64,000 bases of DNA. It comes from Methanolobus sp. (GTDB lineage: Archaea; Halobacteriota; Methanosarcinia; Methanosarcinales; Methanosarcinaceae). Each line of letters opens with the position of its first letter. The stretch's first letter is position 1. Below, in pieces: positions 1 through 64,000 of this stretch. The position numbers were made by a program, and so were the translations under genes. The stretch is taken from positions 1 to 64,000 of the forward strand of contig JARVGJ010000008.1 of the NCBI GenBank assembly GCA_029762595.1, read 5' to 3'. The notes under the pieces are model-generated. The model was not told where the DNA came from and did not search any database. It was given only the letters and a program-made list of their open reading frames with translations.

Positions 1-33
1 TTCATTAAGGGCAAAATCAGTTAAATCATCCAT
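1..33 (-). CDS. Possible N-terminal fragment of a transposase running off the left edge
   Basis: On the minus strand an ATG at 33 opens a frame that stays open to the window edge and reads MDDLTDFALNE. From memory this resembles the first residues of IS5-type transposases of Methanosarcina, which begin with a similar T-D-F-A-L motif. Only 11 residues are visible, so the assignment rests on a short match and on the neighbouring mobile-element traces. It could equally be a chance frame. Confidence 0.3.
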   Translation of the reverse strand, partial: MDDLTDFALNE

Positions 34-175
34 GATACTTAATTTATTTGCCTATTATTTATATTTTAGTGTAATGTAGTCCTAGTTTATCGAAATCCTC
101 TGAAAATACCAGAATCAGGACTCATGATAAAAATTGAAATTCAAATTGGAAAAAACCAATAAATAAATATAAATT

Positions 176-345
176 GGCTCTGTAGAAATCCTTTCTTTAT
201 TAATAAAGCACAGATGAGAATAAACAATATCTGTGTGCATCAGAGTGACCTGCTAAAGGGATGTTTAGCAGGCACTCAACTCTGTAAGAGGTGAGTGTAT
301 CTGTGGTTCACAAATTATTGATAATACCTTTTTTTCTACAGAGCC
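176..345 (+). mobile_element. MITE copy 1 (170 bp) with perfect 8-bp target duplication
   Basis: The element begins GGCTCTGTAGAAA and ends with the inverted TTTCTACAGAGCC. The 8 bases before it (168-175) and after it (346-353) are both TATAAATT, a perfect target-site duplication. Inside are three hairpins in series: CACAGAT/ATCTGTG, CCTGCTAAA/TTTAGCAGG and an imperfect CACTCAACTC/GAGGTGAGTG stem. There is also a palindromic CTTTATTAATAAAG near one end. It has no coding capacity. Two more copies lie at 3396 and 8940 in the opposite orientation. An 8-bp duplication and GGCTCTGT-type ends would suit mobilisation by an IS6-like or similar transposase, but that is inference. Confidence 0.85.
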
Positions 346-371
346 TATAAATTAGTAATTAAAATCACGGA

Positions 372-896
372 GTGGTAAATATAGCACTAACAATTTTATC
401 TGCAAGCACAATTATAGGAGATTCAGTAGAAAATCCACAAGGTGAGGATTTAGGGAATATAGAAGATATAATGATTGACCTTGATAGAGGAATAGTGGCA
501 TATACAGTAGTTTCCTTTGGAGGAGTCCTTGGAATTGCAGGTAAATACTTTGCAATACCATGGGAAGCATTAAGGAAAAAGCCAGGTGAGCATAAATTTA
601 TTGTAGATATTGATAAGAAAACATTGCTAAATGCTCCTGTATTTGACAAAAGTAAATGGCCTGGAAGTGAAGAAAAAGCTCACAGAGAACATCTCAATAT
701 GATATCTGAGCACTATGGTTATAGATCATACTGGGAAAGAATACGTGAAACTCCTGTTGAGAAAGAAAATCCCACACCAGGGACACGTATAGCAGTATTG
801 GCTGCAAGTGACATTGAAGGTAGATCCATAGAGAATCCACATGGTGAAGAATTAGGAAATATAATAAATATAATGATTGAAAGATATAATCATTAA
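372..896 (+). CDS. PRC-barrel domain protein with a truncated second repeat
   Basis: Residues 4-75 form a PRC-barrel domain of the type common in Methanosarcinales (SAS..GDSVENPQGEDLG, IEDIMIDLDRG, FGGVLGIAGKYFAIPWEAL). A charged linker follows. From about residue 137 the same pattern restarts (ASDIEGRSIENPHGEELGN) but ends at a premature TAA. PRC-barrels are small beta-barrels in photosynthetic reaction centre H subunit, RimM and many archaeal proteins of unknown role. The GTG start at 372 is canonical. However, GGAG at 369-372 is better placed for an ATA at 381, which is also where the family usually begins (M-A-x-x-L-S-A-S). The domain call is firm; function and start are not. Confidence 0.7.
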   Translation: MVNIALTILSASTIIGDSVENPQGEDLGNIEDIMIDLDRGIVAYTVVSFGGVLGIAGKYFAIPWEALRKKPGEHKFIVDIDKKTLLNAPVFDKSKWPGSEEKAHREHLNMISEHYGYRSYWERIRETPVEKENPTPGTRIAVLAASDIEGRSIENPHGEELGNIINIMIERYNH

Positions 897-1072
897 CCTT
901 GATGGAGAAATGGTGGCATATATCAGACGTTTATTGTAGATATTGATAAGGAAATACTGAAAAATGTCCTGGATTTGACAAAGATAACTGGCCAGTAAGT
1001 GAAGAAAAAGTTCACATAGAACATATAAATAGGATATCTGAGCACTATGGTTATAAACCATAGTGGGAGAAG
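783..1072 (+). pseudogene. Decayed second PRC-barrel copy
   Basis: Bases 783-1072 repeat the sequence of the first PRC-barrel unit but are broken. Near 880 a short insertion that partly duplicates the local sequence shifts the frame and brings in the stop at 896. After 925 the stretch for the core of the barrel (GIAGKYFAIPWEAL in copy 1) is deleted. From 930 the DNA again matches copy 1 (FIVDIDK, then EEKVH..EH, then ISEHYGY) but in changing frames. This is a tandem duplication in decay, not a working two-domain protein. Confidence 0.75.
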
Positions 1073-1090
1073 CTATAATCTCCCAAAAAA

Positions 1091-1122
1091 TAAAATAAAG
1101 GTAACCCAGTAACCTTATTTTA
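1091..1122 (+). terminator. Hairpin terminator candidate after the PRC remnant
   Basis: Two arms, 1091-1105 and 1109-1122, are reverse complements apart from one bulged base, around a 3-nt loop. The 3' arm is T-rich. It lies just downstream of the PRC-barrel remnant and may end its transcript. Confidence 0.4.
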
Positions 1123-1335
1123 TAGTTAATAACTCAACTTTTAGAACATATTATCCAGAAACTCAATTAAAGCAGGTCCACTTGCTTATAACTGACCTTT
1201 GAGTTGTTGAGTTTATCCAAATAGTTCCTTATCAACACTGCCATTTGAATCTCCCACCATATGCTTTATACCATATACTTTATCAGAGATTCCTGAACAT
1301 CCTCTTTTACAGACCCGAAGGACTCTAAATAGCAA
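1123..1335. other. Non-coding or decayed stretch
   Basis: No convincing gene. On the minus strand a 25-codon open stretch (about 1166-1240) reads MAVLIRNYLDKLNNSKVSY, which looks protein-like but is too short to place. It may be debris of a lost gene. Confidence 0.3.
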
Positions 1336-1668
1336 TCAGTGAGTATAATCGATTAATTGTATTGAAGCACCATTGTTCTTTTCAATTGCTGTGATCATCT
1401 GTTCAGAATGCGGGCATGCAAAGCCAGTAGGATTTCCTCGTGTTATACATGAAGCAAGAACTATTGTGTCAGCTCCGCGCCTGACCATTTCAGCAGCCCT
1501 CTGAACCGCTTTTTTGCCGGGACAACCGCCACATGAAACAACACCGATCACTTCAATTTCATCCTCAACATCCTCGAATGCAAATTTTTTTTCCTTCATT
1601 ACTTTAAAATCTGTTGTTGCAGGACATATGTCCTCTGTTTGCATACATCTTATCAGTCCTACTTTCAT
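1336..1668 (-). CDS. CGGC domain-containing protein
   Basis: This 110-residue protein is a full-length member of the CGGC family of putative metal-binding proteins found in archaea and anaerobic bacteria. The name motif SCGGCPGKKA is at residues 45-54. Other cysteines are at 8, 15, 74 and 85, with LASCI and the ending IDYTH also typical of the family. The substrate is unknown; binding of a metal or Fe-S centre is inferred from the cysteines. Its ATG overlaps the stop of a small upstream frame (TAATG), suggesting translational coupling. It is the first gene downstream of the methionine-rich/ArsR operon, on the same strand but about 340 bases away. Confidence 0.85.
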   Translation of the reverse strand: MKVGLIRCMQTEDICPATTDFKVMKEKKFAFEDVEDEIEVIGVVSCGGCPGKKAVQRAAEMVRRGADTIVLASCITRGNPTGFACPHSEQMITAIEKNNGASIQLIDYTH

Positions 1669-1778
1669 TACTCTGCCTCCCTGATATCTCCAAATATGCT
1701 TTCTGCAGGCAGAACTGAAATATCCTTCATACTCAGTTCTTTATCCCTGAACTTACAAACACCACCTACGTGATACAT
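1668..1778 (-). CDS. Small 36-codon frame coupled to the CGGC gene; possible remnant
   Basis: A frame from ATG at 1778 ends in TAA overlapping the ATG of the CGGC gene. Its product begins MYHVGGVCKFRDKE and ends FGDIREAE, with a composition like a real protein C-terminus. A GGAG sits about 23 nt upstream, too far for an ordinary start, so this may be the tail of a truncated gene rather than a complete small protein. I do not recognise the family. Confidence 0.3.
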   Translation of the reverse strand: MYHVGGVCKFRDKELSMKDISVLPAESIFGDIREAE

Positions 1779-2008
1779 GCAAATGCAAAGCAGATATTAG
1801 TTCTCCTTCAATAAAGAATTGCCTATTCAAATCGAATATTCAGCATCTTCCACAAAAACCGATGTTGAGTTATTCATTATATCCTCTTCACATGATCTTA
1901 CAGAAAGATGGACACTGTACCATATATAATGCTCCTGGAAGATGCAGGGAAAAACTTTCCCATCACATCATCTGTTTTCGATAGCAAAAAGAGGATCTAT
2001 AAGGGTCA
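1779..2008. other. Intergenic stretch with possible gene debris
   Basis: No complete gene. On the plus strand, about 1811-1927, an open stretch without a start codon reads DVELFIISSSHDLTERW before a TAA, which looks like the C-terminal end of a former protein. Together with the adjacent short frame this suggests past gene loss between the CGGC gene and the methionine-rich operon. Confidence 0.3.
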
Positions 2009-2470
2009 TTATCTTACTTTTTCCATGACACTGGAAACAAAAGCTGTCCTCTCATCTTCAGACATGCCTTGAGAACCTTTTTCCACAAGTACCTCCACCA
2101 TTTTCAGGACGAACTCTGTTCTTTCTTCTGCGGGAACGTTGGGAAGCATGATATTCAGGCAATTGGGCATCATTTCCATCATCATATTGGGCATCATTGA
2201 CATGCCTGCGCCTTCATTGGCTTGCATCATCTTTGACATCATTCCCTCTTCTCCCATCATCATCTTTGGCATCATTTCCATCATATTGACCCCCTCCATC
2301 ATTTTAGGCATCATATTTTCCATCATATTTTCTTTATCTTCTTTTGTCATGTCTGCAAAAAAATTCCCCATCATTTTATCCATCATCTCTTCTTTTTCTT
2401 CTTTGCTCATTCTTCCCATCATGAATTCCATCATTTTTTCCATCATGTTCATTTGCTCCCCCTCAGACAT
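2009..2470 (-). CDS. Methionine-rich small protein, last gene of an ArsR operon
   Basis: Of 153 residues, 43 are methionine, mostly as MM pairs spaced by acidic or lysine residues (EKMMEFMMGRM, DKMMGNFF, MPKMMMGEEGMM). There is one cysteine, near residue 104, and no histidine or tryptophan. The last 45 residues are ordinary (VPAEERTEFVLKMVEVL) and look helical. There is no signal peptide or membrane segment. Known Met-motif proteins bind Cu(I) or Ag(I) by thioether sulfur, so soft-metal binding or an oxidation sink is possible; that is inference. It lies 41 bases after a second Met-rich gene and downstream of an ArsR repressor on the same strand. I recognise no characterised family. Confidence 0.75.
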   Translation of the reverse strand: MSEGEQMNMMEKMMEFMMGRMSKEEKEEMMDKMMGNFFADMTKEDKENMMENMMPKMMEGVNMMEMMPKMMMGEEGMMSKMMQANEGAGMSMMPNMMMEMMPNCLNIMLPNVPAEERTEFVLKMVEVLVEKGSQGMSEDERTAFVSSVMEKVR

Positions 2471-2511
2471 ATTTACTGTTTGCCGATATACTGTTTTAAA
2501 ATATTCAAAAA

Positions 2512-2826
2512 TTACAGATTCCCTGAACTTCTTCCTTTACTACCCGATCTTGAAATCAGGAAATTTACACTTTCTTCAGATAGATTTAGTTTTTGTGCAA
2601 TCTCTTTGGTATCATTCGTTTCTTTCCTGATTTCGACCAGATCTTCATTGACCTGATCAAGCCATTCTTCAAACAGCTTTTTCAATTCAGGTGTTCCGTA
2701 TGTTGCCATATCCGAATCATCTTTTGCAAACCCCATCATATTTTGCTGTATCTGCATGCATTTCTTCATCATCGCTGGCATCATATCGGATGCCATCATT
2801 TCCATTGGTGTCCCCTTATTTTTCAT
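2512..2826 (-). CDS. Small protein with Met-rich N-terminus and helix-turn-helix-like C-terminus
   Basis: The first 40 of 104 residues carry 11 methionines (MEMMASDMMPAMMKKCMQ) and one cysteine. The middle is a charged helical stretch (LKKLFEEWLDQVNEDLVEI). Residues about 72-95 (DTKEIAQKLNLSEESVNFLI) resemble a short helix-turn-helix. It starts 28 bases after the arsR-like gene and precedes the longer Met-rich protein, so the three genes probably form one transcript. The role is unknown; a metal-responsive partner or adaptor is a guess based on context. Confidence 0.7.
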   Translation of the reverse strand: MKNKGTPMEMMASDMMPAMMKKCMQIQQNMMGFAKDDSDMATYGTPELKKLFEEWLDQVNEDLVEIRKETNDTKEIAQKLNLSEESVNFLISRSGSKGRSSGNL

Positions 2827-2854
2827 TTTAGTTCCTCCCTTTGAATGAATTCAT

Positions 2855-3244
2855 CTACTTTTGAACAAAGCAAACTGGAAAATGTTTGAAAAAACTATTC
2901 TCATCTTCAAATGGAATATCCTCAGATAACTGTGTTATTTCCTCACCCAGAATTTTAGTACCGTTAATCATTTCGATGATCTTTGGTGTTACAAGAGCAT
3001 GATAAACAAACGCCTTTTTTCTGCAAGAAACCACCAACCCTGCATTTTTCAATATTTTAAGGTGATGTGACACCAGAGGCTGTGATATATCAAGCTGTGC
3101 AGCAATTTCATTGACTGGTTTTGCACCGTTTACCAATACTTGTAATATTGCTAATCTGTTCTCATCTGATAGCACTTTAAAGACCGATGCATGTTTTCTG
3201 AAACTTCTAACCTTGGTTTTTTCTGCACTTATCTTTATCACCAA
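2855..3244 (-). CDS. ArsR-family winged-helix repressor
   Basis: This 129-residue protein has the ArsR/SmtB fold throughout: SVFKVLSDENRLAILQVLV (20-38), the recognition region DISQPLVSHHLKILKNAGLV (52-71) and the beta-wing (CRKKAFVYHAL, 74-84). Cysteines at 74 and 125 are the only ones. The classic alpha-3 ELCVCDL metal site is replaced by KPVNEIAAQL, so the inducer cannot be read from known sites. It is the first gene of a three-gene operon with two methionine-rich proteins. A 20-bp palindrome overlapping its TATA-like box points to autoregulation. Confidence 0.88.
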   Translation of the reverse strand: MVIKISAEKTKVRSFRKHASVFKVLSDENRLAILQVLVNGAKPVNEIAAQLDISQPLVSHHLKILKNAGLVVSCRKKAFVYHALVTPKIIEMINGTKILGEEITQLSEDIPFEDENSFFKHFPVCFVQK

Positions 3245-3245
3245 T

Positions 3246-3298
3246 ATATGCTTAGGTATTAACCATATAAATGCTTGTTTATATCTACATATGTTTAG
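3246..3298 (-). promoter_or_regulatory. Promoter and probable operator of the ArsR/Met-rich operon
   Basis: A perfect palindrome, ATATAAA-TGCTTG-TTTATAT, lies at 3265-3284, 21 bases upstream of the ArsR start at 3244. Read on the minus strand its left arm overlaps TTTATATGG, a good archaeal TATA box, so a bound repressor would block TBP. A direct repeat ATATGYTTAG flanks it at 3246-3255 and 3289-3298. Three ATGYTT boxes are thus spaced by 23 and 20 bp. ArsR/SmtB operators are typically AT-rich inverted repeats of this size. Confidence 0.6.
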
Positions 3299-3395
3299 AT
3301 GATAGCTTTGCCAGAAGAAAGGCCCGAAGGCAATACAACATCAAACTATTTCTTCAAATGTGTTGAATTATATATATGTGCATATTTATAAAAAC

Positions 3396-3568
3396 GGCTC
3401 TGCAGAAAATATATTATCAATAATTTGTATCAATAATTGTGAACCACAGATACACTCACCTCTTACAGAGTTGAGTGCCTGCTAAAAATCCGTTTAGCAG
3501 GTCACGCTGATGCACGCAGATATTTTTCATCTGCGGTTTATTAATAAAGAAAGGATTTCAACAGAGCC
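3396..3568 (-). mobile_element. MITE copy 2 (173 bp), inverted relative to copy 1
   Basis: The element runs from GGCTCTGCAGAAA to TTTCAACAGAGCC and matches the reverse complement of the 176-345 element along its length. It contains the same CACTCACCTC/GAGTTGAGTG and CCTGCTAAA/TTTAGCAGG hairpins and the TTTATTAATAAAG palindrome. The 8 bases on either side (ATAAAAAC and TGATCTAT) do not match, so the insertion is old or its flank has been rearranged. Copies 1 and 2 bracket the PRC, CGGC and Met-rich genes. The rest of the gap between genes (3299-3395 and 3569-3738) holds only a 12-bp tandem repeat, ACATCTCACTAT, at 3663-3686. Confidence 0.8.
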
Positions 3569-3738
3569 TGATCTATTTAGATATATAACGGCGTTAACTA
3601 TAGCAGAGGTGTGCATCCTTTTACAAAAAGCGCCCACTTCCCCCCAACACAGTCAAAAACACACATCTCACTATACATCTCACTATAATTCATTCCCGCA
3701 ACTACCGGACAGATAAAAGCTTAAGCAATCGGATGCAA

Positions 3739-4371
3739 TCATTTTCCACATCCTTTTTCCATGATCTTAAGCACCTCAGAATCGGAAACATCGTACCAGT
3801 TCATATAGACCTGGGCAACTGCCCTGAAATTTGCAGGGGTTTCCAGCACCACGATCTCATCGGCCATGTCACCTATGTCCCTGGCAACCTCCCTGCCAGC
3901 CACCGGTACAGCAACCACTATCCTTGCAGCACCCTTGCTCCTGCACAGCATTATCGATGCCCGCATTGTGGAACCCATGGCAAGGCCGTCATCTACAAGT
4001 ATGACCGTGCGGCCGGCGATCTCGGGCAATGGTCTGCCTGCCCTGAGGACCTCTATCCTTCTTCGGACCTCCGCTGTCTGCTCACTTACTATCCGGTCTA
4101 TCTGCTCCTGTGACAGCCACATTGCTGCTTCCTTGAAAATAAACACGCTGCCATCCTCAGCAACTGCCCCGAATCCCGCCTCATGGTTGTCGGGAAATGG
4201 CAGCTTCCTTGTCACCAGGAGTGAAAAAGGAACCTGAAGATATTCTGCAACCTTGCATCCCACTTCCACACCGCCCCTGGGTATGGCCAGCACCAGTACA
4301 GCCCTGCCTTTGTACTTTAGCAGCTCACGGGCAAGTCTTTCACCTGCATCACTTCTGTCCCTGAAAAGCAT
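3739..4371 (-). CDS. Phosphoribosyltransferase family protein
   Basis: This 210-residue type I PRTase-fold protein carries the PRPP-binding loop VILVDDGLAMGSTM at residues 123-136. The N-terminus has AIPRGGVEVGCKVAEYL (29-45), typical of the free-standing PRTases of the COG1926 group. The substrate base is not evident; members are often annotated only as putative phosphoribosyltransferases. It stands alone, divergently placed from the MoxR gene, with AT-rich DNA on both sides. Confidence 0.85.
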   Translation of the reverse strand: MLFRDRSDAGERLARELLKYKGRAVLVLAIPRGGVEVGCKVAEYLQVPFSLLVTRKLPFPDNHEAGFGAVAEDGSVFIFKEAAMWLSQEQIDRIVSEQTAEVRRRIEVLRAGRPLPEIAGRTVILVDDGLAMGSTMRASIMLCRSKGAARIVVAVPVAGREVARDIGDMADEIVVLETPANFRAVAQVYMNWYDVSDSEVLKIMEKGCGK

Positions 4372-4486
4372 AATGTCACTCCCCGATCAATGATATTTCA
4401 TCGCTCACTGAAATAGTTTTACGCTAAAGATATAATTAAAGAGATAGAGAGATTGATAGAGAGATAGCCTTTCTCCTGCACAGCAC

Positions 4487-4532
4487 ATTTAAACCAGAAA
4501 AGGCTAGATACTAGCATAAAAGGAGGATTGCT
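4487..4532 (+). promoter_or_regulatory. TATA-like box and Shine-Dalgarno of the MoxR/VWA pair
   Basis: ATTTAAA at 4487-4493 is a plausible archaeal TATA element. A strong AGGAGG at 4521-4526 lies 6 bases before the ATG at 4533. Further upstream, 4436-4467 is built of repeated GATAGAGA units. Confidence 0.5.
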
Positions 4533-5363
4533 ATGGCAACGAAATGTGCTTTATCCCAGGAGCTGCCGGTTGATGAGTACCTTATAAAGGAAGAACCTTA
4601 CTACGTACCCGTGGGCAACGAGGTGGAAATATTCATAGCCGCTTACAGGAACATGCTGCCTGTAAATCTGAAAGGTCCCACTGGTTGTGGAAAAACACGG
4701 TTCATGGAGTACATGGCATATAAATTACAACGTCCGTTGATAACCATCGCCTGCCATGAGGACCTTACCGCCACAGACCTTGTGGGGCGTTTTCTCATTA
4801 AAGGTGAAAGTGTGGAGTGGAGTGACGGGCCTCTCACAAAAGCCGTGAAATGCGGGGCTATCTGCTATCTCGATGAAGTGGTGGAGGCCAGGAAGGACAC
4901 CATAGTTGTCATCCATCCGCTGACCGATGACAGGCGCATAATCCCCATTGACAAGCTGGGAGTTATCGTCAAGGCTCCCCCGGAGTTCATGCTGGCAGTC
5001 TCCTACAACCCAGGGTACCAGAGCATTGTCAAGGACATGAAACAGAGCACAAGACAGCGTTTTGTTGCCATTGACTTTGACTATCCGCCGGCAAATCTTG
5101 AAAAGCAGATAGTGTCCCATGAAAGCCGTATAGATGAGGATACCGCAGGCCTGCTTGTGCAGATCGGGCAGAGTATCAGGAACTTCAAGCACCATGGCCT
5201 TGAAGAAGGGGTCAGCACACGCCTGTTGATATATGCAGGCAAGCTCATTCGCGAAGGCATAGAGGCAAAAGAGGCCTGCAGGATAGCCATGGCAAAACCC
5301 ATAACTGACAACCAGGACCTGCAGAAGAGCATTGATGAGATAATCGCCGCCATAATGGAGTGA
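4533..5363 (+). CDS. MoxR-type AAA+ ATPase (NorQ/CbbQ-like)
   Basis: This 276-residue protein has Walker A GPTGCGKT at 48-55 and Walker B AICYLDEV at 109-116. The body is the compact MoxR/NorQ/CbbQ AAA+ domain with its RQRF sensor region ([14 protein letters not shown]). Such ATPases act as chaperones with a VWA-domain partner to remodel or metallate target enzymes. The partner follows directly downstream in the same reading frame. The target of the pair is not evident here; none of the classical targets (Nor, RubisCO) is next to it. Confidence 0.9.
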
Positions 5364-5480
5364 ATCAACACGCAGGCAGACAAGCAAAGCAAAAAGGATG
5401 CTGCCGCGGAAAAGACCATCGGGCTTATATCCTCCCGTTTTCCGGGACTGGACAGTTATGTCAGCAAAAAGGATATAGCT

Positions 5481-8400
5481 TTGATGGCGGCAGGGTTTGA
5501 AGAGCTAAGTGAGCAAGAACAGGAGGAAGTGCTTCGTGCAGGGAAAGGAGCACTTAAGCGCGGCACCCGGGTACTCATAGCCTACCTCCGGGCTGCCCCA
5601 AAGGTCTGCAAAGCCATTGGAAAAGAGGACTTTGCCAGCTGGCTTGCCCTTGCAAGAAGAATATCAAAGCTTAGTGTCTCATGCTGTGAAGGTTTCTTTG
5701 AATCATCGCTCCCGATAATTAAAAAAGGAGGGCTTGCACTCCTTGGGTACTGGACAGACACAGGCATAGCCCTCTCAGAGCATAGCAAATGGGTTTCAAT
5801 AGCCTACTTCAGACACACAGGCAAAGTGATAGTATCCACCGGCCCTGAAAGATTTAAAGGAATTGCTGCAAGGGGAACAGAACTTACAGACATCAATACA
5901 AAAGTATCAGAAGCATATTTTGAACATCTTATCCATTTCCACACCCTTCTGACACCGCAGAATTTTAATCTATTCTGCAATATCGCTCAAAGTCTGAGCA
6001 AAGAGCACTGGCTCATTTCCATAGAATTCATAAGCCTTGCAGGTAAGACACTTAGATCCATCCCTGAAAAAAGAAGAGCAGAGATGCTCCAGGCAATGTA
6101 CAGCCTCCTGGACCTGGGGGAAGGGCCTTCAATGGCATTGTACAGGAACGCAGGAGCTATCATTGGACACGCCGATGAGCAAAGCTTTGCAGCACTCATG
6201 CGTTTTGCAACCGATCTTGCAAGGCATGACAGGAAAAGTTCGATGCATTTACTGAACAGCATTGCACAGTACATGGATAAACTTGAGCTAAGTGAGGCAG
6301 AACAATGGAAGAACAAAGCCCTGGACTCATTACAGGACAACAGGGAAGCACTGCGGACCTTCATTCAGACAAGCCTCATACTGGGAAAGAACACCGGGGA
6401 TACGGACAGGAAAAGCCGGTCTGCTATCATAGAAAGAGGCATCATGCTGGCAGAGATCGAGCCAAAGTGCCTTGAAAACTATTTCAGCAATGCAGCGCTG
6501 GCCTATAAACTTTTCACTGCAGACATTTACGAGGAATGGGTCGGCACAGGAGAAGGTATTGCCATGCAGGACCCAGGGCTTGCAGCGGCCTACTATGAGA
6601 GATCGCTCCTGGCCATGAGGGATATATCACCACAGCATCATGAACAGATATTCAGGACCGCAAATGTGCTCCTTGGAAAGGATGCGACCCTTACCAGCCT
6701 GTTCTTCGGGAACCTGGGATCCTTCATCCGCCAGGCGAAAATAGAAAATGCCACCCGATGGGCAGAGATCGGGATAAGGCTCCATGAAATGGACAGGAGA
6801 CTTGCTGGAGATTATTTTACACACTCTGTGCAGCTGCTGGGAAAACTGGACGTGGATGAGCTTGAACAGTGGGCACTTAAAGGCCTGGAACTAAGTAAAA
6901 ACAAACCAAGCAAAAGCAAAGGATCTTCAGGCGGACCTCCAGGGGAGTCATCAGGCGGATCTGCAGGAGAGGCTTATTTCAGTCTTGTATCAAAGACATC
7001 AACTGATCTTGCAGAGGAACTCAGCGGCTCCTTAGAACTCAAAAAAGTGACTAACGTGCTCAGATACTATGCACTGGGCCTCTGCGGCACAAATTTTGTC
7101 ATACGCTCCATGACATCACTGCCGCTTCTTGAGGACACACACGGGGTCAATCCCATTATCGCAGGCAATACCATATATCTTGCCCCAAAGATGAGACTAT
7201 ACCAGAGCATTGAGGATAATTTCAGGATATACAAGTTAAGCGTGATGCATGAAGTAGGACATGTCAGGTTCAGTTCACTTGATATAGAACCTGTTAAGGC
7301 TGGCACACTTGTGGACAGGATCAGCAGGGAGTACAACGCAGCGGACCATCAACGGAACACAGACCCGCATGATCCGGAAATTGATATTGATATGGACATC
7401 GCAGATATACTCTCACTTTTTCCAAATCAGATACTTGCTGCAACTATATTTGGAATCCTTGAGGATGCACGGGTGGAGTATATGATAATGGAGCATTACA
7501 GGGGAGTACGTTACGACCTTGAAGAGATAAGGCATCGAATGCTCCTGTCAAGGCCAGGACCTTCCGCAGGTCTTGAGGAATTCATGGAAGCGTTACTGTG
7601 GGCATCTACAGGGCATAAAGTGCAATTCGATACTGATGAGCTTACCAGGAAGGTCCTGGAAGATGTGCGCAAGATCCTGGAAGAGAATATATTCATCAAG
7701 GATTCCACAACTACATCCTGCCTTGAAGGGACCTTTGAGATATATTCCAAAATGGAAGAACACTTTGGCCCTCTTGGGCAGATAGAATATCAGATGCTGA
7801 GAAACATAGCCTACCGTGGCATGGATATCGGTGCATCGGGAAGCAAAGACCCTGTCATGACCAGGCCCTCCGAGGACATCATAAGGAATTTCATGCCTGA
7901 GACAGAAGCCGACCTCACAGCACAGGAGGAAAGGCCAAAGGAGCAGGCTACCAATAAACCCACACAAGCCCTGAACAAGAACTGGAGCTTGCTTGGGACT
8001 TACAGATACGATGAGTGGGACAGTTCCATTAATGACTACAGGACAGAATGGAGCACTATCAATGAAATAGAACCTTCCGGTGGTTCCACATCCTACTACA
8101 ACAAAGCCATGGAGCGCTACAGCAATGAGATCGCACTCCTGAAACATACATTCAGCATGATGAGACCAGAGGCGTTCCACCGCCTGAAAGAGCAGAAGGA
8201 TGGTACAGAGATAGATATTGATGCCTTCACAGAATCACTTATCGCAAAGAGGTGCGGTATCAATCCCGATGAGAGGCTGTACATAAGGTGGGACAAGCAC
8301 GAAAGGGATGTGGCAACCCTCTTCCTGATAGATGTCAGCGCCTCAACACGGAAGATACTGGGTAATGATGGAAGGAGTATCCTGGAAGTCGAAAAGGATG

Positions 8401-8900
8401 CGCTGATTATTATGAGCCAGGCACTTGAAAGCATTGGGGACAAGTATGCCATATATGCATTCTCCGGTAAAGGCCGCGAGAATATAGAGTATTTTTTGAT
8501 AAAGGGATTTGATGAAGAACTATCCGATGAGGTGGCATGCAGAATGAGCCTCCTTCAGCCTGCCTCCAATACACGCCTGGGACCTGCCATACGTCACTCT
8601 GTCAGTAAACTGGAACAGGCCCAGGCAAATACAAAGATGCTTGTGCTGCTTTCAGACGGTGAGCCATATGACAGGTCAAAGGGAGAAGGCACCTACCAGG
8701 GTGATCTTGCACAGGAGGACACCAGGGTAGCCATAAATGAAGCAAAGAACCGTGGGATACACTTTTTCTGCATCACCGTGGACAAAAACCCGGGGGATTA
8801 CCTTGACAAGATCTTTTCTGACGTTGGATACACAATAATAGATGATGCCCTGATGCTGCCGGAAACACTTCCGCTGTTATACAAGAGGCTGACAATGTAG
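5481..8900 (+). CDS. Giant VWA-domain protein (NorD/CbbO-like) with an HExxH motif
   Basis: The product is 1139 residues from a TTG at 5481 (AAGGAT at 5470-5475), with an ATG at 5484 as alternative. Residues 1-480 are helical repeats. A Gly/Ser-rich linker follows near 475-495. The NorD-type middle region contains MHEVGHVRFSS (HEVGH at 590-594), and the C-terminal VWA domain starts near 945 with the MIDAS motif DVSAS (951-955). It pairs with the MoxR ATPase upstream. The frame stays open back to the TGA of that gene at 5361 and reads like coding sequence (SSRFPGLDSYVSKKDIALM), so the true start may be upstream at a non-standard codon. The VWA role with MoxR is established for the family; proteolysis by HEVGH is not. 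Confidence 0.88.
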   Translation: MMAAGFEELSEQEQEEVLRAGKGALKRGTRVLIAYLRAAPKVCKAIGKEDFASWLALARRISKLSVSCCEGFFESSLPIIKKGGLALLGYWTDTGIALSEHSKWVSIAYFRHTGKVIVSTGPERFKGIAARGTELTDINTKVSEAYFEHLIHFHTLLTPQNFNLFCNIAQSLSKEHWLISIEFISLAGKTLRSIPEKRRAEMLQAMYSLLDLGEGPSMALYRNAGAIIGHADEQSFAALMRFATDLARHDRKSSMHLLNSIAQYMDKLELSEAEQWKNKALDSLQDNREALRTFIQTSLILGKNTGDTDRKSRSAIIERGIMLAEIEPKCLENYFSNAALAYKLFTADIYEEWVGTGEGIAMQDPGLAAAYYERSLLAMRDISPQHHEQIFRTANVLLGKDATLTSLFFGNLGSFIRQAKIENATRWAEIGIRLHEMDRRLAGDYFTHSVQLLGKLDVDELEQWALKGLELSKNKPSKSKGSSGGPPGESSGGSAGEAYFSLVSKTSTDLAEELSGSLELKKVTNVLRYYALGLCGTNFVIRSMTSLPLLEDTHGVNPIIAGNTIYLAPKMRLYQSIEDNFRIYKLSVMHEVGHVRFSSLDIEPVKAGTLVDRISREYNAADHQRNTDPHDPEIDIDMDIADILSLFPNQILAATIFGILEDARVEYMIMEHYRGVRYDLEEIRHRMLLSRPGPSAGLEEFMEALLWASTGHKVQFDTDELTRKVLEDVRKILEENIFIKDSTTTSCLEGTFEIYSKMEEHFGPLGQIEYQMLRNIAYRGMDIGASGSKDPVMTRPSEDIIRNFMPETEADLTAQEERPKEQATNKPTQALNKNWSLLGTYRYDEWDSSINDYRTEWSTINEIEPSGGSTSYYNKAMERYSNEIALLKHTFSMMRPEAFHRLKEQKDGTEIDIDAFTESLIAKRCGINPDERLYIRWDKHERDVATLFLIDVSASTRKILGNDGRSILEVEKDALIIMSQALESIGDKYAIYAFSGKGRENIEYFLIKGFDEELSDEVACRMSLLQPASNTRLGPAIRHSVSKLEQAQANTKMLVLLSDGEPYDRSKGEGTYQGDLAQEDTRVAINEAKNRGIHFFCITVDKNPGDYLDKIFSDVGYTIIDDALMLPETLPLLYKRLTM

Positions 8901-8939
8901 GGTCATATGCCCCATTTATTTATAAAATAGTTTAAATTC

Positions 8940-9088
8940 AGCTCTGTGGAAAAACTATAATCAATAATTTGTATCAATAATTTGTGAACCGCGGATACAC
9001 TCAACTCCGTAGGAGGTGAATGTATCCGTGTTCATCTGTTCTTTATTAATAAAGAAAGGATTTCTACAGAGCCGATTTCTACAGAGAC
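8940..9088 (-). mobile_element. MITE copy 3, shortened
   Basis: From AGCTCTGTGGAAA at 8940 to TTTCTACAGAGCC at 9073 this matches copies 1 and 2 but lacks the CCTGCTAAA hairpin. Its centre folds into one longer hairpin (GGATACA...TGTATCC). A partial repeat of the right end (GATTTCTACAGAGAC) follows to 9088. If the true end is 9088, the flanks TTAAATTC and TTAAATTA agree at 7 of 8 positions, a decayed target duplication. It separates the VWA gene from the next small gene. Confidence 0.75.
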
Positions 9089-9189
9089 TTAAATTATTTT
9101 TATATCATATTTCGGAAAACTTATTCCCGCCTGCATAGGAAACAATGTGATAAGAAAACATTAAATCGTTTCCTGCCAAATCTGAATAG

Positions 9190-9564
9190 ATGAATATGGA
9201 AGATGAAATGAATAAAACAAAGGATGCAAAAGAAGTGAAAGGTTTCCAGCCAAGGGCTGTGGCCTATGCAAAAAAGATAGATGTGGATTTTTCGCAGGCT
9301 GTTGCAGGTTTCTACAGTGCTGTATGGGATGAGAAGGAAAACGGGCTTTCCAAAAAGAACAAACATTTACTTGTATTTGCAATTGCCTGCTCTAACCAGA
9401 AAACAAAGAGTGCCGTCAAGATACTCCAGAGACTGAAAAAGTTTGGTGCAAGCTCACAGGAGGTAAAGGATGCCATGATGATAGCAGCCTGGACCGGTGG
9501 GATCCAGAATTTTACTAATTTCACACCTGCGATACTGGAAGAAATGGAAAGGCTGGATTTCTAA
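9190..9564 (+). CDS. Carboxymuconolactone decarboxylase (AhpD-like) family protein without the usual CxxC
   Basis: The 124-residue product has the all-helical CMD fold pattern: YAKKIDVDFSQAVAGFYSAVWD, LSKKNKHLLVFAIACS and GASSQEVKDAMMIAAWTGG. Active members have C-x2-C-x3-H after the AIA stretch; here that region reads ACSNQKTKSA, with only one cysteine. The peroxidase-type redox centre is therefore missing and another role is likely. An internal ATG at 9208 is an alternative start. Confidence 0.75.
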   Translation: MNMEDEMNKTKDAKEVKGFQPRAVAYAKKIDVDFSQAVAGFYSAVWDEKENGLSKKNKHLLVFAIACSNQKTKSAVKILQRLKKFGASSQEVKDAMMIAAWTGGIQNFTNFTPAILEEMERLDF

Positions 9565-9569
9565 GAGCA

Positions 9570-9857
9570 TCAGACCAGCGCAAAGAGCGGAAGTAAAAAC
9601 CTGATAAAGATATATAACTGTAGCAACAGGATCATAGGCATACCGATCTTAAAGGACGGATGCCTTGTCTTGTGGCGGAAAACATACATACCTGCTATAG
9701 CACCGGGAGTACCCCCGGCTATAGCGCTTGTGAAAAGTGTTCTTTCTGATATCCTGAACTTTTTCTTTTTTGCCTTCCTTTTATCCAGACCCATCAGGTA
9801 AAATGCCACTATGTTTACCAGCATCAAATACATAAAAAATATAAAGGTTGTATCCAT
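9570..9857 (-). CDS. DUF1294 membrane protein
   Basis: This 95-residue protein has two or three membrane segments (FMYLMLVNIVAFYLMGLDKRKA, then ISERTLFTSAIAGGTPGAIAGM, then ILLLQLYIFIRFLL). The DKRKAK motif after the first segment and GG.PGA..GM.VFRHKTRH.SF are the signature of DUF1294. The function is unknown. It converges with the CMD-family gene, 5 bases apart. Confidence 0.88.
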   Translation of the reverse strand: MDTTFIFFMYLMLVNIVAFYLMGLDKRKAKKKKFRISERTLFTSAIAGGTPGAIAGMYVFRHKTRHPSFKIGMPMILLLQLYIFIRFLLPLFALV

Positions 9858-10002
9858 AGCTCTTATTTGACTATATTATCTATAAATATATCCCGGAGAA
9901 ACCCTTTTATTGTAAAATAAAGGTCCATCCGGAAAAGAGATCCCAGATCAGCGACAATCCAAAAAAAAAGGACACAGATAAAAGTATAAAAGGGTGGTAG
10001 AT

Positions 10003-10416
10003 ATGAATAAAAAATGGCTTATATTGATAACAATAGTGATGCTTGCCGGGGTGCTTGCCAGCGGCTGTGCGGACAATGCAGAAGATAATGACATTGGTCC
10101 TGAAACAGACACAGCAGATGATCAGATAGTGGAATATGAAGAAATGCCAATCGTTGAGGGCACGCCTTTTGGTGTGAGGATGGAGTACTACGGGAAAATG
10201 ATACCGTCAGAAATTGAAATAGACAGAGGGGATTCCATTGTCTGGAGAAACCAAAAGCCACAGAACAGTTATGTGCTTGTGAGTGATGACGGCTTATTTG
10301 AAGACAAAGAAATGTATGCTCACGATACACATACCCACACATTCACAAAAAGCGGCACCTATACGTTCAGTGTAAGGGACTTACCGGAAATGACACTGAC
10401 TGTTAATGTCAGGTGA
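10003..10416 (+). CDS. Lipoprotein with a cupredoxin-like domain
   Basis: The ATG at 10003 is preferred over the GTG at 9994 because GGTGG lies just before it. The product has 137 residues. A signal sequence leads to the lipobox LASGC with lipidation cysteine 22, followed by an acidic linker. Residues 50-137 look like a cupredoxin beta-sandwich (EIEIDRGDSIVWRN, then TFTKSGTYTFSVRD). The normal Cys copper ligand is absent, but HDTHTHTF offers three histidines. It is probably anchored outside the membrane; metal binding is uncertain. Confidence 0.75.
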   Translation: MNKKWLILITIVMLAGVLASGCADNAEDNDIGPETDTADDQIVEYEEMPIVEGTPFGVRMEYYGKMIPSEIEIDRGDSIVWRNQKPQNSYVLVSDDGLFEDKEMYAHDTHTHTFTKSGTYTFSVRDLPEMTLTVNVR

Positions 10417-10489
10417 TCTTGAGGCTTCATGCCTCACATCATTTCCATTGAACCATATTTGACCCATATTTAGGGCAATTGATCCTCTT

Positions 10490-10888
10490 TTAATCCTCTT
10501 TTTTAAAATCAAGAGATATGGAGTTTATACAGAATCTCTGACCGGTGGGAGCAGGACCGTCATCAAAAACATGACCAAGGTGACTTCCACACCTGCTGCA
10601 TAGCACTTCGGTCCTTTCCATGAAGTGACTGTTATCGGGTTTGAGATCTACACTCTCCTCTGATATAGGTTTAAAGAAACTGGGCCATCCTGTCCCTGAA
10701 TCGAATTTTGCATCCGAAGCGAATAGTTCCTGACCGCACGCTGCGCACAGGTAAATACCTTTTCCCTTATTTGCGTAATACTTCCCTGTAAAAGGCGCTT
10801 CAGTACCCTTTTGGCGCAGCACTATGAACTGGTCCCTGCTTAGAGTTTCTTTCCACTGATCATCGCTTTTATTAATAGTATCTTCCAC
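10490..10888 (-). CDS. msrB: Peptide methionine-(R)-S-oxide reductase MsrB
   Basis: This 132-residue enzyme reduces the R-epimer of methionine sulfoxide in proteins. The zinc site is complete (C48, C51, C97, C100), the substrate motif SGTGWPSF is at 64-71, and the catalytic cysteine is C120 in QRFCIN. No msrA is visible nearby. The start is the ATG at 10888. Confidence 0.96.
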
Positions 10889-11172
10889 TTTGAACCCTCC
10901 ATAGCAAGTAAGACTATTAGCTTAAATAGATAACGTGATAATGCAGAGATCCACATACACATGTTCTTCTAAATGATACATATAAAGCCAAAAAAAGCCA
11001 AAATACTTCCTGAATATCATAAAGAAGGTAAATAAATACTACAGACAAAGTAAATAGATATTGCATATTAATCTGAATTATATTCCCTTTTTGAGAAAAT
11101 TAATATCATCAAACTGACATATACTTAAAAGGGAAGATTTGGATAATCCGTATAAATCAAAGGGGAGATAGC

Positions 11173-11502
11173 ATGTCGGATTGGATCACATACTATGAAG
11201 ACAACAGGCAAAGTGCATTGAGCAGAATAAAGAATATGTCCCTTTCTGCAAGGTATCGCAGGGAACTGAATTGCTGGGTCAACAAGTATCTGGACCCTTT
11301 CTCGGTTGCAAGGACCATATCTGTTGAAAGATACGAGTGTCCGGATCCATTTTCAAGGATACGTCTTGAAGCTGAAAATGACCTGGAGTTCACCTTGCTT
11401 ACCGCAACAGGCAAGGACAGGAATAATAATGATATGATCTTCTTTGAAAGTAACCTTTTGCTTCTGTTCAACCTTATGCTCAGGCACATCAGGATATCAT
11501 AG
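11173..11502 (+). CDS. Conserved-looking hypothetical protein, 109 residues
   Basis: The ATG at 11173 is preceded by GGGGAG 7 bases upstream, so the gene is likely real. The product has two cysteines (CWVNKYL, YECPDPF) and ends in a hydrophobic helix (NLLLLFNLMLRHI). There is no signal peptide and I recognise no family. The 280 bases upstream are AT-rich with no other feature that I can support. Confidence 0.6.
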   Translation: MSDWITYYEDNRQSALSRIKNMSLSARYRRELNCWVNKYLDPFSVARTISVERYECPDPFSRIRLEAENDLEFTLLTATGKDRNNNDMIFFESNLLLLFNLMLRHIRIS

Positions 11503-11631
11503 AAAAAAAGGCAATAACTCACAGAGAACAAAAACGTACACATGCGCTGATATCAGGATGAGCATAATGTAGCCATGCCTCTAAGAAGAATATACAATGC
11601 ATTTAAAAACATTCGGGACAATTCATAACCC

Positions 11632-13179
11632 ATGTCATATGAGAACGGACCACTGTTATTGATGATACTTGATGGCTGGGGATATAGTACTGAAAAGCAG
11701 GGCAATGCCATCATGGCTGCAAATACCCCGGTACTTGACTCTTTGCTTAAGAAATATCCCTCATGCTTTCTGGAAGTATCCGGAGAAGGAGTGGGACTAC
11801 CCCGGGGCCAGATGGGTAACTCTGAGGTAGGTCATCTGAATATCGGTTCCGGCAGGATAATTTACCAGGACCTGACACGTATTAACAGGGATATATACAA
11901 TGGTTCCTTTTTTGAGAACTCCGCCTTAATTGAGGCCATGGGACATGTAAAGGAGAAGGGGTCCTCACTGCATCTTATGGGTTTGTTCTCATACGGTGGT
12001 GTGCACAGCCACATGGACCATATGAGAGCGCTTGTTGAAATGGCAAAAAGAAAGAACATCGATGAGGTCTATATCCATGCATTCCTGGACGGGAGGGATG
12101 TTCCTCCCAGGGCCTCCCTTGATGATATGATAGGACATGAGGATTTCTGCAGGAACACAGGAATTGCAAAGACTGCAACTGTCTGTGGAAGGTATTATGC
12201 AATGGACCGGGACAGGCGCTGGGACCGCACTAAAATGGCATATGATGCACTCACACTTGGCCAAGGCATCCTTGCCTCAGATGCTGTTTCAGCCATAAGT
12301 ATGGCTTATGAGCGAGGCGAGAATGACGAATTCGTAAAGCCAACTGTCATAACAGACGCCGGTGGCAAACCTGTGGCAACAGTAAAGGATGGAGATTCGG
12401 TCATCTTTTTCAATTTCCGTCCTGACAGGGCACGACAGCTGACATACGCTTTTGTGAATGATGATTTTGATGGTTTTGGGAGAAAGGTAAAACCAGGCGT
12501 TCACTACGTCTGCATGGCAGAATACGATGAAAAACTGCATGTTCCAATAGCATTCCCACCGGAGACCATCACCAATACTCTGGGAGAAGTCCTGAGCAAG
12601 AATCACAAGAAGCAGCTCCGCATAGCTGAGACAGAAAAGTATGCTCATGTGACATTCTTCTTCAACGGTGGTGTGGAAAAGGAGAATGAAGGAGAGGACA
12701 GGTGCCTTATACCGTCACCTGATGTAGCCACTTATGACATGAAACCAGAGATGAGCGCGTACGAGGTTACAGACCAGCTAGTTGAGAGAATAGGTTCCGG
12801 CAACTATGATGTTATAATACTCAATTTTGCAAATATGGACATGGTAGGGCACACCGGAATTATCGATGCAACGATAAAAGCTATTGAGGCCGTGGATGAG
12901 TGCGTAGGGAAGATAACAAAGACCATTATTAGAAAAGGCGGAACTGCAATCATAACCGCAGACCATGGAAATGCCGAGAAGATGATAGACTACATAACAG
13001 GCAAGCCACATACTGCACACACATCCAATCCTGTAAGATGCATTCTTGTAAACGCAGATGAAGGGACAACATTAAGGGATGGAAAACTCTCGGATATCGC
13101 TCCTACAATGCTGGAAATACTTGGGATTGAGAAACCGGAACAGATGACAGGAACCTCGCTTATTGAAAAGGACATTTAG
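11632..13179 (+). CDS. gpmI: 2,3-bisphosphoglycerate-independent phosphoglycerate mutase
   Basis: This 515-residue protein is the alkaline-phosphatase-type iPGM that interconverts 3- and 2-phosphoglycerate. The metal ligand D14 sits in MILDGWGYS, and the phosphoserine nucleophile S64 in [18 protein letters not shown] and ADHGNAEKM complete the two-metal site. The length matches bacterial-type GpmI rather than the shorter archaeal ApgM. A TATA-like TTTAAAAA lies about 30 bases upstream, so the mRNA is probably nearly leaderless. Confidence 0.97.
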
Positions 13180-13182
13180 ACC

Positions 13183-13300
13183 TTAGAACCACCTGTCAAG
13201 CGTACTCTGACCGCCAACGGATGATGCTTCAAGGCATTCAAAGGCCTTTGTAACCCTGCTGTTGAGGAAAACACGTTCAACACAGAGAAAGATACGACTA
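13183..13300 (-). pseudogene. Decayed duplicate of the fen (FEN-1) 3' end
   Basis: Read on the minus strand, this stretch encodes RVTKAFECLEASS and GGQSTLDRWF followed by TAA. It aligns without gaps to the last 36 residues of the intact FEN-1 downstream ([13 protein letters not shown] and [10 protein letters not shown]), with about 23 identical positions. It has no upstream coding region. It lies between gpmI and the peptidase E gene, in the same orientation as fen. Together the two copies form a direct repeat flanking the peptidase gene. Confidence 0.85.
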
Positions 13301-13322
13301 CTAAAGAAAAGAGGAGGATACA

Positions 13323-13940
13323 ATGAAAAGATTGTTTTTAGCATCGTCTTTTGCAGACGTGACTGAAATTTTTGAAAAATTCACAAATGAAAAAATCAAA
13401 GGGAAAACTGTAACTTTTATCTCTACAGCAAGTATTCCGGAAGAAGTAACGTTTTATGTGGACGATGACAAAAAAGCGTTTGAAGAACTGGGGATAATAG
13501 TACACGAGTTCAATGTAACGGAACACTCGGGACGAGAAATAGCGAATACATTGGATAATAACGATTACATATTCGTTTCTGGAGGAAATACATTTTATTT
13601 ACTTCAGGAATTGAAAAACACTGGGGCAGATAAAATAATAGCCGAACAGATCAAAAAAGGAAAAATCTACATAGGGGCGTCTGCAGGTTCAATAATTATG
13701 GCTCCAAGTATTGAATATGTAGATACGATGGATGACAGAACAAAAGCTGAAAAACTAAACAAGGATCAAGCTCTTGGAATTGTTGATTTTCATCCATTAC
13801 CGCATTATACAAACCCTCCTTTCGAAACCATTGTTGAGGATATAATTCGCGAATTTGAAGACAGGATTGACCTGATTCCTATAAGTAACACCCAGGCTAT
13901 CGAAGTGAAAGGCGACAATTTTAAAGTTGTAGGAAAATAA
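13323..13940 (+). CDS. Peptidase E-like (family S51) glutamine-amidotransferase-fold protein
   Basis: The 205-residue product has the class I glutamine-amidotransferase-like fold of alpha-aspartyl dipeptidase. The nucleophile elbow is GASAGS with S120, a likely catalytic His is in DFHPLPHY (H157), and FVSGGNTFYLL at 84-94 is typical of the family. AGGAGG lies 7 bases before the ATG. The gene is visibly richer in A/T and lysine codons than its neighbours. It sits between two copies of the fen 3' end, so it was probably acquired. Confidence 0.85.
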   Translation: MKRLFLASSFADVTEIFEKFTNEKIKGKTVTFISTASIPEEVTFYVDDDKKAFEELGIIVHEFNVTEHSGREIANTLDNNDYIFVSGGNTFYLLQELKNTGADKIIAEQIKKGKIYIGASAGSIIMAPSIEYVDTMDDRTKAEKLNKDQALGIVDFHPLPHYTNPPFETIVEDIIREFEDRIDLIPISNTQAIEVKGDNFKVVGK

Positions 13941-13989
13941 GGGAGGAGTTTGAAGCAATAACAGGAATTACACTTCTCAAAAAGCAGGC

Positions 13990-15006
13990 TCAGAACCATT
14001 TATCCAGGGTACTCTGACCGCCGCCCGAGGATGCCTCAAGGCGCTCCAGGGCCTTTGCAACCCTGTCCTCTGAGAAGTCATGCTCCCCGCAGAGCAAAGA
14101 GATCACATTATCAGTATCAGGTCTTTTCCATTTAAGGGAATAGTCATCTGTAACAGAAGGAGACAAAAAGAGGTCCCTGAGCTCTTCAATACCCGGAAGA
14201 TCCATAGCTTTTACAGCCAGTATGTTCTCAATGGTCCCATGCTCCCTTATAAGCTTGAGGGCGGTTTTTGGACCAACTCCCTCCAGGCCCTCGTTATAGT
14301 CAGTGCCCACACATATTGCCAGGTCTATTAGCTGTGAGCGAGTGATTCCAAGTCCATCAAGGTTTTCCTTCAGGTCTATAATCTCAGGTTTGGCATCCAC
14401 ATATATATTCTTTTTTGGCAATTTCCTTTTTCCGGACACAGTCAGGTTCCTGACAACCCTTGGTGAGCCAAAGAGCAGGGAATCATAATCCTGTGAAGCT
14501 ATCAGGTCAGAATCACCTTTTTTTACCATATAGGCAGCCTGTGCCTCACCTTCTGAAGGAGCATCAACAAATGGTATACCCATTGCTGTAAGCAGGCGCC
14601 TGGAATCTTCGACTATCGTGGCGTCGACCCTGGAAGAAGCCTGAGCATATTTATATGCTTCTTCTGCAAGTCCTTTTTCCTTGGCCTCTGCATATTTTAT
14701 CTTTGCATTTTCCCTGATCTCTGTTCTTTTTTGAATCGTCTGTAATTTCAGCCCGGGTGGCTTACCATCAAAAACAAAGACAGGTTTTACACCAGCCTCA
14801 ACTATGTTTGTCATCCTGTAAAGGATGCCTGAGAGATGTGAAGTAATATTGCCCTGTGCATCCTTAAGAGGGGTCCCATCCCTCTGCCGAATGATGCTTA
14901 GAAATTGGTAAAGCGTGTTAAAGGCATCTATGGCAACAACATTTGAAGAAAGGTCTGATACCTCTATTTCACTCCTTTTAAGGAGTTCCCCTATATCAAC
15001 ACCCAT
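13990..15006 (-). CDS. fen: Flap endonuclease 1 (FEN-1)
   Basis: This 338-residue structure-specific nuclease removes 5' flaps during Okazaki-fragment maturation and repair. It begins MGVDIGELL. The XPG N domain has [10 protein letters not shown], the XPG I domain has [11 protein letters not shown] with conserved acidic residues and [10 protein letters not shown], and the H3TH region is [17 protein letters not shown]. The C-terminus QSTLDKWF is a PCNA-interacting (PIP) motif. Its last codons are duplicated as a remnant at 13183-13300. Confidence 0.97.
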
Positions 15007-15031
15007 GTAAAATCATATATTATATGTTAAT

Positions 15032-15346
15032 TCAGGCTTCACTTGTTATGAGCCCGTTGCATTCAAGTCTTACATCAATGACAGAATCATCGTTTGCATC
15101 TATCTTTCCTACCCTGAGGATATTTCCTACTCTGTCAATGAGATGGGTCTTAGTGATCTGCACCTGGTGAAGGTCACTTGCATCTTTATTTTTGTGAATT
15201 ATCACGAGATTGTGCTGATCATTGCCATTCTTGCTTAACTTTGACATCATGTTCTTCACAAGCTGCTCAAAGTCAGAGTAGATGAGTATCTCAGAACATT
15301 TCCCTGCTTTTTTTATGATACCTATCGGTTCCAAATTAATGCGCAT
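15032..15346 (-). CDS. Hypothetical protein, 104 residues
   Basis: It lies 25 bases upstream of fen on the same strand and is probably co-transcribed with it. The product is soluble and beta-rich, starting MRINLEPIGIIKKAGKCSEI. That opening faintly recalls the N-terminus of TrmO-type tRNA methyltransferases, but no catalytic motif supports this. The function is unknown. Confidence 0.7.
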   Translation of the reverse strand: MRINLEPIGIIKKAGKCSEILIYSDFEQLVKNMMSKLSKNGNDQHNLVIIHKNKDASDLHQVQITKTHLIDRVGNILRVGKIDANDDSVIDVRLECNGLITSEA

Positions 15347-15453
15347 TTACGCACCTCGTATATATGGAATACATTCTGCCATTCTACTACAAGGTTAATA
15401 TGGTTTACGGGATATTAAATAAGTGATCTAATAATATTAAATAAAAAATAATA

Positions 15454-15777
15454 TTACCTGTACCGTGTACGGTCCATAGAAGCCATTATATCGTCCATTC
15501 TTCCAATTACTTCATTTACCCTGGAATCCAGATTATTTTCCACACTTTGGACACTTATCCTCAAAGAGCGCTCCTTAGCCTCAAGCATGTTATCTATCTT
15601 GCGCAAGCGCATGTCCACTGACAGGATCATCGCAGCCAGTGCACCCACCATGACCATAGCAGACAGTATTATCAAGGAGTTTGCCGGACTGTGGGTGAAC
15701 CTTCCAAGCCATTCATATGTTAAGACAAATGAAGATACAACCATTACAACTGAGAATAATATATCCCTGGTTTCCAT
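15454..15777 (-). CDS. Small membrane protein with C-terminal coiled coil
   Basis: Of 107 residues, about 6-22 and 34-53 are membrane segments. The rest (RKIDNMLEAKERSLRI onward) is a heptad-rich coiled coil with repeated D.R and M spacing. This layout would anchor an intracellular coiled coil to the membrane. I recognise no family. Confidence 0.6.
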   Translation of the reverse strand: METRDILFSVVMVVSSFVLTYEWLGRFTHSPANSLIILSAMVMVGALAAMILSVDMRLRKIDNMLEAKERSLRISVQSVENNLDSRVNEVIGRMDDIMASMDRTRYR

Positions 15778-15938
15778 TGTTTTCCCTCTTTCTTATGGGC
15801 TTCTTTGCTATTTATATTATTTAACTCTATTTTTTAAAAACAGAATACCTTAAATAGTGAACCAGACATTTACTATATTTATATAAAATTTGAGAATTTA
15901 TATACTATTTGATAATTTATACAATTGGAGTTGCAGCA

Positions 15939-16868
15939 TTGAGTTCTGAAAAGACAGGAATTAAAGATTATGCCCCGATGCTTGTGATGGCAGGCATCAT
16001 ACTGGTAGTACAGATAACTGCACTGCTTCTGGCTACGCCTATGAATGCAAACGATATGAAGGCATTTGAGAACCCGGAGTCTACGGCTAACAGCATCTTT
16101 TATATAGGAATTATCCTCGTATTCACATTCCTGTTGCTAATGGCAATTAAAAGGAACATGCAATGGATAATACAGCTCACCATACTCCTTGCGGTGGGAG
16201 CTACGATGTACTATGTGTTCTATGCTTTGCTGTCCCTTGTAGATATATCCGAAATGACGAACAATGTTATATCTGCACTGGTGGCAGCCGTTCTCACCGT
16301 ACTGCTCTACAAGTTCCCTGAATGGTATGTGATCAATATCATCGGACTGATTATAGGCGCAGGGGCCAGTGCGATCTTTGGTATATCCCTGTCCATACTT
16401 CCGGTAATGGTACTGCTTGTACTGCTGGCTGTCTACGATGCGATATCTGTCTACAAGACAAAGCACATGATAGACCTTGCAGAAGGAGTAATGGACCTGC
16501 GCCTGCCAATACTCTTTGTGATCCCAAAACACTTAAGGTACTCATTCATTGAGGATTCGTTCAAAAAAGAGGAAGGAGAGGAGAGAGAAGCCTTTTTCAT
16601 GGGACTTGGTGATGCCATCATGCCAACCATATTAGTGGTATCTGCAAACTTCTTCCTGGTGCAGAAGGATGCAACACTACAATTTTTAGGATTCATATCC
16701 TACCCGGCCCTTGGAGCAATGATAGGCACAATTGCAGGTTTTGTTATACTGAGCATCCTTGTGATGAAAGGGAAACCACAGGCAGGACTGCCTTTCCTGA
16801 ACAGTGGTGTTATACTTGGATACATAATAGGGGTTCTGGCATCCGGACCGGGAACACCTTTCTATTAA
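15939..16868 (+). CDS. Presenilin/signal peptide peptidase-like intramembrane aspartyl protease
   Basis: I chose the TTG at 15939 because GGAG lies 8 bases upstream; an in-frame TTG at 15909 would add 10 residues. The 309-residue product has about nine membrane segments. The A22 catalytic motifs are present: YD (166-167) in LLAVYDAISV, GLGD (222-225) in FFMGLGDAIM, and a GLPFLNSG loop (283-290) equivalent to the PAL region. Archaeal homologues (PSH) cleave membrane peptides. Substrates here are unknown. Confidence 0.9.
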   Translation: MSSEKTGIKDYAPMLVMAGIILVVQITALLLATPMNANDMKAFENPESTANSIFYIGIILVFTFLLLMAIKRNMQWIIQLTILLAVGATMYYVFYALLSLVDISEMTNNVISALVAAVLTVLLYKFPEWYVINIIGLIIGAGASAIFGISLSILPVMVLLVLLAVYDAISVYKTKHMIDLAEGVMDLRLPILFVIPKHLRYSFIEDSFKKEEGEEREAFFMGLGDAIMPTILVVSANFFLVQKDATLQFLGFISYPALGAMIGTIAGFVILSILVMKGKPQAGLPFLNSGVILGYIIGVLASGPGTPFY

Positions 16869-16896
16869 AGGAAAAACTGTTTCCTTATTTACTTTT
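16868..16896. terminator. Bidirectional terminator between convergent genes
   Basis: The perfect hairpin AAGGAAA-AACTG-TTTCCTT at 16868-16886 is followed by a T-rich run (ATTTACTTTTTT). It starts in the stop codon of the presenilin-like gene, and the convergent CMD-family gene ends at 16897. Confidence 0.6.
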
Positions 16897-17370
16897 TTAG
16901 TCTTCTTCGGGAAGGTCGGAATTTATATTACATATAGTACAATTGGAACTATTTGCGTTTTCTCCCATTGCACTAGCTCCATTGAACTCTGCATCCACAG
17001 AGCGGGTGCCCTCAGCAAGCACTGCAGCAGTTGAAACGGTACTTGCTATCAGGATAGAATCAAAGATCTCTTCCTTAGAGACACCCAGCCTTTTTGCAAC
17101 CCTCACATGGGTCTTAAGACAATGCTCACATCGCAGGGCAGAAGCAACAGCAATACATATTAGCTCCACTGTTTTGGGATCCATACGTTTGAACTCACGC
17201 ATGATACTGTTCTCGTATATCATCCGTGAGATGAATATTTCCGGCATATCCTTCATGAAGTTGATTATGTAAGGAATCTCACCATACCGCTTCTCAACAT
17301 CGGCCAGAATCTCTTCTGCAGCCTCTTCAGGTTCCTTGTCGAGGATCTCTTTTATTTTATTCAGTTCCAT
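16897..17370 (-). CDS. Carboxymuconolactone decarboxylase / AhpD-like protein
   Basis: This 157-residue protein has an intact CMD redox motif CEHCLKTH (C81, C84, H88) in ASALRCEHCLKTHVRVAKRLG, as in AhpD-type alkylhydroperoxidases. A second cysteine pair (NCTICN) lies near the C-terminus. It is the last gene on the minus strand after mmp7, 31 bases away, so it may be read through from the MCR activation operon. A redox role beside these oxygen-sensitive genes is plausible but inferred. Confidence 0.88.
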   Translation of the reverse strand: MELNKIKEILDKEPEEAAEEILADVEKRYGEIPYIINFMKDMPEIFISRMIYENSIMREFKRMDPKTVELICIAVASALRCEHCLKTHVRVAKRLGVSKEEIFDSILIASTVSTAAVLAEGTRSVDAEFNGASAMGENANSSNCTICNINSDLPEED

Positions 17371-17401
17371 AATAACCCCATGGACAGATTTTATCGGTAT
17401 A

Positions 17402-18343
17402 TCATGCCGTGAATCCTACCTCAGATTCCCTTTTGATCTTGACCAATATATAATTTTTCATCTTTGACGGAGTGATTGAAGCCATGTCAGAAAGCCGTAA
17501 TCCTTCGTCGAACTCCAGATTCTCCACTTTCTTGTGGAAGGTATCATAAGGAAGCTTTACACGCAAGCCGTCAAGCTGAAGCGTAACAGGGGCAGGGGAG
17601 AACACATCGAATATCTCCGGTATCTGTTCATGTATCTCTTTCATGACCCTTGCAGGCAATACAGCCAGCTGGTCCTTTGCAATGTCCTCACGCATCTTCT
17701 CCACTACTTCAACGACTTTCTCCAGCAGCACATCAAGAGCATCAAGTTCACCGCTTTTCCTCATGCGATGTGCCACCCTGCCGATACCTCCCACGTAAAG
17801 GTCGGCATTTGCAACATCTTCGGTCTTAAGGTCACGGGGCCCTCCGGCAACTATCTTAGGAATGGTTATCCCTTCGAGTAACTTTGGTTTCTTGTTAATG
17901 ATACAGTCACTGAAGGTACCAAAGGAGAACAATGCAATATCATGTTCATTGATGAGTTTCCTTTCATAATTATCTGAAAGTGAGACCCTTCTGCCCATAC
18001 CCCTTGCCAGACCTATCATATTCGTATTGGCACCACCCCTGCGCATGTATTCAGCCACATCACATGCGGAGTGGGGAAGATGATGCGATGCAAGTGTGGG
18101 TGACACTACAGCGATCTCAGTACCTGTCAGAGGAGCACGGGTGAGTTTACCAAGGAGTTTGGTCCCCAGTTCCTCTATCAGATGAACATCATCCCTGGGT
18201 ATCAGCATGACAAGTGTGACTTCCGTGGCTGCCGGAACCTTCTGTATGAGATAACCTCCAAGATCCTCCAGAAGCTCTGTTATGAGCGTGTGTTTGTGGA
18301 TTCCACCTTCATATATATATGGCTCCAATATCGCAGACATCAT
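17402..18343 (-). CDS. mmp7: Methanogenesis marker protein 7 (MCR activation complex)
   Basis: The 313-residue protein matches the methanogen-specific marker 7 family: YIYEGGIHKH near the start, ASHHLPHSACDVAEYMRRGG, and FGTFSDCIINKKPKLL. In Methanococcus, Mmp7 co-purifies with Mmp17, Mmp3, McrC and component A2 as the ATP-dependent MCR activating complex. Its ATG overlaps the stop of mmp17 by 4 bases. It is the last marker gene in this operon. Confidence 0.92.
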   Translation of the reverse strand: MMSAILEPYIYEGGIHKHTLITELLEDLGGYLIQKVPAATEVTLVMLIPRDDVHLIEELGTKLLGKLTRAPLTGTEIAVVSPTLASHHLPHSACDVAEYMRRGGANTNMIGLARGMGRRVSLSDNYERKLINEHDIALFSFGTFSDCIINKKPKLLEGITIPKIVAGGPRDLKTEDVANADLYVGGIGRVAHRMRKSGELDALDVLLEKVVEVVEKMREDIAKDQLAVLPARVMKEIHEQIPEIFDVFSPAPVTLQLDGLRVKLPYDTFHKKVENLEFDEGLRLSDMASITPSKMKNYILVKIKRESEVGFTA

Positions 18344-18936
18344 TCACCCTCCATAAGTTCTGCTGCAATCTGATTTGCCTCCTGTATCCACTCAGGTTTC
18401 AGAGGATCCTCACTTGCCGCGAATACGAACAGATTGTCATTCATTGAATGATAACGTACCCTGAAACCTTCCGGAGTGGCCCTTATAGCCATTTCCACCA
18501 GCCTTGACAGAAGTGTGCTGCGGGGATCTGCAACGACCATATCATTAAGGAATGAGACCTCAGAGTCTATATCTTCTGCTATTATTTTCAGCGTATTCCT
18601 TTCAGGCTGGAGTACTTTCATACGCCCATATCTGGCCCATAGTTTCTCTATCAGCTCAGGAAAGTATTTTTCCTGACCAATGGATATAGTCAGCTCTTTT
18701 TTCATCTGATTGGAAACCTCAACGCTTGCCATATCAGACAATTTCATCTTTGGCTGTCCACCCCTTAAGATCACAGCCATCTGGAAAAGGGAGTCTTCGG
18801 GCCTTACCACAACCTTTATCCTCCCTATAGCACCGCCAAGCACCAGTTCAGTAATGATATCAGCGACTATGCTTTTGTATACATCACCTTCTTCCTTTAC
18901 AGGGGACTCTACAATGAAGGTCTCAAGAGCTTCCAT
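18340..18936 (-). CDS. mmp17: Methanogenesis marker protein 17 (MCR activation complex)
   Basis: The 198-residue product fits the marker 17 family: MEALETFIVESPVKEEGDVY at the start, VRPEDSLFQMAVILRG, and IAEDIDSEVSFLNDMVVAD. It is a component of the MCR activating complex with Mmp7 and Mmp3. It overlaps mmp7 downstream and lies 5 bases after mmp15, so translation is tightly coupled. Confidence 0.9.
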   Translation of the reverse strand: MEALETFIVESPVKEEGDVYKSIVADIITELVLGGAIGRIKVVVRPEDSLFQMAVILRGGQPKMKLSDMASVEVSNQMKKELTISIGQEKYFPELIEKLWARYGRMKVLQPERNTLKIIAEDIDSEVSFLNDMVVADPRSTLLSRLVEMAIRATPEGFRVRYHSMNDNLFVFAASEDPLKPEWIQEANQIAAELMEGE

Positions 18937-18941
18937 AAGAA

Positions 18942-20183
18942 TTACTCCTCCAGATATCCCGATGCCAGCAAAGCACTTCCCACAGCACCTATCAGGTGGG
19001 AATTGGGAGGAACGAGTACATCTATCTTAAGCAACTGTCCAAGGGCCTTTGGAACGCCTTCTATAAGCGAAGAACCACCCACAAGGATCAATGGTTCCTT
19101 CACATCGACTTCCTGCAATTGCTGCTCAAATATCTGTTCCACAACACTGTGGCATGCTGCAGCAGCAACATCCTCAGGTGTCGAACCCTTGGCGAGGGAA
19201 TTGACAAGTGACTGGATCCCAAAGACGATACAATAACTGTTCATATCGATATTTTCCTGCATACCCTTCACAGCAAGGGCACCCAGTTCGGTGATATCCA
19301 CACCAAGCCTTTTTGCAGTCATATCAAGGAAACGTCCGGAAGCACCTGCACATATACCACCCATTGTGAACATTCCGGGAATGCCATCCTCTACGGATAT
19401 GGCCTTGTTATCCATTCCACCGATGTCTATCACCGTTGCAGAACCTTTCTGCTTACCTGCAAGATAAACTGCACCTTTTGAATTGACAGTGATCTCTTCC
19501 TGGATGAGTTTGGCATTGAAATGTTCTCCCACAAGGAAACGACCGTAACCCGTAGTGCCGATGGCCTGGATGGCCTCCTGTTTAACACCTGCCTCTTCCA
19601 ATGCAATATTGAATGCCTCGGTCGCACTGTCGATCACCTTGATAGTAGGGACCCATCCGGAGCCTATTATCTTATTATCCTTCATTATGACGGCTTTAGT
19701 GGTAGTGGAACCGGAGTCGATACCCGCTGTAAGTCCCCTTTGGTTCTCCCTTGCCAGAAGGTGCTTGCGCCTTGCAATGGTGGTAAGGGCTTCCATACGC
19801 GTCAGCAGGGTAGCGGCAGTTGTGCGCTCGGTGAAAGAATAACTGATTACAGGGAGATCTGAGTATCTGTTGATGTAGCGGCGAACCTCGTTCCTGACTA
19901 TGGCTGCCTCTGCACACCTGAAACATGAAGTGATGAACACACCATCAACATCCGAGATACCTTCAACAACTGCCCTTGCCCTTGCCATCATAAGACGAAG
20001 ATCCGGGCTTGCAGCCTCTATACCAAAATCCTTGCCGATAGTATCAAGGACATTGATATCTATTTCAGGATAAATGAGCCTTGCATTCACACTGGCTGCT
20101 ACTGAATCAAGTTCTCCCTGAACACCTGCATATTCGGATCCGCAGGACACCAGTGCCACCTTAACCTGAGCTTCATCTTTCAT
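18942..20183 (-). CDS. mmp15: Methanogenesis marker protein 15 (BadF/HgdC-type ATPase)
   Basis: The 413-residue protein carries an ASKHA ATPase fold of the BadF/BadG/HgdC activator type: [16 protein letters not shown] (phosphate 1), [18 protein letters not shown] (phosphate 2), [17 protein letters not shown] and [13 protein letters not shown]. Related activators drive ATP-dependent single-electron transfer through a [4Fe-4S] cluster; here a CAG motif cysteine is kept. It probably supports low-potential reduction for MCR assembly or F430 loading, which is inference. Its ATG overlaps the mmp5 stop. Confidence 0.92.
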
Positions 20184-20638
20184 TCTGTTGCCTCCTCCAT
20201 CTGTGGCAATGACTTTAAGAATTCAGCGATCCTGTACACGAATTCCTGGCCGTCGTCGTCATTTTTGGGAAAATCCAGCTCAAGGATTGGCATATCACGG
20301 CTCCTTATGAGATATTTGGTCAGTTCATTGGTACGGGCACATCCCATACAACCAAATGCCATTGGGGACTCAGCAACAATGATACCTGCCTCCGCCTGCT
20401 CTATCATGGGACCTACTATGGCCATCCTGCCCCTGATACCTGCCGGTACTTCAACAGCTGCATATTTCAAACCAAGTTTGGGCTCTTCTGCAGTGATGTT
20501 CAGGGGAGGAGAATCCACACCGACTGTGGATACTTTTTCCTTGATCTTTTCCATCATTGCAAGGGGCGTGTGGCCGAACCTCTGGACCAGGTCAGAAAGG
20601 ATCAGGCTGTTTATAGGGTATATGATAATTTTTGCCAT
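20180..20638 (-). CDS. mmp5: Methanogenesis marker protein 5
   Basis: The 152-residue product begins [20 protein letters not shown], characteristic of marker 5, and keeps [16 protein letters not shown] with a C-x2-C pair. It is universal in methanogens and its biochemical role is not known. It lies between mmp6 (9-base gap) and mmp15 (4-base overlap). Confidence 0.9.
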
Positions 20639-20647
20639 TGTATTGCC

Positions 20648-21088
20648 TCATAAGTTGGATTCTATTATGTCCTGAAGGTCTTTTATTTCAAACCTTTTCT
20701 TATGTTCGGTCTCCCTGAGAGGGACATCCCTGTCATATTTATCCAGTGCTTTTCCTATCATTGGCAGCATCATTGACTCTTCCTTGAGGAAATAGAAACC
20801 TGGTCTTGCACCCCCTCCCCGGGATGCACGGCAACGTCTCTCATCCCCCGGGGGAAAGCCTCTCTCTTTAACGAATATATGATTCTTATCAAGGTCTACA
20901 ACCTCTTTGACCACTCTGTCCACAGCATCCCTGGGGCCTGTGACCATGGTACCAAAACATGTTTCCTTTATGACAATCTCTGTATTTGATTCGTATATCT
21001 TCATTGCAGCATCTATTGGCAGTACACTATCTGAGCTTGTAACAACAAGCTTTGTTATGACATCTTCATTTCCTTCAGCCATCCTCAT
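20648..21088 (-). CDS. mmp6: Methanogenesis marker protein 6
   Basis: The 146-residue protein has the family hallmarks IKETCFGTMVTG, HIFVKERGFPPGDERRCRA and RGGGARPGFYFL. The role is unknown; it is found in essentially all MCR-containing archaea. Its ATG at 21088 overlaps the end of mmp3, and an in-frame ATG at 21082 is an alternative. Confidence 0.9.
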   Translation of the reverse strand: MRMAEGNEDVITKLVVTSSDSVLPIDAAMKIYESNTEIVIKETCFGTMVTGPRDAVDRVVKEVVDLDKNHIFVKERGFPPGDERRCRASRGGGARPGFYFLKEESMMLPMIGKALDKYDRDVPLRETEHKKRFEIKDLQDIIESNL

Positions 21089-22620
21089 TCCTCCTTGCTG
21101 CGCTCTATGATATACATGAACTCACCGTCCCTGAAATGTGCGAGTTTGTCAATATCTAGTATCCTTCCAACTATGTTAGTGCTGGCAAAACGCTCTCCTG
21201 TTGGCCCGAAAAGGTCATCATCCGATGTCTTGACACCTATCATGCCGGTTCTTTTTGCAGCCTGGTTTGTAATGCCGATCTCCCCTGCAATTGTCTTTTC
21301 TGGAGTGTTCTCCGGGAAGATCTCCTTATAGGACTCTGCCGGCTTCTCTGCTTTGAATATATGGGTATTCTCATATGTCATCATAACTGGAAGCACGCCG
21401 ACAGGATTGTATTGCAGACCCACAGCATGCCTGAAGAAATCGAGGGTCTTTGGAGCAATATCATCATAAAGCTCCACAGTCACAAGTTTATCAGGGTCCA
21501 CCCCCTGCACGCTTACCTTTCCTTCCATCATGATTTCGATTGTCGTTGCAGGGAACTGTTTGACTATGAATCCATTGTCATCAACATATCCCTCCCTTGA
21601 TAGCCCTATACCAAGGGCCTGCATCTCATCCTCAGCATCAGCATTGGTCTTGCCAAGCAGCATTATTGGATCAGGAATGGATTCAACCATTATTTTCTGA
21701 CCACTTTTTGCCATCCTTGCAAGTTCTATACCCTTAACCACGTGACCTATTAACGAATGCATGATAGATGAGGTGCGGTCGTTTGTGGAAATGTAGAGCT
21801 TCCCTGCACCATATCCCACGGTCCTCACAAAGACAGAACCTGTTGAGCGTGATTCGAAATTCTCATAAGTGACCATTTCCCCCTGGAAACGATGGTCGGA
21901 TATGAAGGATGATGATACAAAATCAATATGAAAGGTACCATCGCGGGTAACAGCAAAGAAGAACTCTGCTCCTTGGGGGGCCTGAGAGTCAATTTCAATC
22001 TCAACATAAGTGAAGATCTTAGACCCATTCTCCAGTTTAAAGGAAAGGTCCGTTGTAGAGATATGTTCACCGGCCTTCTCCCATTCAATGACAGGCTCTG
22101 CCGAGATGATCCTGTCGCCTCTTACAAGATCGGGAAGAACGTGTTTTCCACTTATGACCCTGGCAAATATACCTTCATCAGGCGCGCCATACTCTGCTGT
22201 ATGCCTGGTCTTGCTTATTATAAGATGAGTGTTTGCAGCATCCCCACCACCTGCACCGAAAAGGAGAGTGAACACATCCATATCGCAGGTCCCCCGGACC
22301 GGTACCATGTCCGTGCTAAAAGGACCAAAGGCCAGGGCATCTTTGCTTGCCCATCTAACAGGCAGGTCGATCAGGTCCTTAAAAATAGAGATCCATCGTT
22401 TTGAAGAAGGAGAGGATTCGTCAAGCAGTTCGATCCTGAACTCACCTTTGGACGTCTTTACAAGATATTCCACCGATGCCTGTGACCTGAGATCCTCTTT
22501 CTCTACCAGTATACCGACCGCTGTTCCTTTCCTGTAAGGTGCGTTTGACACCTTAATGGCATCCTCGAGGGTCGAACTTTCCGGTAATCTCAGTTCCTGT
22601 CCGTTGATCTCTATCTTTAT
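21085..22620 (-). CDS. mmp3: Methanogenesis marker protein 3 (peptidyl-prolyl isomerase-like; MCR activation complex)
   Basis: The family is clear: a ubiquitin-like N-terminal fold, a long marker 3 core and a cyclophilin-like C-terminus (VELYDDIAPKTLDFFRHAVG). Mmp3 is part of the MCR activating complex. The start is a problem. The first standard in-frame start is a GTG at 22551, but upstream codons still read as the expected N-terminus (KIEINGQELRLPESSTLEDA). Either an ATA at 22620 initiates (511 residues), or the ATG at 22628, which follows GGAGGAG at good spacing, has been put out of frame by one missing A. I give the ATA-based coordinates as the minimal complete domain. Confidence 0.88.
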   Translation of the reverse strand: MKIEINGQELRLPESSTLEDAIKVSNAPYRKGTAVGILVEKEDLRSQASVEYLVKTSKGEFRIELLDESSPSSKRWISIFKDLIDLPVRWASKDALAFGPFSTDMVPVRGTCDMDVFTLLFGAGGGDAANTHLIISKTRHTAEYGAPDEGIFARVISGKHVLPDLVRGDRIISAEPVIEWEKAGEHISTTDLSFKLENGSKIFTYVEIEIDSQAPQGAEFFFAVTRDGTFHIDFVSSSFISDHRFQGEMVTYENFESRSTGSVFVRTVGYGAGKLYISTNDRTSSIMHSLIGHVVKGIELARMAKSGQKIMVESIPDPIMLLGKTNADAEDEMQALGIGLSREGYVDDNGFIVKQFPATTIEIMMEGKVSVQGVDPDKLVTVELYDDIAPKTLDFFRHAVGLQYNPVGVLPVMMTYENTHIFKAEKPAESYKEIFPENTPEKTIAGEIGITNQAAKRTGMIGVKTSDDDLFGPTGERFASTNIVGRILDIDKLAHFRDGEFMYIIERSKEE

Positions 22621-22662
22621 TTCGCCATTCGTGCCAAACTCCTCCGTAATCTTCTCAAACTG

Positions 22663-24279
22663 TCATGTTTCTGCTGCCGCCTCAATACGTTCTTCTTCGG
22701 TAAGTTCAGACAGGACGGCAGCAGGCTCTCCTACACCGACGATCTTACCATTTCTCATAAGAGCTACGCGGTCACATATCTCTTCCAGGAAGTCCATATC
22801 ATGTGACACTATGACAAATGTGTCGCCCATCTTTTCCCTTGCTTCCAGAATTGACCTTGTGACCTCTTTCTTTGTGAAGGGATCCATGGTCCCGGTTGGC
22901 TCATCCATAATAACGATGTTAGGTTCCTTCATCAGTATCTGGGCCAGTGCAACCCTGTGCCTTTCTCCTTCACTAATCTCATCTGACATCTTCGATAATA
23001 TAGATTTTGCCTTCTCCTCTGTAAACCCGGTAGCTGTCAGAGTGTTGATGGCCTTCCTGACAGCAAGTTCATAAGGAAGGTCGATACCTATTGACTCGGT
23101 AAGGTTGTCAATTATGTTCCTGTGGGTGTAAAGTGCGTACTCCTGATGCAATATGCCCATGTACTTCACAGCACGTCCCCTGCATTCAGGCCCCGGCTTC
23201 TTCATATCTATCCATTCATCACCAACACGCACCTGCACCTCTCCGCTTGTAGGCTGCACTATACCCATAAGGACCTCTGAAGTAGTGGTCTTTCCGGCAC
23301 CGCTGGTACCTGCAAGACCGAATATCTCACCCTCCTTCACATCAAAAGACACATCGTTAACAGCGTAAACAACACCCCTGCTAACAGATATGTACTTCTT
23401 GACAAGGTTATCCACCTTGATGAGCGGGTCGCCAACAGCAACATCAGAGTTCTTTTCAACAGCACAGGCAAATTTCATGAACTCTTCAGCAACCTCTGAA
23501 GGAGAACCCTCCTTTACAATTGATCCCTCCTCCAGAATAATCGCCTTATCAGCCAGGCTCTCAACAACCTCAGGCCAGTGAGAAGTAATGAGCATGGTCA
23601 TATTGTAATCTTTTACAGCCTTTTCGATAACATCGTGGACAACTGCAGCAGTCCTTGGATCAAGTGTACCGGTTGGCTCATCAGCGATAAGAAGCATAGG
23701 GTTCTTTACAAGCTGACGGGCAAGTACGACCCTCTGTTTCTCACCACCACTAAGATCACGGGCTACGTGCATCATACGGTGTGAAAGCTCCACTTTTTCC
23801 AGAAGCTCAACAGCACGTGAAAGGGCTTTTTCACTGTCGACACCAATCTCAGTCAATGAATTAACAACGTTGCTTATCACCCTGTCATCACCATAAAGAG
23901 CAAAGGTACGCTGAAGCATGATAGCAATCCTTTTGGTGATCTCACGTCTTGAAGGATCATGGAGCGGGAGCTTAATGAAATCTGCTTCAAAAGGTTGAAG
24001 GACATCCTTTTCACAGGAGGGACATTGATTCCCCACCTTGCCTGGTGGCTCCACATATCCGCATTTGTCGCATCTTGCAAGGTGGTATATTACTTCCCCA
24101 CTGATACCTTCATACTCTTCAACACCACGCAGGACGTGCATCAGCACCGTTTTACCCGAACCGCTCCTTCCAAGAATACCAAGGACTTCTCCTTCGTTAA
24201 TGGTAAGGTTTATATCTTTGAGAACTTTGACACCATCAAACTCAAGTGCCAGGTTTTTAACTTCAATGAATAATGCCAT
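22663..24279 (-). CDS. atwA: Methyl-coenzyme M reductase activation component A2 (twin ABC ATPase)
   Basis: The ATG at 24279 (MALFIEVKNLALEFDG) with GGAGG just upstream is preferred to the longer frame from 24336, giving 538 residues. Two ABC ATPase halves are present: Walker A GRSGSGKT with signature LSGGEKQR, and Walker A GTSGAGKTT with signature ISEGERHR. A zinc-ribbon-like insert in the first half has CDKCGY and CPSCEKD, as in component A2. It hydrolyses ATP during reductive activation of MCR nickel. It is the first gene of the seven-gene operon reaching mmp7. Confidence 0.95.
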   Translation of the reverse strand: MALFIEVKNLALEFDGVKVLKDINLTINEGEVLGILGRSGSGKTVLMHVLRGVEEYEGISGEVIYHLARCDKCGYVEPPGKVGNQCPSCEKDVLQPFEADFIKLPLHDPSRREITKRIAIMLQRTFALYGDDRVISNVVNSLTEIGVDSEKALSRAVELLEKVELSHRMMHVARDLSGGEKQRVVLARQLVKNPMLLIADEPTGTLDPRTAAVVHDVIEKAVKDYNMTMLITSHWPEVVESLADKAIILEEGSIVKEGSPSEVAEEFMKFACAVEKNSDVAVGDPLIKVDNLVKKYISVSRGVVYAVNDVSFDVKEGEIFGLAGTSGAGKTTTSEVLMGIVQPTSGEVQVRVGDEWIDMKKPGPECRGRAVKYMGILHQEYALYTHRNIIDNLTESIGIDLPYELAVRKAINTLTATGFTEEKAKSILSKMSDEISEGERHRVALAQILMKEPNIVIMDEPTGTMDPFTKKEVTRSILEAREKMGDTFVIVSHDMDFLEEICDRVALMRNGKIVGVGEPAAVLSELTEEERIEAAAET

Positions 24280-24536
24280 TTCATTTCCTCCCTCCAGGGT
24301 GCATATGACTTCTGCCTCACCAATAATGATATGCATATCTACTCAAATTACTTAATGGTTTTGTAGAATACATACAAAACTAGCTTGTTTGAACCCATGC
24401 AGACCTGATAACAAGTTCATAGCCATCTTTTTTAAGAATTACTTTTGGATTATTGAACGAACTACATAAAATTAACGCATACGTTTCGCGCCGTTAACTT
24501 TCACGAGTGTCTATTGATATCGATTTCGTTAGATAG
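24280..24536. promoter_or_regulatory. Leader region of the MCR activation operon
   Basis: This AT-rich stretch lies between the HAD gene and atwA on the minus strand. It contains an inverted repeat TTAACG/CGTTAA (about 24475-24499) around a GC-rich core (TTTCGCGC). No TATA element can be singled out with confidence. Confidence 0.3.
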
Positions 24537-25343
24537 CTATGTCGTTACTTTTTTTACGATGTCCACCACATCGAAAATATCAACTATGACTATATCAGCT
24601 GCCTCCAGAAGGACAGGTGGCCTCATGTCACCCTGCTGGGATGTTAAAATTCCCACGTCTGCTGCCCTTAATGCAAGTATATCGTTCATGCCATCCCCCA
24701 CCATGAAAACAATGTTATAGTTCTCCTTAAGACCATTGACTATACACTCTTTATCATGTGTTGTGGCAACCGGGAAAACGGAACTCATAGGAATATCCAG
24801 GGATAAAGCAAGCCCTTTGAGGTTTATGGCATCATCACCCGAGGCAATGTAAATATCAACACCCATCTCCCTGAGAGAAACTATAGCTTCGTATGTTTTG
24901 GAATACATCTGCCCGCCAGTGCTCAGAACATATGGGACCTTATTCTCCCGGGAATCCACGATCAGGCCTGCTGCAATGTAAAAGATATGAGGACAGCGTT
25001 TTATTACAAGTGATCGCACATCATAAATATCCTTTAAGCTTACCGGATCATGCCTGATCACCCTGTAAACCTCATCCAGAGGAAAAGGACTGCTTGAACA
25101 GCTGATTGCAACATCGATATCATACTTCTCAATGAATTCGTACAAAACCATATCCTGTTCACATGATCTGAGTTCCTCAAAACGGGTACGCAAAACTACA
25201 AGGGCCCTGTTGGCCTTTTCTGCCACAAGGAGTGTGCTTTGTATATCTTCAAGGATATGGCCCGTGCTCATTTCCTTTGCAACACGATACATGTGTAAGA
25301 GCGTACCTGCACTGTCAAAGACCACAGCAACACGTTTTTCCAT
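24537..25343 (-). CDS. HAD-superfamily hydrolase related to the P-type ATPase phosphorylation domain
   Basis: The 268-residue protein shows HAD motif I as VVFDSAGTLLHM (D-x-A-x-T), motif II in DIYIASGDD and motif IV as VFMVGDGMNDILALRAADVG, as in soluble P-type-ATPase-like phosphatases of methanogens. The nucleophile Asp is at residue 9. The substrate is unknown. It sits upstream of atwA on the same strand with a 257-base gap, so it is a separate transcription unit or the first gene of a long one. Confidence 0.85.
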   Translation of the reverse strand: MEKRVAVVFDSAGTLLHMYRVAKEMSTGHILEDIQSTLLVAEKANRALVVLRTRFEELRSCEQDMVLYEFIEKYDIDVAISCSSSPFPLDEVYRVIRHDPVSLKDIYDVRSLVIKRCPHIFYIAAGLIVDSRENKVPYVLSTGGQMYSKTYEAIVSLREMGVDIYIASGDDAINLKGLALSLDIPMSSVFPVATTHDKECIVNGLKENYNIVFMVGDGMNDILALRAADVGILTSQQGDMRPPVLLEAADIVIVDIFDVVDIVKKVTT

Positions 25344-25464
25344 ATATCCTGATTGTATTTATCAAATATAGGCTTGGCTATACAATACCATTTGCCTGTT
25401 ATAATTGGCCTGTCATATATGCCAAATGAATATAACTTAGCAGACTAATCTCATATCAGTAAAT

Positions 25465-26184
25465 ATGGCTATGGCAAAAATGAACTGGGTGATAATTGCC
25501 CTTATAATCCTTATTGCAAGCGGGATGGCCTTTGAAAATCTCAGGCATGCGGACAATGGAGAACTTATCATGTACCCACAACCCTGGGACCACATGCCTA
25601 TCACTGTTCATATCGATGACAACAACGTACCTGATAGTTATAGTCCCAGTTACAGGAAGAGTGTTGAAAATGCCCTTGAATACTGGGAAAGGGGGGGAAA
25701 CGGGCAATTGGGGTACCAGCCTGAGTTTTTAATAGTCGAAACTGATAATGCTGACATACTGGTAATGTGGGTCAGGAACCTGGAACAGGACGCAGGGGTA
25801 GAGGATGGTGTTGCAGGATTTGCCAGGCCTTATGTGGTGAACGGGCGCTTTGAGCGTGTTGACATCGTATTGGAGACCGGTAATTTCAGGGGATATTCAT
25901 GGGCACAGTATGGAGACAAGACAATGCAGGATATTGCTGCACATGAGATAGGACATGCACTGGGACTTGGCCATAGTAATGACAGAAATGATATCATGTA
26001 CCCCACCTATGACAGCAGGGAGGACATAAACCCGCTACTGCTTAAATCAACATGGCCTTTGATTGTTCTTCTGATAGTATCTGCATTGGTCCTGATAGCA
26101 TACTACGGCACAGGATGGCTCCATTACAAAAGAAAGAGAAAGGATCTTGAAAACGGGGTTTTCGATAATGAGGAAAAAGAGTGA
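25465..26184 (+). CDS. Membrane-anchored matrixin-like metalloprotease
   Basis: The 239-residue product has an N-terminal membrane helix (about 8-24) and the metzincin zinc motif HEIGHALGLGH (160-170). The Met-turn DIMYP is at 176-180, and a second membrane helix follows (196-215) with a basic tail. The catalytic domain would face outside the cell. A calcium/structural zinc loop may lie in the 110-145 region. It overlaps the next gene by 17 bases, so the two are translated together. Confidence 0.9.
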   Translation: MAMAKMNWVIIALIILIASGMAFENLRHADNGELIMYPQPWDHMPITVHIDDNNVPDSYSPSYRKSVENALEYWERGGNGQLGYQPEFLIVETDNADILVMWVRNLEQDAGVEDGVAGFARPYVVNGRFERVDIVLETGNFRGYSWAQYGDKTMQDIAAHEIGHALGLGHSNDRNDIMYPTYDSREDINPLLLKSTWPLIVLLIVSALVLIAYYGTGWLHYKRKRKDLENGVFDNEEKE

Positions 26185-26545
26185 TGAGACCATCTTCAGG
26201 GACATATTAAGATACCTTGCAGGTGAAATGGTCGATTTTTCATATTATGAACCGGACCTCTTGGGACTTACGGATTTCCAGCGTCTTGTACTTGAAGAGG
26301 TCAGAAAGATACCGTACGGACAAACGCTGACCTACGGTGAAATTGCATGCCGCATTGGTTGCAAGGGATCTTCAAGGGCCGTTGGGAGTGCACTTGCAAG
26401 GAACCCATATCCCATCATCATACCCTGCCACAGGGTGGTTTCTTCATCGGGCCCAGGTGGATTTTGCGGGGAAACACACGGTGAGAAGGTAGAGCTTAAA
26501 AGAAAGATGCTGGAAATGGAAGCCATGCATAAGATAAAAAAGTGA
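26168..26545 (+). CDS. ogt: Methylated-DNA--protein-cysteine methyltransferase
   Basis: The protein is 125 residues from the ATG at 26168; a TTG at 26147 would add 7. The acceptor motif IPCHRVV has the reactive cysteine at 87, with the helix-turn-helix stretch YGQTLTYGEIACRIG and SSRAVGSALARNP before it. It removes O6-alkyl groups from guanine in a suicide reaction. The Ada/Ogt N-terminal ribonuclease-like domain is reduced to about 30 residues, as in many archaeal members. Confidence 0.93.
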   Translation: MRKKSDETIFRDILRYLAGEMVDFSYYEPDLLGLTDFQRLVLEEVRKIPYGQTLTYGEIACRIGCKGSSRAVGSALARNPYPIIIPCHRVVSSSGPGGFCGETHGEKVELKRKMLEMEAMHKIKK

Positions 26546-26618
26546 TATGTCATTGCAGCGATATTTAAAGATACATAAGCAACAATGAATGCTGCCATGA
26601 TACAGAGAGGTTTAAGAC

Positions 26619-28304
26619 ATGTTCGGATGGACAGGAAGAACGATAATCATTGACCTTGGCAATAACTCGGTCACAGAATCAAGGACCAAGAAGACATATG
26701 CAGAAAAGTTCATCGGCGGGCGTGGACTGGGATGCAGGCTCACAGAGGATCATACCGCAGCCGCAGTTGAAACCTTCGATCCGGAGAATCCACTCATTTT
26801 CACAACCGGACCACTTACAGGCACATCTGCTCCCATGTCCGGGCACTTTGCAGTCACATGCAAATCCCCCCTCACATCCACCATTTTCAGCTCCAATACC
26901 GGAGGATATTTCGGAGCGGAGATGAAGTTTGCAGGAATTGATGCCCTGGTGATCACAGGAAAAGCTGAGAAGCCGGTCTATCTGCAGATATTTGACGAGG
27001 AGATTGAAATACTGCCTGCTGAACACCTCTGGGGAAAGAATACCGCAGAGACCACTGCATTACTTGAAACAAAAGGAAAGGTTGCATGCATAGGCAGGGC
27101 AGGAGAGAAACTTGTAAGCATGGCAAATATTGTCAATGACCGCATGTATTCCAGTGGCAGGGGAGGCCATGGTGCTGTAGCGGGTTCCAAAAATCTCAAA
27201 GCGATAGTTGTTAAGGGTACAAATGTCGTGGAAGTGGCAGAGCCGGATAGTTTTGAGAAAGTTGTGGCCAGAGTGAAAAAACTGCTGGTTGCAAGCCCCC
27301 CGGCTTCCAAGGGCCTTAGCACATACGGAAGTTCCGTGTTTACTGACCTGCTGGAACATATGGGAACACTTCCTGCACACAACTTCAGGAAAAGGTCTTT
27401 TGCCGGGACAGGAAAATTATCAGGCGAAGCGATCAATAAGAGATACAGGATCATGCATGCCCCCTGTTATGCATGTCCGGTGGGTTGCAGAAGGACTTCG
27501 GAGGATGGCAAAGCTATACCGGATTTTGATTCCATATGGGCATTCGGACCTAATATCGGCAATGATGACCTGGAACTCATAAGGGAAATGGACAACCTGT
27601 GCTTTGACTACGGCCTGGACCCCCTTTCCTGTGGCGCTTCCATTGCGGCATATATGGAAGTCAATCCCTGGATGCAAATGGATGAGCTGAAAGGACTGGT
27701 CCTGGAAATTGGAAATGGCAGACATGAACTGTGCAGGGGTGCACATGCATACCTCTGTGCCATTAAAAAGGAAGAATACAGCACAGCTGTCAAGGGGCTG
27801 GAACTGCCAGGATATGATCCCCGTGATATGGCAGGCATGGCCATAGCATATGCAACATCCAATACAGGTGGTTCTCATCTTAGCGCTTTTATGGCTGCTC
27901 CTGAGATAATGGGCAAACCCATGCTGCTTGACAGGAAAAGATATGAGGGGAAAGTTGCACTTGTTCAATATTTCCAGGATCTTACAGCAGTCATGGATTC
28001 CCTGGTAATGTGTCCTTTCTCCATACTGGCCATGGGTGAAGTTGAGATATGTGAAATGTTAAGCCATGTTACAGGCAGGAAATACTCCTCCGAGGACATA
28101 CTGCGTGCAGGTGAGAGGATATACAACCTTGAAAGACGTTTTAACATAAGGTCGGGATTTACTTCACAGGATGACACATTACCTGATAGATTCTTTGCCA
28201 GTGGTGAGATCGATCGGGCAGAATTTAAGAAGGCTATCCTTGATTATTATCACTTCAGAGGATGGGATGCTGATGGCATACCCAATAAAGAGAAAAATGA
28301 GTAA
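26619..28304 (+). CDS. Aldehyde ferredoxin oxidoreductase (tungsten-pterin enzyme)
   Basis: The 561-residue protein matches the AOR family: FIGGRGLGCRL near the start, FTTGPLTGTSAPMSGHFAVT, and SSGRGGHGAVAGSKNLKAIV for pterin binding. The [4Fe-4S] ligands are C283, C286 and C290 in CYACPVGC, with a later Cys in VMCPF. It oxidises aldehydes to acids with ferredoxin and uses a tungsten bis-pterin cofactor. Its specificity among AOR, FOR and related enzymes cannot be read. A moaC homologue for pterin synthesis is elsewhere in the window. Confidence 0.92.
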   Translation: MFGWTGRTIIIDLGNNSVTESRTKKTYAEKFIGGRGLGCRLTEDHTAAAVETFDPENPLIFTTGPLTGTSAPMSGHFAVTCKSPLTSTIFSSNTGGYFGAEMKFAGIDALVITGKAEKPVYLQIFDEEIEILPAEHLWGKNTAETTALLETKGKVACIGRAGEKLVSMANIVNDRMYSSGRGGHGAVAGSKNLKAIVVKGTNVVEVAEPDSFEKVVARVKKLLVASPPASKGLSTYGSSVFTDLLEHMGTLPAHNFRKRSFAGTGKLSGEAINKRYRIMHAPCYACPVGCRRTSEDGKAIPDFDSIWAFGPNIGNDDLELIREMDNLCFDYGLDPLSCGASIAAYMEVNPWMQMDELKGLVLEIGNGRHELCRGAHAYLCAIKKEEYSTAVKGLELPGYDPRDMAGMAIAYATSNTGGSHLSAFMAAPEIMGKPMLLDRKRYEGKVALVQYFQDLTAVMDSLVMCPFSILAMGEVEICEMLSHVTGRKYSSEDILRAGERIYNLERRFNIRSGFTSQDDTLPDRFFASGEIDRAEFKKAILDYYHFRGWDADGIPNKEKNE

Positions 28305-28310
28305 TAAAGA

Positions 28311-29375
28311 TTAAGATAGGATCCTGGACAGCTGACCAGTAGCCTTTGCCAGATTTAATTCCTGGGCGATCCTCTTTCCTGTAGAAAGATCGGACTCAAG
28401 AAGATCAGAATAAGGAGAACCTGAAAGGTAGAGATTCGTACCTCCAACTATGCCAGATGATATATCGATAACTTTTATCTCAAGTTTGTCAGTAAACACG
28501 GTTTCCAGACAGAAAGGTCCTATCATGCCGCCAAAAAGCTTGAGGGATTCTTCAACCACATTTTCACCAATGCTGAATATCTTAGGCAGAAGTGACTCCC
28601 TTGCAACAAGAGGTATGTTTCCTGTGACAACATAGGTTGGAATGACATCAGCCTCTGCAAGCTCCCGGGGTGAACCCAGCCTGAATATCTCATCTGCGTT
28701 AGACTCGACCATACGATCCATACTGAGCATCTCAAGAATGCCATTGCTTAGCTTATAACCTTCGTTTCTCAGCGGAGAATAAAAGAAGTGAAGATTATAT
28801 CGTGTTCCAAGAATGAATTCCTTGATAGTGAATTCCTTATTCATGTCTGCATTTTCCCGGAATTCCTCATAATTCTTAGCTACAAAGAAACCGCATCCAC
28901 TTATTGAATCCTTATACTTGACCATAACAGGACCATTTATGTCCTCAGGCAAAATGATCCCGGGCATCTCCAGACCTGCACCTTTCAGCCATACACGTTC
29001 CTTATCCGTATCAGACTCCCAGTCAAGAACCGACCTGTTACCAAAGATAGGCACAGCCAGGTCTGAGAATACATCTGAACCGATATACCTAACAGACCCA
29101 TGGGGAATGAGAATTGCGTTCTTTGCCACAAGAGTGTCAATGATGGAAGAAATATCCTTATGACTTTCAATAACTAGGAACTCATCTGGCTTTGCCAGCG
29201 GAAAAGCATCGTAGAATCGGGGAGGTTCATTTACACATATTCCTATGGTTTTGAAACCTTCTTTCCTTGCCCCGTCAAATATCTGAAGACTTGAATGAGA
29301 ACAAACAGCGGCGATGCTCAGATCATTAAGGTCGTAGTTCTCAACGATTTCCATTATTCGTTCTTTGCTGATCAT
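28311..29375 (-). CDS. purP: 5-formaminoimidazole-4-carboxamide ribonucleotide synthetase PurP
   Basis: The start MISKERIMEI at 29375 is preferred because GGGAG lies 10 bases upstream. The 354-residue ATP-grasp enzyme makes FAICAR from AICAR, formate and ATP, the archaeal replacement for PurH transformylase. SIAAVCSHSSLQIFDGARKEGF, GNRSVLDWE and FSYSPLRNEG-like segments fit PurP. Three GTTAAA-type repeats lie 28-53 bases upstream and may regulate it. Confidence 0.94.
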   Translation of the reverse strand: MISKERIMEIVENYDLNDLSIAAVCSHSSLQIFDGARKEGFKTIGICVNEPPRFYDAFPLAKPDEFLVIESHKDISSIIDTLVAKNAILIPHGSVRYIGSDVFSDLAVPIFGNRSVLDWESDTDKERVWLKGAGLEMPGIILPEDINGPVMVKYKDSISGCGFFVAKNYEEFRENADMNKEFTIKEFILGTRYNLHFFYSPLRNEGYKLSNGILEMLSMDRMVESNADEIFRLGSPRELAEADVIPTYVVTGNIPLVARESLLPKIFSIGENVVEESLKLFGGMIGPFCLETVFTDKLEIKVIDISSGIVGGTNLYLSGSPYSDLLESDLSTGKRIAQELNLAKATGQLSRILS

Positions 29376-29402
29376 ATTGTAATAAGCTCCCGAATTTAAC
29401 AA

Positions 29403-29428
29403 ATTAACTTTAACGCATTAACTTTAAC
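29403..29428 (-). repeat. 14-bp period direct repeats upstream of purP
   Basis: ATTAACTTTAAC occurs at 29403-29414 and 29417-29428, and a third half-copy (TTTAAC) lies at 29395-29400. Read toward purP this is GTTAAA repeated three times at 14-bp steps, ending just before the ribosome binding site. It could be an operator for a repressor or mark a local slippage duplication. Confidence 0.6.
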
Positions 29429-29985
29429 AAATCATATTTAGCACGCTAATAGCAACTCTTTTTATTTGTACGGACATCCATCATCGACATCTATAATAGT
29501 ATAATTCTCTTTTCACAATGTTTATAAATACGATCTGCCGCGTTATCCATCAAATACAAAAAAGATTGATTTTCAAATAATTGCGGCATAATATAAGTAG
29601 GCATAATATAGGTATTTCTTAATGCGATAGTCATTCTTTAAATTTACGGCAAACCGTTGAATAGGACATAGTTCTAATGAATTCAATTTTTAAGATATCG
29701 AAAAAAGTATACAGATATAAAAAGAATAAGCCGATTTTAAATATCTGCCAGGAATTACAATTCATAATCAGGCTTCTTCGAGACGACATATCCCCTTCAA
29801 AGGCACATTTGCCGCAAAAAACAGGACAGTTCAGGATATAACTGAAAGACATTTTCATTTAAGATTTTGCTATTTTTGTTACCAATAATGCAGAATCAAA
29901 GGTTAAGTTCATATATAAGATTCGGAATTATAGTTTTAGTCTTTTTAAGCTAATAAATAATCATTACTATTATGGAGGATTTCAA
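29429..29985. other. AT-rich intergenic region between purP and aIF5A
   Basis: A 557-base AT-rich stretch with only one gene candidate, described separately. Its right end holds the aIF5A promoter area and the GGAGG at 29972-29976. Two nearly identical GGCATAATATA segments (29583 and 29602) are present. I see no RNA gene. Confidence 0.4.
29677..29841 (+). CDS. Possible small basic protein, 54 residues
   Basis: An ATG-started frame encodes a lysine/arginine-rich peptide (MNSIFKISKKVYRYKKNKPI) with a central LQFIIRLLRDDISPSK stretch, ending before aIF5A. Codon choice and composition look coding-like, but there is no clear Shine-Dalgarno. A 75-codon frame overlaps on the opposite strand. I recognise no family. 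Confidence 0.35.
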   Translation: MNSIFKISKKVYRYKKNKPILNICQELQFIIRLLRDDISPSKAHLPQKTGQFRI

Positions 29986-30369
29986 GTGAAAATTCAAGTC
30001 GAAATTAAAGAACTCAAAGAGGGTAAATACGTCGTTGTTGACGATGAAGCCTGTATCATCAAGAGCATATCCAAATCAAAGCCGGGGAAACACGGCTCTG
30101 CAAAGGCAAGGATAGATGTCATTGGTCTTTTTGACAACCAGAAAAGATCGATAATAGGTCCTGTTTCCGATAAGACCTATGTACCTGTTGTGGAGAGGAA
30201 GAACGCACAGGTACTTTCCATTACAGGAAATGTGGCACAGCTCATGGATATGGGAGATTTCTCAACATTTGAGATGACCATTCCCGATGAGTACAAGGAA
30301 AGGATCAAGGAAGGAAACGAGGTTTCCTACATAACCGCAATGGGTAAAATGAAGTTCGATCTTAGATGA
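29986..30369 (+). CDS. Translation initiation factor aIF5A
   Basis: The GTG start at 29986 has GGAGG 9 bases upstream. The 127-residue protein has the KOW-like N-domain with the hypusination loop SKPGKHGSAKA, in which Lys35 would be modified to deoxyhypusine/hypusine. An OB-fold follows (VAQLMDMGDFSTFEMTIPD). It helps ribosomes through stalling sequences such as polyproline. The polyamine gene agmatinase follows 42 bases later, and modification needs a polyamine donor. Confidence 0.96.
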   Translation: MKIQVEIKELKEGKYVVVDDEACIIKSISKSKPGKHGSAKARIDVIGLFDNQKRSIIGPVSDKTYVPVVERKNAQVLSITGNVAQLMDMGDFSTFEMTIPDEYKERIKEGNEVSYITAMGKMKFDLR

Positions 30370-30411
30370 TCGGACCATATATCTTTTCATATTGTTCTTA
30401 CTACAATTAAC

Positions 30412-31290
30412 ATGTTCTACAGACCTGATATGATGGATGCGCTTGCAGATTACGATGCTGCAAGATATGTTATATTCGGTGTTCCCTTTGACGGGACTTC
30501 CTCTTTCAGATCGGGGAGCCGCTGGGGCCCTGATGCCATGAGGAAGGCCTCCGCGAACTTTGAGACCTACAATGCTCATTTTGATATCGACTTTGAGGAC
30601 CTGCTTATCCATGATGCAGGAAACCTTGAACATTACTCATCGGTGGACCAGACACTCGAAGAACTCTACCACGCTGTCAGACCGATCGCAAAGGATGGCA
30701 AGGTCCCCATAATGCTTGGAGGAGAACATTCCCTGACCTATCCATGTGTAAAGGCATGTGCCGAGGAGGCAGGAGATGATATCGGTTTTCTTGTGATGGA
30801 TGCACATTTTGATCTTCGAGAGGAATACGGAGGCATCAGGAACAACCATGCATGTGTTTCCAGGCATGTGCTGGACGATATCACCGACAACTATGTTACC
30901 ATAGGGGTCCGCAGCGGACCAAAGGAAGAGTGGGACTTTGCAAAGGAGAATGGCATCCAGTATTACACCTCGGACGATGTCCGGGAAATGGGTATAAATA
31001 AGGTCATTTCCAAGGTCAGGGACTATCTCGGATCTAAGAAGATCTACATGTCACTGGACATGGATGCCCTTGACCCTGCATACGCACCAGGACTTGGAAC
31101 ACCCGAACCATTCGGCCTTAAGGATATCGATGTAAGGGAGATCATACGTGCATTTGCCCCGATATCAATTGGTTTTGACGTTGTTGAGATCGCACCTGAA
31201 TACGATAACGGCATAAGCGCACTGCTTGGGACAAAACTGCTCAGGGAATTCATTGCAGCCCATGCCGCAAGTGAGAGACAGGAAGCCTGA
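30412..31290 (+). CDS. speB: Agmatinase-like ureohydrolase
   Basis: The 292-residue ureohydrolase has the two-manganese site motifs GGEHS (103-107), DAHFD (130-134) and SLDMDALDPAYAPG. It would cut agmatine to putrescine and urea. Coupled to aIF5A, it probably supplies polyamine for (deoxy)hypusine modification; the link is inferred from adjacency. Arginase or another guanidine substrate cannot be excluded from sequence alone. Confidence 0.92.
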   Translation: MFYRPDMMDALADYDAARYVIFGVPFDGTSSFRSGSRWGPDAMRKASANFETYNAHFDIDFEDLLIHDAGNLEHYSSVDQTLEELYHAVRPIAKDGKVPIMLGGEHSLTYPCVKACAEEAGDDIGFLVMDAHFDLREEYGGIRNNHACVSRHVLDDITDNYVTIGVRSGPKEEWDFAKENGIQYYTSDDVREMGINKVISKVRDYLGSKKIYMSLDMDALDPAYAPGLGTPEPFGLKDIDVREIIRAFAPISIGFDVVEIAPEYDNGISALLGTKLLREFIAAHAASERQEA

Positions 31291-31398
31291 AGCAGACTGC
31301 AGATATTTCTGCAGTATTCTTTTTGATCGCTGCTTTTCAATGAGTTATGAAAAGATGGGGAGCGATTTATCATCAAGCCTCATAATGTTGGTGATAAT

Positions 31399-31923
31399 TT
31401 GGAGATATCTTTCCGAAATGCCCGGGAAAATGACATTGATAGAATAATGCTCATTGAGCAGGGTTCTTTCCATGCCAATATAGTTGAAAGCAGGGATGTC
31501 TTCATCGACAGGATAAGGATATTCCCGGATGGTTTCCTGATATTGGAAATCGGAAACGTCATTGCAGGATATATCTGCTCGGAGCTATGGGAACATTCCG
31601 AAGATATCCCTGCAGGGAATTTCCGGCTGAACCACACGATCACAGATGTTCACAGCAATGAAGGAACCCAGCTCTACATATCATCCCTGGGGATCCTCCA
31701 AGAACACCGCCAAAAAGGCTACGGCAAAAAGCTGTTCCTGGAGCTGGAAAAAAAGCTCATTGCAGAATATAATATATCCTCGACTCTGCTTGTGGTTTCT
31801 GTCAAATGGGACGCTGCAAGAAATATATATGAGAAACATGGCTTCCAGGAAATACAAAGGATCAAAGGTTTTTTTTATGAGGACGACAGGTCTGATGCTA
31901 TCGTAATGAGAAAACAGCTTTAA
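31399..31923 (+). CDS. GNAT acetyltransferase, RimI-like
   Basis: A TTG start gives 174 residues. The acetyl-CoA site is LGILQEHRQKGYGKKLFLEL (V-x-x-x-x-R-x-x-G-x-G), and SVKWDAARNIYEKHGFQEI is the typical RimI/NAT C-terminal region. Archaeal members acetylate protein N-termini. It lies about 110 bases after agmatinase and may be independent. Confidence 0.88.
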   Translation: MEISFRNARENDIDRIMLIEQGSFHANIVESRDVFIDRIRIFPDGFLILEIGNVIAGYICSELWEHSEDIPAGNFRLNHTITDVHSNEGTQLYISSLGILQEHRQKGYGKKLFLELEKKLIAEYNISSTLLVVSVKWDAARNIYEKHGFQEIQRIKGFFYEDDRSDAIVMRKQL

Positions 31924-31989
31924 GCATCAATGCCTCTGTGATATGTCCATAGGCAAATCAGCTGCATTTGTAGAAAACTGCACTGCCAT

Positions 31990-32040
31990 TTAATTATTTA
32001 CATACTCCGGCTACCTGGCAGTTAATTATTTACATACTCC
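31990..32040 (+). repeat. Two 19-bp direct repeats, 32-bp period
   Basis: TTAATTATTTACATACTCC occurs at 31990-32008 and again at 32022-32040, just before the zinc-finger gene. CTGCCA (31983-31988) and TGGCAG (32016-32021) sit in front of the two copies as an inverted pair. The block may be a duplicated promoter or operator. Confidence 0.75.
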
Positions 32041-32062
32041 AGACAATGATGTCATTGAGAAT

Positions 32063-32716
32063 ATGAACGATGAAATTGAAGTATTATGCCCGTCCTGCTC
32101 ACCTAAGATCGCTGTGTTGCATGATGTATTGAAGTCCGGTCAGAATACAGTGGTCCAGTGCCAGGAATGCGGAAACGTCCATCCGGTAAAGATCGAAGGA
32201 ACCAGGAATTTCAATATCAAAGTAATAATCAGCAAAGGTGATTCATCTTTTACACGGATGACAAAGCTGACATCTGATGATATTATAAGTGTAGACGATG
32301 AGATAATTGCCGATGACGGTGAATCAGATGAAGTATTCCCGATAATCGTAACTGCCATAGAATCCGGGGACAAGAGGCTGGAAAAGGCGAATGCTGAAGA
32401 GATAGGTACCATATGGGGAAGGGCTATTGATGAGGTCGTCGTCAAGATCGCTGTGCATCGAGGAAAGAGCACAGAAGCCATCCAGAAGAGAGTACCTGGC
32501 GGGTATGAGTTCATTGTGGGTAAAGAGGAAACTGCAGACCGCACTAATTTTATTGTCAAGAAGATAAAAATAAGGGATGGCAGCCTGGAATCACGTACCG
32601 GGACGGCAGTGGAGGCAAAGTTCATAAAGAGGATATTTGCTGAAGATGCAGTGAAAAGAGGTTGGGGAGAGGGAAGAACCGCATGGAGTATGAAAGGGAA
32701 AGGTCGAACCTGGTAA
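32063..32716 (+). CDS. HVO_0476-family zinc finger protein
   Basis: The 217-residue archaeal protein starts with a zinc ribbon (CPSC at 9-12, CQEC at 33-36) followed by a beta-rich domain (DDIISVDDEIIADDG) and a KOW-like tail. The last residues are basic (GWGEGRTAWSMKGKGR), suggesting nucleic acid contact. It is widespread in euryarchaea with unknown function. Its end overlaps the pcm start by 34 bases. Confidence 0.85.
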   Translation: MNDEIEVLCPSCSPKIAVLHDVLKSGQNTVVQCQECGNVHPVKIEGTRNFNIKVIISKGDSSFTRMTKLTSDDIISVDDEIIADDGESDEVFPIIVTAIESGDKRLEKANAEEIGTIWGRAIDEVVVKIAVHRGKSTEAIQKRVPGGYEFIVGKEETADRTNFIVKKIKIRDGSLESRTGTAVEAKFIKRIFAEDAVKRGWGEGRTAWSMKGKGRTW

Positions 32717-33342
32717 GAGCCCTCAGGGAACGCAGGATAAGTGAAAGAACACTAAGAGCGATCTCAAAGGTGCCAAGACATCTTTTCGTGCCTTCTATAC
32801 ACATATCGCATGCATATGTTGACAACCCGCTTAGCATAGGTTATGCCCAGACCATATCTGCTCCGCACATGGTAGCCATCATGTGTGACCTTCTTGAACT
32901 TCAGGGGGGACAGGAAATACTTGAGATAGGGACAGGGTCCGGTTATAATGCAGCCGTTATGGCGGAGATAATTGGAAAGAAAGGAAAGATTTATTCCATC
33001 GAACGTATTGAGAAACTGGCAATATCTGCAAGGGAAAGCCTGGAAAAAGCAGGTTATTCCAATGTTGATGTCATACTGGGCGATGGTTCACTGGGCCATG
33101 CAGAACATGCCCCCTATGACAGGATATGTGTAACAGCATCTGCCCCGGATACTCCAAAACCCCTTGTAGAACAGCTTAAAAGAGGTGGTATCATGGTCCT
33201 GCCGGAAGGAGAGACATACCAGAACCTCTATGTCATAAGGAAATCCATGGACGGGGAAATTACAAAAGAGAACAGGGGTGGAGTGGTGTTCGTGCCCCTG
33301 GTGGGAGACCATGGTTTCAATGCCTTTACAGGTAACAGGTAA
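32683..33342 (+). CDS. pcm: Protein-L-isoaspartate O-methyltransferase
   Basis: The ATG at 32683 (MEYERERSNLVRALRE), with a GGGAGAGGGA purine tract upstream, is chosen over 32662, giving 219 residues. The fold motifs are IGYAQTISAPHMVA, the SAM-binding ILEIGTGSGYNAAV and LGDGSLGHAEHAPYDRI. It repairs isoaspartyl residues in aged proteins and is translationally coupled to the zinc-finger gene. Confidence 0.95.
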   Translation: MEYERERSNLVRALRERRISERTLRAISKVPRHLFVPSIHISHAYVDNPLSIGYAQTISAPHMVAIMCDLLELQGGQEILEIGTGSGYNAAVMAEIIGKKGKIYSIERIEKLAISARESLEKAGYSNVDVILGDGSLGHAEHAPYDRICVTASAPDTPKPLVEQLKRGGIMVLPEGETYQNLYVIRKSMDGEITKENRGGVVFVPLVGDHGFNAFTGNR

Positions 33343-33501
33343 ACCCATATTGGATAGTCATTGCCTGCAGGAAGATGCATGGTCTTTTCTGTAATTGCCT
33401 GCAATGTATCCATAAGCAACAGATCAATAATACAGAATAATCACAATTGTGGGCTGACATGGCAAAAACATTTATAACTTTCTGATTTTAAGGAATGTAA
33501 C

Positions 33502-36500
33502 ATGTCCTCTAAAGAAGAGAAGTGGCAATTCTGGATAGACCGTGGAGGCACATTCACTGACATTGTTGCCCGCAGACCTGACGGGCATTTGCTTGCACAT
33601 AAGCTCCTTTCGGTTGATCCGCAACATTACAATGATGCCGCCATGCACGGAATAAGGGACATACTCGGGACCTTACCGGATGAAACGCTACCCACCGGGA
33701 ATATAGCTTCCATAAAGATGGGGACCACAGTCGGGACCAATGCATTGCTTGAACGCAGGGGAGAGCCTACGGCACTGGCAATTACAGAGGGGTTTGGGGA
33801 TTCACTGAGGATAGCTTACCAGAACAGACCTGACATCTTTGCCCTGAATATAGAACTGCCTGAGTTGCTATATCAGGAGCTTATCGAAATAAAGGAGCGT
33901 TATAGTGCCTCCGGGGAAGAACTGCTTGCACTGGATACCGATAATGCCAGAAAGGAGCTTGAGAGAGTATTCAAAAAAGGGATACGGTCACTTGCAATTG
34001 TACTTATGCATGCTTATCGCTATCCACAGCATGAGTTGCAGTTGCGGGAGATTGCAGAGAGTATAGGTTTCACACAGATATCGCTTTCCCACGAAGTGAG
34101 CCCCCTGATGAAGCTTATTAGCAGAGGGGAGACCACTGTAGTGGATGCATATCTGTCCCCTGTGCTCAGAACTTTTATCGACATGATATCCTCTACCCTC
34201 AAAGAAGGTGCTGATAACACAAAACTCATGTTCATGCAGTCAAACGGCGGACTTATCCAGGCTACACATTTCAGGGGCAAGGACTGTATTCTTTCAGGGC
34301 CTGCCGGAGGAATTGTCGGTGCTGTGGAAACATCGCTGATGGCAGGCTTTGATAATGTCATCACCTTTGACATGGGTGGCACTTCAACAGATGTTGCCCA
34401 TTACAGCGGAGAATATGAAAGAAGCTTTGAAAACGAGATAGCAGGTGTGCATCTGCGCTCTCCCATGCTCTACATCCACACCGTAGCAGCAGGCGGGGGT
34501 TCAATACTTCATTTTGAGTCCAAAAGATTTGTAGTCGGACCCGATTCTGCCGGCTCTGACCCTGGGCCTGCCTGTTATCGCAAGGGAGGGCCTCTTACCA
34601 TAACTGACTGCAATCTCATGCTTGGAAAGATAATGCCCCAATATTTTCCGCATGTTTTCGGGCCAGATGCAGACCTGCCCCTTGACATTGATGTTGTCAG
34701 GAAGGGATTCTCAGTCCTTGCAGACGAAGTAAATGATCTTACCGGTGAAGAAAACCGTGCAGAAAAGGTTGCAGAAGGCTTCCTCAGGATAGCCATCGAG
34801 AACATGGCAAATGCCATCAGGAAGATATCCATACAGCGAGGATATGATACCAAGGATTACGTACTTTGCTGCTTTGGAGGAGCAGGAGCCCAGCACGCCT
34901 GCGGTGTTGCAGACGCCCTGGGAATCAGGAAAATACTGATACACCCATTGGCCGGCGTACTTTCTGCATACGGCATGGGGCTTGCCGACCAGAGGATAAT
35001 AAAGGAGCAGGCCGTTGAGAAAGTACTTGGGCAGGGGCTGATGGCAGAGCTGGAGGAAATTGCCCGTGAGCTGGAAAGCAGTGCCAGGGAAGAGATGAAG
35101 ATGCAGGGTGTTGCTGAGGAATACATGAACACCCTGCACAAAGTGCATGTCAAGTACAGGGATACCGGCTCCTCAATAGTTGTAGCTCTTGAGGCAAAGG
35201 AAGAGATCAGGAAGGGATTTGAGGATGAGTACAAAAGCCGTTTTGGATTTATCATGGATAATAAGGAACTGGTCATAGAGGCGGTTTCCACGGAGACCAT
35301 CTGCCTGGGTGAAAGGATAGGAAAATGCGTGGTTTGGGGCAACACCGGAGACAGGAAAGAAAGATGTCGTCTCCCTGATACAAAAATGTACACATCCGGA
35401 AAATTACACATAACCCCTGTCTACCGGAGGGACTGGCTCCGTGGAGCGGGCGGAAAAAGAATCACTGGTCCGGCAATGATAGTGGAGGAGAATACCACTG
35501 TAATAGTTGAGCCGGGGTGGAAGGCTGAGCTTGCGGAAAATATGGAACTTGTACTTGAAAGGACCTCATCCCTGCCGGGAAGAGAGAACGTAGGAGAGGA
35601 AGCTGATCCTGTGATGCTGGAAATATTCAGCAACAGGTTCATGTCAATTGCACAGCAGATGGGATATACCCTACAGAATACCGCCTATTCTGTGAATATA
35701 AAGGAGAGACTTGATTTCTCATGTGCTCTTTTTGACCGGGCCGGGAATCTCATTGCCAACGCACCCCACATACCTGTTCATCTTGGCTCCATGGGTGAAA
35801 GTGTAAGAGCTATTATCAGAAAGTTCCCGGATATGGAACAAGGGGATGTCTTCATGCTCAATTCACCCTTTGAGGGTGGGACACACCTGCCTGATATCAC
35901 GGTCATTACCCCTGTATCCCATGAGAAGGAAATTGCATTCTATGTGGCATCAAGAGGACACCATGCAGATATCGGAGGGATCACTCCCGGTTCCATACCA
36001 CCTGACAGCAGGCACATCGAGGAAGAAGGAGTTATGACAGGTGGGCAGAGGATAGTCTCACAGGGAAGGTTCCTGGAGGATGAAGTGAAAGCATGGCTGC
36101 TTTGCGGGACTTTCCCTGCACGCAATCCATTCCAGAATATAGCTGACCTGAAGGCACAGGTAGCAGCCAACGAGAATGGGGCCACAGAGCTTGAAAAGCT
36201 TGTGGAGCACTTTTCTATTGGAACTGTGCAGGCTTATATGCAACATATACTGGATAATGCGGAAGAGGCAGTCAGAAGGGCTATTAAGGTATTGAATAAT
36301 GGACAATACTCTCTTTCATTTGATGACGGGGCTGTTGTCAATGTGAAAGTGAGCATAGATAGGAAGAACAGTTCGGCCCATATAGACTTTACAGGAAGCT
36401 CTAAGCAGCACCCTGGAAACCTGAATGCTCCTGTTGCTGTGTGCAGGGCGGCGGTGCTCTACGTATTCAGGACGCTTGTGGACAAGGACATTCCCCTCAA

Positions 36501-37161
36501 TGAAGGGTGCCTGCGACCCCTTACCATAACTATTCCGCAAAAGAGCATACTGAGCCCCCAATATCCGGCAGCGGTGGTGGCCGGGAATGTTGAGACCTCG
36601 CAATATATAGTTGATGCGCTCTTCGGTGCGCTGGGAGTGATGGCAGGCTCCCAGGGCACCATGAACAATTTCACTTTCGGGGACCATGAGTTCCAGTATT
36701 ATGAGACCGTTTGCGGTGGTTCGGGAGCCGGGAGCGGTTTTAACGGCACGGATGCTGTGCAGACACATATGACCAATTCCCGGATAACCGACCCGGAAGT
36801 GCTGGAATGGAGATTCCCTGTCAGACTTGAGGAGTTTTCCATACGTAAGGACAGTGGCGGTAAAGGGGAATATCAGGGAGGATGCGGGGTTGTCCGCAAG
36901 ATACGTTTCCTCAGGCCAATGAGAGCAGCTATCATTTCAAGCCACAGGAAGTACCCTCCAAAAGGTCTTAACGGCGGTAAAGATGGAAAAACAGGGCATA
37001 ATTATATCGTCAGGTCCGACCGGAACCAGGATGCTGGGAAAAATGTCCGGGAATATCTGGAAGAACTTGGAAGCATGGCCCTTGCAGATATGAACACTGG
37101 TGACCTTTTCGTGGTGGAAACTCCCGGTGGTGGCGGGTTTGGAGAAAAAAGAAAGTGTTAA
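33502..37161 (+). CDS. Fused hydantoinase A/B, 5-oxoprolinase type
   Basis: The 1219-residue protein fuses HyuA (1 to about 690) and HyuB (about 700 to 1219). HyuA has DRGGTFTDIVAR, ITFDMGGTSTDVAHY and the AAGGGSI loop of the ASKHA ATPase. HyuB has SRGHHADIGG and the glycine-rich VETPGGGGFG end. A single-chain fusion of this size is the layout of ATP-dependent 5-oxoprolinase, which opens 5-oxoproline to glutamate. Other hydantoin-type substrates remain possible. TATA-like TTTATAAC lies 25-30 bases upstream. Confidence 0.9.
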   Translation: MSSKEEKWQFWIDRGGTFTDIVARRPDGHLLAHKLLSVDPQHYNDAAMHGIRDILGTLPDETLPTGNIASIKMGTTVGTNALLERRGEPTALAITEGFGDSLRIAYQNRPDIFALNIELPELLYQELIEIKERYSASGEELLALDTDNARKELERVFKKGIRSLAIVLMHAYRYPQHELQLREIAESIGFTQISLSHEVSPLMKLISRGETTVVDAYLSPVLRTFIDMISSTLKEGADNTKLMFMQSNGGLIQATHFRGKDCILSGPAGGIVGAVETSLMAGFDNVITFDMGGTSTDVAHYSGEYERSFENEIAGVHLRSPMLYIHTVAAGGGSILHFESKRFVVGPDSAGSDPGPACYRKGGPLTITDCNLMLGKIMPQYFPHVFGPDADLPLDIDVVRKGFSVLADEVNDLTGEENRAEKVAEGFLRIAIENMANAIRKISIQRGYDTKDYVLCCFGGAGAQHACGVADALGIRKILIHPLAGVLSAYGMGLADQRIIKEQAVEKVLGQGLMAELEEIARELESSAREEMKMQGVAEEYMNTLHKVHVKYRDTGSSIVVALEAKEEIRKGFEDEYKSRFGFIMDNKELVIEAVSTETICLGERIGKCVVWGNTGDRKERCRLPDTKMYTSGKLHITPVYRRDWLRGAGGKRITGPAMIVEENTTVIVEPGWKAELAENMELVLERTSSLPGRENVGEEADPVMLEIFSNRFMSIAQQMGYTLQNTAYSVNIKERLDFSCALFDRAGNLIANAPHIPVHLGSMGESVRAIIRKFPDMEQGDVFMLNSPFEGGTHLPDITVITPVSHEKEIAFYVASRGHHADIGGITPGSIPPDSRHIEEEGVMTGGQRIVSQGRFLEDEVKAWLLCGTFPARNPFQNIADLKAQVAANENGATELEKLVEHFSIGTVQAYMQHILDNAEEAVRRAIKVLNNGQYSLSFDDGAVVNVKVSIDRKNSSAHIDFTGSSKQHPGNLNAPVAVCRAAVLYVFRTLVDKDIPLNEGCLRPLTITIPQKSILSPQYPAAVVAGNVETSQYIVDALFGALGVMAGSQGTMNNFTFGDHEFQYYETVCGGSGAGSGFNGTDAVQTHMTNSRITDPEVLEWRFPVRLEEFSIRKDSGGKGEYQGGCGVVRKIRFLRPMRAAIISSHRKYPPKGLNGGKDGKTGHNYIVRSDRNQDAGKNVREYLEELGSMALADMNTGDLFVVETPGGGGFGEKRKC

Positions 37162-37241
37162 GTAATGATACTGATAAAGCAACAGTGAAATTTGTGAGCT
37201 TTACAGACTATCTGAAAAAATGAAAGGCCGTTGTCGGGAAT

Positions 37242-37700
37242 ATGAACTCTGTAAGCAAAATAAAGAAAGTCACCGTGAAGGGAGTGTATATGATCAATAT
37301 CTTCGGACGGTCTGTACCGGCTGTCATGCTTGAGGATGATGCAGGGCTCCTTATGCCGATACACATTGGCCAGTCAGAGGCACTGTCGATAAATTCGGTG
37401 CTGAAGAACGAGACCATGCCAAGACCAATGACACATGACCTGATAGTATCCATGCTTACACGCCTGGGGGCGGAAGTGGAGCAGGTGCTGATAGATGAGA
37501 AGATAGATAACATATACTATGCCAAGATAACGCTTGTAAAAGAGGGCACCACAATAGATTTCGATGCCAGGCCCAGCGATTGTATAGCTATTGCCCTGAG
37601 GAACAATGCTGCCATTATGATCAATGAGGAAGTTTTCAACGATGATGCCATAAGCAAAGATAATTTCCTGGGTTCCAAGGCCATCATGGGGTTTTCCTGA
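37242..37700 (+). CDS. Bifunctional nuclease family (DUF151) protein
   Basis: The 152-residue product matches the BFN/DUF151 fold: RSVPAVMLEDDAGLLMPIHIGQ near the start, MPRPMTHDLIVSMLTRLGA, and ITLVKEGTTIDFDARPSDCIAIALRN. Plant members have RNase and DNase activity; archaeal ones are uncharacterised. The acidic residue in ARPSD is conserved. Confidence 0.9.
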   Translation: MNSVSKIKKVTVKGVYMINIFGRSVPAVMLEDDAGLLMPIHIGQSEALSINSVLKNETMPRPMTHDLIVSMLTRLGAEVEQVLIDEKIDNIYYAKITLVKEGTTIDFDARPSDCIAIALRNNAAIMINEEVFNDDAISKDNFLGSKAIMGFS

Positions 37701-37769
37701 GACAGCACCGTGTTATGTATACTGCAAGCGACCCAAAAAAGTATATAGTGTCAGCAAGGACAATAGCTT

Positions 37770-38477
37770 ATGAGGCACCGGATCTTCTATAACCCTTTTA
37801 CTTTCATCTTTACGCTGATACTCACGTTTGTGATTGTTTTCAGCATATCCCTTCTTTTTTTTGGCGTTGTGAGCAGTGCTTTTGCAAGGATAGGTTTCTC
37901 CTGGAACCATGCACTTTTCCTGCTTCTTGCCTCATTGATAGGAAGTAATATCAACATACCACTAAAGACTATCGAGTCCCACATCCCAATAGAGGATCAC
38001 AGATATGTAAAGGTGTTTGGAATATCGTACCGTGTCCCATTCAAACATACATACACTACCCGTACCACCATAGCCATAAATGTAGGTGGGGCCCTGATCC
38101 CAGCCATGGTATCCCTCTACCTGCTGAGCCTCTTTCCCAATGCCACCATTTATGCCCTCTATGCTACGCTGATTGTTGCCTTTATAACAAAAAGTGTTGC
38201 CAGACCTGTAAAAGGTGTCGGTATAGTTTCCCCTGCATTCGTCCCACCCATAGCCGCCGCCCTGAGTTCCATCCTTATAGTCTACACCACACAGGTACAG
38301 CACGAACTTATCTTTGCCGTTGCCTACATAAGCGGTACCCTGGGAACCCTTATCGGAGCTGACCTGCTGAACATGCGGGCCATTACCAAACTGGGCGCTC
38401 CTGTTGTGAGCATAGGCGGTGCCGGGACCTTTGATGGCGTCTTTCTGGCAGGAGTAATTGCAGTTTTACTGGTTTGA
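37770..38477 (+). CDS. DUF1614 integral membrane protein
   Basis: The 235-residue protein has about six membrane segments. The family motifs GSNINIPL, GGALIPA, RPVKGVGIVSPAFVPP and SIGGAGTFDGVFLAG are all present; the last suggests a substrate or ion path. The function is unknown. Confidence 0.9.
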   Translation: MRHRIFYNPFTFIFTLILTFVIVFSISLLFFGVVSSAFARIGFSWNHALFLLLASLIGSNINIPLKTIESHIPIEDHRYVKVFGISYRVPFKHTYTTRTTIAINVGGALIPAMVSLYLLSLFPNATIYALYATLIVAFITKSVARPVKGVGIVSPAFVPPIAAALSSILIVYTTQVQHELIFAVAYISGTLGTLIGADLLNMRAITKLGAPVVSIGGAGTFDGVFLAGVIAVLLV

Positions 38478-38486
38478 GGAGGGAGA

Positions 38487-39449
38487 TCATCTTACAAGCT
38501 CATCCACATCCCTTCGCGGTGACCCGGGCAACTTCTTTGCATAGCCCAATCTAAGTAAAAGCTGGGGATGCCTGCTGCCCAGGGATAACAGCTCCTGCAA
38601 CCTGTCTTTAAGCTCCGGGACTTCACAGGGCTGGTTGATGTGGGCATTCTTTATGCCCAGAGAAGTAGCGTACAATGCCAGCCTCTCAAAACTGCGACCG
38701 GTCCTGATCCATGAATCGATGTCATTGTTCTCTGAGACCACTGCCAGCAATGCAGATGAGCTTCTAATATTGTTTTCATCTTTTTTGGACTGTGTCCTGG
38801 CATTCAGGAAGAGCTTCACGAACAGTTTCCCCACTGTCCGGGGTACATGTGGGCTTCCTGTAGCCTCAAAACTGAGGCCGTCACGATACATGTCCACTTC
38901 CTTACGGTTGAACCTGATCCATGAAATAAGCTCCTGCATGAAAGCAGGGTTGTTCATCTGTATGTTATTGCCATCCCTGACAAGTCCGATGATCCTTTCT
39001 ATCTTTTCAGGTTCTGTCACAATAATAGCCCGGACACCTTCTTCCAGTGGAAATGAACTAAGCTTTTGCAGCTCAGCTTTCGGTATAGGGGACCCATCAT
39101 ACCGGCTTCGGGTACTCTGCCTTTCAGGAATTGCATCGAAAAGGACCTTATTAATGGCTTTGTAACTCACAGGTTTCAGCAACACATCAACAGAACCATT
39201 CCCTGACAAAGGAGCCGGAGAAGCTTCATATCCCTGATGTGCTGCAGCAATTACCAGATTCTCCAGAGCACATCCTATGCTAATGTAAAGCTCCCGGTCC
39301 TGAGGATCAACTACATGTAAGCTCCGTGTGAGGTCAGGACATATACGGATCATGTCCTCCTGTTTTATCCTGAAAATCCATGCTTGTGTGTTGTGGCCCG
39401 AAGGAGCCATTGTTGCGTAATGTATGAGCTGTTGCATGTCTGGCATCAT
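38487..39449 (-). CDS. Nitroreductase-fold protein of the Acg type
   Basis: The 320-residue product resembles two-domain, FMN-lacking or FMN-storing nitroreductase-like proteins (Acg): LIHYATMAPSGHNTQAW near the start, RSLHVVDPQDRELYISIGCALENLVIAA, and a second region PERQSTRSRYDG. LALYATSLGIKNAHINQPCE follows the usual C-terminal pattern. Mycobacterial Acg is linked to hypoxia and stress. Catalysis is uncertain. Confidence 0.82.
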   Translation of the reverse strand: MMPDMQQLIHYATMAPSGHNTQAWIFRIKQEDMIRICPDLTRSLHVVDPQDRELYISIGCALENLVIAAAHQGYEASPAPLSGNGSVDVLLKPVSYKAINKVLFDAIPERQSTRSRYDGSPIPKAELQKLSSFPLEEGVRAIIVTEPEKIERIIGLVRDGNNIQMNNPAFMQELISWIRFNRKEVDMYRDGLSFEATGSPHVPRTVGKLFVKLFLNARTQSKKDENNIRSSSALLAVVSENNDIDSWIRTGRSFERLALYATSLGIKNAHINQPCEVPELKDRLQELLSLGSRHPQLLLRLGYAKKLPGSPRRDVDELVR

Positions 39450-39640
39450 TTCACCTGAATCTGATACATTATATTGGAGCTTTAAATTTGCACAGTATAT
39501 CTGAACCCAGATAATAAATATATAGGCAAGCGAGACTATATTAATACAGACGCAGGGAAATGTTCATCTTGCTGCGATGAGAAGAATTAAATAGCATATA
39601 AATTAACAAAAGAATAAGTCTAAAGGGAAGGGGGATTTAG

Positions 39641-40264
39641 TTGAAAACATACCATAATTATTTTTATGCTATCCTGGCAATCTGCCTGGTAGTGCTGGCA
39701 ATAACAGGTTCCGGTTGCATATCAGAGCCTGACAACGACAATGGTGACATCAATATACCGGAGCAGACCGGATCTGAAGCGGAACAGCAAAACGATGACA
39801 GTACAGAAGCAGAGCACAATGATCAAAACACGCCCGATGCCGCTCAAACCGACGAGCAGGGCAGTGATATGACTTTACCTGCCGGACAAACTGAACAAAG
39901 CAGCACGTCCGATACTCCGCCACAATCGGTCCCTGAATTGACACTTCAGGCTTCTGCACTTGGTGAGGGAAAATACATGCTCGAACACAAAGGCGGAGAT
40001 GACATGGACCTTGCAGAGGTAAGGATGGTCCTGTCCTCACATGGAAGCACAGGCATATATTCCCCTTTAAGTAAAAATGAAGTGATAATGAGCACAGGAG
40101 ACCGTTTAGTGATTGATGTCATTTCCGAAAGTTTTACCATCAACGACAGGGAGATAGACGTAACAGACCCGCAGACTACAGATGCTTCAGCGGGGGATAC
40201 GAAGATATGGCTGTACCCAAAAGGTTCGAACGAAATAATAATTTATAAGAGCATTAGCGGATGA
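39641..40264 (+). CDS. Lipoprotein with low-complexity linker and type IV pilin-like C-domain
   Basis: The TTG start at 39641 follows AAGGGGGA. The 207-residue product has a signal sequence with lipobox ITGSGC (Cys 26), then about 75 residues rich in D, E, Q and T that are probably disordered. The C-terminal 100 residues are beta-rich (MDLAEVRMVLSSHG, LVIDVISESFTIND) and resemble archaeal pilin-type C-domains. Surface location is likely; the role is unknown. Confidence 0.7.
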   Translation: MKTYHNYFYAILAICLVVLAITGSGCISEPDNDNGDINIPEQTGSEAEQQNDDSTEAEHNDQNTPDAAQTDEQGSDMTLPAGQTEQSSTSDTPPQSVPELTLQASALGEGKYMLEHKGGDDMDLAEVRMVLSSHGSTGIYSPLSKNEVIMSTGDRLVIDVISESFTINDREIDVTDPQTTDASAGDTKIWLYPKGSNEIIIYKSISG

Positions 40265-40596
40265 GACGGGACTGAAAGGCTTTGCAATGATGCCACCAAC
40301 TGGGAAGAACGGGTGTTGTGTCCATCATCCATTATTTCTTTTTGCATATCAACCAAATAGCTGCAGGATTGCAGATTACAGGCAGTCTATAGACAAAAGT
40401 GATAATTGAGCTTGTCATTGGTTCGCTCCACAACACCACATCATCCATAACGAAATGAACATACAACAAGTATTAAATCGAAGCATCCACATCCTCCAAA
40501 CATATATAACATTTATATATAACATTTCAGCCATATCATCTTTCTTAGAGCCAAAGATATGAATAAAGAAAAGCAATGCAAGGGATAAGATAATAG
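40265..40596. other. Intergenic region before hisF
   Basis: A 332-base stretch without a gene. GTGTTGTG (about 40314) and CACAACAC (about 40431) form an inverted pair 110 bases apart, each next to a CATCATCCATWA direct repeat. TATATAACATTT occurs twice in tandem at 40504-40530, including a TATA-like TTTATATAT that may serve hisF. Confidence 0.45.
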
Positions 40597-41418
40597 ATGC
40601 TTACAAAAAGAATAATACCATGTCTTGATGTCACACTTGATGAGGCGGGCGGGACCGTTGTCAAGGGAATAGAATTCGTGGACCTGAGAAAAGCGGGAGA
40701 CCCTGTGGAACTGGCCAAGAGATACAATGAACAGGGTGCCGATGAACTTGTTTTCCTTGACATTACAGCTTCCCATGAAGGGCGCTCTACCATGATAGAT
40801 GTGATAGAGAGGACTGCTGATGAGGTATTTATCCCGCTCACAGTTGGCGGTGGAATAAATTCCATAGAGGACATACGCCAGATACTGCGGGCAGGCGCAG
40901 ATAAAGTATCCATAAACACCGCTGCTGTGAAGAATCCCGGGCTTATAAGGGAATCATCGGAGATCTTCGGTGCCCAGTGTATCGTCACAGCAATTGACTG
41001 CAAACGTAACCTTGATGTGGGAAACAACCCGGACAAGACCATACTTGAACTTGAGGACGGCACAGCGGCATGGTATGAAGTGGTCATCTACGGTGGCAGG
41101 CAGCCAACAGGGATAGATGCTGTACAATGGGCTAAAAAAGTGGAGGAACTTGGTTCCGGAGAGATACTGCTAACCAGCATGGACAGGGACGGAACCTATG
41201 ACGGCTTTGACATTCCCATCACAAGCAAGCTCTCTGAGGAACTGGAGATACCTATCATCGCTTCCGGGGGCGTGGGTAACCCCGAACACATTTACGAGGG
41301 ATTTACAAAAGGTAAGGCAGATGCCGCTCTTGCAGCCAGCATATTCCACTTTGGAGAATATACCGTTAATGATGTCAAGGAACATCTCAGGAAAAAGGAC
41401 ATTCCTGTAAGGCTCTGA
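40597..41418 (+). CDS. hisF: Imidazole glycerol phosphate synthase cyclase subunit HisF
   Basis: This 273-residue (beta/alpha)8 enzyme has catalytic Asp11 in [15 protein letters not shown] and the second acid in [12 protein letters not shown]. The phosphate sites are GGGINS and [10 protein letters not shown]. With HisH it makes IGP and AICAR, and AICAR feeds PurP. hisH is not in the window; hisE is at 56670. Confidence 0.97.
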
Positions 41419-41444
41419 GCTAAACAGAAGAGAAGTGAGAGAAT

Positions 41445-41732
41445 ATGGAGATATCCGAATTCCAGAAACGTATGTATGACCTCTACGCCCACAATGACCG
41501 CCGAAGGGGTGCAGCGGCCACCACCCTCTGGCTTGTAGAAGAGGTAGGTGAGCTTGCAGAGGCCATCCGGCGCGAGGACATGGACAATATACGGGAAGAG
41601 CTTGCCGACTGCTTTGCATGGATAGCGGCACTTGCAAACCTGTATGATATTGACCTGGAAGCTGCTTTTCTTGAGAAGTATCCGGATATGTGTCCCACTT
41701 GCTGTAAGAATCCCTGCATCTGCACGGACTGA
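41445..41732 (+). CDS. MazG-like nucleotide pyrophosphohydrolase with cysteine-rich tail
   Basis: The 95-residue all-alpha NTP-PPase has EEVGELAEAIRRED and EELADCFAWIAALAN, whose acidic residues bind Mg. The C-terminus MCPTCCKNPCICTD carries five cysteines, probably a small zinc site, as in some archaeal MazG relatives. It lies 26 bases after hisF and is likely co-transcribed. The substrate could be a house-cleaning dNTP. A short GCTTTT/AAAAGC hairpin at 41734-41752 may end the transcript. Confidence 0.88.
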   Translation: MEISEFQKRMYDLYAHNDRRRGAAATTLWLVEEVGELAEAIRREDMDNIREELADCFAWIAALANLYDIDLEAAFLEKYPDMCPTCCKNPCICTD

Positions 41733-41807
41733 AGCTTTTTTCTCATAAAAGCCACAGAACGCACTAAAGAGGAGTTTATATACTGTGAACTCATCTGGGC
41801 GGATATC

Positions 41808-44300
41808 ATGCTTAAGACCCCTGAACTTCTGGCCCCTGCGGGGAACATGGAATCGCTGGTAGCTGCTGTGGAGAACGGTGCGGATGCTGTATACCTTGGA
41901 ATAAGGGATTTCAGTGCACGGGCATACGCCGGCAATTTTGGCATAGAGGAACTCAGCGACGTCCTGGACTTCGCTCACCTCAGGGGAGTTAAGGTCTATG
42001 TCACCATGAATACTCTCATCAAGGACAGCGAGATTAAAAAAGCCCTTGATATCATGTACACCCTGGATGAGCTTGGAGCTGATGCCATCATTGTACAGGA
42101 TATGGGACTTCTGGAACTTGCAAGAATAAAGGTCCCCTCTTTGCCCATACATGCAAGCACCCAGATGACGACCCACAACACCGAAGGCGTCCGTTTCCTT
42201 AAAAATATGGGAGTAAAAAGGATAGTGCTTGCAAGAGAACTCTCACTTGAGGGAATTGCGGAAATAAAAACTAAGACCGATGCGGAAATAGAGGTTTTCG
42301 TTCACGGTGCACTCTGTATCTGCTACTCAGGCCAGTGCCTCATGAGCAGTATGATAGGAGGCAGGAGCGGAAACCGCGGATATTGTGCCCAGCCATGCCG
42401 CAAACAATACAATTTACGTAAAGACGGTAAGCAGGTAGAAACAGATGGAAGCTACCTTCTGAGTCCCAAAGACCTCAACACATCAGATATCTTGCCTGAA
42501 CTCATAAAGACAGGAATGGATTCTTTCAAGATAGAGGGCAGGATGAAGCGTCCCGAATATGTTGCCGGTGTTGTAAGGATATATCGCCGTCTTATTGACA
42601 GGTTTGCAGGCGACCCGAACAATTATTTCGTTACAGAGGAAGAGAAGGAAAACCTGGAACAACTCTTCAATCGGGGGTTCACGACCGGATACCTCAAAGC
42701 TGACCCTGCAGGGGAGCTGATGAGCCGGCAAAGGCCGCATAACCAGGGCATTGTGATTGGAGAAGTTACAGGATTCAACAATAAGCTCAACAGAATGGAG
42801 ATAACACTTACCAGGGAACTTGAAGTGGGGGATGGTATCGGCTTTGAAGACAGCAGGGATTGCGGCACAATTATACGGGGCATCTATATAGGGAACAGAC
42901 TCGAGAAAAAAGCAGGCACTGGTGATATCATTACCATCAATTTTGACCAGCCACCAAAGAACGGTACCTTGGTTTACAGGACACTTGATGATTCGCTTAT
43001 GAAAGAACTGCAGGCTTCGTACAGTTCCCCCGCCCCGATAAGAAAGGTTCCTGTTTCCATCGGGTTTAAAGCGCATATCGGAGAGAAGCTTGAACTCTCA
43101 ATTTCGGACATAGAAAACAACACATCAACTGTTATTTGTGAATATATCGTTGAAAGGTCACAGAAAAGACCAACAACAGAAGATGACGTCAGCAGACAGC
43201 TTGCTAAAACAGGAAACACTGTTTTTGAAGCTCAAAATATCGCAGTCGATATGCCCGATGATGCATTCATCCCGATCAAAGAGCTGAACAATGCAAGAAA
43301 TAAAGCTACCGCCGAACTGGAAAGTATCAGGACCTTGAAGTGGAGAAGACCGGCGCATGACAGAAGTTGCGAAATGCCTGAAAAGCAGACAGAAGTGACA
43401 GGCAATGCAGAGCCGATTGGTAAAAGTGATGAGAAAAGGACACTGCTCTCGGTCACGGTCAATAGTCCTGGGAACCTGAATTCCGCATTGAAAAGCGGAG
43501 CAGACCTTATTTACATTGATATATCACTTAAAGGACTTCAGGATAAAGCATGGAAAACTGCCATCTCCCTTGCATCTGAAAGAAAGATCCCGTTATATCT
43601 GCACACCCCCCTCATCGTGAAAGACCGGGAAGTTCCGAAGCTCAAAGAGACAATAGTACTTGCAAAGGAACTGGGATTTGAAGGCATTGTTGCAGCTAAC
43701 ACAGGTGTCCTGGGAATTGCAAGCAATTGCGGAATGAGAATACTGGCTGACAGTTCCCTTAATGTATTCAACAGGTATAGTCTTCAGGCACTTGAACAAA
43801 ATGGAGTAGACACTGTCACACTCTCAACTGAAATGAACCTGGGACAAATAACTGAGCTAGCAAAGTATGGGGATTGCGAATACATTGTGCATGGGCAAAT
43901 AAGGATAATGGAATCCGAGCACTGTCTTATAGGTGGGCTGTCAGAGCAGAAAGATGATAATGCCCTTAACTGTGCTTCCCTGTGCAAAAGTGGCAATTTT
44001 GAAATCGTGGACGAGAAAGGATTTGAGTTCCCGGTCAAAACAGACCCGGAGTGCAGGACACACATATTCAACTCAAGGGAACTGTGCCTGCTGGATGATA
44101 TTCCCCAGCTTATCAGGGCAGGTGTTTCAAGACTCAGGGCAGATGCCAGGAATATGGATGATAAGCGTGTTGCCATGGTCACAAGAGCATACCGGGCCAA
44201 TATTGATGCCTGCTACACAGGAGAAACAAAATACATCTGGCATGGAAGCGACATCAATGAGGAACATACAAGAGGACATTACCACAGAGGTGTAATATGA
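41808..44300 (+). CDS. Peptidase U32 family protein, long form
   Basis: The 830-residue protein has the U32 TIM-barrel: ELLAPAGNMESLVAAVENGADAVYLG at the start, and VFVHGALCICYSGQCLMSS with RGYCAQPCRKQYNLR supplying the Fe-S cysteines. A beta-rich insert follows, and then a second, weaker U32-like half (LLSVTVNSPGNLNSALKSGADLIY). U32 relatives such as RlhA, TrhP and UbiU/V modify RNA or hydroxylate small molecules rather than cut peptides. TTTATATAC lies about 30 bases upstream. Its stop overlaps the next gene. Confidence 0.9.
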   Translation: MLKTPELLAPAGNMESLVAAVENGADAVYLGIRDFSARAYAGNFGIEELSDVLDFAHLRGVKVYVTMNTLIKDSEIKKALDIMYTLDELGADAIIVQDMGLLELARIKVPSLPIHASTQMTTHNTEGVRFLKNMGVKRIVLARELSLEGIAEIKTKTDAEIEVFVHGALCICYSGQCLMSSMIGGRSGNRGYCAQPCRKQYNLRKDGKQVETDGSYLLSPKDLNTSDILPELIKTGMDSFKIEGRMKRPEYVAGVVRIYRRLIDRFAGDPNNYFVTEEEKENLEQLFNRGFTTGYLKADPAGELMSRQRPHNQGIVIGEVTGFNNKLNRMEITLTRELEVGDGIGFEDSRDCGTIIRGIYIGNRLEKKAGTGDIITINFDQPPKNGTLVYRTLDDSLMKELQASYSSPAPIRKVPVSIGFKAHIGEKLELSISDIENNTSTVICEYIVERSQKRPTTEDDVSRQLAKTGNTVFEAQNIAVDMPDDAFIPIKELNNARNKATAELESIRTLKWRRPAHDRSCEMPEKQTEVTGNAEPIGKSDEKRTLLSVTVNSPGNLNSALKSGADLIYIDISLKGLQDKAWKTAISLASERKIPLYLHTPLIVKDREVPKLKETIVLAKELGFEGIVAANTGVLGIASNCGMRILADSSLNVFNRYSLQALEQNGVDTVTLSTEMNLGQITELAKYGDCEYIVHGQIRIMESEHCLIGGLSEQKDDNALNCASLCKSGNFEIVDEKGFEFPVKTDPECRTHIFNSRELCLLDDIPQLIRAGVSRLRADARNMDDKRVAMVTRAYRANIDACYTGETKYIWHGSDINEEHTRGHYHRGVI

Positions 44301-44716
44301 GGATATTCCTTTCAGCATCAATAAGGGGTGGCAGGCAAATGCTCTCCACATACATGGAAATGTGCAGCTATCTTCAGGACAGAGGCCATGAAGTGCTTAG
44401 CTGGCATGTGGCCGATCCGGAACTTGAAAAGACAGAATCCCTGCTCACAGAACAGGAGATATACACCCGCGACATGGATTTCCTTGGAAAGAGCGATTGT
44501 GTGATAGCTGAAGTGAGCACTCCTTCCATAGGTGTTGGCTATGAGGTATGCAGCGCATTGAACATAGGGCTGCCGGTCCTGTGTTTGCACACTCTGCAGG
44601 CAAATGTGTCTGCCATGATACTGGGAAACAGCAGAATAATCAGTAAAGAATACCAAAACTACGCTGCCATGAGAAAAGCAATAGATACTTTCCTTGAAAA
44701 GCTGAATGAGGGTTAA
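44297..44716 (+). CDS. Nucleoside 2-deoxyribosyltransferase-like (Rcl/DNPH1-type) protein
   Basis: The 139-residue product begins MRIFLSASIRGG and has DCVIAEVSTPSIGVGYEV, which is the catalytic Glu/Asp and phosphate region of Rcl-type 2'-deoxynucleoside 5'-phosphate N-hydrolases. The ATG overlaps the U32 stop (ATGA), so the two are translationally coupled. It may salvage or cleanse deoxynucleotides. Confidence 0.85.
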   Translation: MRIFLSASIRGGRQMLSTYMEMCSYLQDRGHEVLSWHVADPELEKTESLLTEQEIYTRDMDFLGKSDCVIAEVSTPSIGVGYEVCSALNIGLPVLCLHTLQANVSAMILGNSRIISKEYQNYAAMRKAIDTFLEKLNEG

Positions 44717-44760
44717 TTATTAAGTAATCATTAAATACTTATCAGAGCAATATAAATAAG

Positions 44761-45012
44761 GTGATTATGGTAACTGAAATAATAATCCTGGTTGTGGCCA
44801 TCATAGCTGCAATTCTTCTCTGGAAAGTACTGAGGACTGTAAAGAACATGGTAATTAACACAATAGCAGGACTTATAGTGCTTGTTGTGGCAAACCTGGT
44901 GTTGGGGCTGGAAATCGCTTACACGTGGATAGTCATTCTCATATGTGCAATAGCAGGTGTTGTAGGTGCACTGCTGATAATTGTTCTTAATTATCTTGGA
45001 ATCGCATTCTAA
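44761..45012 (+). CDS. BofA-like small membrane protein
   Basis: The 83-residue protein has three hydrophobic segments and the KNMVINTIAGLIVLVVAN motif of the pro-sigmaK processing inhibitor BofA family. Archaea lack sigmaK, so the role is different and unknown. Its 3' end overlaps the convergent methyltransferase by 4 bases. Confidence 0.85.
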   Translation: MIMVTEIIILVVAIIAAILLWKVLRTVKNMVINTIAGLIVLVVANLVLGLEIAYTWIVILICAIAGVVGALLIIVLNYLGIAF

Positions 45013-45677
45013 AGCCGGGCAATTGCCCTGACATGATGGCGCCTGTGTGGCTTGCCATTAAACTTTTTTTCTGATATTAAGTCTTTTATTTCCAGGATCT
45101 CAAATCCACTGAGCAGTGATCCTAATTCCTCCCTGGTGAAATAGTGGTATACTATCCCGTTTTTCCTCATGAAGGTATCCTTTTCAACCTCATCACCGCC
45201 ACACCTCATATCACCGGTCCCAAAAACTTCCAGCACAAGAGAAGCACCGCTTTTCATCACTCTTTTGATCTCAGAAATTGCCTGCATTCTTTCATGTTCC
45301 AGCAAGTGCTGCAAAACCCCCAGACACAGAATTGCGTCAAAAGAATTATCAGAAAAAGAAATTGATGTTATACTTGAAACAACGCATTCGGTATGTTTTT
45401 CACTTTTACCCTTGTTTTTAAAAAGATATTCTCTGGCCCTTCTCACCGCGGTTAATGAGACATCCGTACCGATTGTATTGTACTTGTGGGAGAGCGGCAA
45501 AAGGAACCTCCCGTTCCCGCATCCAAGGTCAAGGACAAGTGAACTGGAAGAGATCAAACCTTCCAGCATTGAAATCGACCTGGGACCACCCCAGGTCACG
45601 TGTTTGTATTCTTCGTCCCAGGCAAGGAAATGAGACTTGCCTTGCAGGTCACTGCCCTGGAAAGAATTATTCGCCAT
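45009..45677 (-). CDS. Class I SAM-dependent methyltransferase
   Basis: The 222-residue enzyme has SAM motif I LVLDLGCGNGRFLLPLS, motif II in FDAILCLGVLQHL, and VVSSITSISFSDNSFDA. The opening HFLAWDEEYKHVTWGGPRS is family-specific, and the C-terminus is basic (KPHRRHHVRAI). The substrate may be a small molecule or tRNA, similar to Trm9-type enzymes. It starts 2 bases after lysS. Confidence 0.82.
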   Translation of the reverse strand: MANNSFQGSDLQGKSHFLAWDEEYKHVTWGGPRSISMLEGLISSSSLVLDLGCGNGRFLLPLSHKYNTIGTDVSLTAVRRAREYLFKNKGKSEKHTECVVSSITSISFSDNSFDAILCLGVLQHLLEHERMQAISEIKRVMKSGASLVLEVFGTGDMRCGGDEVEKDTFMRKNGIVYHYFTREELGSLLSGFEILEIKDLISEKKFNGKPHRRHHVRAIARL

Positions 45678-45679
45678 GA

Positions 45680-47272
45680 TCAGGGTCTGTACTCTGCTGC
45701 TTCCTTAAAACGCTGAGCAAGAAAGTCCTTCTCAAGTGAGGAAAGGAACCATCCTGCTTTGGGGCCTGAAGGCTGTCCCAGTACTGAGACATATATTGCC
45801 TTGAAGAGTTCTTTAGGATTGACCTCAAGTGTGGCTGGATCCGCATTGAGTGCATCAGCGATAGTGGTGTTAAGTTCAGAACCTTCCTCCTTTGCTGAGT
45901 ATACGAGGTTGTGGTAGTCCTCGCCGTTCATTTCACCGCTCCTGTCAAGTATGGCTGCAAAAGAACTGAGGAAGGCCCTCTGGAGATCATTGAGCTGTGC
46001 ACTACTTACCGGAAGCTCATCCTGCACGCTGAACTTTGCATTGTCAGGAGCGTACATCTCAAGCCAGTTGCCGACGTTGTCCACAAGCTCACGTATGCAT
46101 TTTTCACTGGAAGTGTCGTATCCTGCCCTCTTCACTATATCCAGTATCCTGGCAAAGTCACCTGCTGCAACCTGGTATATGGTAGTCATGTGCTTGAAGG
46201 GAATATCTGTATGGCAAAGTCCTGCTGCATGGGAAAGCTCTATTATCCTACTGTCATATGATGTGGCCTTGTCGCTTGAATGCAGGCGCTCAAACTCATC
46301 CACAAGTGTGAGCAGTGGTAATGCAGGATCGAACCTGATGTGCTTTTCAGGTTTTGTACGGATGATAAGGTAGCGCAGAACCTCAGGAGGGACGACCTTC
46401 AGCATATCGGCAATGGAAACCACAACACCGGTTGATGATGACATAGCGCCCTGTTTGCCCAGCATGATCCATTCATAGACTATTGGATGAGGGGCCTCAT
46501 AAGCGAATATCTCCCTGGATATAGCCACACCGGTATCATACGAGCCACCTCTGGACGCATGGTCCTTTCCATATGGCTCTACAGTGACTCCAAGTGCCTT
46601 CCATCTTGCAGGCCAGTCCACACGCCAGGTGAGCTTACCGCCTCCTTTCATAGGAACGGTTCCGCTATTTCCACATGTACATTCATAATCCACGGTCTCT
46701 GCATCCAGGTCAAAACCCTTGACAATTGTCGTGTTGATCTTACCGCATTCATCACATATGGGATTGAAGGGATTCCATGTATCTGCAGGGGTCTTTCCTG
46801 AAAGTTTCTGCAGGATAGCCGCAATCTCATCCTTTTTTATAAGTGCCTGTTTGATGGCATCAACGTAGACCCCTTCCTTGTAAAGCTCGTCTGCCCTGTA
46901 AACCCTGGGATGTATTCCCAGGTGCTCAAGGGCTCCAAGGAAAGGCTCAAGGAAGTGCTCCGAATAGCTCCTGTGCCCCCCGCAGGGGCATGGGATCTCA
47001 GAGAGAGGTTTACCAACGTGCTGCGCATAACTTTCATCCAGGAAAGGATATACTTTCCTTAAAGGGTCGTAGGTGTCTGCAATATATATGAATTCAGCAT
47101 CTGCACCTTTGTCAACAAGCGCCCTGTATGCTACATCTGCCGTTACGACTTCGCGCATGTTACCAATATGAATGTGACCTGATGGCGTGATGCCTGTTGC
47201 AACAAGATGTTTCCTGCCCTTGGCAAGTACTTCTTCTGCTATGACATCTGCCCAATGTGTAATGTCTGCCAT
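45680..47272 (-). CDS. lysS: Lysyl-tRNA synthetase, class I
   Basis: The 530-residue enzyme has the class I motifs: HIGH as PSGHIHIGN and KMSKS as AMSSSTG. Zinc-knuckle cysteines are in CDECGK and YECTCGN. Class I LysRS is typical of most archaea instead of class II. It charges tRNA-Lys. It begins at the ATG at 47272 and is likely co-transcribed with the downstream methyltransferase. Confidence 0.97.
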
Positions 47273-47475
47273 GATCTCACCGATGATATTAATAGTTGTA
47301 ATATAAGTTGCCCAAAAGCCAGTAATCTTAGAGGATCGTTACTATTATAATCTTTGCTAATGAAGAAAATCCAATCCGGAATACATATGGGTTTTTTGTC
47401 CTTCGGAGGACAGATCCTCACCTCATATAAAACCGGTACGAAAGGTATTAATAAGCATCTGGTCTTCAATAAGAT

Positions 47476-47697
47476 ATGACCCGCATTACCCAGAGCATTC
47501 ACAGGATACCAATAAGCACTTCCCAGGATATCTTCAACATGAAGAACCAGCGTGATCCTGAGAACAGCGAAGTTTGGCCTTTTCTGGTCGTTCACGGAAA
47601 CCATGCAACAATTAACAAAGAAGTTGTTGTATACGATGAGGAAGGTGTGTATCAGGTGTATACAAAAAATGTAATGGTGCCAGTAAAAAAGGAATGA
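47476..47697 (+). CDS. Hypothetical protein, 73 residues
   Basis: A compact frame with the start MTRITQSIHRIP and a beta-like C-terminus (INKEVVVYDEEGVYQVYTKN). It lies between divergent and convergent minus-strand genes. The Shine-Dalgarno is weak. I recognise no family, but composition and the absence of a better frame opposite support a gene. Confidence 0.5.
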   Translation: MTRITQSIHRIPISTSQDIFNMKNQRDPENSEVWPFLVVHGNHATINKEVVVYDEEGVYQVYTKNVMVPVKKE

Positions 47698-47710
47698 TAT
47701 CGCAGGAATA

Positions 47711-48490
47711 CTACCAGTAGGTCTCAAAGTTCAGGAGTTCTTCCATCATATCCTGATCGTCACCAAAGAAACGGTAGTCCTTTATAATGTTCCCGTTAAA
47801 ACTTATGTCTTCAATGAAACCATACCAGTAAACGATCATACCGTTACCGTAGTTTTCCTCGTACTCTCTGAACTGTTTTTTTATATAATAATCATGCTCT
47901 TTCTCATCACCAAAAAGAGCCTTGCTCTCTATCCAGGAAACTTTCGCTCCGTCAACATCAATGTTTTCATTCAGCAAGAAATCAGGTGTTTTTGTAAAAC
48001 CCTCTTTCCTCAGGTCCTCTTCGGACCGATAGGACAGTCCCCTCTCAGCAAGCCAGGCAGCAAGTATGGACTCACCCAGTTTTCCTTTTTCCGAATGCAT
48101 CTCATGGGCCCTGGGGGAAAAGAAGTAATCTGACTCCATTGCTTCTATAACCTCACTTTTGAGCCGACCTTCCGGGTAATCATCAAGATTCCTTATGAAT
48201 CCTTTTTTGGGAATGCCCATCTCTTTGAGGATCATGGTCACCATGAGAGTTGCAGGTATATCGTTCTTCCGGGATATCTCAGTTATACTTTTACCCTTCT
48301 GCCACTGTTTTAAATGTTTGGCACTATTGTTCTTGACCTTTGAGAAATTCCTCTTGACATTTGAAACAGTCTTCTGGTTAAGTATTGAATGAATGGTACC
48401 CACTGGTTGTGAGAACTGTTTTGCAACACTTTTGACGTCATCAACACTTCCCAGGCTTGCATATATCTGTTTATAGGTTTCAATATCCAT
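47711..48490 (-). CDS. TPD-motif PD-(D/E)xK nuclease-like protein (CDIN1/C15orf41 homologue)
   Basis: The 259-residue protein has an N-terminal helix-turn-helix region (about 20-90: KSITEISRKNDIPATL) and a C-terminal nuclease fold. GKLGESILAAWLAERG is helix A, FTKTPDFLL is the TPD motif at 168-170, and SWIESKALFG gives the ExK at 188-190. These are the PD-(D/E)xK catalytic residues. Human CDIN1 is mutated in dyserythropoietic anaemia type I and binds codanin-1; archaeal function is unknown. It overlaps the DNA glycosylase gene by 11 bases, so a DNA repair role is suggested. Confidence 0.88.
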   Translation of the reverse strand: MDIETYKQIYASLGSVDDVKSVAKQFSQPVGTIHSILNQKTVSNVKRNFSKVKNNSAKHLKQWQKGKSITEISRKNDIPATLMVTMILKEMGIPKKGFIRNLDDYPEGRLKSEVIEAMESDYFFSPRAHEMHSEKGKLGESILAAWLAERGLSYRSEEDLRKEGFTKTPDFLLNENIDVDGAKVSWIESKALFGDEKEHDYYIKKQFREYEENYGNGMIVYWYGFIEDISFNGNIIKDYRFFGDDQDMMEELLNFETYW

Positions 48491-49169
48491 TCTTATTCAA
48501 ATCCTTCAGAATACATTCTTCACATCTTTTCCTGCCGCAAAAGGTCTTTGAATACTCAACTATCAGAGCATGATATTCCTTGTATATATCTACATTTTCA
48601 GGCAGAGAACTCTCAAACATACCCTGTAATTCAATATAATTTCCCTTAATACCGATACATTTGAGCATACGGGTCGTATAGGCATCTATAACAAATTTGG
48701 GTTTACCGGCAGCGTAAAGTACTATACTGTCAGCGGTCTCGTTCCCTATACCCTTCAGGGACAACATTGTTTTTCGAAGGTCTTCAACCTGCATTGAAAA
48801 AACAGTGTCCACATCATTTTCAGCAAAAAATCCTGCAATTGCCTTGATACGGGAAGCTTTCTGCCGATAGAAACCACAACACTTCACAAGCTCTTCTATA
48901 AGTGCGGAATCTGCTTCTGCAAGTGCCTGCACTTCAAGCAAACCTTGTGCTTTAAGGCCACAGATAGCTTTTTCAACGTTTGTCCACTTTGTCTGCTGAG
49001 TAAGCATTGCACCTACGACCACCTCAAAGGGGGTTTGTGCAGGCCACCAGTATTGAGGTCCAAGTTCATTCAGGAGCAGATCATATACATTGCAAAGTAT
49101 CCCATGTTTAATATTCAATATGGGACCGTTATTTCCAGAATTCTTCCTCATAGTTCTCAGGAAGGTCAA
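48480..49169 (-). CDS. HhH-GPD DNA glycosylase, EndoIII-related
   Basis: The protein has 229 residues from ATG 49169. The helix-hairpin-helix is LKGIGNETADSIVLYAAGKP with the catalytic Asp in FVIDAYT. The position of EndoIII's catalytic lysine is Glu, so it is probably a monofunctional glycosylase. The C-terminal cysteines (FCGRKRCEECIL) are only three and the last cluster ligand is missing, so the Fe-S cluster is doubtful, as in MagIII-like enzymes. The first 17 residues overlap the preceding gene; a later ATG (49151) or TTG (49118) may be the start. Confidence 0.85.
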   Translation of the reverse strand: MTFLRTMRKNSGNNGPILNIKHGILCNVYDLLLNELGPQYWWPAQTPFEVVVGAMLTQQTKWTNVEKAICGLKAQGLLEVQALAEADSALIEELVKCCGFYRQKASRIKAIAGFFAENDVDTVFSMQVEDLRKTMLSLKGIGNETADSIVLYAAGKPKFVIDAYTTRMLKCIGIKGNYIELQGMFESSLPENVDIYKEYHALIVEYSKTFCGRKRCEECILKDLNKNGY

Positions 49170-49617
49170 GGTCCATCATCTCTTCAACTGACCTTCTTTT
49201 TCTATCGGCCTTCTGCGGACTTTCAGCACCATGCCTTGATTCGATAACTGTAGTATTTTTATTTTTGAACACGATCTCTTCAGAGTCTGTGGGGATAGAA
49301 TGTTGATCACTGCTGTGGCATATAACATTTTCAACATTTCGTACCTGCCTTTGAAGGTGATGTCTCTCGGTGGTATCCGAAGTCTGCCCACTCTCTTCAT
49401 CCTCGCGCCTGGGCCTGACAGTCTTTCCAAGTCTTTGGCGGGTACTTTCAGCATATGTATCCTCCAAAGGAGCGGACCTGGAGAGCTCTTTATGCGTCAG
49501 GCGATACCCAATTATGCATTGCTCATCCCCTGTGCGCCATTCGACTACGTAAAGATGACAGTCTTTCTTCTTACACCTGGAAACCCCGTCCCTGGGACAA
49601 ACATCGGGTAACGTCAT
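49129..49617 (-). CDS. Hypothetical protein with N-terminal four-cysteine motif and disordered tail
   Basis: The 162-residue product has cysteines at 7, 15, 20 and 34 in CPRDGVSRCKKKDC and RTGDEQCIIGYRLTHK, likely a small zinc or Fe-S site. Residues 45-150 are polar, Glu/Arg/Ser-rich and probably disordered. It ends in an acidic motif (MMDLDLPENYEEEFWK). It lies directly upstream of the glycosylase and TPD nuclease in one operon. The family is unknown; I think it is methanogen-specific. Confidence 0.6.
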   Translation of the reverse strand: MTLPDVCPRDGVSRCKKKDCHLYVVEWRTGDEQCIIGYRLTHKELSRSAPLEDTYAESTRQRLGKTVRPRREDEESGQTSDTTERHHLQRQVRNVENVICHSSDQHSIPTDSEEIVFKNKNTTVIESRHGAESPQKADRKRRSVEEMMDLDLPENYEEEFWK

Positions 49618-49641
49618 TATAAAACCTCGGTATATTGATCA

Positions 49642-50490
49642 TCAGATACTTCTTAAAGCATTGGCTATCAGGGGTGCAACACTTACACAGCTCTGTGCCT
49701 TTTCGATGGTATCGGTAGCAATTATATCCTTTACCCCTGCATTGAAAAGCCTCAACACGGCATTTCTTGCAAGCACTGGATGAACACATGCCAGATATAC
49801 ATCCTTTGCACCCTGTGACCTGAGCAATTTGATGGACTCTGCCATGGTTCCCCCGGTTGCTATCATATCATCGATTATTATGATATCCCTGTCCATCACA
49901 TCTACGTTCTTGGGCTTGATGGTCACAGTATCCCCGGACAAACGGGTCTTTTCAAGATAATCGAACTCAAGACCTACATCCGCTGCCGTATTTTCAGCAA
50001 GGGCCACAGCGCCCATGTCAGGCGACACTATAAGCGGATTGCACAGGTCAAGTGACCTTATATGGTAACCTATGAGCCGGGATGCATCAAGGTCGAAGGC
50101 ATCTGCATTAAAATAATTAAGCACACTTGACTCATGAACATTCACCGTGAATATCCTGTCTGCATTGATGGTCCTTGCAATAGCCCTTGCAGTTATAGGC
50201 TCACCTGTCTTGAACTTCTTGTCCTGTCTTGCATAGCCCATGTAAGGTATGACCACATTTATAACGGGGGAATCCTCGCAGGCATCTATAAGCTGCAACA
50301 AAGCAATGAGGTCAGAATCGGTCGTCGTACTCTGGATGATAGTAACTTCATCCACGTCTTCATCCAGGATGCGTGAGTAGAGTTCCCCGTCCGGGAATCT
50401 TGTAAAATCACACACCGTGGGTTCTATGCTTAGCTCTCTTGCCACCCTTGTTGAAAGAGCCTGGGATGCCGGTCCTCCTATGATCTTCAA
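49642..50490 (-). CDS. prs: Ribose-phosphate pyrophosphokinase (PRPP synthetase)
   Basis: The 282-residue archaeal-type (short) enzyme makes PRPP from ribose 5-phosphate and ATP. The motifs are PDMGAVALAE, RDIIIIDDMIATGGTM for PRPP binding, and YARQDKKFK. PRPP feeds histidine (hisE, hisF) and purine (purP) synthesis represented elsewhere in the window. Confidence 0.95.
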   Translation of the reverse strand: MKIIGGPASQALSTRVARELSIEPTVCDFTRFPDGELYSRILDEDVDEVTIIQSTTTDSDLIALLQLIDACEDSPVINVVIPYMGYARQDKKFKTGEPITARAIARTINADRIFTVNVHESSVLNYFNADAFDLDASRLIGYHIRSLDLCNPLIVSPDMGAVALAENTAADVGLEFDYLEKTRLSGDTVTIKPKNVDVMDRDIIIIDDMIATGGTMAESIKLLRSQGAKDVYLACVHPVLARNAVLRLFNAGVKDIIATDTIEKAQSCVSVAPLIANALRSI

Positions 50491-50557
50491 ATAATGTACC
50501 TCTTTAAGATTTCATTTTCTATTAACCTGAGTTTTCCTAATGTAGCCTTATAATACA

Positions 50558-51034
50558 TTAGTTTTGGTTCTCTTTTACTTTCTCAAGAACCTTGATATTT
50601 TGGATATATGTAGCAGGATAATTGCCTGTTTCGTCTTTCTCCGCAGACTTGACCATGTCCCATACAGTGAGCAGGGCAACCGAAACCCCCGTCAGGGCCT
50701 CCATTTCAACTCCGGTCCTTCCCACAGATCTAACCTCCACCTCAGCACGAACAACACTGTCATGGATAGAAAGATCCACATCCACCGAAGTAACGGGAAT
50801 CTGGTGACACATGGGGATGAGTTCAGGCGTCCTTTTAACAGCAAGTATGGAAGCTATGCGTGCCGTGGAGAATACATTGCCCTTCTCAACAGTTCCGGAA
50901 CGTATTTTCCCAATGGTTGCCTCACTGAGCACAATCTCCCCGCAGGCAATGGCTTTTCTTACAATGGTATCCTTACTGCCGATGTCAACCATGACCGCCC
51001 TGTCGTTTTCAATATGTGTGAATGTAGCTTCCAA
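50558..51034 (-). CDS. moaC: Cyclic pyranopterin monophosphate synthase MoaC
   Basis: The 158-residue enzyme acts after MoaA in molybdopterin synthesis. MVDIGSKDTIVRKAIA, IPMCHQIPVTSVDVDL and GRTGVEMEALTGVSVALLTVWDM include the conserved active-site residues. Pterin would serve the tungsten-dependent AOR at 26619 and formylmethanofuran dehydrogenase. Confidence 0.96.
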   Translation of the reverse strand: MEATFTHIENDRAVMVDIGSKDTIVRKAIACGEIVLSEATIGKIRSGTVEKGNVFSTARIASILAVKRTPELIPMCHQIPVTSVDVDLSIHDSVVRAEVEVRSVGRTGVEMEALTGVSVALLTVWDMVKSAEKDETGNYPATYIQNIKVLEKVKENQN

Positions 51035-51047
51035 AAGATCACCGTTT

Positions 51048-51230
51048 TTAATCTATCCTTATGTTCTGCCTTTGCAGGTAATCCTCTATAGTATTGTTGA
51101 GTTGTTCTTTAAGGTTTGTGGCCTCTTCAAGACTTAGTTTAAGGATCTCCTCGTCCTTGCCATGACTTATACTTATACGGATCCATTTCCTCTCAATGTC
51201 CACATTTATCCTTCTATTCTTCTTTTCCAT
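51048..51230 (-). CDS. Small conserved-looking protein, 60 residues
   Basis: The start MEKKNRRINVDIERKW at 51230 overlaps the nnr stop; an upstream start would add 8 residues. The product is charged and helical at the end (EEATNLKEQLNNTIEDYLQ). It lies between nnr and moaC on the same strand. The function is unknown. Confidence 0.6.
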   Translation of the reverse strand: MEKKNRRINVDIERKWIRISISHGKDEEILKLSLEEATNLKEQLNNTIEDYLQRQNIRID

Positions 51231-51231
51231 A

Positions 51232-52710
51232 TCAGGACACCTCCGATATAACATCTGTTATCCGGTCAATTATATCTGTCGCAAGCAAACCGAAACCTTT
51301 CTCTTTAAACGCAAGGTCACCTGCAGCACCGTTTATAAAAACTGCACATGATGCTGCATCCATGGCATCATTGACAGCAAACAAAGCCCCTGCAACACCT
51401 GCAAGCACATCCCCGGTACCACCCACGGTCATTCCTGCATTCCCTGTCCTGTTCAAAAGGGTGTTCTGTCCGTCCGATATCACATCAATACTGCCTTTAA
51501 GGATAGTTGTGACCTTTTTCTCGCCTGAGAAACTCCTCACCATGTTCTTCTTTTCTTCAAGGGACAAGGGAACTGTGAAGCCAGAAAGACGTGAGAACTC
51601 ACCTGCATGCGGGGTCAGTATGAATTTGCCTTGGCCATTTGCAGGAAAGGTCAGATCAAAAAGAGCATCAGCATCAATGACAGCCTTCTCACATAAAGGA
51701 AGGAGCTGGCCTACGGCCTTTATTGTTGCCGGGTGTCTGCCAATTCCGGGACCTATGACAGCAACATCATGGGATGCAATAAGCTTTGCCAGCATATTGT
51801 GGTTGCCCGGATTGAGCCTGTCTCCTTCAAGAGGGATAACTATCAGATCAGGAGAATAGGATGCTACCGTGTCTGCAACATTTTCCGGAACTGCTACTGT
51901 TACAATATCGGCACCTGTGCGAAGTGCCGCCATGGACGCAAGTGCCGCAGCACCATAGTAGGCACCGCCACCTATCACAAGAATACGACCTGAGTTACCT
52001 TTGTGAGCGTCCTGCTTTCGCCGGGAAAGGCTTATAAGATCACCCCAGCCCACATATTCCTCTGCATCCCTTAAGACACCGATGGGAGCCACCTTGACCT
52101 CACCGGTGTATCTACCACAACCGGCTATCCCCAGTTCCTGCTTCATTCTGTGAAAGGTCATGGTCATATCTGCATGGATGGTTTTAATGGACCCTTCGGC
52201 CTCCGGATCGTATCCTGAGGGTGAATCTATGGAGATCACGTACTTACCGGATGAATTGATAAGTTCAATTGCAGTTGATTCTGGTTCCCTTGGAGCACCT
52301 TTTATTCCAGAGCCAAGGATCCCGTCTACAATCAGGTCTGCATCCTTTAAGCCCTGATAAGCACCAAGCTCTGTTGAATCGGATATCTCTTTTATTTCCC
52401 TGATACCACTGTAAGCCAGCAGGGAGAAGTTATGTCTGGATTCCTCTGTCCGGATGCGTTCACGATGACCCAGCAGCAACAACCTTACATCGTAGGCATC
52501 CTCAAGTGCCAGGTGCCTTGCTGCAACGAATGCATCTCCTCCATTGTTGCCCCTGCCAGCAACGAAAAGAACTTTTCCACATTCCATGCGGGAGATTATT
52601 TCCCGTGCAATTGCAGCACCTGCATTTTCCATAAGCTGCAGGGGAGTGAGACCAAGGTGTGAACAGTTAGCATCAACTGCACGCATTTTCGGGAAAGTTA
52701 ACGGGAACAT
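51232..52710 (-). CDS. nnr: Bifunctional NAD(P)HX epimerase/dehydratase
   Basis: The 492-residue protein repairs hydrated NAD(P)H. The N-terminal epimerase domain (1-215) has FVAGRGNNGGDAFVAARHLA and ISIDSPSGYDPE. The C-terminal ADP-dependent dehydratase (220-492) is ribokinase-like with VIGPGIGRHP, ILTPHAGEFSRL and TVGGTGDVLAGVAGAL. The fused layout is common in bacteria and archaea. Confidence 0.95.
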   Translation of the reverse strand: MFPLTFPKMRAVDANCSHLGLTPLQLMENAGAAIAREIISRMECGKVLFVAGRGNNGGDAFVAARHLALEDAYDVRLLLLGHRERIRTEESRHNFSLLAYSGIREIKEISDSTELGAYQGLKDADLIVDGILGSGIKGAPREPESTAIELINSSGKYVISIDSPSGYDPEAEGSIKTIHADMTMTFHRMKQELGIAGCGRYTGEVKVAPIGVLRDAEEYVGWGDLISLSRRKQDAHKGNSGRILVIGGGAYYGAAALASMAALRTGADIVTVAVPENVADTVASYSPDLIVIPLEGDRLNPGNHNMLAKLIASHDVAVIGPGIGRHPATIKAVGQLLPLCEKAVIDADALFDLTFPANGQGKFILTPHAGEFSRLSGFTVPLSLEEKKNMVRSFSGEKKVTTILKGSIDVISDGQNTLLNRTGNAGMTVGGTGDVLAGVAGALFAVNDAMDAASCAVFINGAAGDLAFKEKGFGLLATDIIDRITDVISEVS

Positions 52711-52812
52711 AGGTATCTATTTATCCCTTTGTTTGCATTCTATTTATCAGTTAACTTGTTTATACTTTTTACCGAAAATCATTTTATGCTATTATAACAC
52801 CTTATACGAGAT

Positions 52813-52827
52813 GGAGGTCTTTTCATT
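52813..52827 (+). promoter_or_regulatory. Shine-Dalgarno GGAGGT placed before an ATT start codon
   Basis: GGAGGT at 52813-52818 is 6 bases before ATT at 52825, which opens the TrkA-N/DHH gene. There is no ATG, GTG or TTG in that frame between the preceding stop and 52981. The spacing is ideal, so initiation at ATT is the simplest reading. Confidence 0.65.
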
Positions 52828-54294
52828 AACACCGTTGCAAAAGAAATAAACGCAACTGATAAATCAAAGATCAAACCCACATATCTCATACTAGGAAGTG
52901 GGAGTTTTGGCTTTGCGTTAGCCAAGGAACTGAGGGAGCTTGACAAAGAGCTTATAATTGTTGACAAGGATTCCCAAAAGGTGGAAACACTACGTGAAGA
53001 AGCCTATGAGGCCATTGTCGGTGATGTAAGTGACCCTCATCTTTTCGATGTCATAAATACAAAGAACCTAGCAGGTATACTGATACTTAGTTCAGATCCA
53101 AAGGCAAATAAGATGGCCCTCAAGAATGTCAGGAACAAGGTATCAAAGGATATTTACTGCGTAGTGAGAGCTCCTGATGTCATAAACATGCAGGAAATGG
53201 AAACCATGGGTGCAGACCAGGTCATAATGCCCCCCAGGATGGTTGCAAAATCCTTATCCAGATCCCTTGAGCGTGCAGAAGCAATGCGCCGGGGAAATAA
53301 ACTGACCCAGTGGTTTGAGGCAAACAAAGGCAAAAAGCTTGGGATAGTCGTCCATGATAACCCGGACCCTGATGCCATATCAAGTGCCCTTGCACTGAAA
53401 ACTATAGCCTCATCCTTCAATGTGCTTGCTGACATCCTTTATCACGGGGAGATAGGCCATCAGGAGAACAAGGCTTTTGTTAACCTTCTGGGAATAGACC
53501 TTTACAGGACGGAAGATATAGGATTTACAGGATATGAGAAGTTTGCACTCATAGACTGTGCAGTGCCCGGTGCCAACAACCCCCTTCCTTCAGACATGAA
53601 TGTTAACATTATAATTGACCATCATCCAATAACAGATGCGGACATGGATGCAGACTTCATAGATATACGCCCCAATGTGGGCGCTTCTGCCACCATACTG
53701 ACAAAATACCTGCAGGAACTTAATGTGGACATAAGCAGTGATCTTGCCACTGCCCTGCTGTACGGTATCAGAACAGACACACTGGACTTTAAGAGAAATA
53801 CCGATTCTGCAGACCTTTCGGCAGCCTCCTATCTCTACCCCCTCTCAGATCACGACATACTTGATCAGCTTGAGAGGCCATCCATGTCCATTGAGACCCT
53901 GGACGTCCTTGGAGAGGCGATCAATAACCGCCAGGTCATTGGAAGCTACCTGCTGTCCAATGTTGGAAGTATACGCAACAGGGACACATTACCCCAGGCA
54001 GCAGACTACCTTCTAAACCTTGAAGGTATATCCACATCCATTGTGTTCGGTGTTGCGGAGGACAGGATATACATCTCAGGACGTAGCAATGACATCAGGG
54101 TCAATCTGGGAGAGGTCATGAAGCGTGCATTTGGGGAGGAGGCAGGAGGAGGACATGCAACTGCAGCCGCAGCCCAGATACCACTGGGAGTTTTCAGCGC
54201 TGCAAAGGACCGCCAGACACTTTTAAGACTTGTCAATGAAGCTGTTGTCAAGAGATTCCTTACAGCCGTAGGTGTGGAAGAAGACGATGACTGA
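52825..54294 (+). CDS. TrkA-N/DHH-DHHA1 phosphoesterase with probable ATT start
   Basis: The protein is 489 residues from ATT 52825. The first standard start, GTG at 52981, would cut off half of the nucleotide-binding fold (YLILGSGSFGFALAKELREL). Layout: TrkA-N Rossmann domain, about residues 18-130; DHH phosphoesterase from about 155 (VVHDNPDPDAISSALAL, IIIDHHPI); DHHA1 near the C-terminus (GGGHATAAAAQIP). DHH enzymes hydrolyse nanoRNA or cyclic dinucleotides, while TrkA-N binds NAD(H) or nucleotides, so a ligand-controlled phosphodiesterase is likely. Confidence 0.9.
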   Translation: MNTVAKEINATDKSKIKPTYLILGSGSFGFALAKELRELDKELIIVDKDSQKVETLREEAYEAIVGDVSDPHLFDVINTKNLAGILILSSDPKANKMALKNVRNKVSKDIYCVVRAPDVINMQEMETMGADQVIMPPRMVAKSLSRSLERAEAMRRGNKLTQWFEANKGKKLGIVVHDNPDPDAISSALALKTIASSFNVLADILYHGEIGHQENKAFVNLLGIDLYRTEDIGFTGYEKFALIDCAVPGANNPLPSDMNVNIIIDHHPITDADMDADFIDIRPNVGASATILTKYLQELNVDISSDLATALLYGIRTDTLDFKRNTDSADLSAASYLYPLSDHDILDQLERPSMSIETLDVLGEAINNRQVIGSYLLSNVGSIRNRDTLPQAADYLLNLEGISTSIVFGVAEDRIYISGRSNDIRVNLGEVMKRAFGEEAGGGHATAAAAQIPLGVFSAAKDRQTLLRLVNEAVVKRFLTAVGVEEDDD

Positions 54295-54398
54295 TGGACC
54301 TCATCAATTCTTCCTTTTTTCACCTCAGTAACTGGCTTTTACTTTGAGACCTGAGACATCAACATATTTTCTTATATCATGTCTGAGAAGCTGTAAAA

Positions 54399-55142
54399 AT
54401 GGATAACAGATTAAAAGAGATGCTTATCAGACAACTGCAGGATGAGCTTGATCATGCAAAAAAGATAAATGAAGAGGAAATAGCAGCACAGATACGAAGA
54501 ATAGGATTCCATTGTCTTATGTGTGGAAGGTGCTGTCGCAGGGAATCAGGCGATAACAGAGTGGCATTGATGCCTGAGGAGATACGCAGGATACAGGTTG
54601 GAATGAACCTGAGAATGGAGGATGTGGCAGAACCGCTGAACATAGAGGCAGAGTCACCCGCAGAAGAATGTTCACTCCATGAGCGATCCGGTATGATCGA
54701 TGAGGATGGCAACATCCATACTTTCGGATGGATGCTACACAGGAAAGAGAACAGGGATTGCTGTTTCATTCCCGATGAAAGAAATAACAACAAGTGCGGC
54801 ATATATGAACTGCGCCCACTCATGTGCAGCACATACCCGTTCTACATGGAAGAGCTCAAGCTCATGACCTCAGAATGTGAAGGACTTGGAAAGAAGACAG
54901 GAATGGTCCAAAGCAGGGAACTTGCACACATGGTGCTTGAAAGGTACCTGTGCGAGCTTAAAGATACCATCCTGACCTATGAGAATTATAGCAGCTTTAC
55001 AACCGGACCCAAAGGTAAGGAAAGTGCAGTATCGGATATGAAGCAAGGATACTTAAATTACATTGTCCATAATAGTGAAGGAAAGTGCAGGACCACCAGG
55101 AATATCAGAACTGCGGTTTATCGATTGATTTATAATGAATAA
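54399..55142 (+). CDS. YkgJ-family cysteine cluster protein
   Basis: The 247-residue protein has [15 protein letters not shown], the C-x2-C-x2-CC signature, with further cysteines in [31 protein letters not shown]. The family is thought to bind a metal or Fe-S cluster. The N-terminus is a coiled coil ([15 protein letters not shown]). The target is unknown. Confidence 0.88.
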
Positions 55143-55161
55143 ACATTATGCAGGAATAAAC

Positions 55162-56442
55162 ATGTCTGCTAACAATGAACCTATGACGATCTCTGAGAAG
55201 ATCTTTTCGAAGGCCTCCGGGAAGACGGTAAAGGCCGGAGAATTCGTAATGGCAAATATAGACAGGGCAATGACCCACGATATCACAGGACCTCTTGCAG
55301 TGGAAGGATTCTATGAGATCATGAGGGACAAAGAAGAGAAAAAGGTATGGGACCCAAGTAAGATAGTGATCCTTTTTGACCACCAGGTTCCTGCGGACTC
55401 TCTCAATGCCGCTGCCAACCACACCATGCTGAGGAAGTTCGCAAGGGAACAGGGCATCATCAATTATGACGTTTATGAGGGAGTCTGCCATCAGGTAATG
55501 CCTGAAAAGGGGCACGTCAGGCCCGGAGACCTTGTGGTGGGTTCTGACTCACACACATGTGCCTATGGTGCACTTGGGGCATTCTCAACCGGTATAGGCT
55601 CAACCGATATGGCAGCCGTCTTTGCATCAGGAAAGCTCTGGTTCAAGGTCCCTGATACTATCAGGTTTGAGGTAGAGGGCAAGCTTCCCGAACATGTCTA
55701 TTCCAAGGATGTCATCCTCCACCTCATAGGTGATGTGGGAGCAGAAGGTGCAAGATACAAGGCAGCCGAATATGCAGGCTCGACCATAAGGTCAATGCCG
55801 ATGTCTGAGCGCATGACCATTTCCAATATGGCCATAGAAATGGGAGGAAAGGCAGGCATCATAGAAGCGGATGAGATCACAGAGAAGTACCTCAAAGAAC
55901 GCATCCCTGACTATGAGTTTGACCCCTACTGGGCATCCGATGAAGGTGCCGAATATGAGCTTCACAAATATGATGTCAGCAACCTTGAGCCACAGGTTGC
56001 ATGCCCGCACAACGTAGACAATGTAAAACCTGTCACTGAAGTTGAAGGTACAAAAGTTGACCAGATATTCGTTGGTTCCTGTACCAACGGAAGATTTGAG
56101 GATATAGAGATAGTTGCCAGGATGATGGGAGATGAACCAGTGGCAAAAGATGTCAGACTTCTTATCATCCCTGCTTCCAGGACCGAATACATGAAAGTGC
56201 TCAGAGCAGGTTATATTGAGCAGTTCATGGAGGCAGGTGCTATTGTGGAAGCTCCCTGTTGTGGCCCTTGTATGGGTGGTTCTTTCGGACTGCTGGGTGA
56301 CGGCGAGGTAGGACTTGCAACATCCAACCGTAACTTTAAGGGACGTGAGGGTAGCCCACAGTCCTTCGTATACCTGAGCTCACCTGCAACAGCAGCAGCC
56401 TCAGCACTCACAGGAGAGATTACAGATCCCAGAAAGATCTGA
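55162..56442 (+). CDS. Homoaconitase / 3-isopropylmalate dehydratase large subunit
   Basis: The ATG at 55162 is preferred over 55135, which overlaps the previous stop, giving 426 residues. It is an aconitase-family Fe-S dehydratase: [20 protein letters not shown], the cluster cysteines in VGSCTNGR and [10 protein letters not shown], and DHQVPADS. In methanogens such proteins act in leucine synthesis (LeuC) or in 2-oxosuberate synthesis for coenzyme B (HacA). The distinguishing residues are on the small subunit, absent here. I lean to HacA, without proof. Confidence 0.92.
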
Positions 56443-56497
56443 ACTCTTTATAAAGTAGGACCAAAAAAGATATATTACACGAATTTATATGATAGTT

Positions 56498-56572
56498 TCA
56501 GACGTTGGTATAACCAACACTATCCCGTCATATTGTGTGTGGATTACAACCAACGTCACCATGACTTTTTTT
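56498..56572 (+). ncRNA. Candidate structured small RNA between hacA and hisE
   Basis: GACGTTGG (56501-56508) pairs perfectly with CCAACGTC (56550-56557), enclosing a second stem AACC.AC.AC with GTGTGTGG.TT and a short GTTGGT/ACCAAC alternative. A TATA-like GATATATTA at 56469-56477 is the right distance upstream, and a T7 run at 56566-56572 could end transcription. No open frame covers it. It might instead be a terminator of the aconitase gene or a leader element of hisE. Confidence 0.4.
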
Positions 56573-56669
56573 GCTAACACGGTCCATAGCTAAAGGCATG
56601 GTTGTGGACTTAAAGACTGTAACGCCATAAAGATGTAATATTATACCATTTATTTTGGATTGATAGATA

Positions 56670-56969
56670 ATGACAGATACTGACCTCTCAATATTTGATG
56701 AACTGTATGGTATAATACAGGACAGGAAGGAAAATCCTGTTGAGAACTCATACGTGTGCTCTTTGCTCGATCACAGGAAAGGTATAGACAAGATACTGGA
56801 AAAGGTCGGGGAAGAAGCTATCGAAACGATACTTGCCGTTAAAGGCGAAAACAGGGATGAGATCATATACGAATCATCCGATCTGCTTTTCCATCTCATG
56901 GTAATGTTTGTGGCAAAGGGAATAACCCTTGAGGAGATTAGCACAGAACTTAAGAAAAGAAGAAAATGA
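56670..56969 (+). CDS. hisE: Phosphoribosyl-ATP pyrophosphatase
   Basis: The 99-residue all-alpha NTP-PPase has [20 protein letters not shown] and [15 protein letters not shown] with the acidic Mg ligands. It hydrolyses phosphoribosyl-ATP in the second step of histidine synthesis. It is unlinked to other his genes except hisF at 40597. Confidence 0.95.
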
Positions 56970-57020
56970 TATTACCAGGATATCGGAAATATAAGGTTTC
57001 ATAAACCAATAAAAGACATC

Positions 57021-57896
57021 TCAGTACACGACCAGTTCGTGGAAAACATCTTTTTTGGACAGGACCCCTTTAGGAACACCATCATATAAGATCAGCAAAA
57101 AGCCTACATCATGCCTGTCAAATACCTTCACAGCATCATAAAGTGATGTTTCCGAGTCTATTGTTATGAGGTCACGGGTCATTATATCCTTGACCCTGGC
57201 AGTCATTTTACCACTTGCAACAGCACTGCCTATATCTGTAAAAGTTACAACCCCAAGTACCTCACCATCTTCTATAACAGGAACCCCATGGATAGTGTTC
57301 TCCATAAGCAAACGTGCCGTCTCCTGTATGGAAGCATTTTCACTAATTGATATGAGGTTTGTTCGTGCATAGTCCTTGACAGGTTTCTTTGGAAGGGAGA
57401 TCATCTCATTGATGGAGAATACAAGGGTGTTCTGGGTATCATCCCTTCCTACTATCTCCCCACGAACTATCAGTTTATTCACCGGCGTGGGGCCCATCTG
57501 GACCAGGTCCCCCTGCTCAAATCCCTTTATATTACCAAGGATCCTCATCATACCGTGGCAAAGGTCCGGATGTCTTACTGTGGTAAAACTGATCTCTGCC
57601 ACTGTTGCCCCTTCCACAAGCCTGTCATTTCTATATATAGGCACAGTAGCCTCATGATCCATTGCAGTGATACTCAAAGCCTCATATGCCTCACCCGTTG
57701 CCTTATAACCACCTTTGGGACCGGGTACGCCTTCTACAAGACCAAGGACTTTCAAAGATTGCATCTGGTTACGGACAGTTCCGGGATTACGGCTAATCAG
57801 TTCTGCAATTTCCTCACCTTTAATAGCGCGGTTTTTTTCCCTCTGAAGGTTGATCAATGCAATGAGAATATCTTTCTGTATGGGAGTCAGTTCCAC
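57021..57896 (-). CDS. CBS-domain regulator with N-terminal winged helix
   Basis: The 291-residue protein has an HTH (LTPIQKDILIALINLQ, ISRNPGTVRNQMQSLKVLGLV), then a small domain common to archaeal regulators (VRHPDLCHGMMRILGNIKGFE), and two CBS repeats (NLISISENASIQETARLLME; DLITIDSETSLYDAVKVFDR). CBS pairs bind adenosyl ligands, so it is likely a nucleotide-sensing transcription factor. Its target is unknown. Confidence 0.88.
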   Translation of the reverse strand: MELTPIQKDILIALINLQREKNRAIKGEEIAELISRNPGTVRNQMQSLKVLGLVEGVPGPKGGYKATGEAYEALSITAMDHEATVPIYRNDRLVEGATVAEISFTTVRHPDLCHGMMRILGNIKGFEQGDLVQMGPTPVNKLIVRGEIVGRDDTQNTLVFSINEMISLPKKPVKDYARTNLISISENASIQETARLLMENTIHGVPVIEDGEVLGVVTFTDIGSAVASGKMTARVKDIMTRDLITIDSETSLYDAVKVFDRHDVGFLLILYDGVPKGVLSKKDVFHELVVY

Positions 57897-57984
57897 AAAA
57901 TCACCGGTCCATTATCTCAAATATAGGTAATACATACTCAAAGGAGATATATAAACTGTAGTATTTCATCAAAGCGATAGTATA

Positions 57985-58030
57985 AAAGGTTATATTAATA
58001 GGAACAGAAAGGTTATATTAATAGGAACAG
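57985..58030 (+). repeat. 23-bp tandem duplication in the Nog1 promoter region
   Basis: The 23-bp unit 57985-58007 is repeated exactly at 58008-58030. Each contains GGTTATATTAATAGGAAC, which includes a TATA-like TTATATTA. It lies 45-90 bases upstream of the Nog1-like GTPase. It may duplicate the promoter. Confidence 0.8.
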
Positions 58031-58074
58031 GGATTTATACCTTAAAGTGATTTGATGGCACGACAGGAAGGAAC

Positions 58075-59082
58075 ATGATCTTTGAAAAAATAAATACAGT
58101 CCCCACATCAGAAGAATTGCTGGACAAGGCCTTCAGAAGAGCAACCAGGGCTATGTCCGGGAAAACCATTACAGGCAGAAGGACCGCAATTGAGGCAAAC
58201 GAGTCTATGATGCTGACAGCAGCGAACATACTTACAGATAATCTTAAGAACATTGTCAGAAGATTCCCTACCTTTGAAAATCTTCCACCTTTCTACTACG
58301 AACTTGCAGACGTAATGGTAGGAGTGGACGACTTGAGGAAATCCCTGAGCAGGCTTGACTGGGCAAGTGCAAAGATACATGAGATAGCAAGGGAACACGT
58401 CGGAAATATTAGAAAGAGCAAGGATCCTATCCATGTGAGAAAACAATGTTTCGGACGTATTTCATCTATAATCTATTCCATAGACAAAGATCTGCTTTTC
58501 CTTAACAAGGCCCGGAACAAACTTCGGAAACTCCCCTCGGTTGAAGATGAGCCAACCATAGTGGTTGCAGGATATCCAAACATCGGTAAATCCAGCTTTG
58601 TTACAAAGGTCACCGGGGCAACACCTGAGATAGCACCATACCCATTCACCACAAAAGGTGTATCCATAGGTCATTTCTTTGTTGGGAATGACAGATATCA
58701 GGTAATGGACACTCCCGGACTTCTTGACCGGCCAATGTCGCAGCGAAATGAGATCGAACTTCAGGCGATAACCGCCTTAAAGAACCTGGATGCCGTAGTT
58801 CTCTTCATAATAGATCCAACTGAGACATGCGGATACGAGATAAAAGATCAGAAACGCATGCTTGACGAGGTACGTAGTGAGTTCAAATTACCTGTGCTTG
58901 TTGTTGCAAACAAGTCAGACCTGCCACAGTACAAGCAACTTGATTATGTGGATATGAAAATGTCCACGGCAACCGGCGAAGGCGTAAGTGAGGTTACTTT
59001 GAAACTTATAGAAATGGTCACAAAAGCCATCGAAGAAAAGCAGAAGGATGAAGAAGAACAAATAATTGAAAATGAACTGTGA
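58075..59082 (+). CDS. Nog1-family GTPase
   Basis: The 335-residue protein matches archaeal Nog1/Obg-related GTPases. A helical N-domain occupies 1-155 and the G domain follows: G1 AGYPNIGKSSFV, G3 DTPGLLDRP, G4 VANKSDLP. In eukaryotes Nog1 assembles the large ribosomal subunit. The acidic C-terminus (KQKDEEEQIIENEL) is variable. Confidence 0.92.
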   Translation: MIFEKINTVPTSEELLDKAFRRATRAMSGKTITGRRTAIEANESMMLTAANILTDNLKNIVRRFPTFENLPPFYYELADVMVGVDDLRKSLSRLDWASAKIHEIAREHVGNIRKSKDPIHVRKQCFGRISSIIYSIDKDLLFLNKARNKLRKLPSVEDEPTIVVAGYPNIGKSSFVTKVTGATPEIAPYPFTTKGVSIGHFFVGNDRYQVMDTPGLLDRPMSQRNEIELQAITALKNLDAVVLFIIDPTETCGYEIKDQKRMLDEVRSEFKLPVLVVANKSDLPQYKQLDYVDMKMSTATGEGVSEVTLKLIEMVTKAIEEKQKDEEEQIIENEL

Positions 59083-59087
59083 CATCG

Positions 59088-60230
59088 TCACAGGACCTTT
59101 TCCATAATATCCAGTGCATCCATGAGCTTATCCATGGATGAAGCATAAGAAAGACGTATATGTCCTTCACCACGGTCACCAAAGGCAGTACCAGGGACAA
59201 CTATTACCCCGTTTGAGATTAATTTTGAAGCTATCTCTGCTGATGTAGTTCCCTCAGGAACTTCAGGGAAAGCGTAGAACGCACCTTTTGGAGATTCGCA
59301 TTTAAGTCCTATGGAATTAAGACCTTCAACAAGCATGTCCCTGCGGGACCTGAACTCATCACGCATGGCAAAAACCGAGTCCATTGGGCCAGATACGGCG
59401 GCAAGTGCAGCTTTCTGTGCAATTGAATTGGCACATGCCTGCACATATTGGTGTACCTTGAGCATCTGCTCTGTATATTCCTTACCTGCAGCTACATAGC
59501 CTATTCTCCACCCGGTCATTGAAAATGTCTTGGAAACTGCGTTCACGGTGATGACGTTATCGGAGAACTGTGCAGGACTTACATGCTCACCCTCATAGAT
59601 GAAATGTTCGTAGACCTCATCAGATATCAGGGTTATACCATGATCATCTGCTATCTGGGCAAATGCTTCCATATCGCCCTTAGTTTGAACAGCCCCTGTA
59701 GGGTTTGCAGGAGAATTAACGATCATGGCTTTGGTCTTCGGGGAGATCATCTCAACAACCGTCTCAGGACTTATAGTCAGATCATCTGCAAGAGGGAGAG
59801 AGATCACACGACCGCCCATCAGGCTTACCAGGGAGTTATAGGATACAAAGCCCGGATTTGCTATGAGTACCTCATCTGCAGGGTCCACAAGTGATGCAAT
59901 TGCAAGTTCCAGGGCCTCTGATGCACCGGAAGTGACAATGATCCCTTCGGGAGAGACCTCAAAACCATTCTCATTCTTGAACTTATGGCTCAATGCCTGG
60001 CGAAGCCCGGGTATGCCCGGACCTGCTGTATATCCGGTGAACCCTTCATTTATGGCATCTATTGCCGCCTGCTTGATATGACCGGGAGTGTCAAAATCCG
60101 GTTGTCCCAGACCAAGATTGATGGCATTTGGACCAGCGCCTTCAAACATCTTCCTTATACCGGAGATGTCAAGATCAAGAACCCTCTGTGCAAATCTTGA
60201 AACAGGCATAGTTATGTAATCCCCCGGCAT
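59088..60230 (-). CDS. PLP-dependent class I/II aminotransferase, AspC-type
   Basis: The 380-residue fold-type I enzyme has the PLP lysine in SKTFSMTGWRIGYVA and substrate arginine regions IRLSYASS and SPANPTGAV. It belongs with aspartate/aromatic aminotransferases. A shorter start (MPVSRFAQRVLDL) is possible. It converges with Nog1, 5 bases apart. Its specificity is uncertain. Confidence 0.9.
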   Translation of the reverse strand: MPGDYITMPVSRFAQRVLDLDISGIRKMFEGAGPNAINLGLGQPDFDTPGHIKQAAIDAINEGFTGYTAGPGIPGLRQALSHKFKNENGFEVSPEGIIVTSGASEALELAIASLVDPADEVLIANPGFVSYNSLVSLMGGRVISLPLADDLTISPETVVEMISPKTKAMIVNSPANPTGAVQTKGDMEAFAQIADDHGITLISDEVYEHFIYEGEHVSPAQFSDNVITVNAVSKTFSMTGWRIGYVAAGKEYTEQMLKVHQYVQACANSIAQKAALAAVSGPMDSVFAMRDEFRSRRDMLVEGLNSIGLKCESPKGAFYAFPEVPEGTTSAEIASKLISNGVIVVPGTAFGDRGEGHIRLSYASSMDKLMDALDIMEKVL

Positions 60231-60232
60231 TA

Positions 60233-60841
60233 TTACTCTATATTAGTGTGTCTTGATTTGAGGTCCTCTTCCGAAGCCCCTGTTATGTATATGAGCTCTG
60301 CTATAACAGCATCAAGGAAAACGCTTGCAGATGTTTCAAAAGAGGTACCCAGCGGAGTGAGATAAGTATATTCACCACGCATATGACGCTCGACATATCC
60401 GCCTGCATCATCCTTTGTTCTGCCGGGAAGGACTATTACAGTATCTGACAATTTACCCAGCTTGGAGTTCTTATTCGAAGTAATGGTCACAAGCTTGGCA
60501 CCTATTTCTTTGGCAACTTTCCCAAGATCTGAAACAGAACGGGTCTGTCCTGAACCTGAAATTGCAATCACTATATCCTCTTTACTGACAGCAGGTGTTG
60601 TGGTCTCACCCACCACGTGGGACGCAAGTCCAAGGTGCATGAGCCTCATGGCAAATGCCCTTCCAACAAGACCTGAACGTCCGGCACCCATTACAAAGAT
60701 CCTTCTTGCACCCATTATTTCTTCAAGCATCTGCCTGACAGAATCCTTGTCAAGCTTATCAGCTACATTTTCAAGATGTTCGGCCATTAATCTAATAGAA
60801 GACGTTAAATAATCACACTCAGTTAAATGAATCTCTTTCAT
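60233..60841 (-). CDS. hxlB: 6-phospho-3-hexuloisomerase
   Basis: The start MKEIHLTECDY at 60841 is chosen because of GAGGAA upstream, giving 202 residues. The SIS-domain enzyme has RIFVMGAGRSGLVGRAFAMRLMHLG and ISGSGQTRSVS. With hexulose-phosphate synthase it forms the archaeal ribulose monophosphate pathway, giving ribulose 5-phosphate for PRPP. It lies immediately upstream of the aminotransferase gene. Confidence 0.92.
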   Translation of the reverse strand: MKEIHLTECDYLTSSIRLMAEHLENVADKLDKDSVRQMLEEIMGARRIFVMGAGRSGLVGRAFAMRLMHLGLASHVVGETTTPAVSKEDIVIAISGSGQTRSVSDLGKVAKEIGAKLVTITSNKNSKLGKLSDTVIVLPGRTKDDAGGYVERHMRGEYTYLTPLGTSFETSASVFLDAVIAELIYITGASEEDLKSRHTNIE

Positions 60842-60858
60842 CTGATTTCCTCTGAAGG

Positions 60859-61401
60859 TCAATCTAAAATAAAAGGACTGTCATGTTTATCTCTTGCATC
60901 GTCCTTATAATTGATACTTTTAATCTTCCAGCCATCGATATTGCTTAATTCCTCATATAAACACATGATATCTGAATTATCTCCGGTCCAGTAGCAGTCT
61001 AAAATAGTGTCCTTGTCTTTAAGTTCTTCGGTTATGGAGCCTGCAAGATAGAATAGGGCCTTCTTGCTGGAAAAGGGAACATTGAAAGTTGTCCTGTATC
61101 CTTCCCTGGACTTTGCATATGCAACAAGGATATAACCATTGCTTTCATATCCCGTTATTTCCTCAAAATCACAAATGACCTCAAGTTCATGAACGGCCGA
61201 ATTATCAATATTGGCAATACCCAGAAGTATCTGACCTATAACGACATCCTGTACCTGTCTTCCAAACCACACGGATATTTTACCGTATGTACAGACTAAA
61301 TTCACATCATCCCTCCCCATCTCAAGAGAAGAAAAGGAGAGATTGGGCGATATCAGATTTTTCCTGTTTTCTTTCTTATCCATTTGCTTCACGCAAATCA
61401 T
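60859..61401 (-). CDS. Hypothetical protein in the Era-like GTPase operon
   Basis: The 180-residue product starts with an ATGA overlap on the DUF2073 stop; an inner MDKKENRK start is also possible. It is soluble and beta-rich (LICTYGKISVWFGRQV-like, ELEVICDFEEITG, GYRTTFNVPFS). I recognise no family. The tight spacing suggests it belongs with the GTPase/DUF2073 pair. Confidence 0.7.
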   Translation of the reverse strand: MICVKQMDKKENRKNLISPNLSFSSLEMGRDDVNLVCTYGKISVWFGRQVQDVVIGQILLGIANIDNSAVHELEVICDFEEITGYESNGYILVAYAKSREGYRTTFNVPFSSKKALFYLAGSITEELKDKDTILDCYWTGDNSDIMCLYEELSNIDGWKIKSINYKDDARDKHDSPFILD

Positions 61402-61769
61402 TTGTTTGTGGAAATGAGAGCACTTATCATATTGCGGTCTTTCTTAAGGGTCTTTAGCTGATCAGCAGGCCCTATGACCGTAAGCCTTGTCTTCAGAGAA
61501 TTCTTTTTCAAGAGCTTCCCTATAAAGGAGTTATCCACTTCTGAAGGATAGCTTTCCATCTCTATACCTGAAAAACCATCCGGCTCTATAAGGGTCATGG
61601 TCATCTCTATAAGGCTTGCTTCCTCCTCAGGACTCAGGCCTTTTTCAAGGACCAGTATCTTTCCACTTTTTACTTCATCAATAATAAACCTGACCTTTTC
61701 CACAGGGGTCATCTCTGACAGCCTGTGCTCTGATACAAGATCCATCTGGAAACCCTGCATAGACATCAC
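61398..61769 (-). CDS. DUF2073 protein
   Basis: The 123-residue archaeal protein has EKVRFIIDEVKSGKILVLEKGLSP and LTVIGPADQLKTLKKD. It is nearly always encoded next to an Era-like GTPase, and its ATG overlaps that gene's stop. It is probably a partner or effector of the GTPase, perhaps in ribosome assembly. Confidence 0.88.
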   Translation of the reverse strand: MMSMQGFQMDLVSEHRLSEMTPVEKVRFIIDEVKSGKILVLEKGLSPEEEASLIEMTMTLIEPDGFSGIEMESYPSEVDNSFIGKLLKKNSLKTRLTVIGPADQLKTLKKDRNMISALISTNK

Positions 61770-62401
61770 CCAAACCTCTTTGCAAGTTCTTCATAGAATG
61801 TATCTATGTTCTTTCCCTCCAGGGCCGAGATCGAAACCATAGGATGCTGGGGGAACGCATCTCTTATGGTTGCAGGTGCTGCGTCTGCAAGATCCACTTT
61901 GTTAGCAACTATCAGAAGCGGAAGACTTCTTGCTTCCATATTCCCTATAACAGTGACATTGACCTGGGTGAAAGGATCCTCTGTGGCATCCATTACAAGA
62001 ATTACACCATCAAGGTTCTCAAGCCATTTAACGGCTTCAATTACACCTTCTGTAGCTTCTTTTGCACGTCTTTTAGACTCTGCCTCGTCCATACCCTGCT
62101 CCATGAACTCATGGAAGTCTATCTTTGTGGCAAGTCCCGGCGTATCGATGATATCCAGAGTGATGGAGCTACCATTGGTCTTGATGGTCACACCTTCCCT
62201 ACGCCTTGCACGTCTTGTTTCGTGGGCAATATTAGATACCGAGCCCATAGCATCCCCGGTCCAGTCCCTTAATATGCGATTGGCAAGGGTTGTCTTACCG
62301 GCATTTGGCGGACCATATATACCAATACGAGCATTCTGTTTTTTAAACAGCCTTTTGAAAACATCTGAAAAATTCCTCTTGAACTTCTTGATTACGCCCA
62401 T
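61766..62401 (-). CDS. Era-like GTPase of archaeal type
   Basis: The 211-residue GTPase has G1 GPPNAGKTTLANRI, switch I region THETRRARRREGVTI, G3 DTPGLATKID, G4 VANKVDLADA and a C-terminal helix. The KH domain of bacterial Era is missing. The operon with DUF2073 is conserved in euryarchaea. An RNA or ribosome role is inferred. Confidence 0.9.
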   Translation of the reverse strand: MGVIKKFKRNFSDVFKRLFKKQNARIGIYGPPNAGKTTLANRILRDWTGDAMGSVSNIAHETRRARRREGVTIKTNGSSITLDIIDTPGLATKIDFHEFMEQGMDEAESKRRAKEATEGVIEAVKWLENLDGVILVMDATEDPFTQVNVTVIGNMEARSLPLLIVANKVDLADAAPATIRDAFPQHPMVSISALEGKNIDTFYEELAKRFG

Positions 62402-62514
62402 TCATTCCCTCCGTGAAGTAGCATTATATTTAATTATGGATAATTTTAGTAGTATAAACACGCATTAACATATATTTCTTATTATCTAAAACCATGGACT
62501 CTCTATTAATAACA

Positions 62515-63513
62515 TCATAGGACCCTTGACATAGCGGAATTTATTGCAATCTCTGCAATATTTGAACCATAGTCCCCGGTCCTGTCAATACTGTCCACAA
62601 CGGTACCAAGAGCAGCAACTGAGCCATAAGAATCGATATCCAGAATAGCCCCATTCAGCTTTGTTATCATAAGGGACATGTTTGATACCCGGTCAATTAC
62701 CTGATTTGCCAGCACTACATCAAAATTGTAGAGTGCGTCTATTGCATCCTCCACGATCTTTCTTGAAATCTGCGACGTCGTTTCTATCATTTCCATGATA
62801 TCATCAGGGATGGGGGCATTCAAAGTTGTGGTTACCTTTGCTATTTTTCGTGCGTGGTCAGCTATACGTTCAATGGGACCTGCTGCCATCCTCAGGTCAT
62901 GGTACTCATCTATAGAGGTATCAGCGGCATCCGGTAGTCTGGCTCCCCTCAATATAGAACGGAACTGTTTTGCTATCAGCAGGAACAAACGATCCACATC
63001 ATCATCCCTCTGGTCAACATCCAGGGCAAGATCAGCATCAAGGGTCTTAATAGCCTTTATTGCATCGATGTGCATTGAATTGGATATCAGGTACATCCTT
63101 CTTACACTCTTTTTGATAGAGATCTCATCAGGGTTCAAAAGATCCTGGATAACTACCTTTTTTGCTGTCTCCTCTATAATTTCAGGACCTATCAACTTAT
63201 AGCACATACTTCGGATAATGCTCTTTTGTTCTGCAAGTATCCTGTCGGCTTTAACTTCGATGGTATCAGAGCCTGCAAGGTATGCAGCTATCATGTCCCT
63301 TATGAGGACGTCACCCATCCTCCCTGATACGTCGATCTGTATCTTCCTTGCCGGAGGGCTATCATGTATTGGATCAATTATCAATTTTCCGTCGGGCTGA
63401 GGCTGTAAAGTGACCCTGCTACCTGTTTTAATACCTACCTTGTCCGCCCAGGTTTTGGGAAGTGATATTATGTAAGTTGAACCGCCAGTCTGCTGAACTT
63501 TTCTGGTTTCTAT
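62515..63513 (-). CDS. AbrB/PhoU domain regulator with probable ATA start
   Basis: The protein is 332 residues from ATA 63513, where GAGGG lies 6 bases upstream. The first ordinary start, TTG 63384, would remove the SpoVT-AbrB domain (VQQTGGSTYIISLPKTWADK). That domain plus two PhoU repeats (about 120-215 and 225-325) is the archaeal PhoU-like regulator layout. It may control phosphate uptake, but no pst genes are in view. Confidence 0.9.
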   Translation of the reverse strand: METRKVQQTGGSTYIISLPKTWADKVGIKTGSRVTLQPQPDGKLIIDPIHDSPPARKIQIDVSGRMGDVLIRDMIAAYLAGSDTIEVKADRILAEQKSIIRSMCYKLIGPEIIEETAKKVVIQDLLNPDEISIKKSVRRMYLISNSMHIDAIKAIKTLDADLALDVDQRDDDVDRLFLLIAKQFRSILRGARLPDAADTSIDEYHDLRMAAGPIERIADHARKIAKVTTTLNAPIPDDIMEMIETTSQISRKIVEDAIDALYNFDVVLANQVIDRVSNMSLMITKLNGAILDIDSYGSVAALGTVVDSIDRTGDYGSNIAEIAINSAMSRVL

Positions 63514-63626
63514 TGAAATCCCTCATTTATGTTATGAAATATGTGAATATATAGAACATCAAGTAATATATAGGCACTTCCCCTATAATAAAAGGCATAT
63601 CCTACGTAAACCACGATACTCATACA

Positions 63627-64000
63627 CTATAAACGTAGAAAATGTTCTTTTGATCCTATGTACACCCTTATATCTGCAGGCGAGGAAGTTTTTGAGGAAA
63701 GAATAAGCATTGAAAATGACTTCCATTCTATAAGAACATCAACTACATGCAAAGTGTCATCTTCAAGAAAATGTTCCCTTTTTATAACATCCAATACCTT
63801 TTCAGAGAAAGCAGAAGCAAAAGATGTCTCAAAGGGATGAACAGAGTTGATAGAACCGGACATTATATGACATATATTCTCAGAACAGAGAGTAATTTGC
63901 TCCTCATCAAAAGATAAATGAAAGTTAAGACCGCATGCATTTGTCCAAAAACGATATTTTGCCCCTTTTTTTAAAGCTGTGGGGAGCTCTGCGGTTGTTA
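63627..64000 (-). CDS. C-terminal part of an unrecognised protein, truncated at the right edge
   Basis: The minus-strand frame is open to the window end and stops at 63627. It reads KKGAKYRFWTNACGLNFHLS and continues through SINSVHPFETSFASAFSE and LHVVDVLIEWKSFSMLI. An internal ATG at 63863 exists, but the upstream frame looks coding, so the gene probably begins beyond the window. The family is unknown. Confidence 0.6.
   Translation of the reverse strand, partial: TTAELPTALKKGAKYRFWTNACGLNFHLSFDEEQITLCSENICHIMSGSINSVHPFETSFASAFSEKVLDVIKREHFLEDDTLHVVDVLIEWKSFSMLILSSKTSSPADIRVYIGSKEHFLRL

Follow-up and report, generated by a model that had tools for sequence, protein, structure and literature searches.

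A possible role in soft-metal or arsenic handling, by proteins of a type little described so far, for an arsR-linked pair of small archaeal genes

The locus at positions 2009-3298 of the window, by which we mean the whole analysed stretch of 64,000 nucleotides, raises the question of what an ArsR-type repressor might control together with two small methionine-containing proteins. All three genes lie on the minus strand and were taken from the list of open reading frames: arsR (2855-3244, 129 amino acids), a gene for a 104-residue protein (P0002, 2512-2826) and one for a 153-residue protein (P0001, 2009-2470). This layout, as given in a preliminary description of the DNA, is confirmed by the coordinates, with 28 bases between arsR and P0002 and 41 bases between P0002 and P0001. 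Compared with its homologue in the genome G053, each of the three genes has a larger synonymous (dS) than non-synonymous distance (dN) (dN/dS values of 0.10/0.70 for P0001, 0.096/0.48 for ArsR and 0.15/0.33 for P0002), and we therefore regard the reading frames as real genes and not as chance occurrences. The order arsR-P0002-P0001 is conserved: it was found again in two related archaea, G053 and G049, the latter copy being truncated by the end of its contig. The DNA comes from a methanogenic archaeon, and both of these close operon carriers are Methanosarcinaceae genomes assembled from metagenomes. As a family search found P0002-type genes in four genomes of the same genus (G000, G044, G049 and G053), the cassette is accessory.

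None of the three operon genes codes for an efflux pump, a reductase or a methyltransferase, and arsA, arsB, arsC, arsD and arsM are absent from the three-gene operon. Neither the surroundings of the window operon nor the part of the G053 locus that was read contain an ars gene. Downstream of P0001, after a gap of 340 bases, follows a gene for a CGGC-domain protein on the same strand (1336-1668, minus; PF08821, 105 bits), which is a possible but unproven fourth member of the operon; no such gene stands beside the G053 copy. A search of positions 1-12000 of the window against Rfam gave no matches.

A composition count of P0001 bears out the numbers reported earlier: 43 of its 153 residues are methionine (28%), there is one cysteine (in MMPNC), and histidine and tryptophan are absent; the methionines form 16 non-overlapping MM pairs. 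The protein probably starts at Met7 (about 2452), giving 147 amino acids, since a GGGGGAG lies just ahead of this ATG and the homologues have their starts at the same place. Relatives of P0001 occur in Desulfobacterota and Ignavibacteriales, and a search of the phylum of the Ignavibacteriales genome returned none beyond the starting genome. Eleven methionine positions are retained in nearly all relatives, and the single cysteine (MPxC) is kept in every relative that reaches this region. In one relative 15 of the 42 aligned methionine columns carry Ile, Leu, Val, Phe or Ala, and replacements of this kind are seen in L029 and L087. The pattern of eleven kept and 15 of 42 exchanged columns thus allows both thioether ligation and a methionine-lined hydrophobic surface. 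The structure model of P0001 is all-helical and of low confidence (mean pLDDT 65), and a PDB sequence search gave nothing below an E-value of 0.1. Two longer methionine-rich relatives were also observed (L088:1-600 and L087:5955-6473, with 199 and 173 amino acids).

P0002 contains 12 methionines among 104 residues, all of them within the first approximately 40, and a single cysteine (C23). Hence its N-terminus alone is rich in methionine, and the description of two extremely methionine-rich proteins holds for P0001 and has to be narrowed for P0002. The C-terminal half of P0002 matches the TsoA profile NF045695 over positions 70-140 with an E-value of 8.2e-10 and 39.2 bits (cut-off 170), and its bacterial relative L064 matches the same profile with 2.2e-17. 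Judged from these profile matches, the predicted C-terminal helix-turn-helix of P0002 is homologous to the C-terminal domain of TsoA. This is in agreement with the AlphaFold2 model, which has a helical C-terminal domain (pLDDT of about 91 over residues 51-90) and an N-terminus of low confidence. In a PDB profile search P0002 resembled generic helix-turn-helix folds only, and a fold search returned no match with an E-value below 0.001. The selenocysteine motif LULAXC is absent from P0002. Relatives with a methionine-rich N-terminus are present in Desulfobacterota; none were found in a search of the phylum of the Ignavibacteriales genome, nor in the searched genomes of the P0001 relatives L023 and L024. 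Among the carriers found, both proteins occur together only in archaea, and searches of plasmid and viral-contig collections gave relatives of neither. Matches to P0002 near an E-value of 0.001 in G336, G362 and G002 turned out on reading to be other proteins. Homology between the methionine-rich parts of P0001 and P0002 was considered as well, and profile comparison did not support it (17.7% probability).

A hint towards the chemistry of P0002 arises from its cysteine, which is located 28 residues before the leucine of LFEEW. Cysteine with this spacing (-28) is also found in G053, G044, G704, G521 and G1015, and the G783 relative has a cysteine at the same column with a deletion of three residues. 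At four loci in three genomes the C23 column is occupied by an in-frame TGA, namely L066:4883-5239 and L089:4803-5159 (both G737), L090:3736-4092 (G695) and L085:5214-5552 (G1029), each time 28 residues before LF(E/D)EW or VFEEW (the spacings of -28 and -24 given here were counted by hand on the sequences). Starting 25 nucleotides past the UGA, all four have a stem of 8 bp with a three-nucleotide loop (GUA or GUC), and these hairpins agree with the bSECIS model as quoted in PMC13188914. A comparable hairpin is absent from the cysteine forms L064, L083 and L084 and from the window. In shuffled sequences an 8-bp stem arises somewhere in the stretch in 1-4% of cases per sequence, and as three of the four TGA sequences are near-identical, the hairpins count as two independent ones. 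We regard the four loci, which lie near arsR, as a candidate for an undescribed bacterial selenoprotein family, and predict that the key residue of the P0002 family is cysteine in archaea and some bacteria and selenocysteine in other bacteria. G737 and G695 additionally carry a TsoA with TGA that scores above the cut-off, and in G737 the methyltransferase gene adjoining the TGA-bearing P0002 relative also reads through a TGA. The protein of G747 (L067) has its cysteine at -24 and not at -28. Two short TsoA-like proteins of G1028 (L075 and L076) are weakly similar, not rich in methionine and have a TGA at the -24 column; one of them lies beside arsC-type, methyltransferase and DGC genes.

The identity of the first gene as ArsR is upheld by scores above the cut-off for both Pfam HTH_5 (2.3e-15; 56.6 bits, cut-off 22) and NCBIfam HTH_metalloreg (81.3 bits, cut-off 55), and the score against TsoR (NF045707) stays below its cut-off (79.4 of 115 bits). 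The gene begins with TTG at 3244. In an alignment the window ArsR lacks the alpha-3 cysteine cluster of the ELCVCDLC type and has NGAKPVNEIAAQL at that place; the ArsR of G044 has ELCVCEIC there. The window protein ends in HFPVCFVQK, and the alignment gives FPVCFVQ as the archaeal tail; in the bacterial partner ArsRs the common tail is PPM-x-FM, with WM or WI after it in most cases.

The interval described earlier extends beyond the arsR start up to 3298, and this remainder holds a putative operator and promoter. The palindrome ATATAAACAAGCATTTATAT (3265-3284, minus strand) is located 40 nt before the start of arsR and overlaps TTTATAT, from which we infer a TATA-like element. Of 13 arsR upstream regions, archaeal as well as bacterial, 11 have a perfect copy of the pattern ATATNAN8TNATAT at a distance of 34-40 nt from the start codon; the shuffle control, with one mismatch allowed, reached a mean of 0.36 and a maximum of 3. 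Under a stricter form of the pattern 3265-3284 is the sole exact match in the 64 kb. The pattern is missing upstream of the G044 arsR and of the one TsoR examined, and in many TsoA loci the retrieved sequence matches it at another place.

The gene neighbourhoods of the relatives provide a lead to a cargo. Each of the 13 clear P0002-type loci has an arsR gene on its upstream side and in the same orientation, either adjacent or with one gene in between (that of L067 was read from the translation of the upstream stretch). In G044 the order is arsR-DUF169-P0002-arsD-arsA, with ArsD and ArsA above their cut-offs, and both G737 copies are arranged as arsR-VTT-P0002(U)-SHOCT followed by a selenoprotein of the arsenite methyltransferase type. 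The genes after P0002 in G704, G521 and G1015 come from a set of XdhC, DUF169, AhpD-like and DGC genes rather than from arsAB, and near the G704 locus there is an ArsP-type permease. The P0001 relative of the Ignavibacteriales (L024) directly follows arsD-arsA, with FmdB, UspA and ArsB genes further on; a DUF2703 gene is found near L033, and no evident metal genes stand beside L023, L032, L087 and L088.

From the gene order, the operator conservation, the exchange of Cys and UGA with SECIS-like hairpins and the ars-gene neighbours, the best explanation in our judgement, to which we would give about an even chance, is an autoregulated, ArsR-repressed operon responding to soft metals or metalloids, with Cys or Sec and Met serving as ligands. 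ArsR would occupy the palindrome that covers its promoter until a thiophilic metal(loid) or a related signal displaces it. P0002 could then bind the ion via its conserved cysteine (selenocysteine in some bacteria) and nearby methionine thioethers, its helix-turn-helix being a docking part for DNA or protein, and P0001, which has one conserved cysteine, might serve as a thioether/thiol buffer of high capacity. The model goes beyond the observations in what it proposes about the ligand, its binding, the repression by ArsR and the roles of the two proteins. Because of the ars-gene neighbourhoods, arsenic (arsenite or methylated arsenicals) appears to be the likeliest class of cargo, followed by Cu(I), Ag(I) or Hg(II). 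Several observations weigh against the explanation: the window ArsR is without the classical As(III) motif, ars genes are missing beside the window operon and in the part of G053 that was read, G704, G521 and G1015 have XdhC, DUF169 and DGC genes in place of arsAB, P0001 and P0002 were seen together in archaea only, and the exchanged methionine columns of one P0001 relative suit a hydrophobic surface equally well. Of the two functions originally suggested, a soft-metal buffer or an oxidant sink, the former receives indirect support from the ars neighbours of relatives and from the alignment of the P0002 cysteine with UGA. The helix-turn-helix domain, the operator, the predicted Sec forms and the arsenic neighbourhoods go beyond that preliminary description. 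The wider proposal, which falls a little short of an even chance, is that P0002 founds an undescribed ArsR-controlled, methionine-rich family distinct from TsoA and that it would form, together with the likewise undescribed P0001 family, a thioether and thiol/selenol system by which anaerobes transport or keep a soft metal(loid) in their cytoplasm.

A buffer specifically for Cu(I) or Ag(I), i.e. a cytosolic counterpart of the methionine-rich periplasmic copper proteins, would suit the methionine-rich composition. Two neighbours are compatible with it: the nearest metal gene to the G053 operon, about 1.2 kb beyond P0001, codes for a Cu-type P-type ATPase (L013:3234-5258; 626 bits, above cut-off), and in G783 a heavy-metal P-type ATPase gene follows that of P0002 behind a PadR gene. 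Most loci, however, are without an adjacent copper gene, the arsenic neighbours are stronger and repeated, and P0001 and P0002 match no copper-protein family in Pfam or NCBIfam, so that we regard this reading as unlikely. The N-terminus of the G053 ATPase is itself rich in Met and His. The methionines could alternatively line helices that present a flexible hydrophobic surface to hydrophobic segments, similar to the SRP54 M domain, in which case the operon would encode a small set of chaperones or assembly factors. The methionine columns that are Ile, Leu, Val, Phe or Ala in L029 and L087 (15 of 42 in one relative) suit such a surface as well as they do metal ligands, and the all-helical model of P0001, although of low confidence, fits it. 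The eleven retained methionines and the conserved cysteine of P0001 argue in the other direction, as do the ArsR-type control and the ars neighbours, which point to metals; we consider it quite improbable.

Slightly more doubtful still is that P0002 represents a second DNA-binding regulator, a thiol or selenol sensor working with ArsR and leaving P0001 as sole effector. Its C-terminal helix-turn-helix and its strict linkage to arsR would be explained in this way, but helix-turn-helix folds also mediate protein contacts, and a regulatory role for the related TsoA proteins is not known. The lowest probability, and a very small one, we assign to an oxidant sink of the MrpX kind, in which methionines take up the oxidant and a methionine sulfoxide reductase regenerates them. 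The very high methionine content of P0001 and the MsrB reported at 10490, which is confirmed as SelR (10490-10888, 176 bits), are in its favor, and methionine-rich proteins linked to hypochlorous acid stress have been described (PMC8315932, PMC9751292). This MsrB gene is more than 7 kb distant, though, and the examined neighbourhoods of relatives had no recognisable msr gene; we reject the oxidant sink for this lack of linked msr genes. Its fit with a Cys/Sec-bearing partner and arsenic neighbours is poor, and the methionine-rich proteins have no signal peptide.

The statement that no system of this layout has been described proved only partly right, as P0002 and its ArsR resemble the TsoA/TsoR pair (NF045695, NF045707) of the three-selenoprotein (Tso) operon listed in PMC13188914. 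An ArsR gene adjoins that of TsoA (L068), the C-terminal helix-turn-helix is common to both, TsoA shares the cysteine at -24 with some P0002 relatives, and many TsoA loci match the same operator pattern. In contrast to TsoA with its N-terminal LULAXC part, P0002 has a methionine-rich N-terminus, its Cys/Sec is at -28 and not at the LULAXC selenocysteine, it reaches 39 of 170 bits, and no tsoB or tsoC lies beside it. With ars operons (arsR-arsD-arsA-arsB/acr3) the locus shares the ArsR control, and relatives of both proteins are found within or next to arsDA or genes of the arsM type; the missing ars genes and the ArsR without ELCVCDLC set it apart. We claim membership in neither system, since the features that define them were examined and are not found here. 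Methionine-rich copper proteins comprise CusF, PcoC/CopC, CopK and segments of Ctr1. The window proteins share with them a high methionine content, a property that suits Cu(I)/Ag(I), and differ in lacking a signal peptide and any sequence match and in having MM pairs on predicted helices, not MxxM/MxM repeats. MrpX, described as a periplasmic protein with a dedicated Msr, is likewise small and very rich in methionine; the window proteins show neither of these two traits.

Taken in this context, the locus suggests a type of protein for handling soft metals or arsenic that has received little description. If the proposal is true, extreme methionine richness, Cys/Sec exchange and ArsR control would be joined in one system of archaea and bacteria, as a cytosolic counter-case to the periplasmic methionine-rich copper proteins. 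The uncharacterised TsoA-like domain would gain a testable setting in soft-metal or arsenic handling, and a new candidate selenoprotein family would have archaeal members that use cysteine.

A further aspect concerns the mobility of the cassette. From 2306 to approximately 3918 the window is 96-100% identical in most 100-base blocks to G049, which belongs to another species, with two blocks at 91% and 94%. Outside this tract identity is mostly 60-90%, and for PRTase and MoxR, the neighbouring genes, it amounts to 84% and 81%. Given this difference between the tract and its diverged neighbours, we infer that the tract was most likely transferred recently, with the recombination taking place in the flank. 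In a repeat search a pair of inverted MITE-like elements was found at 176-346 (plus strand) and 3395-3568 (minus strand), flanking a 3.2-kb region with the operon. Within positions 372-1065 of the window a PRC-barrel gene is followed by an apparent decayed partial copy of the same gene.
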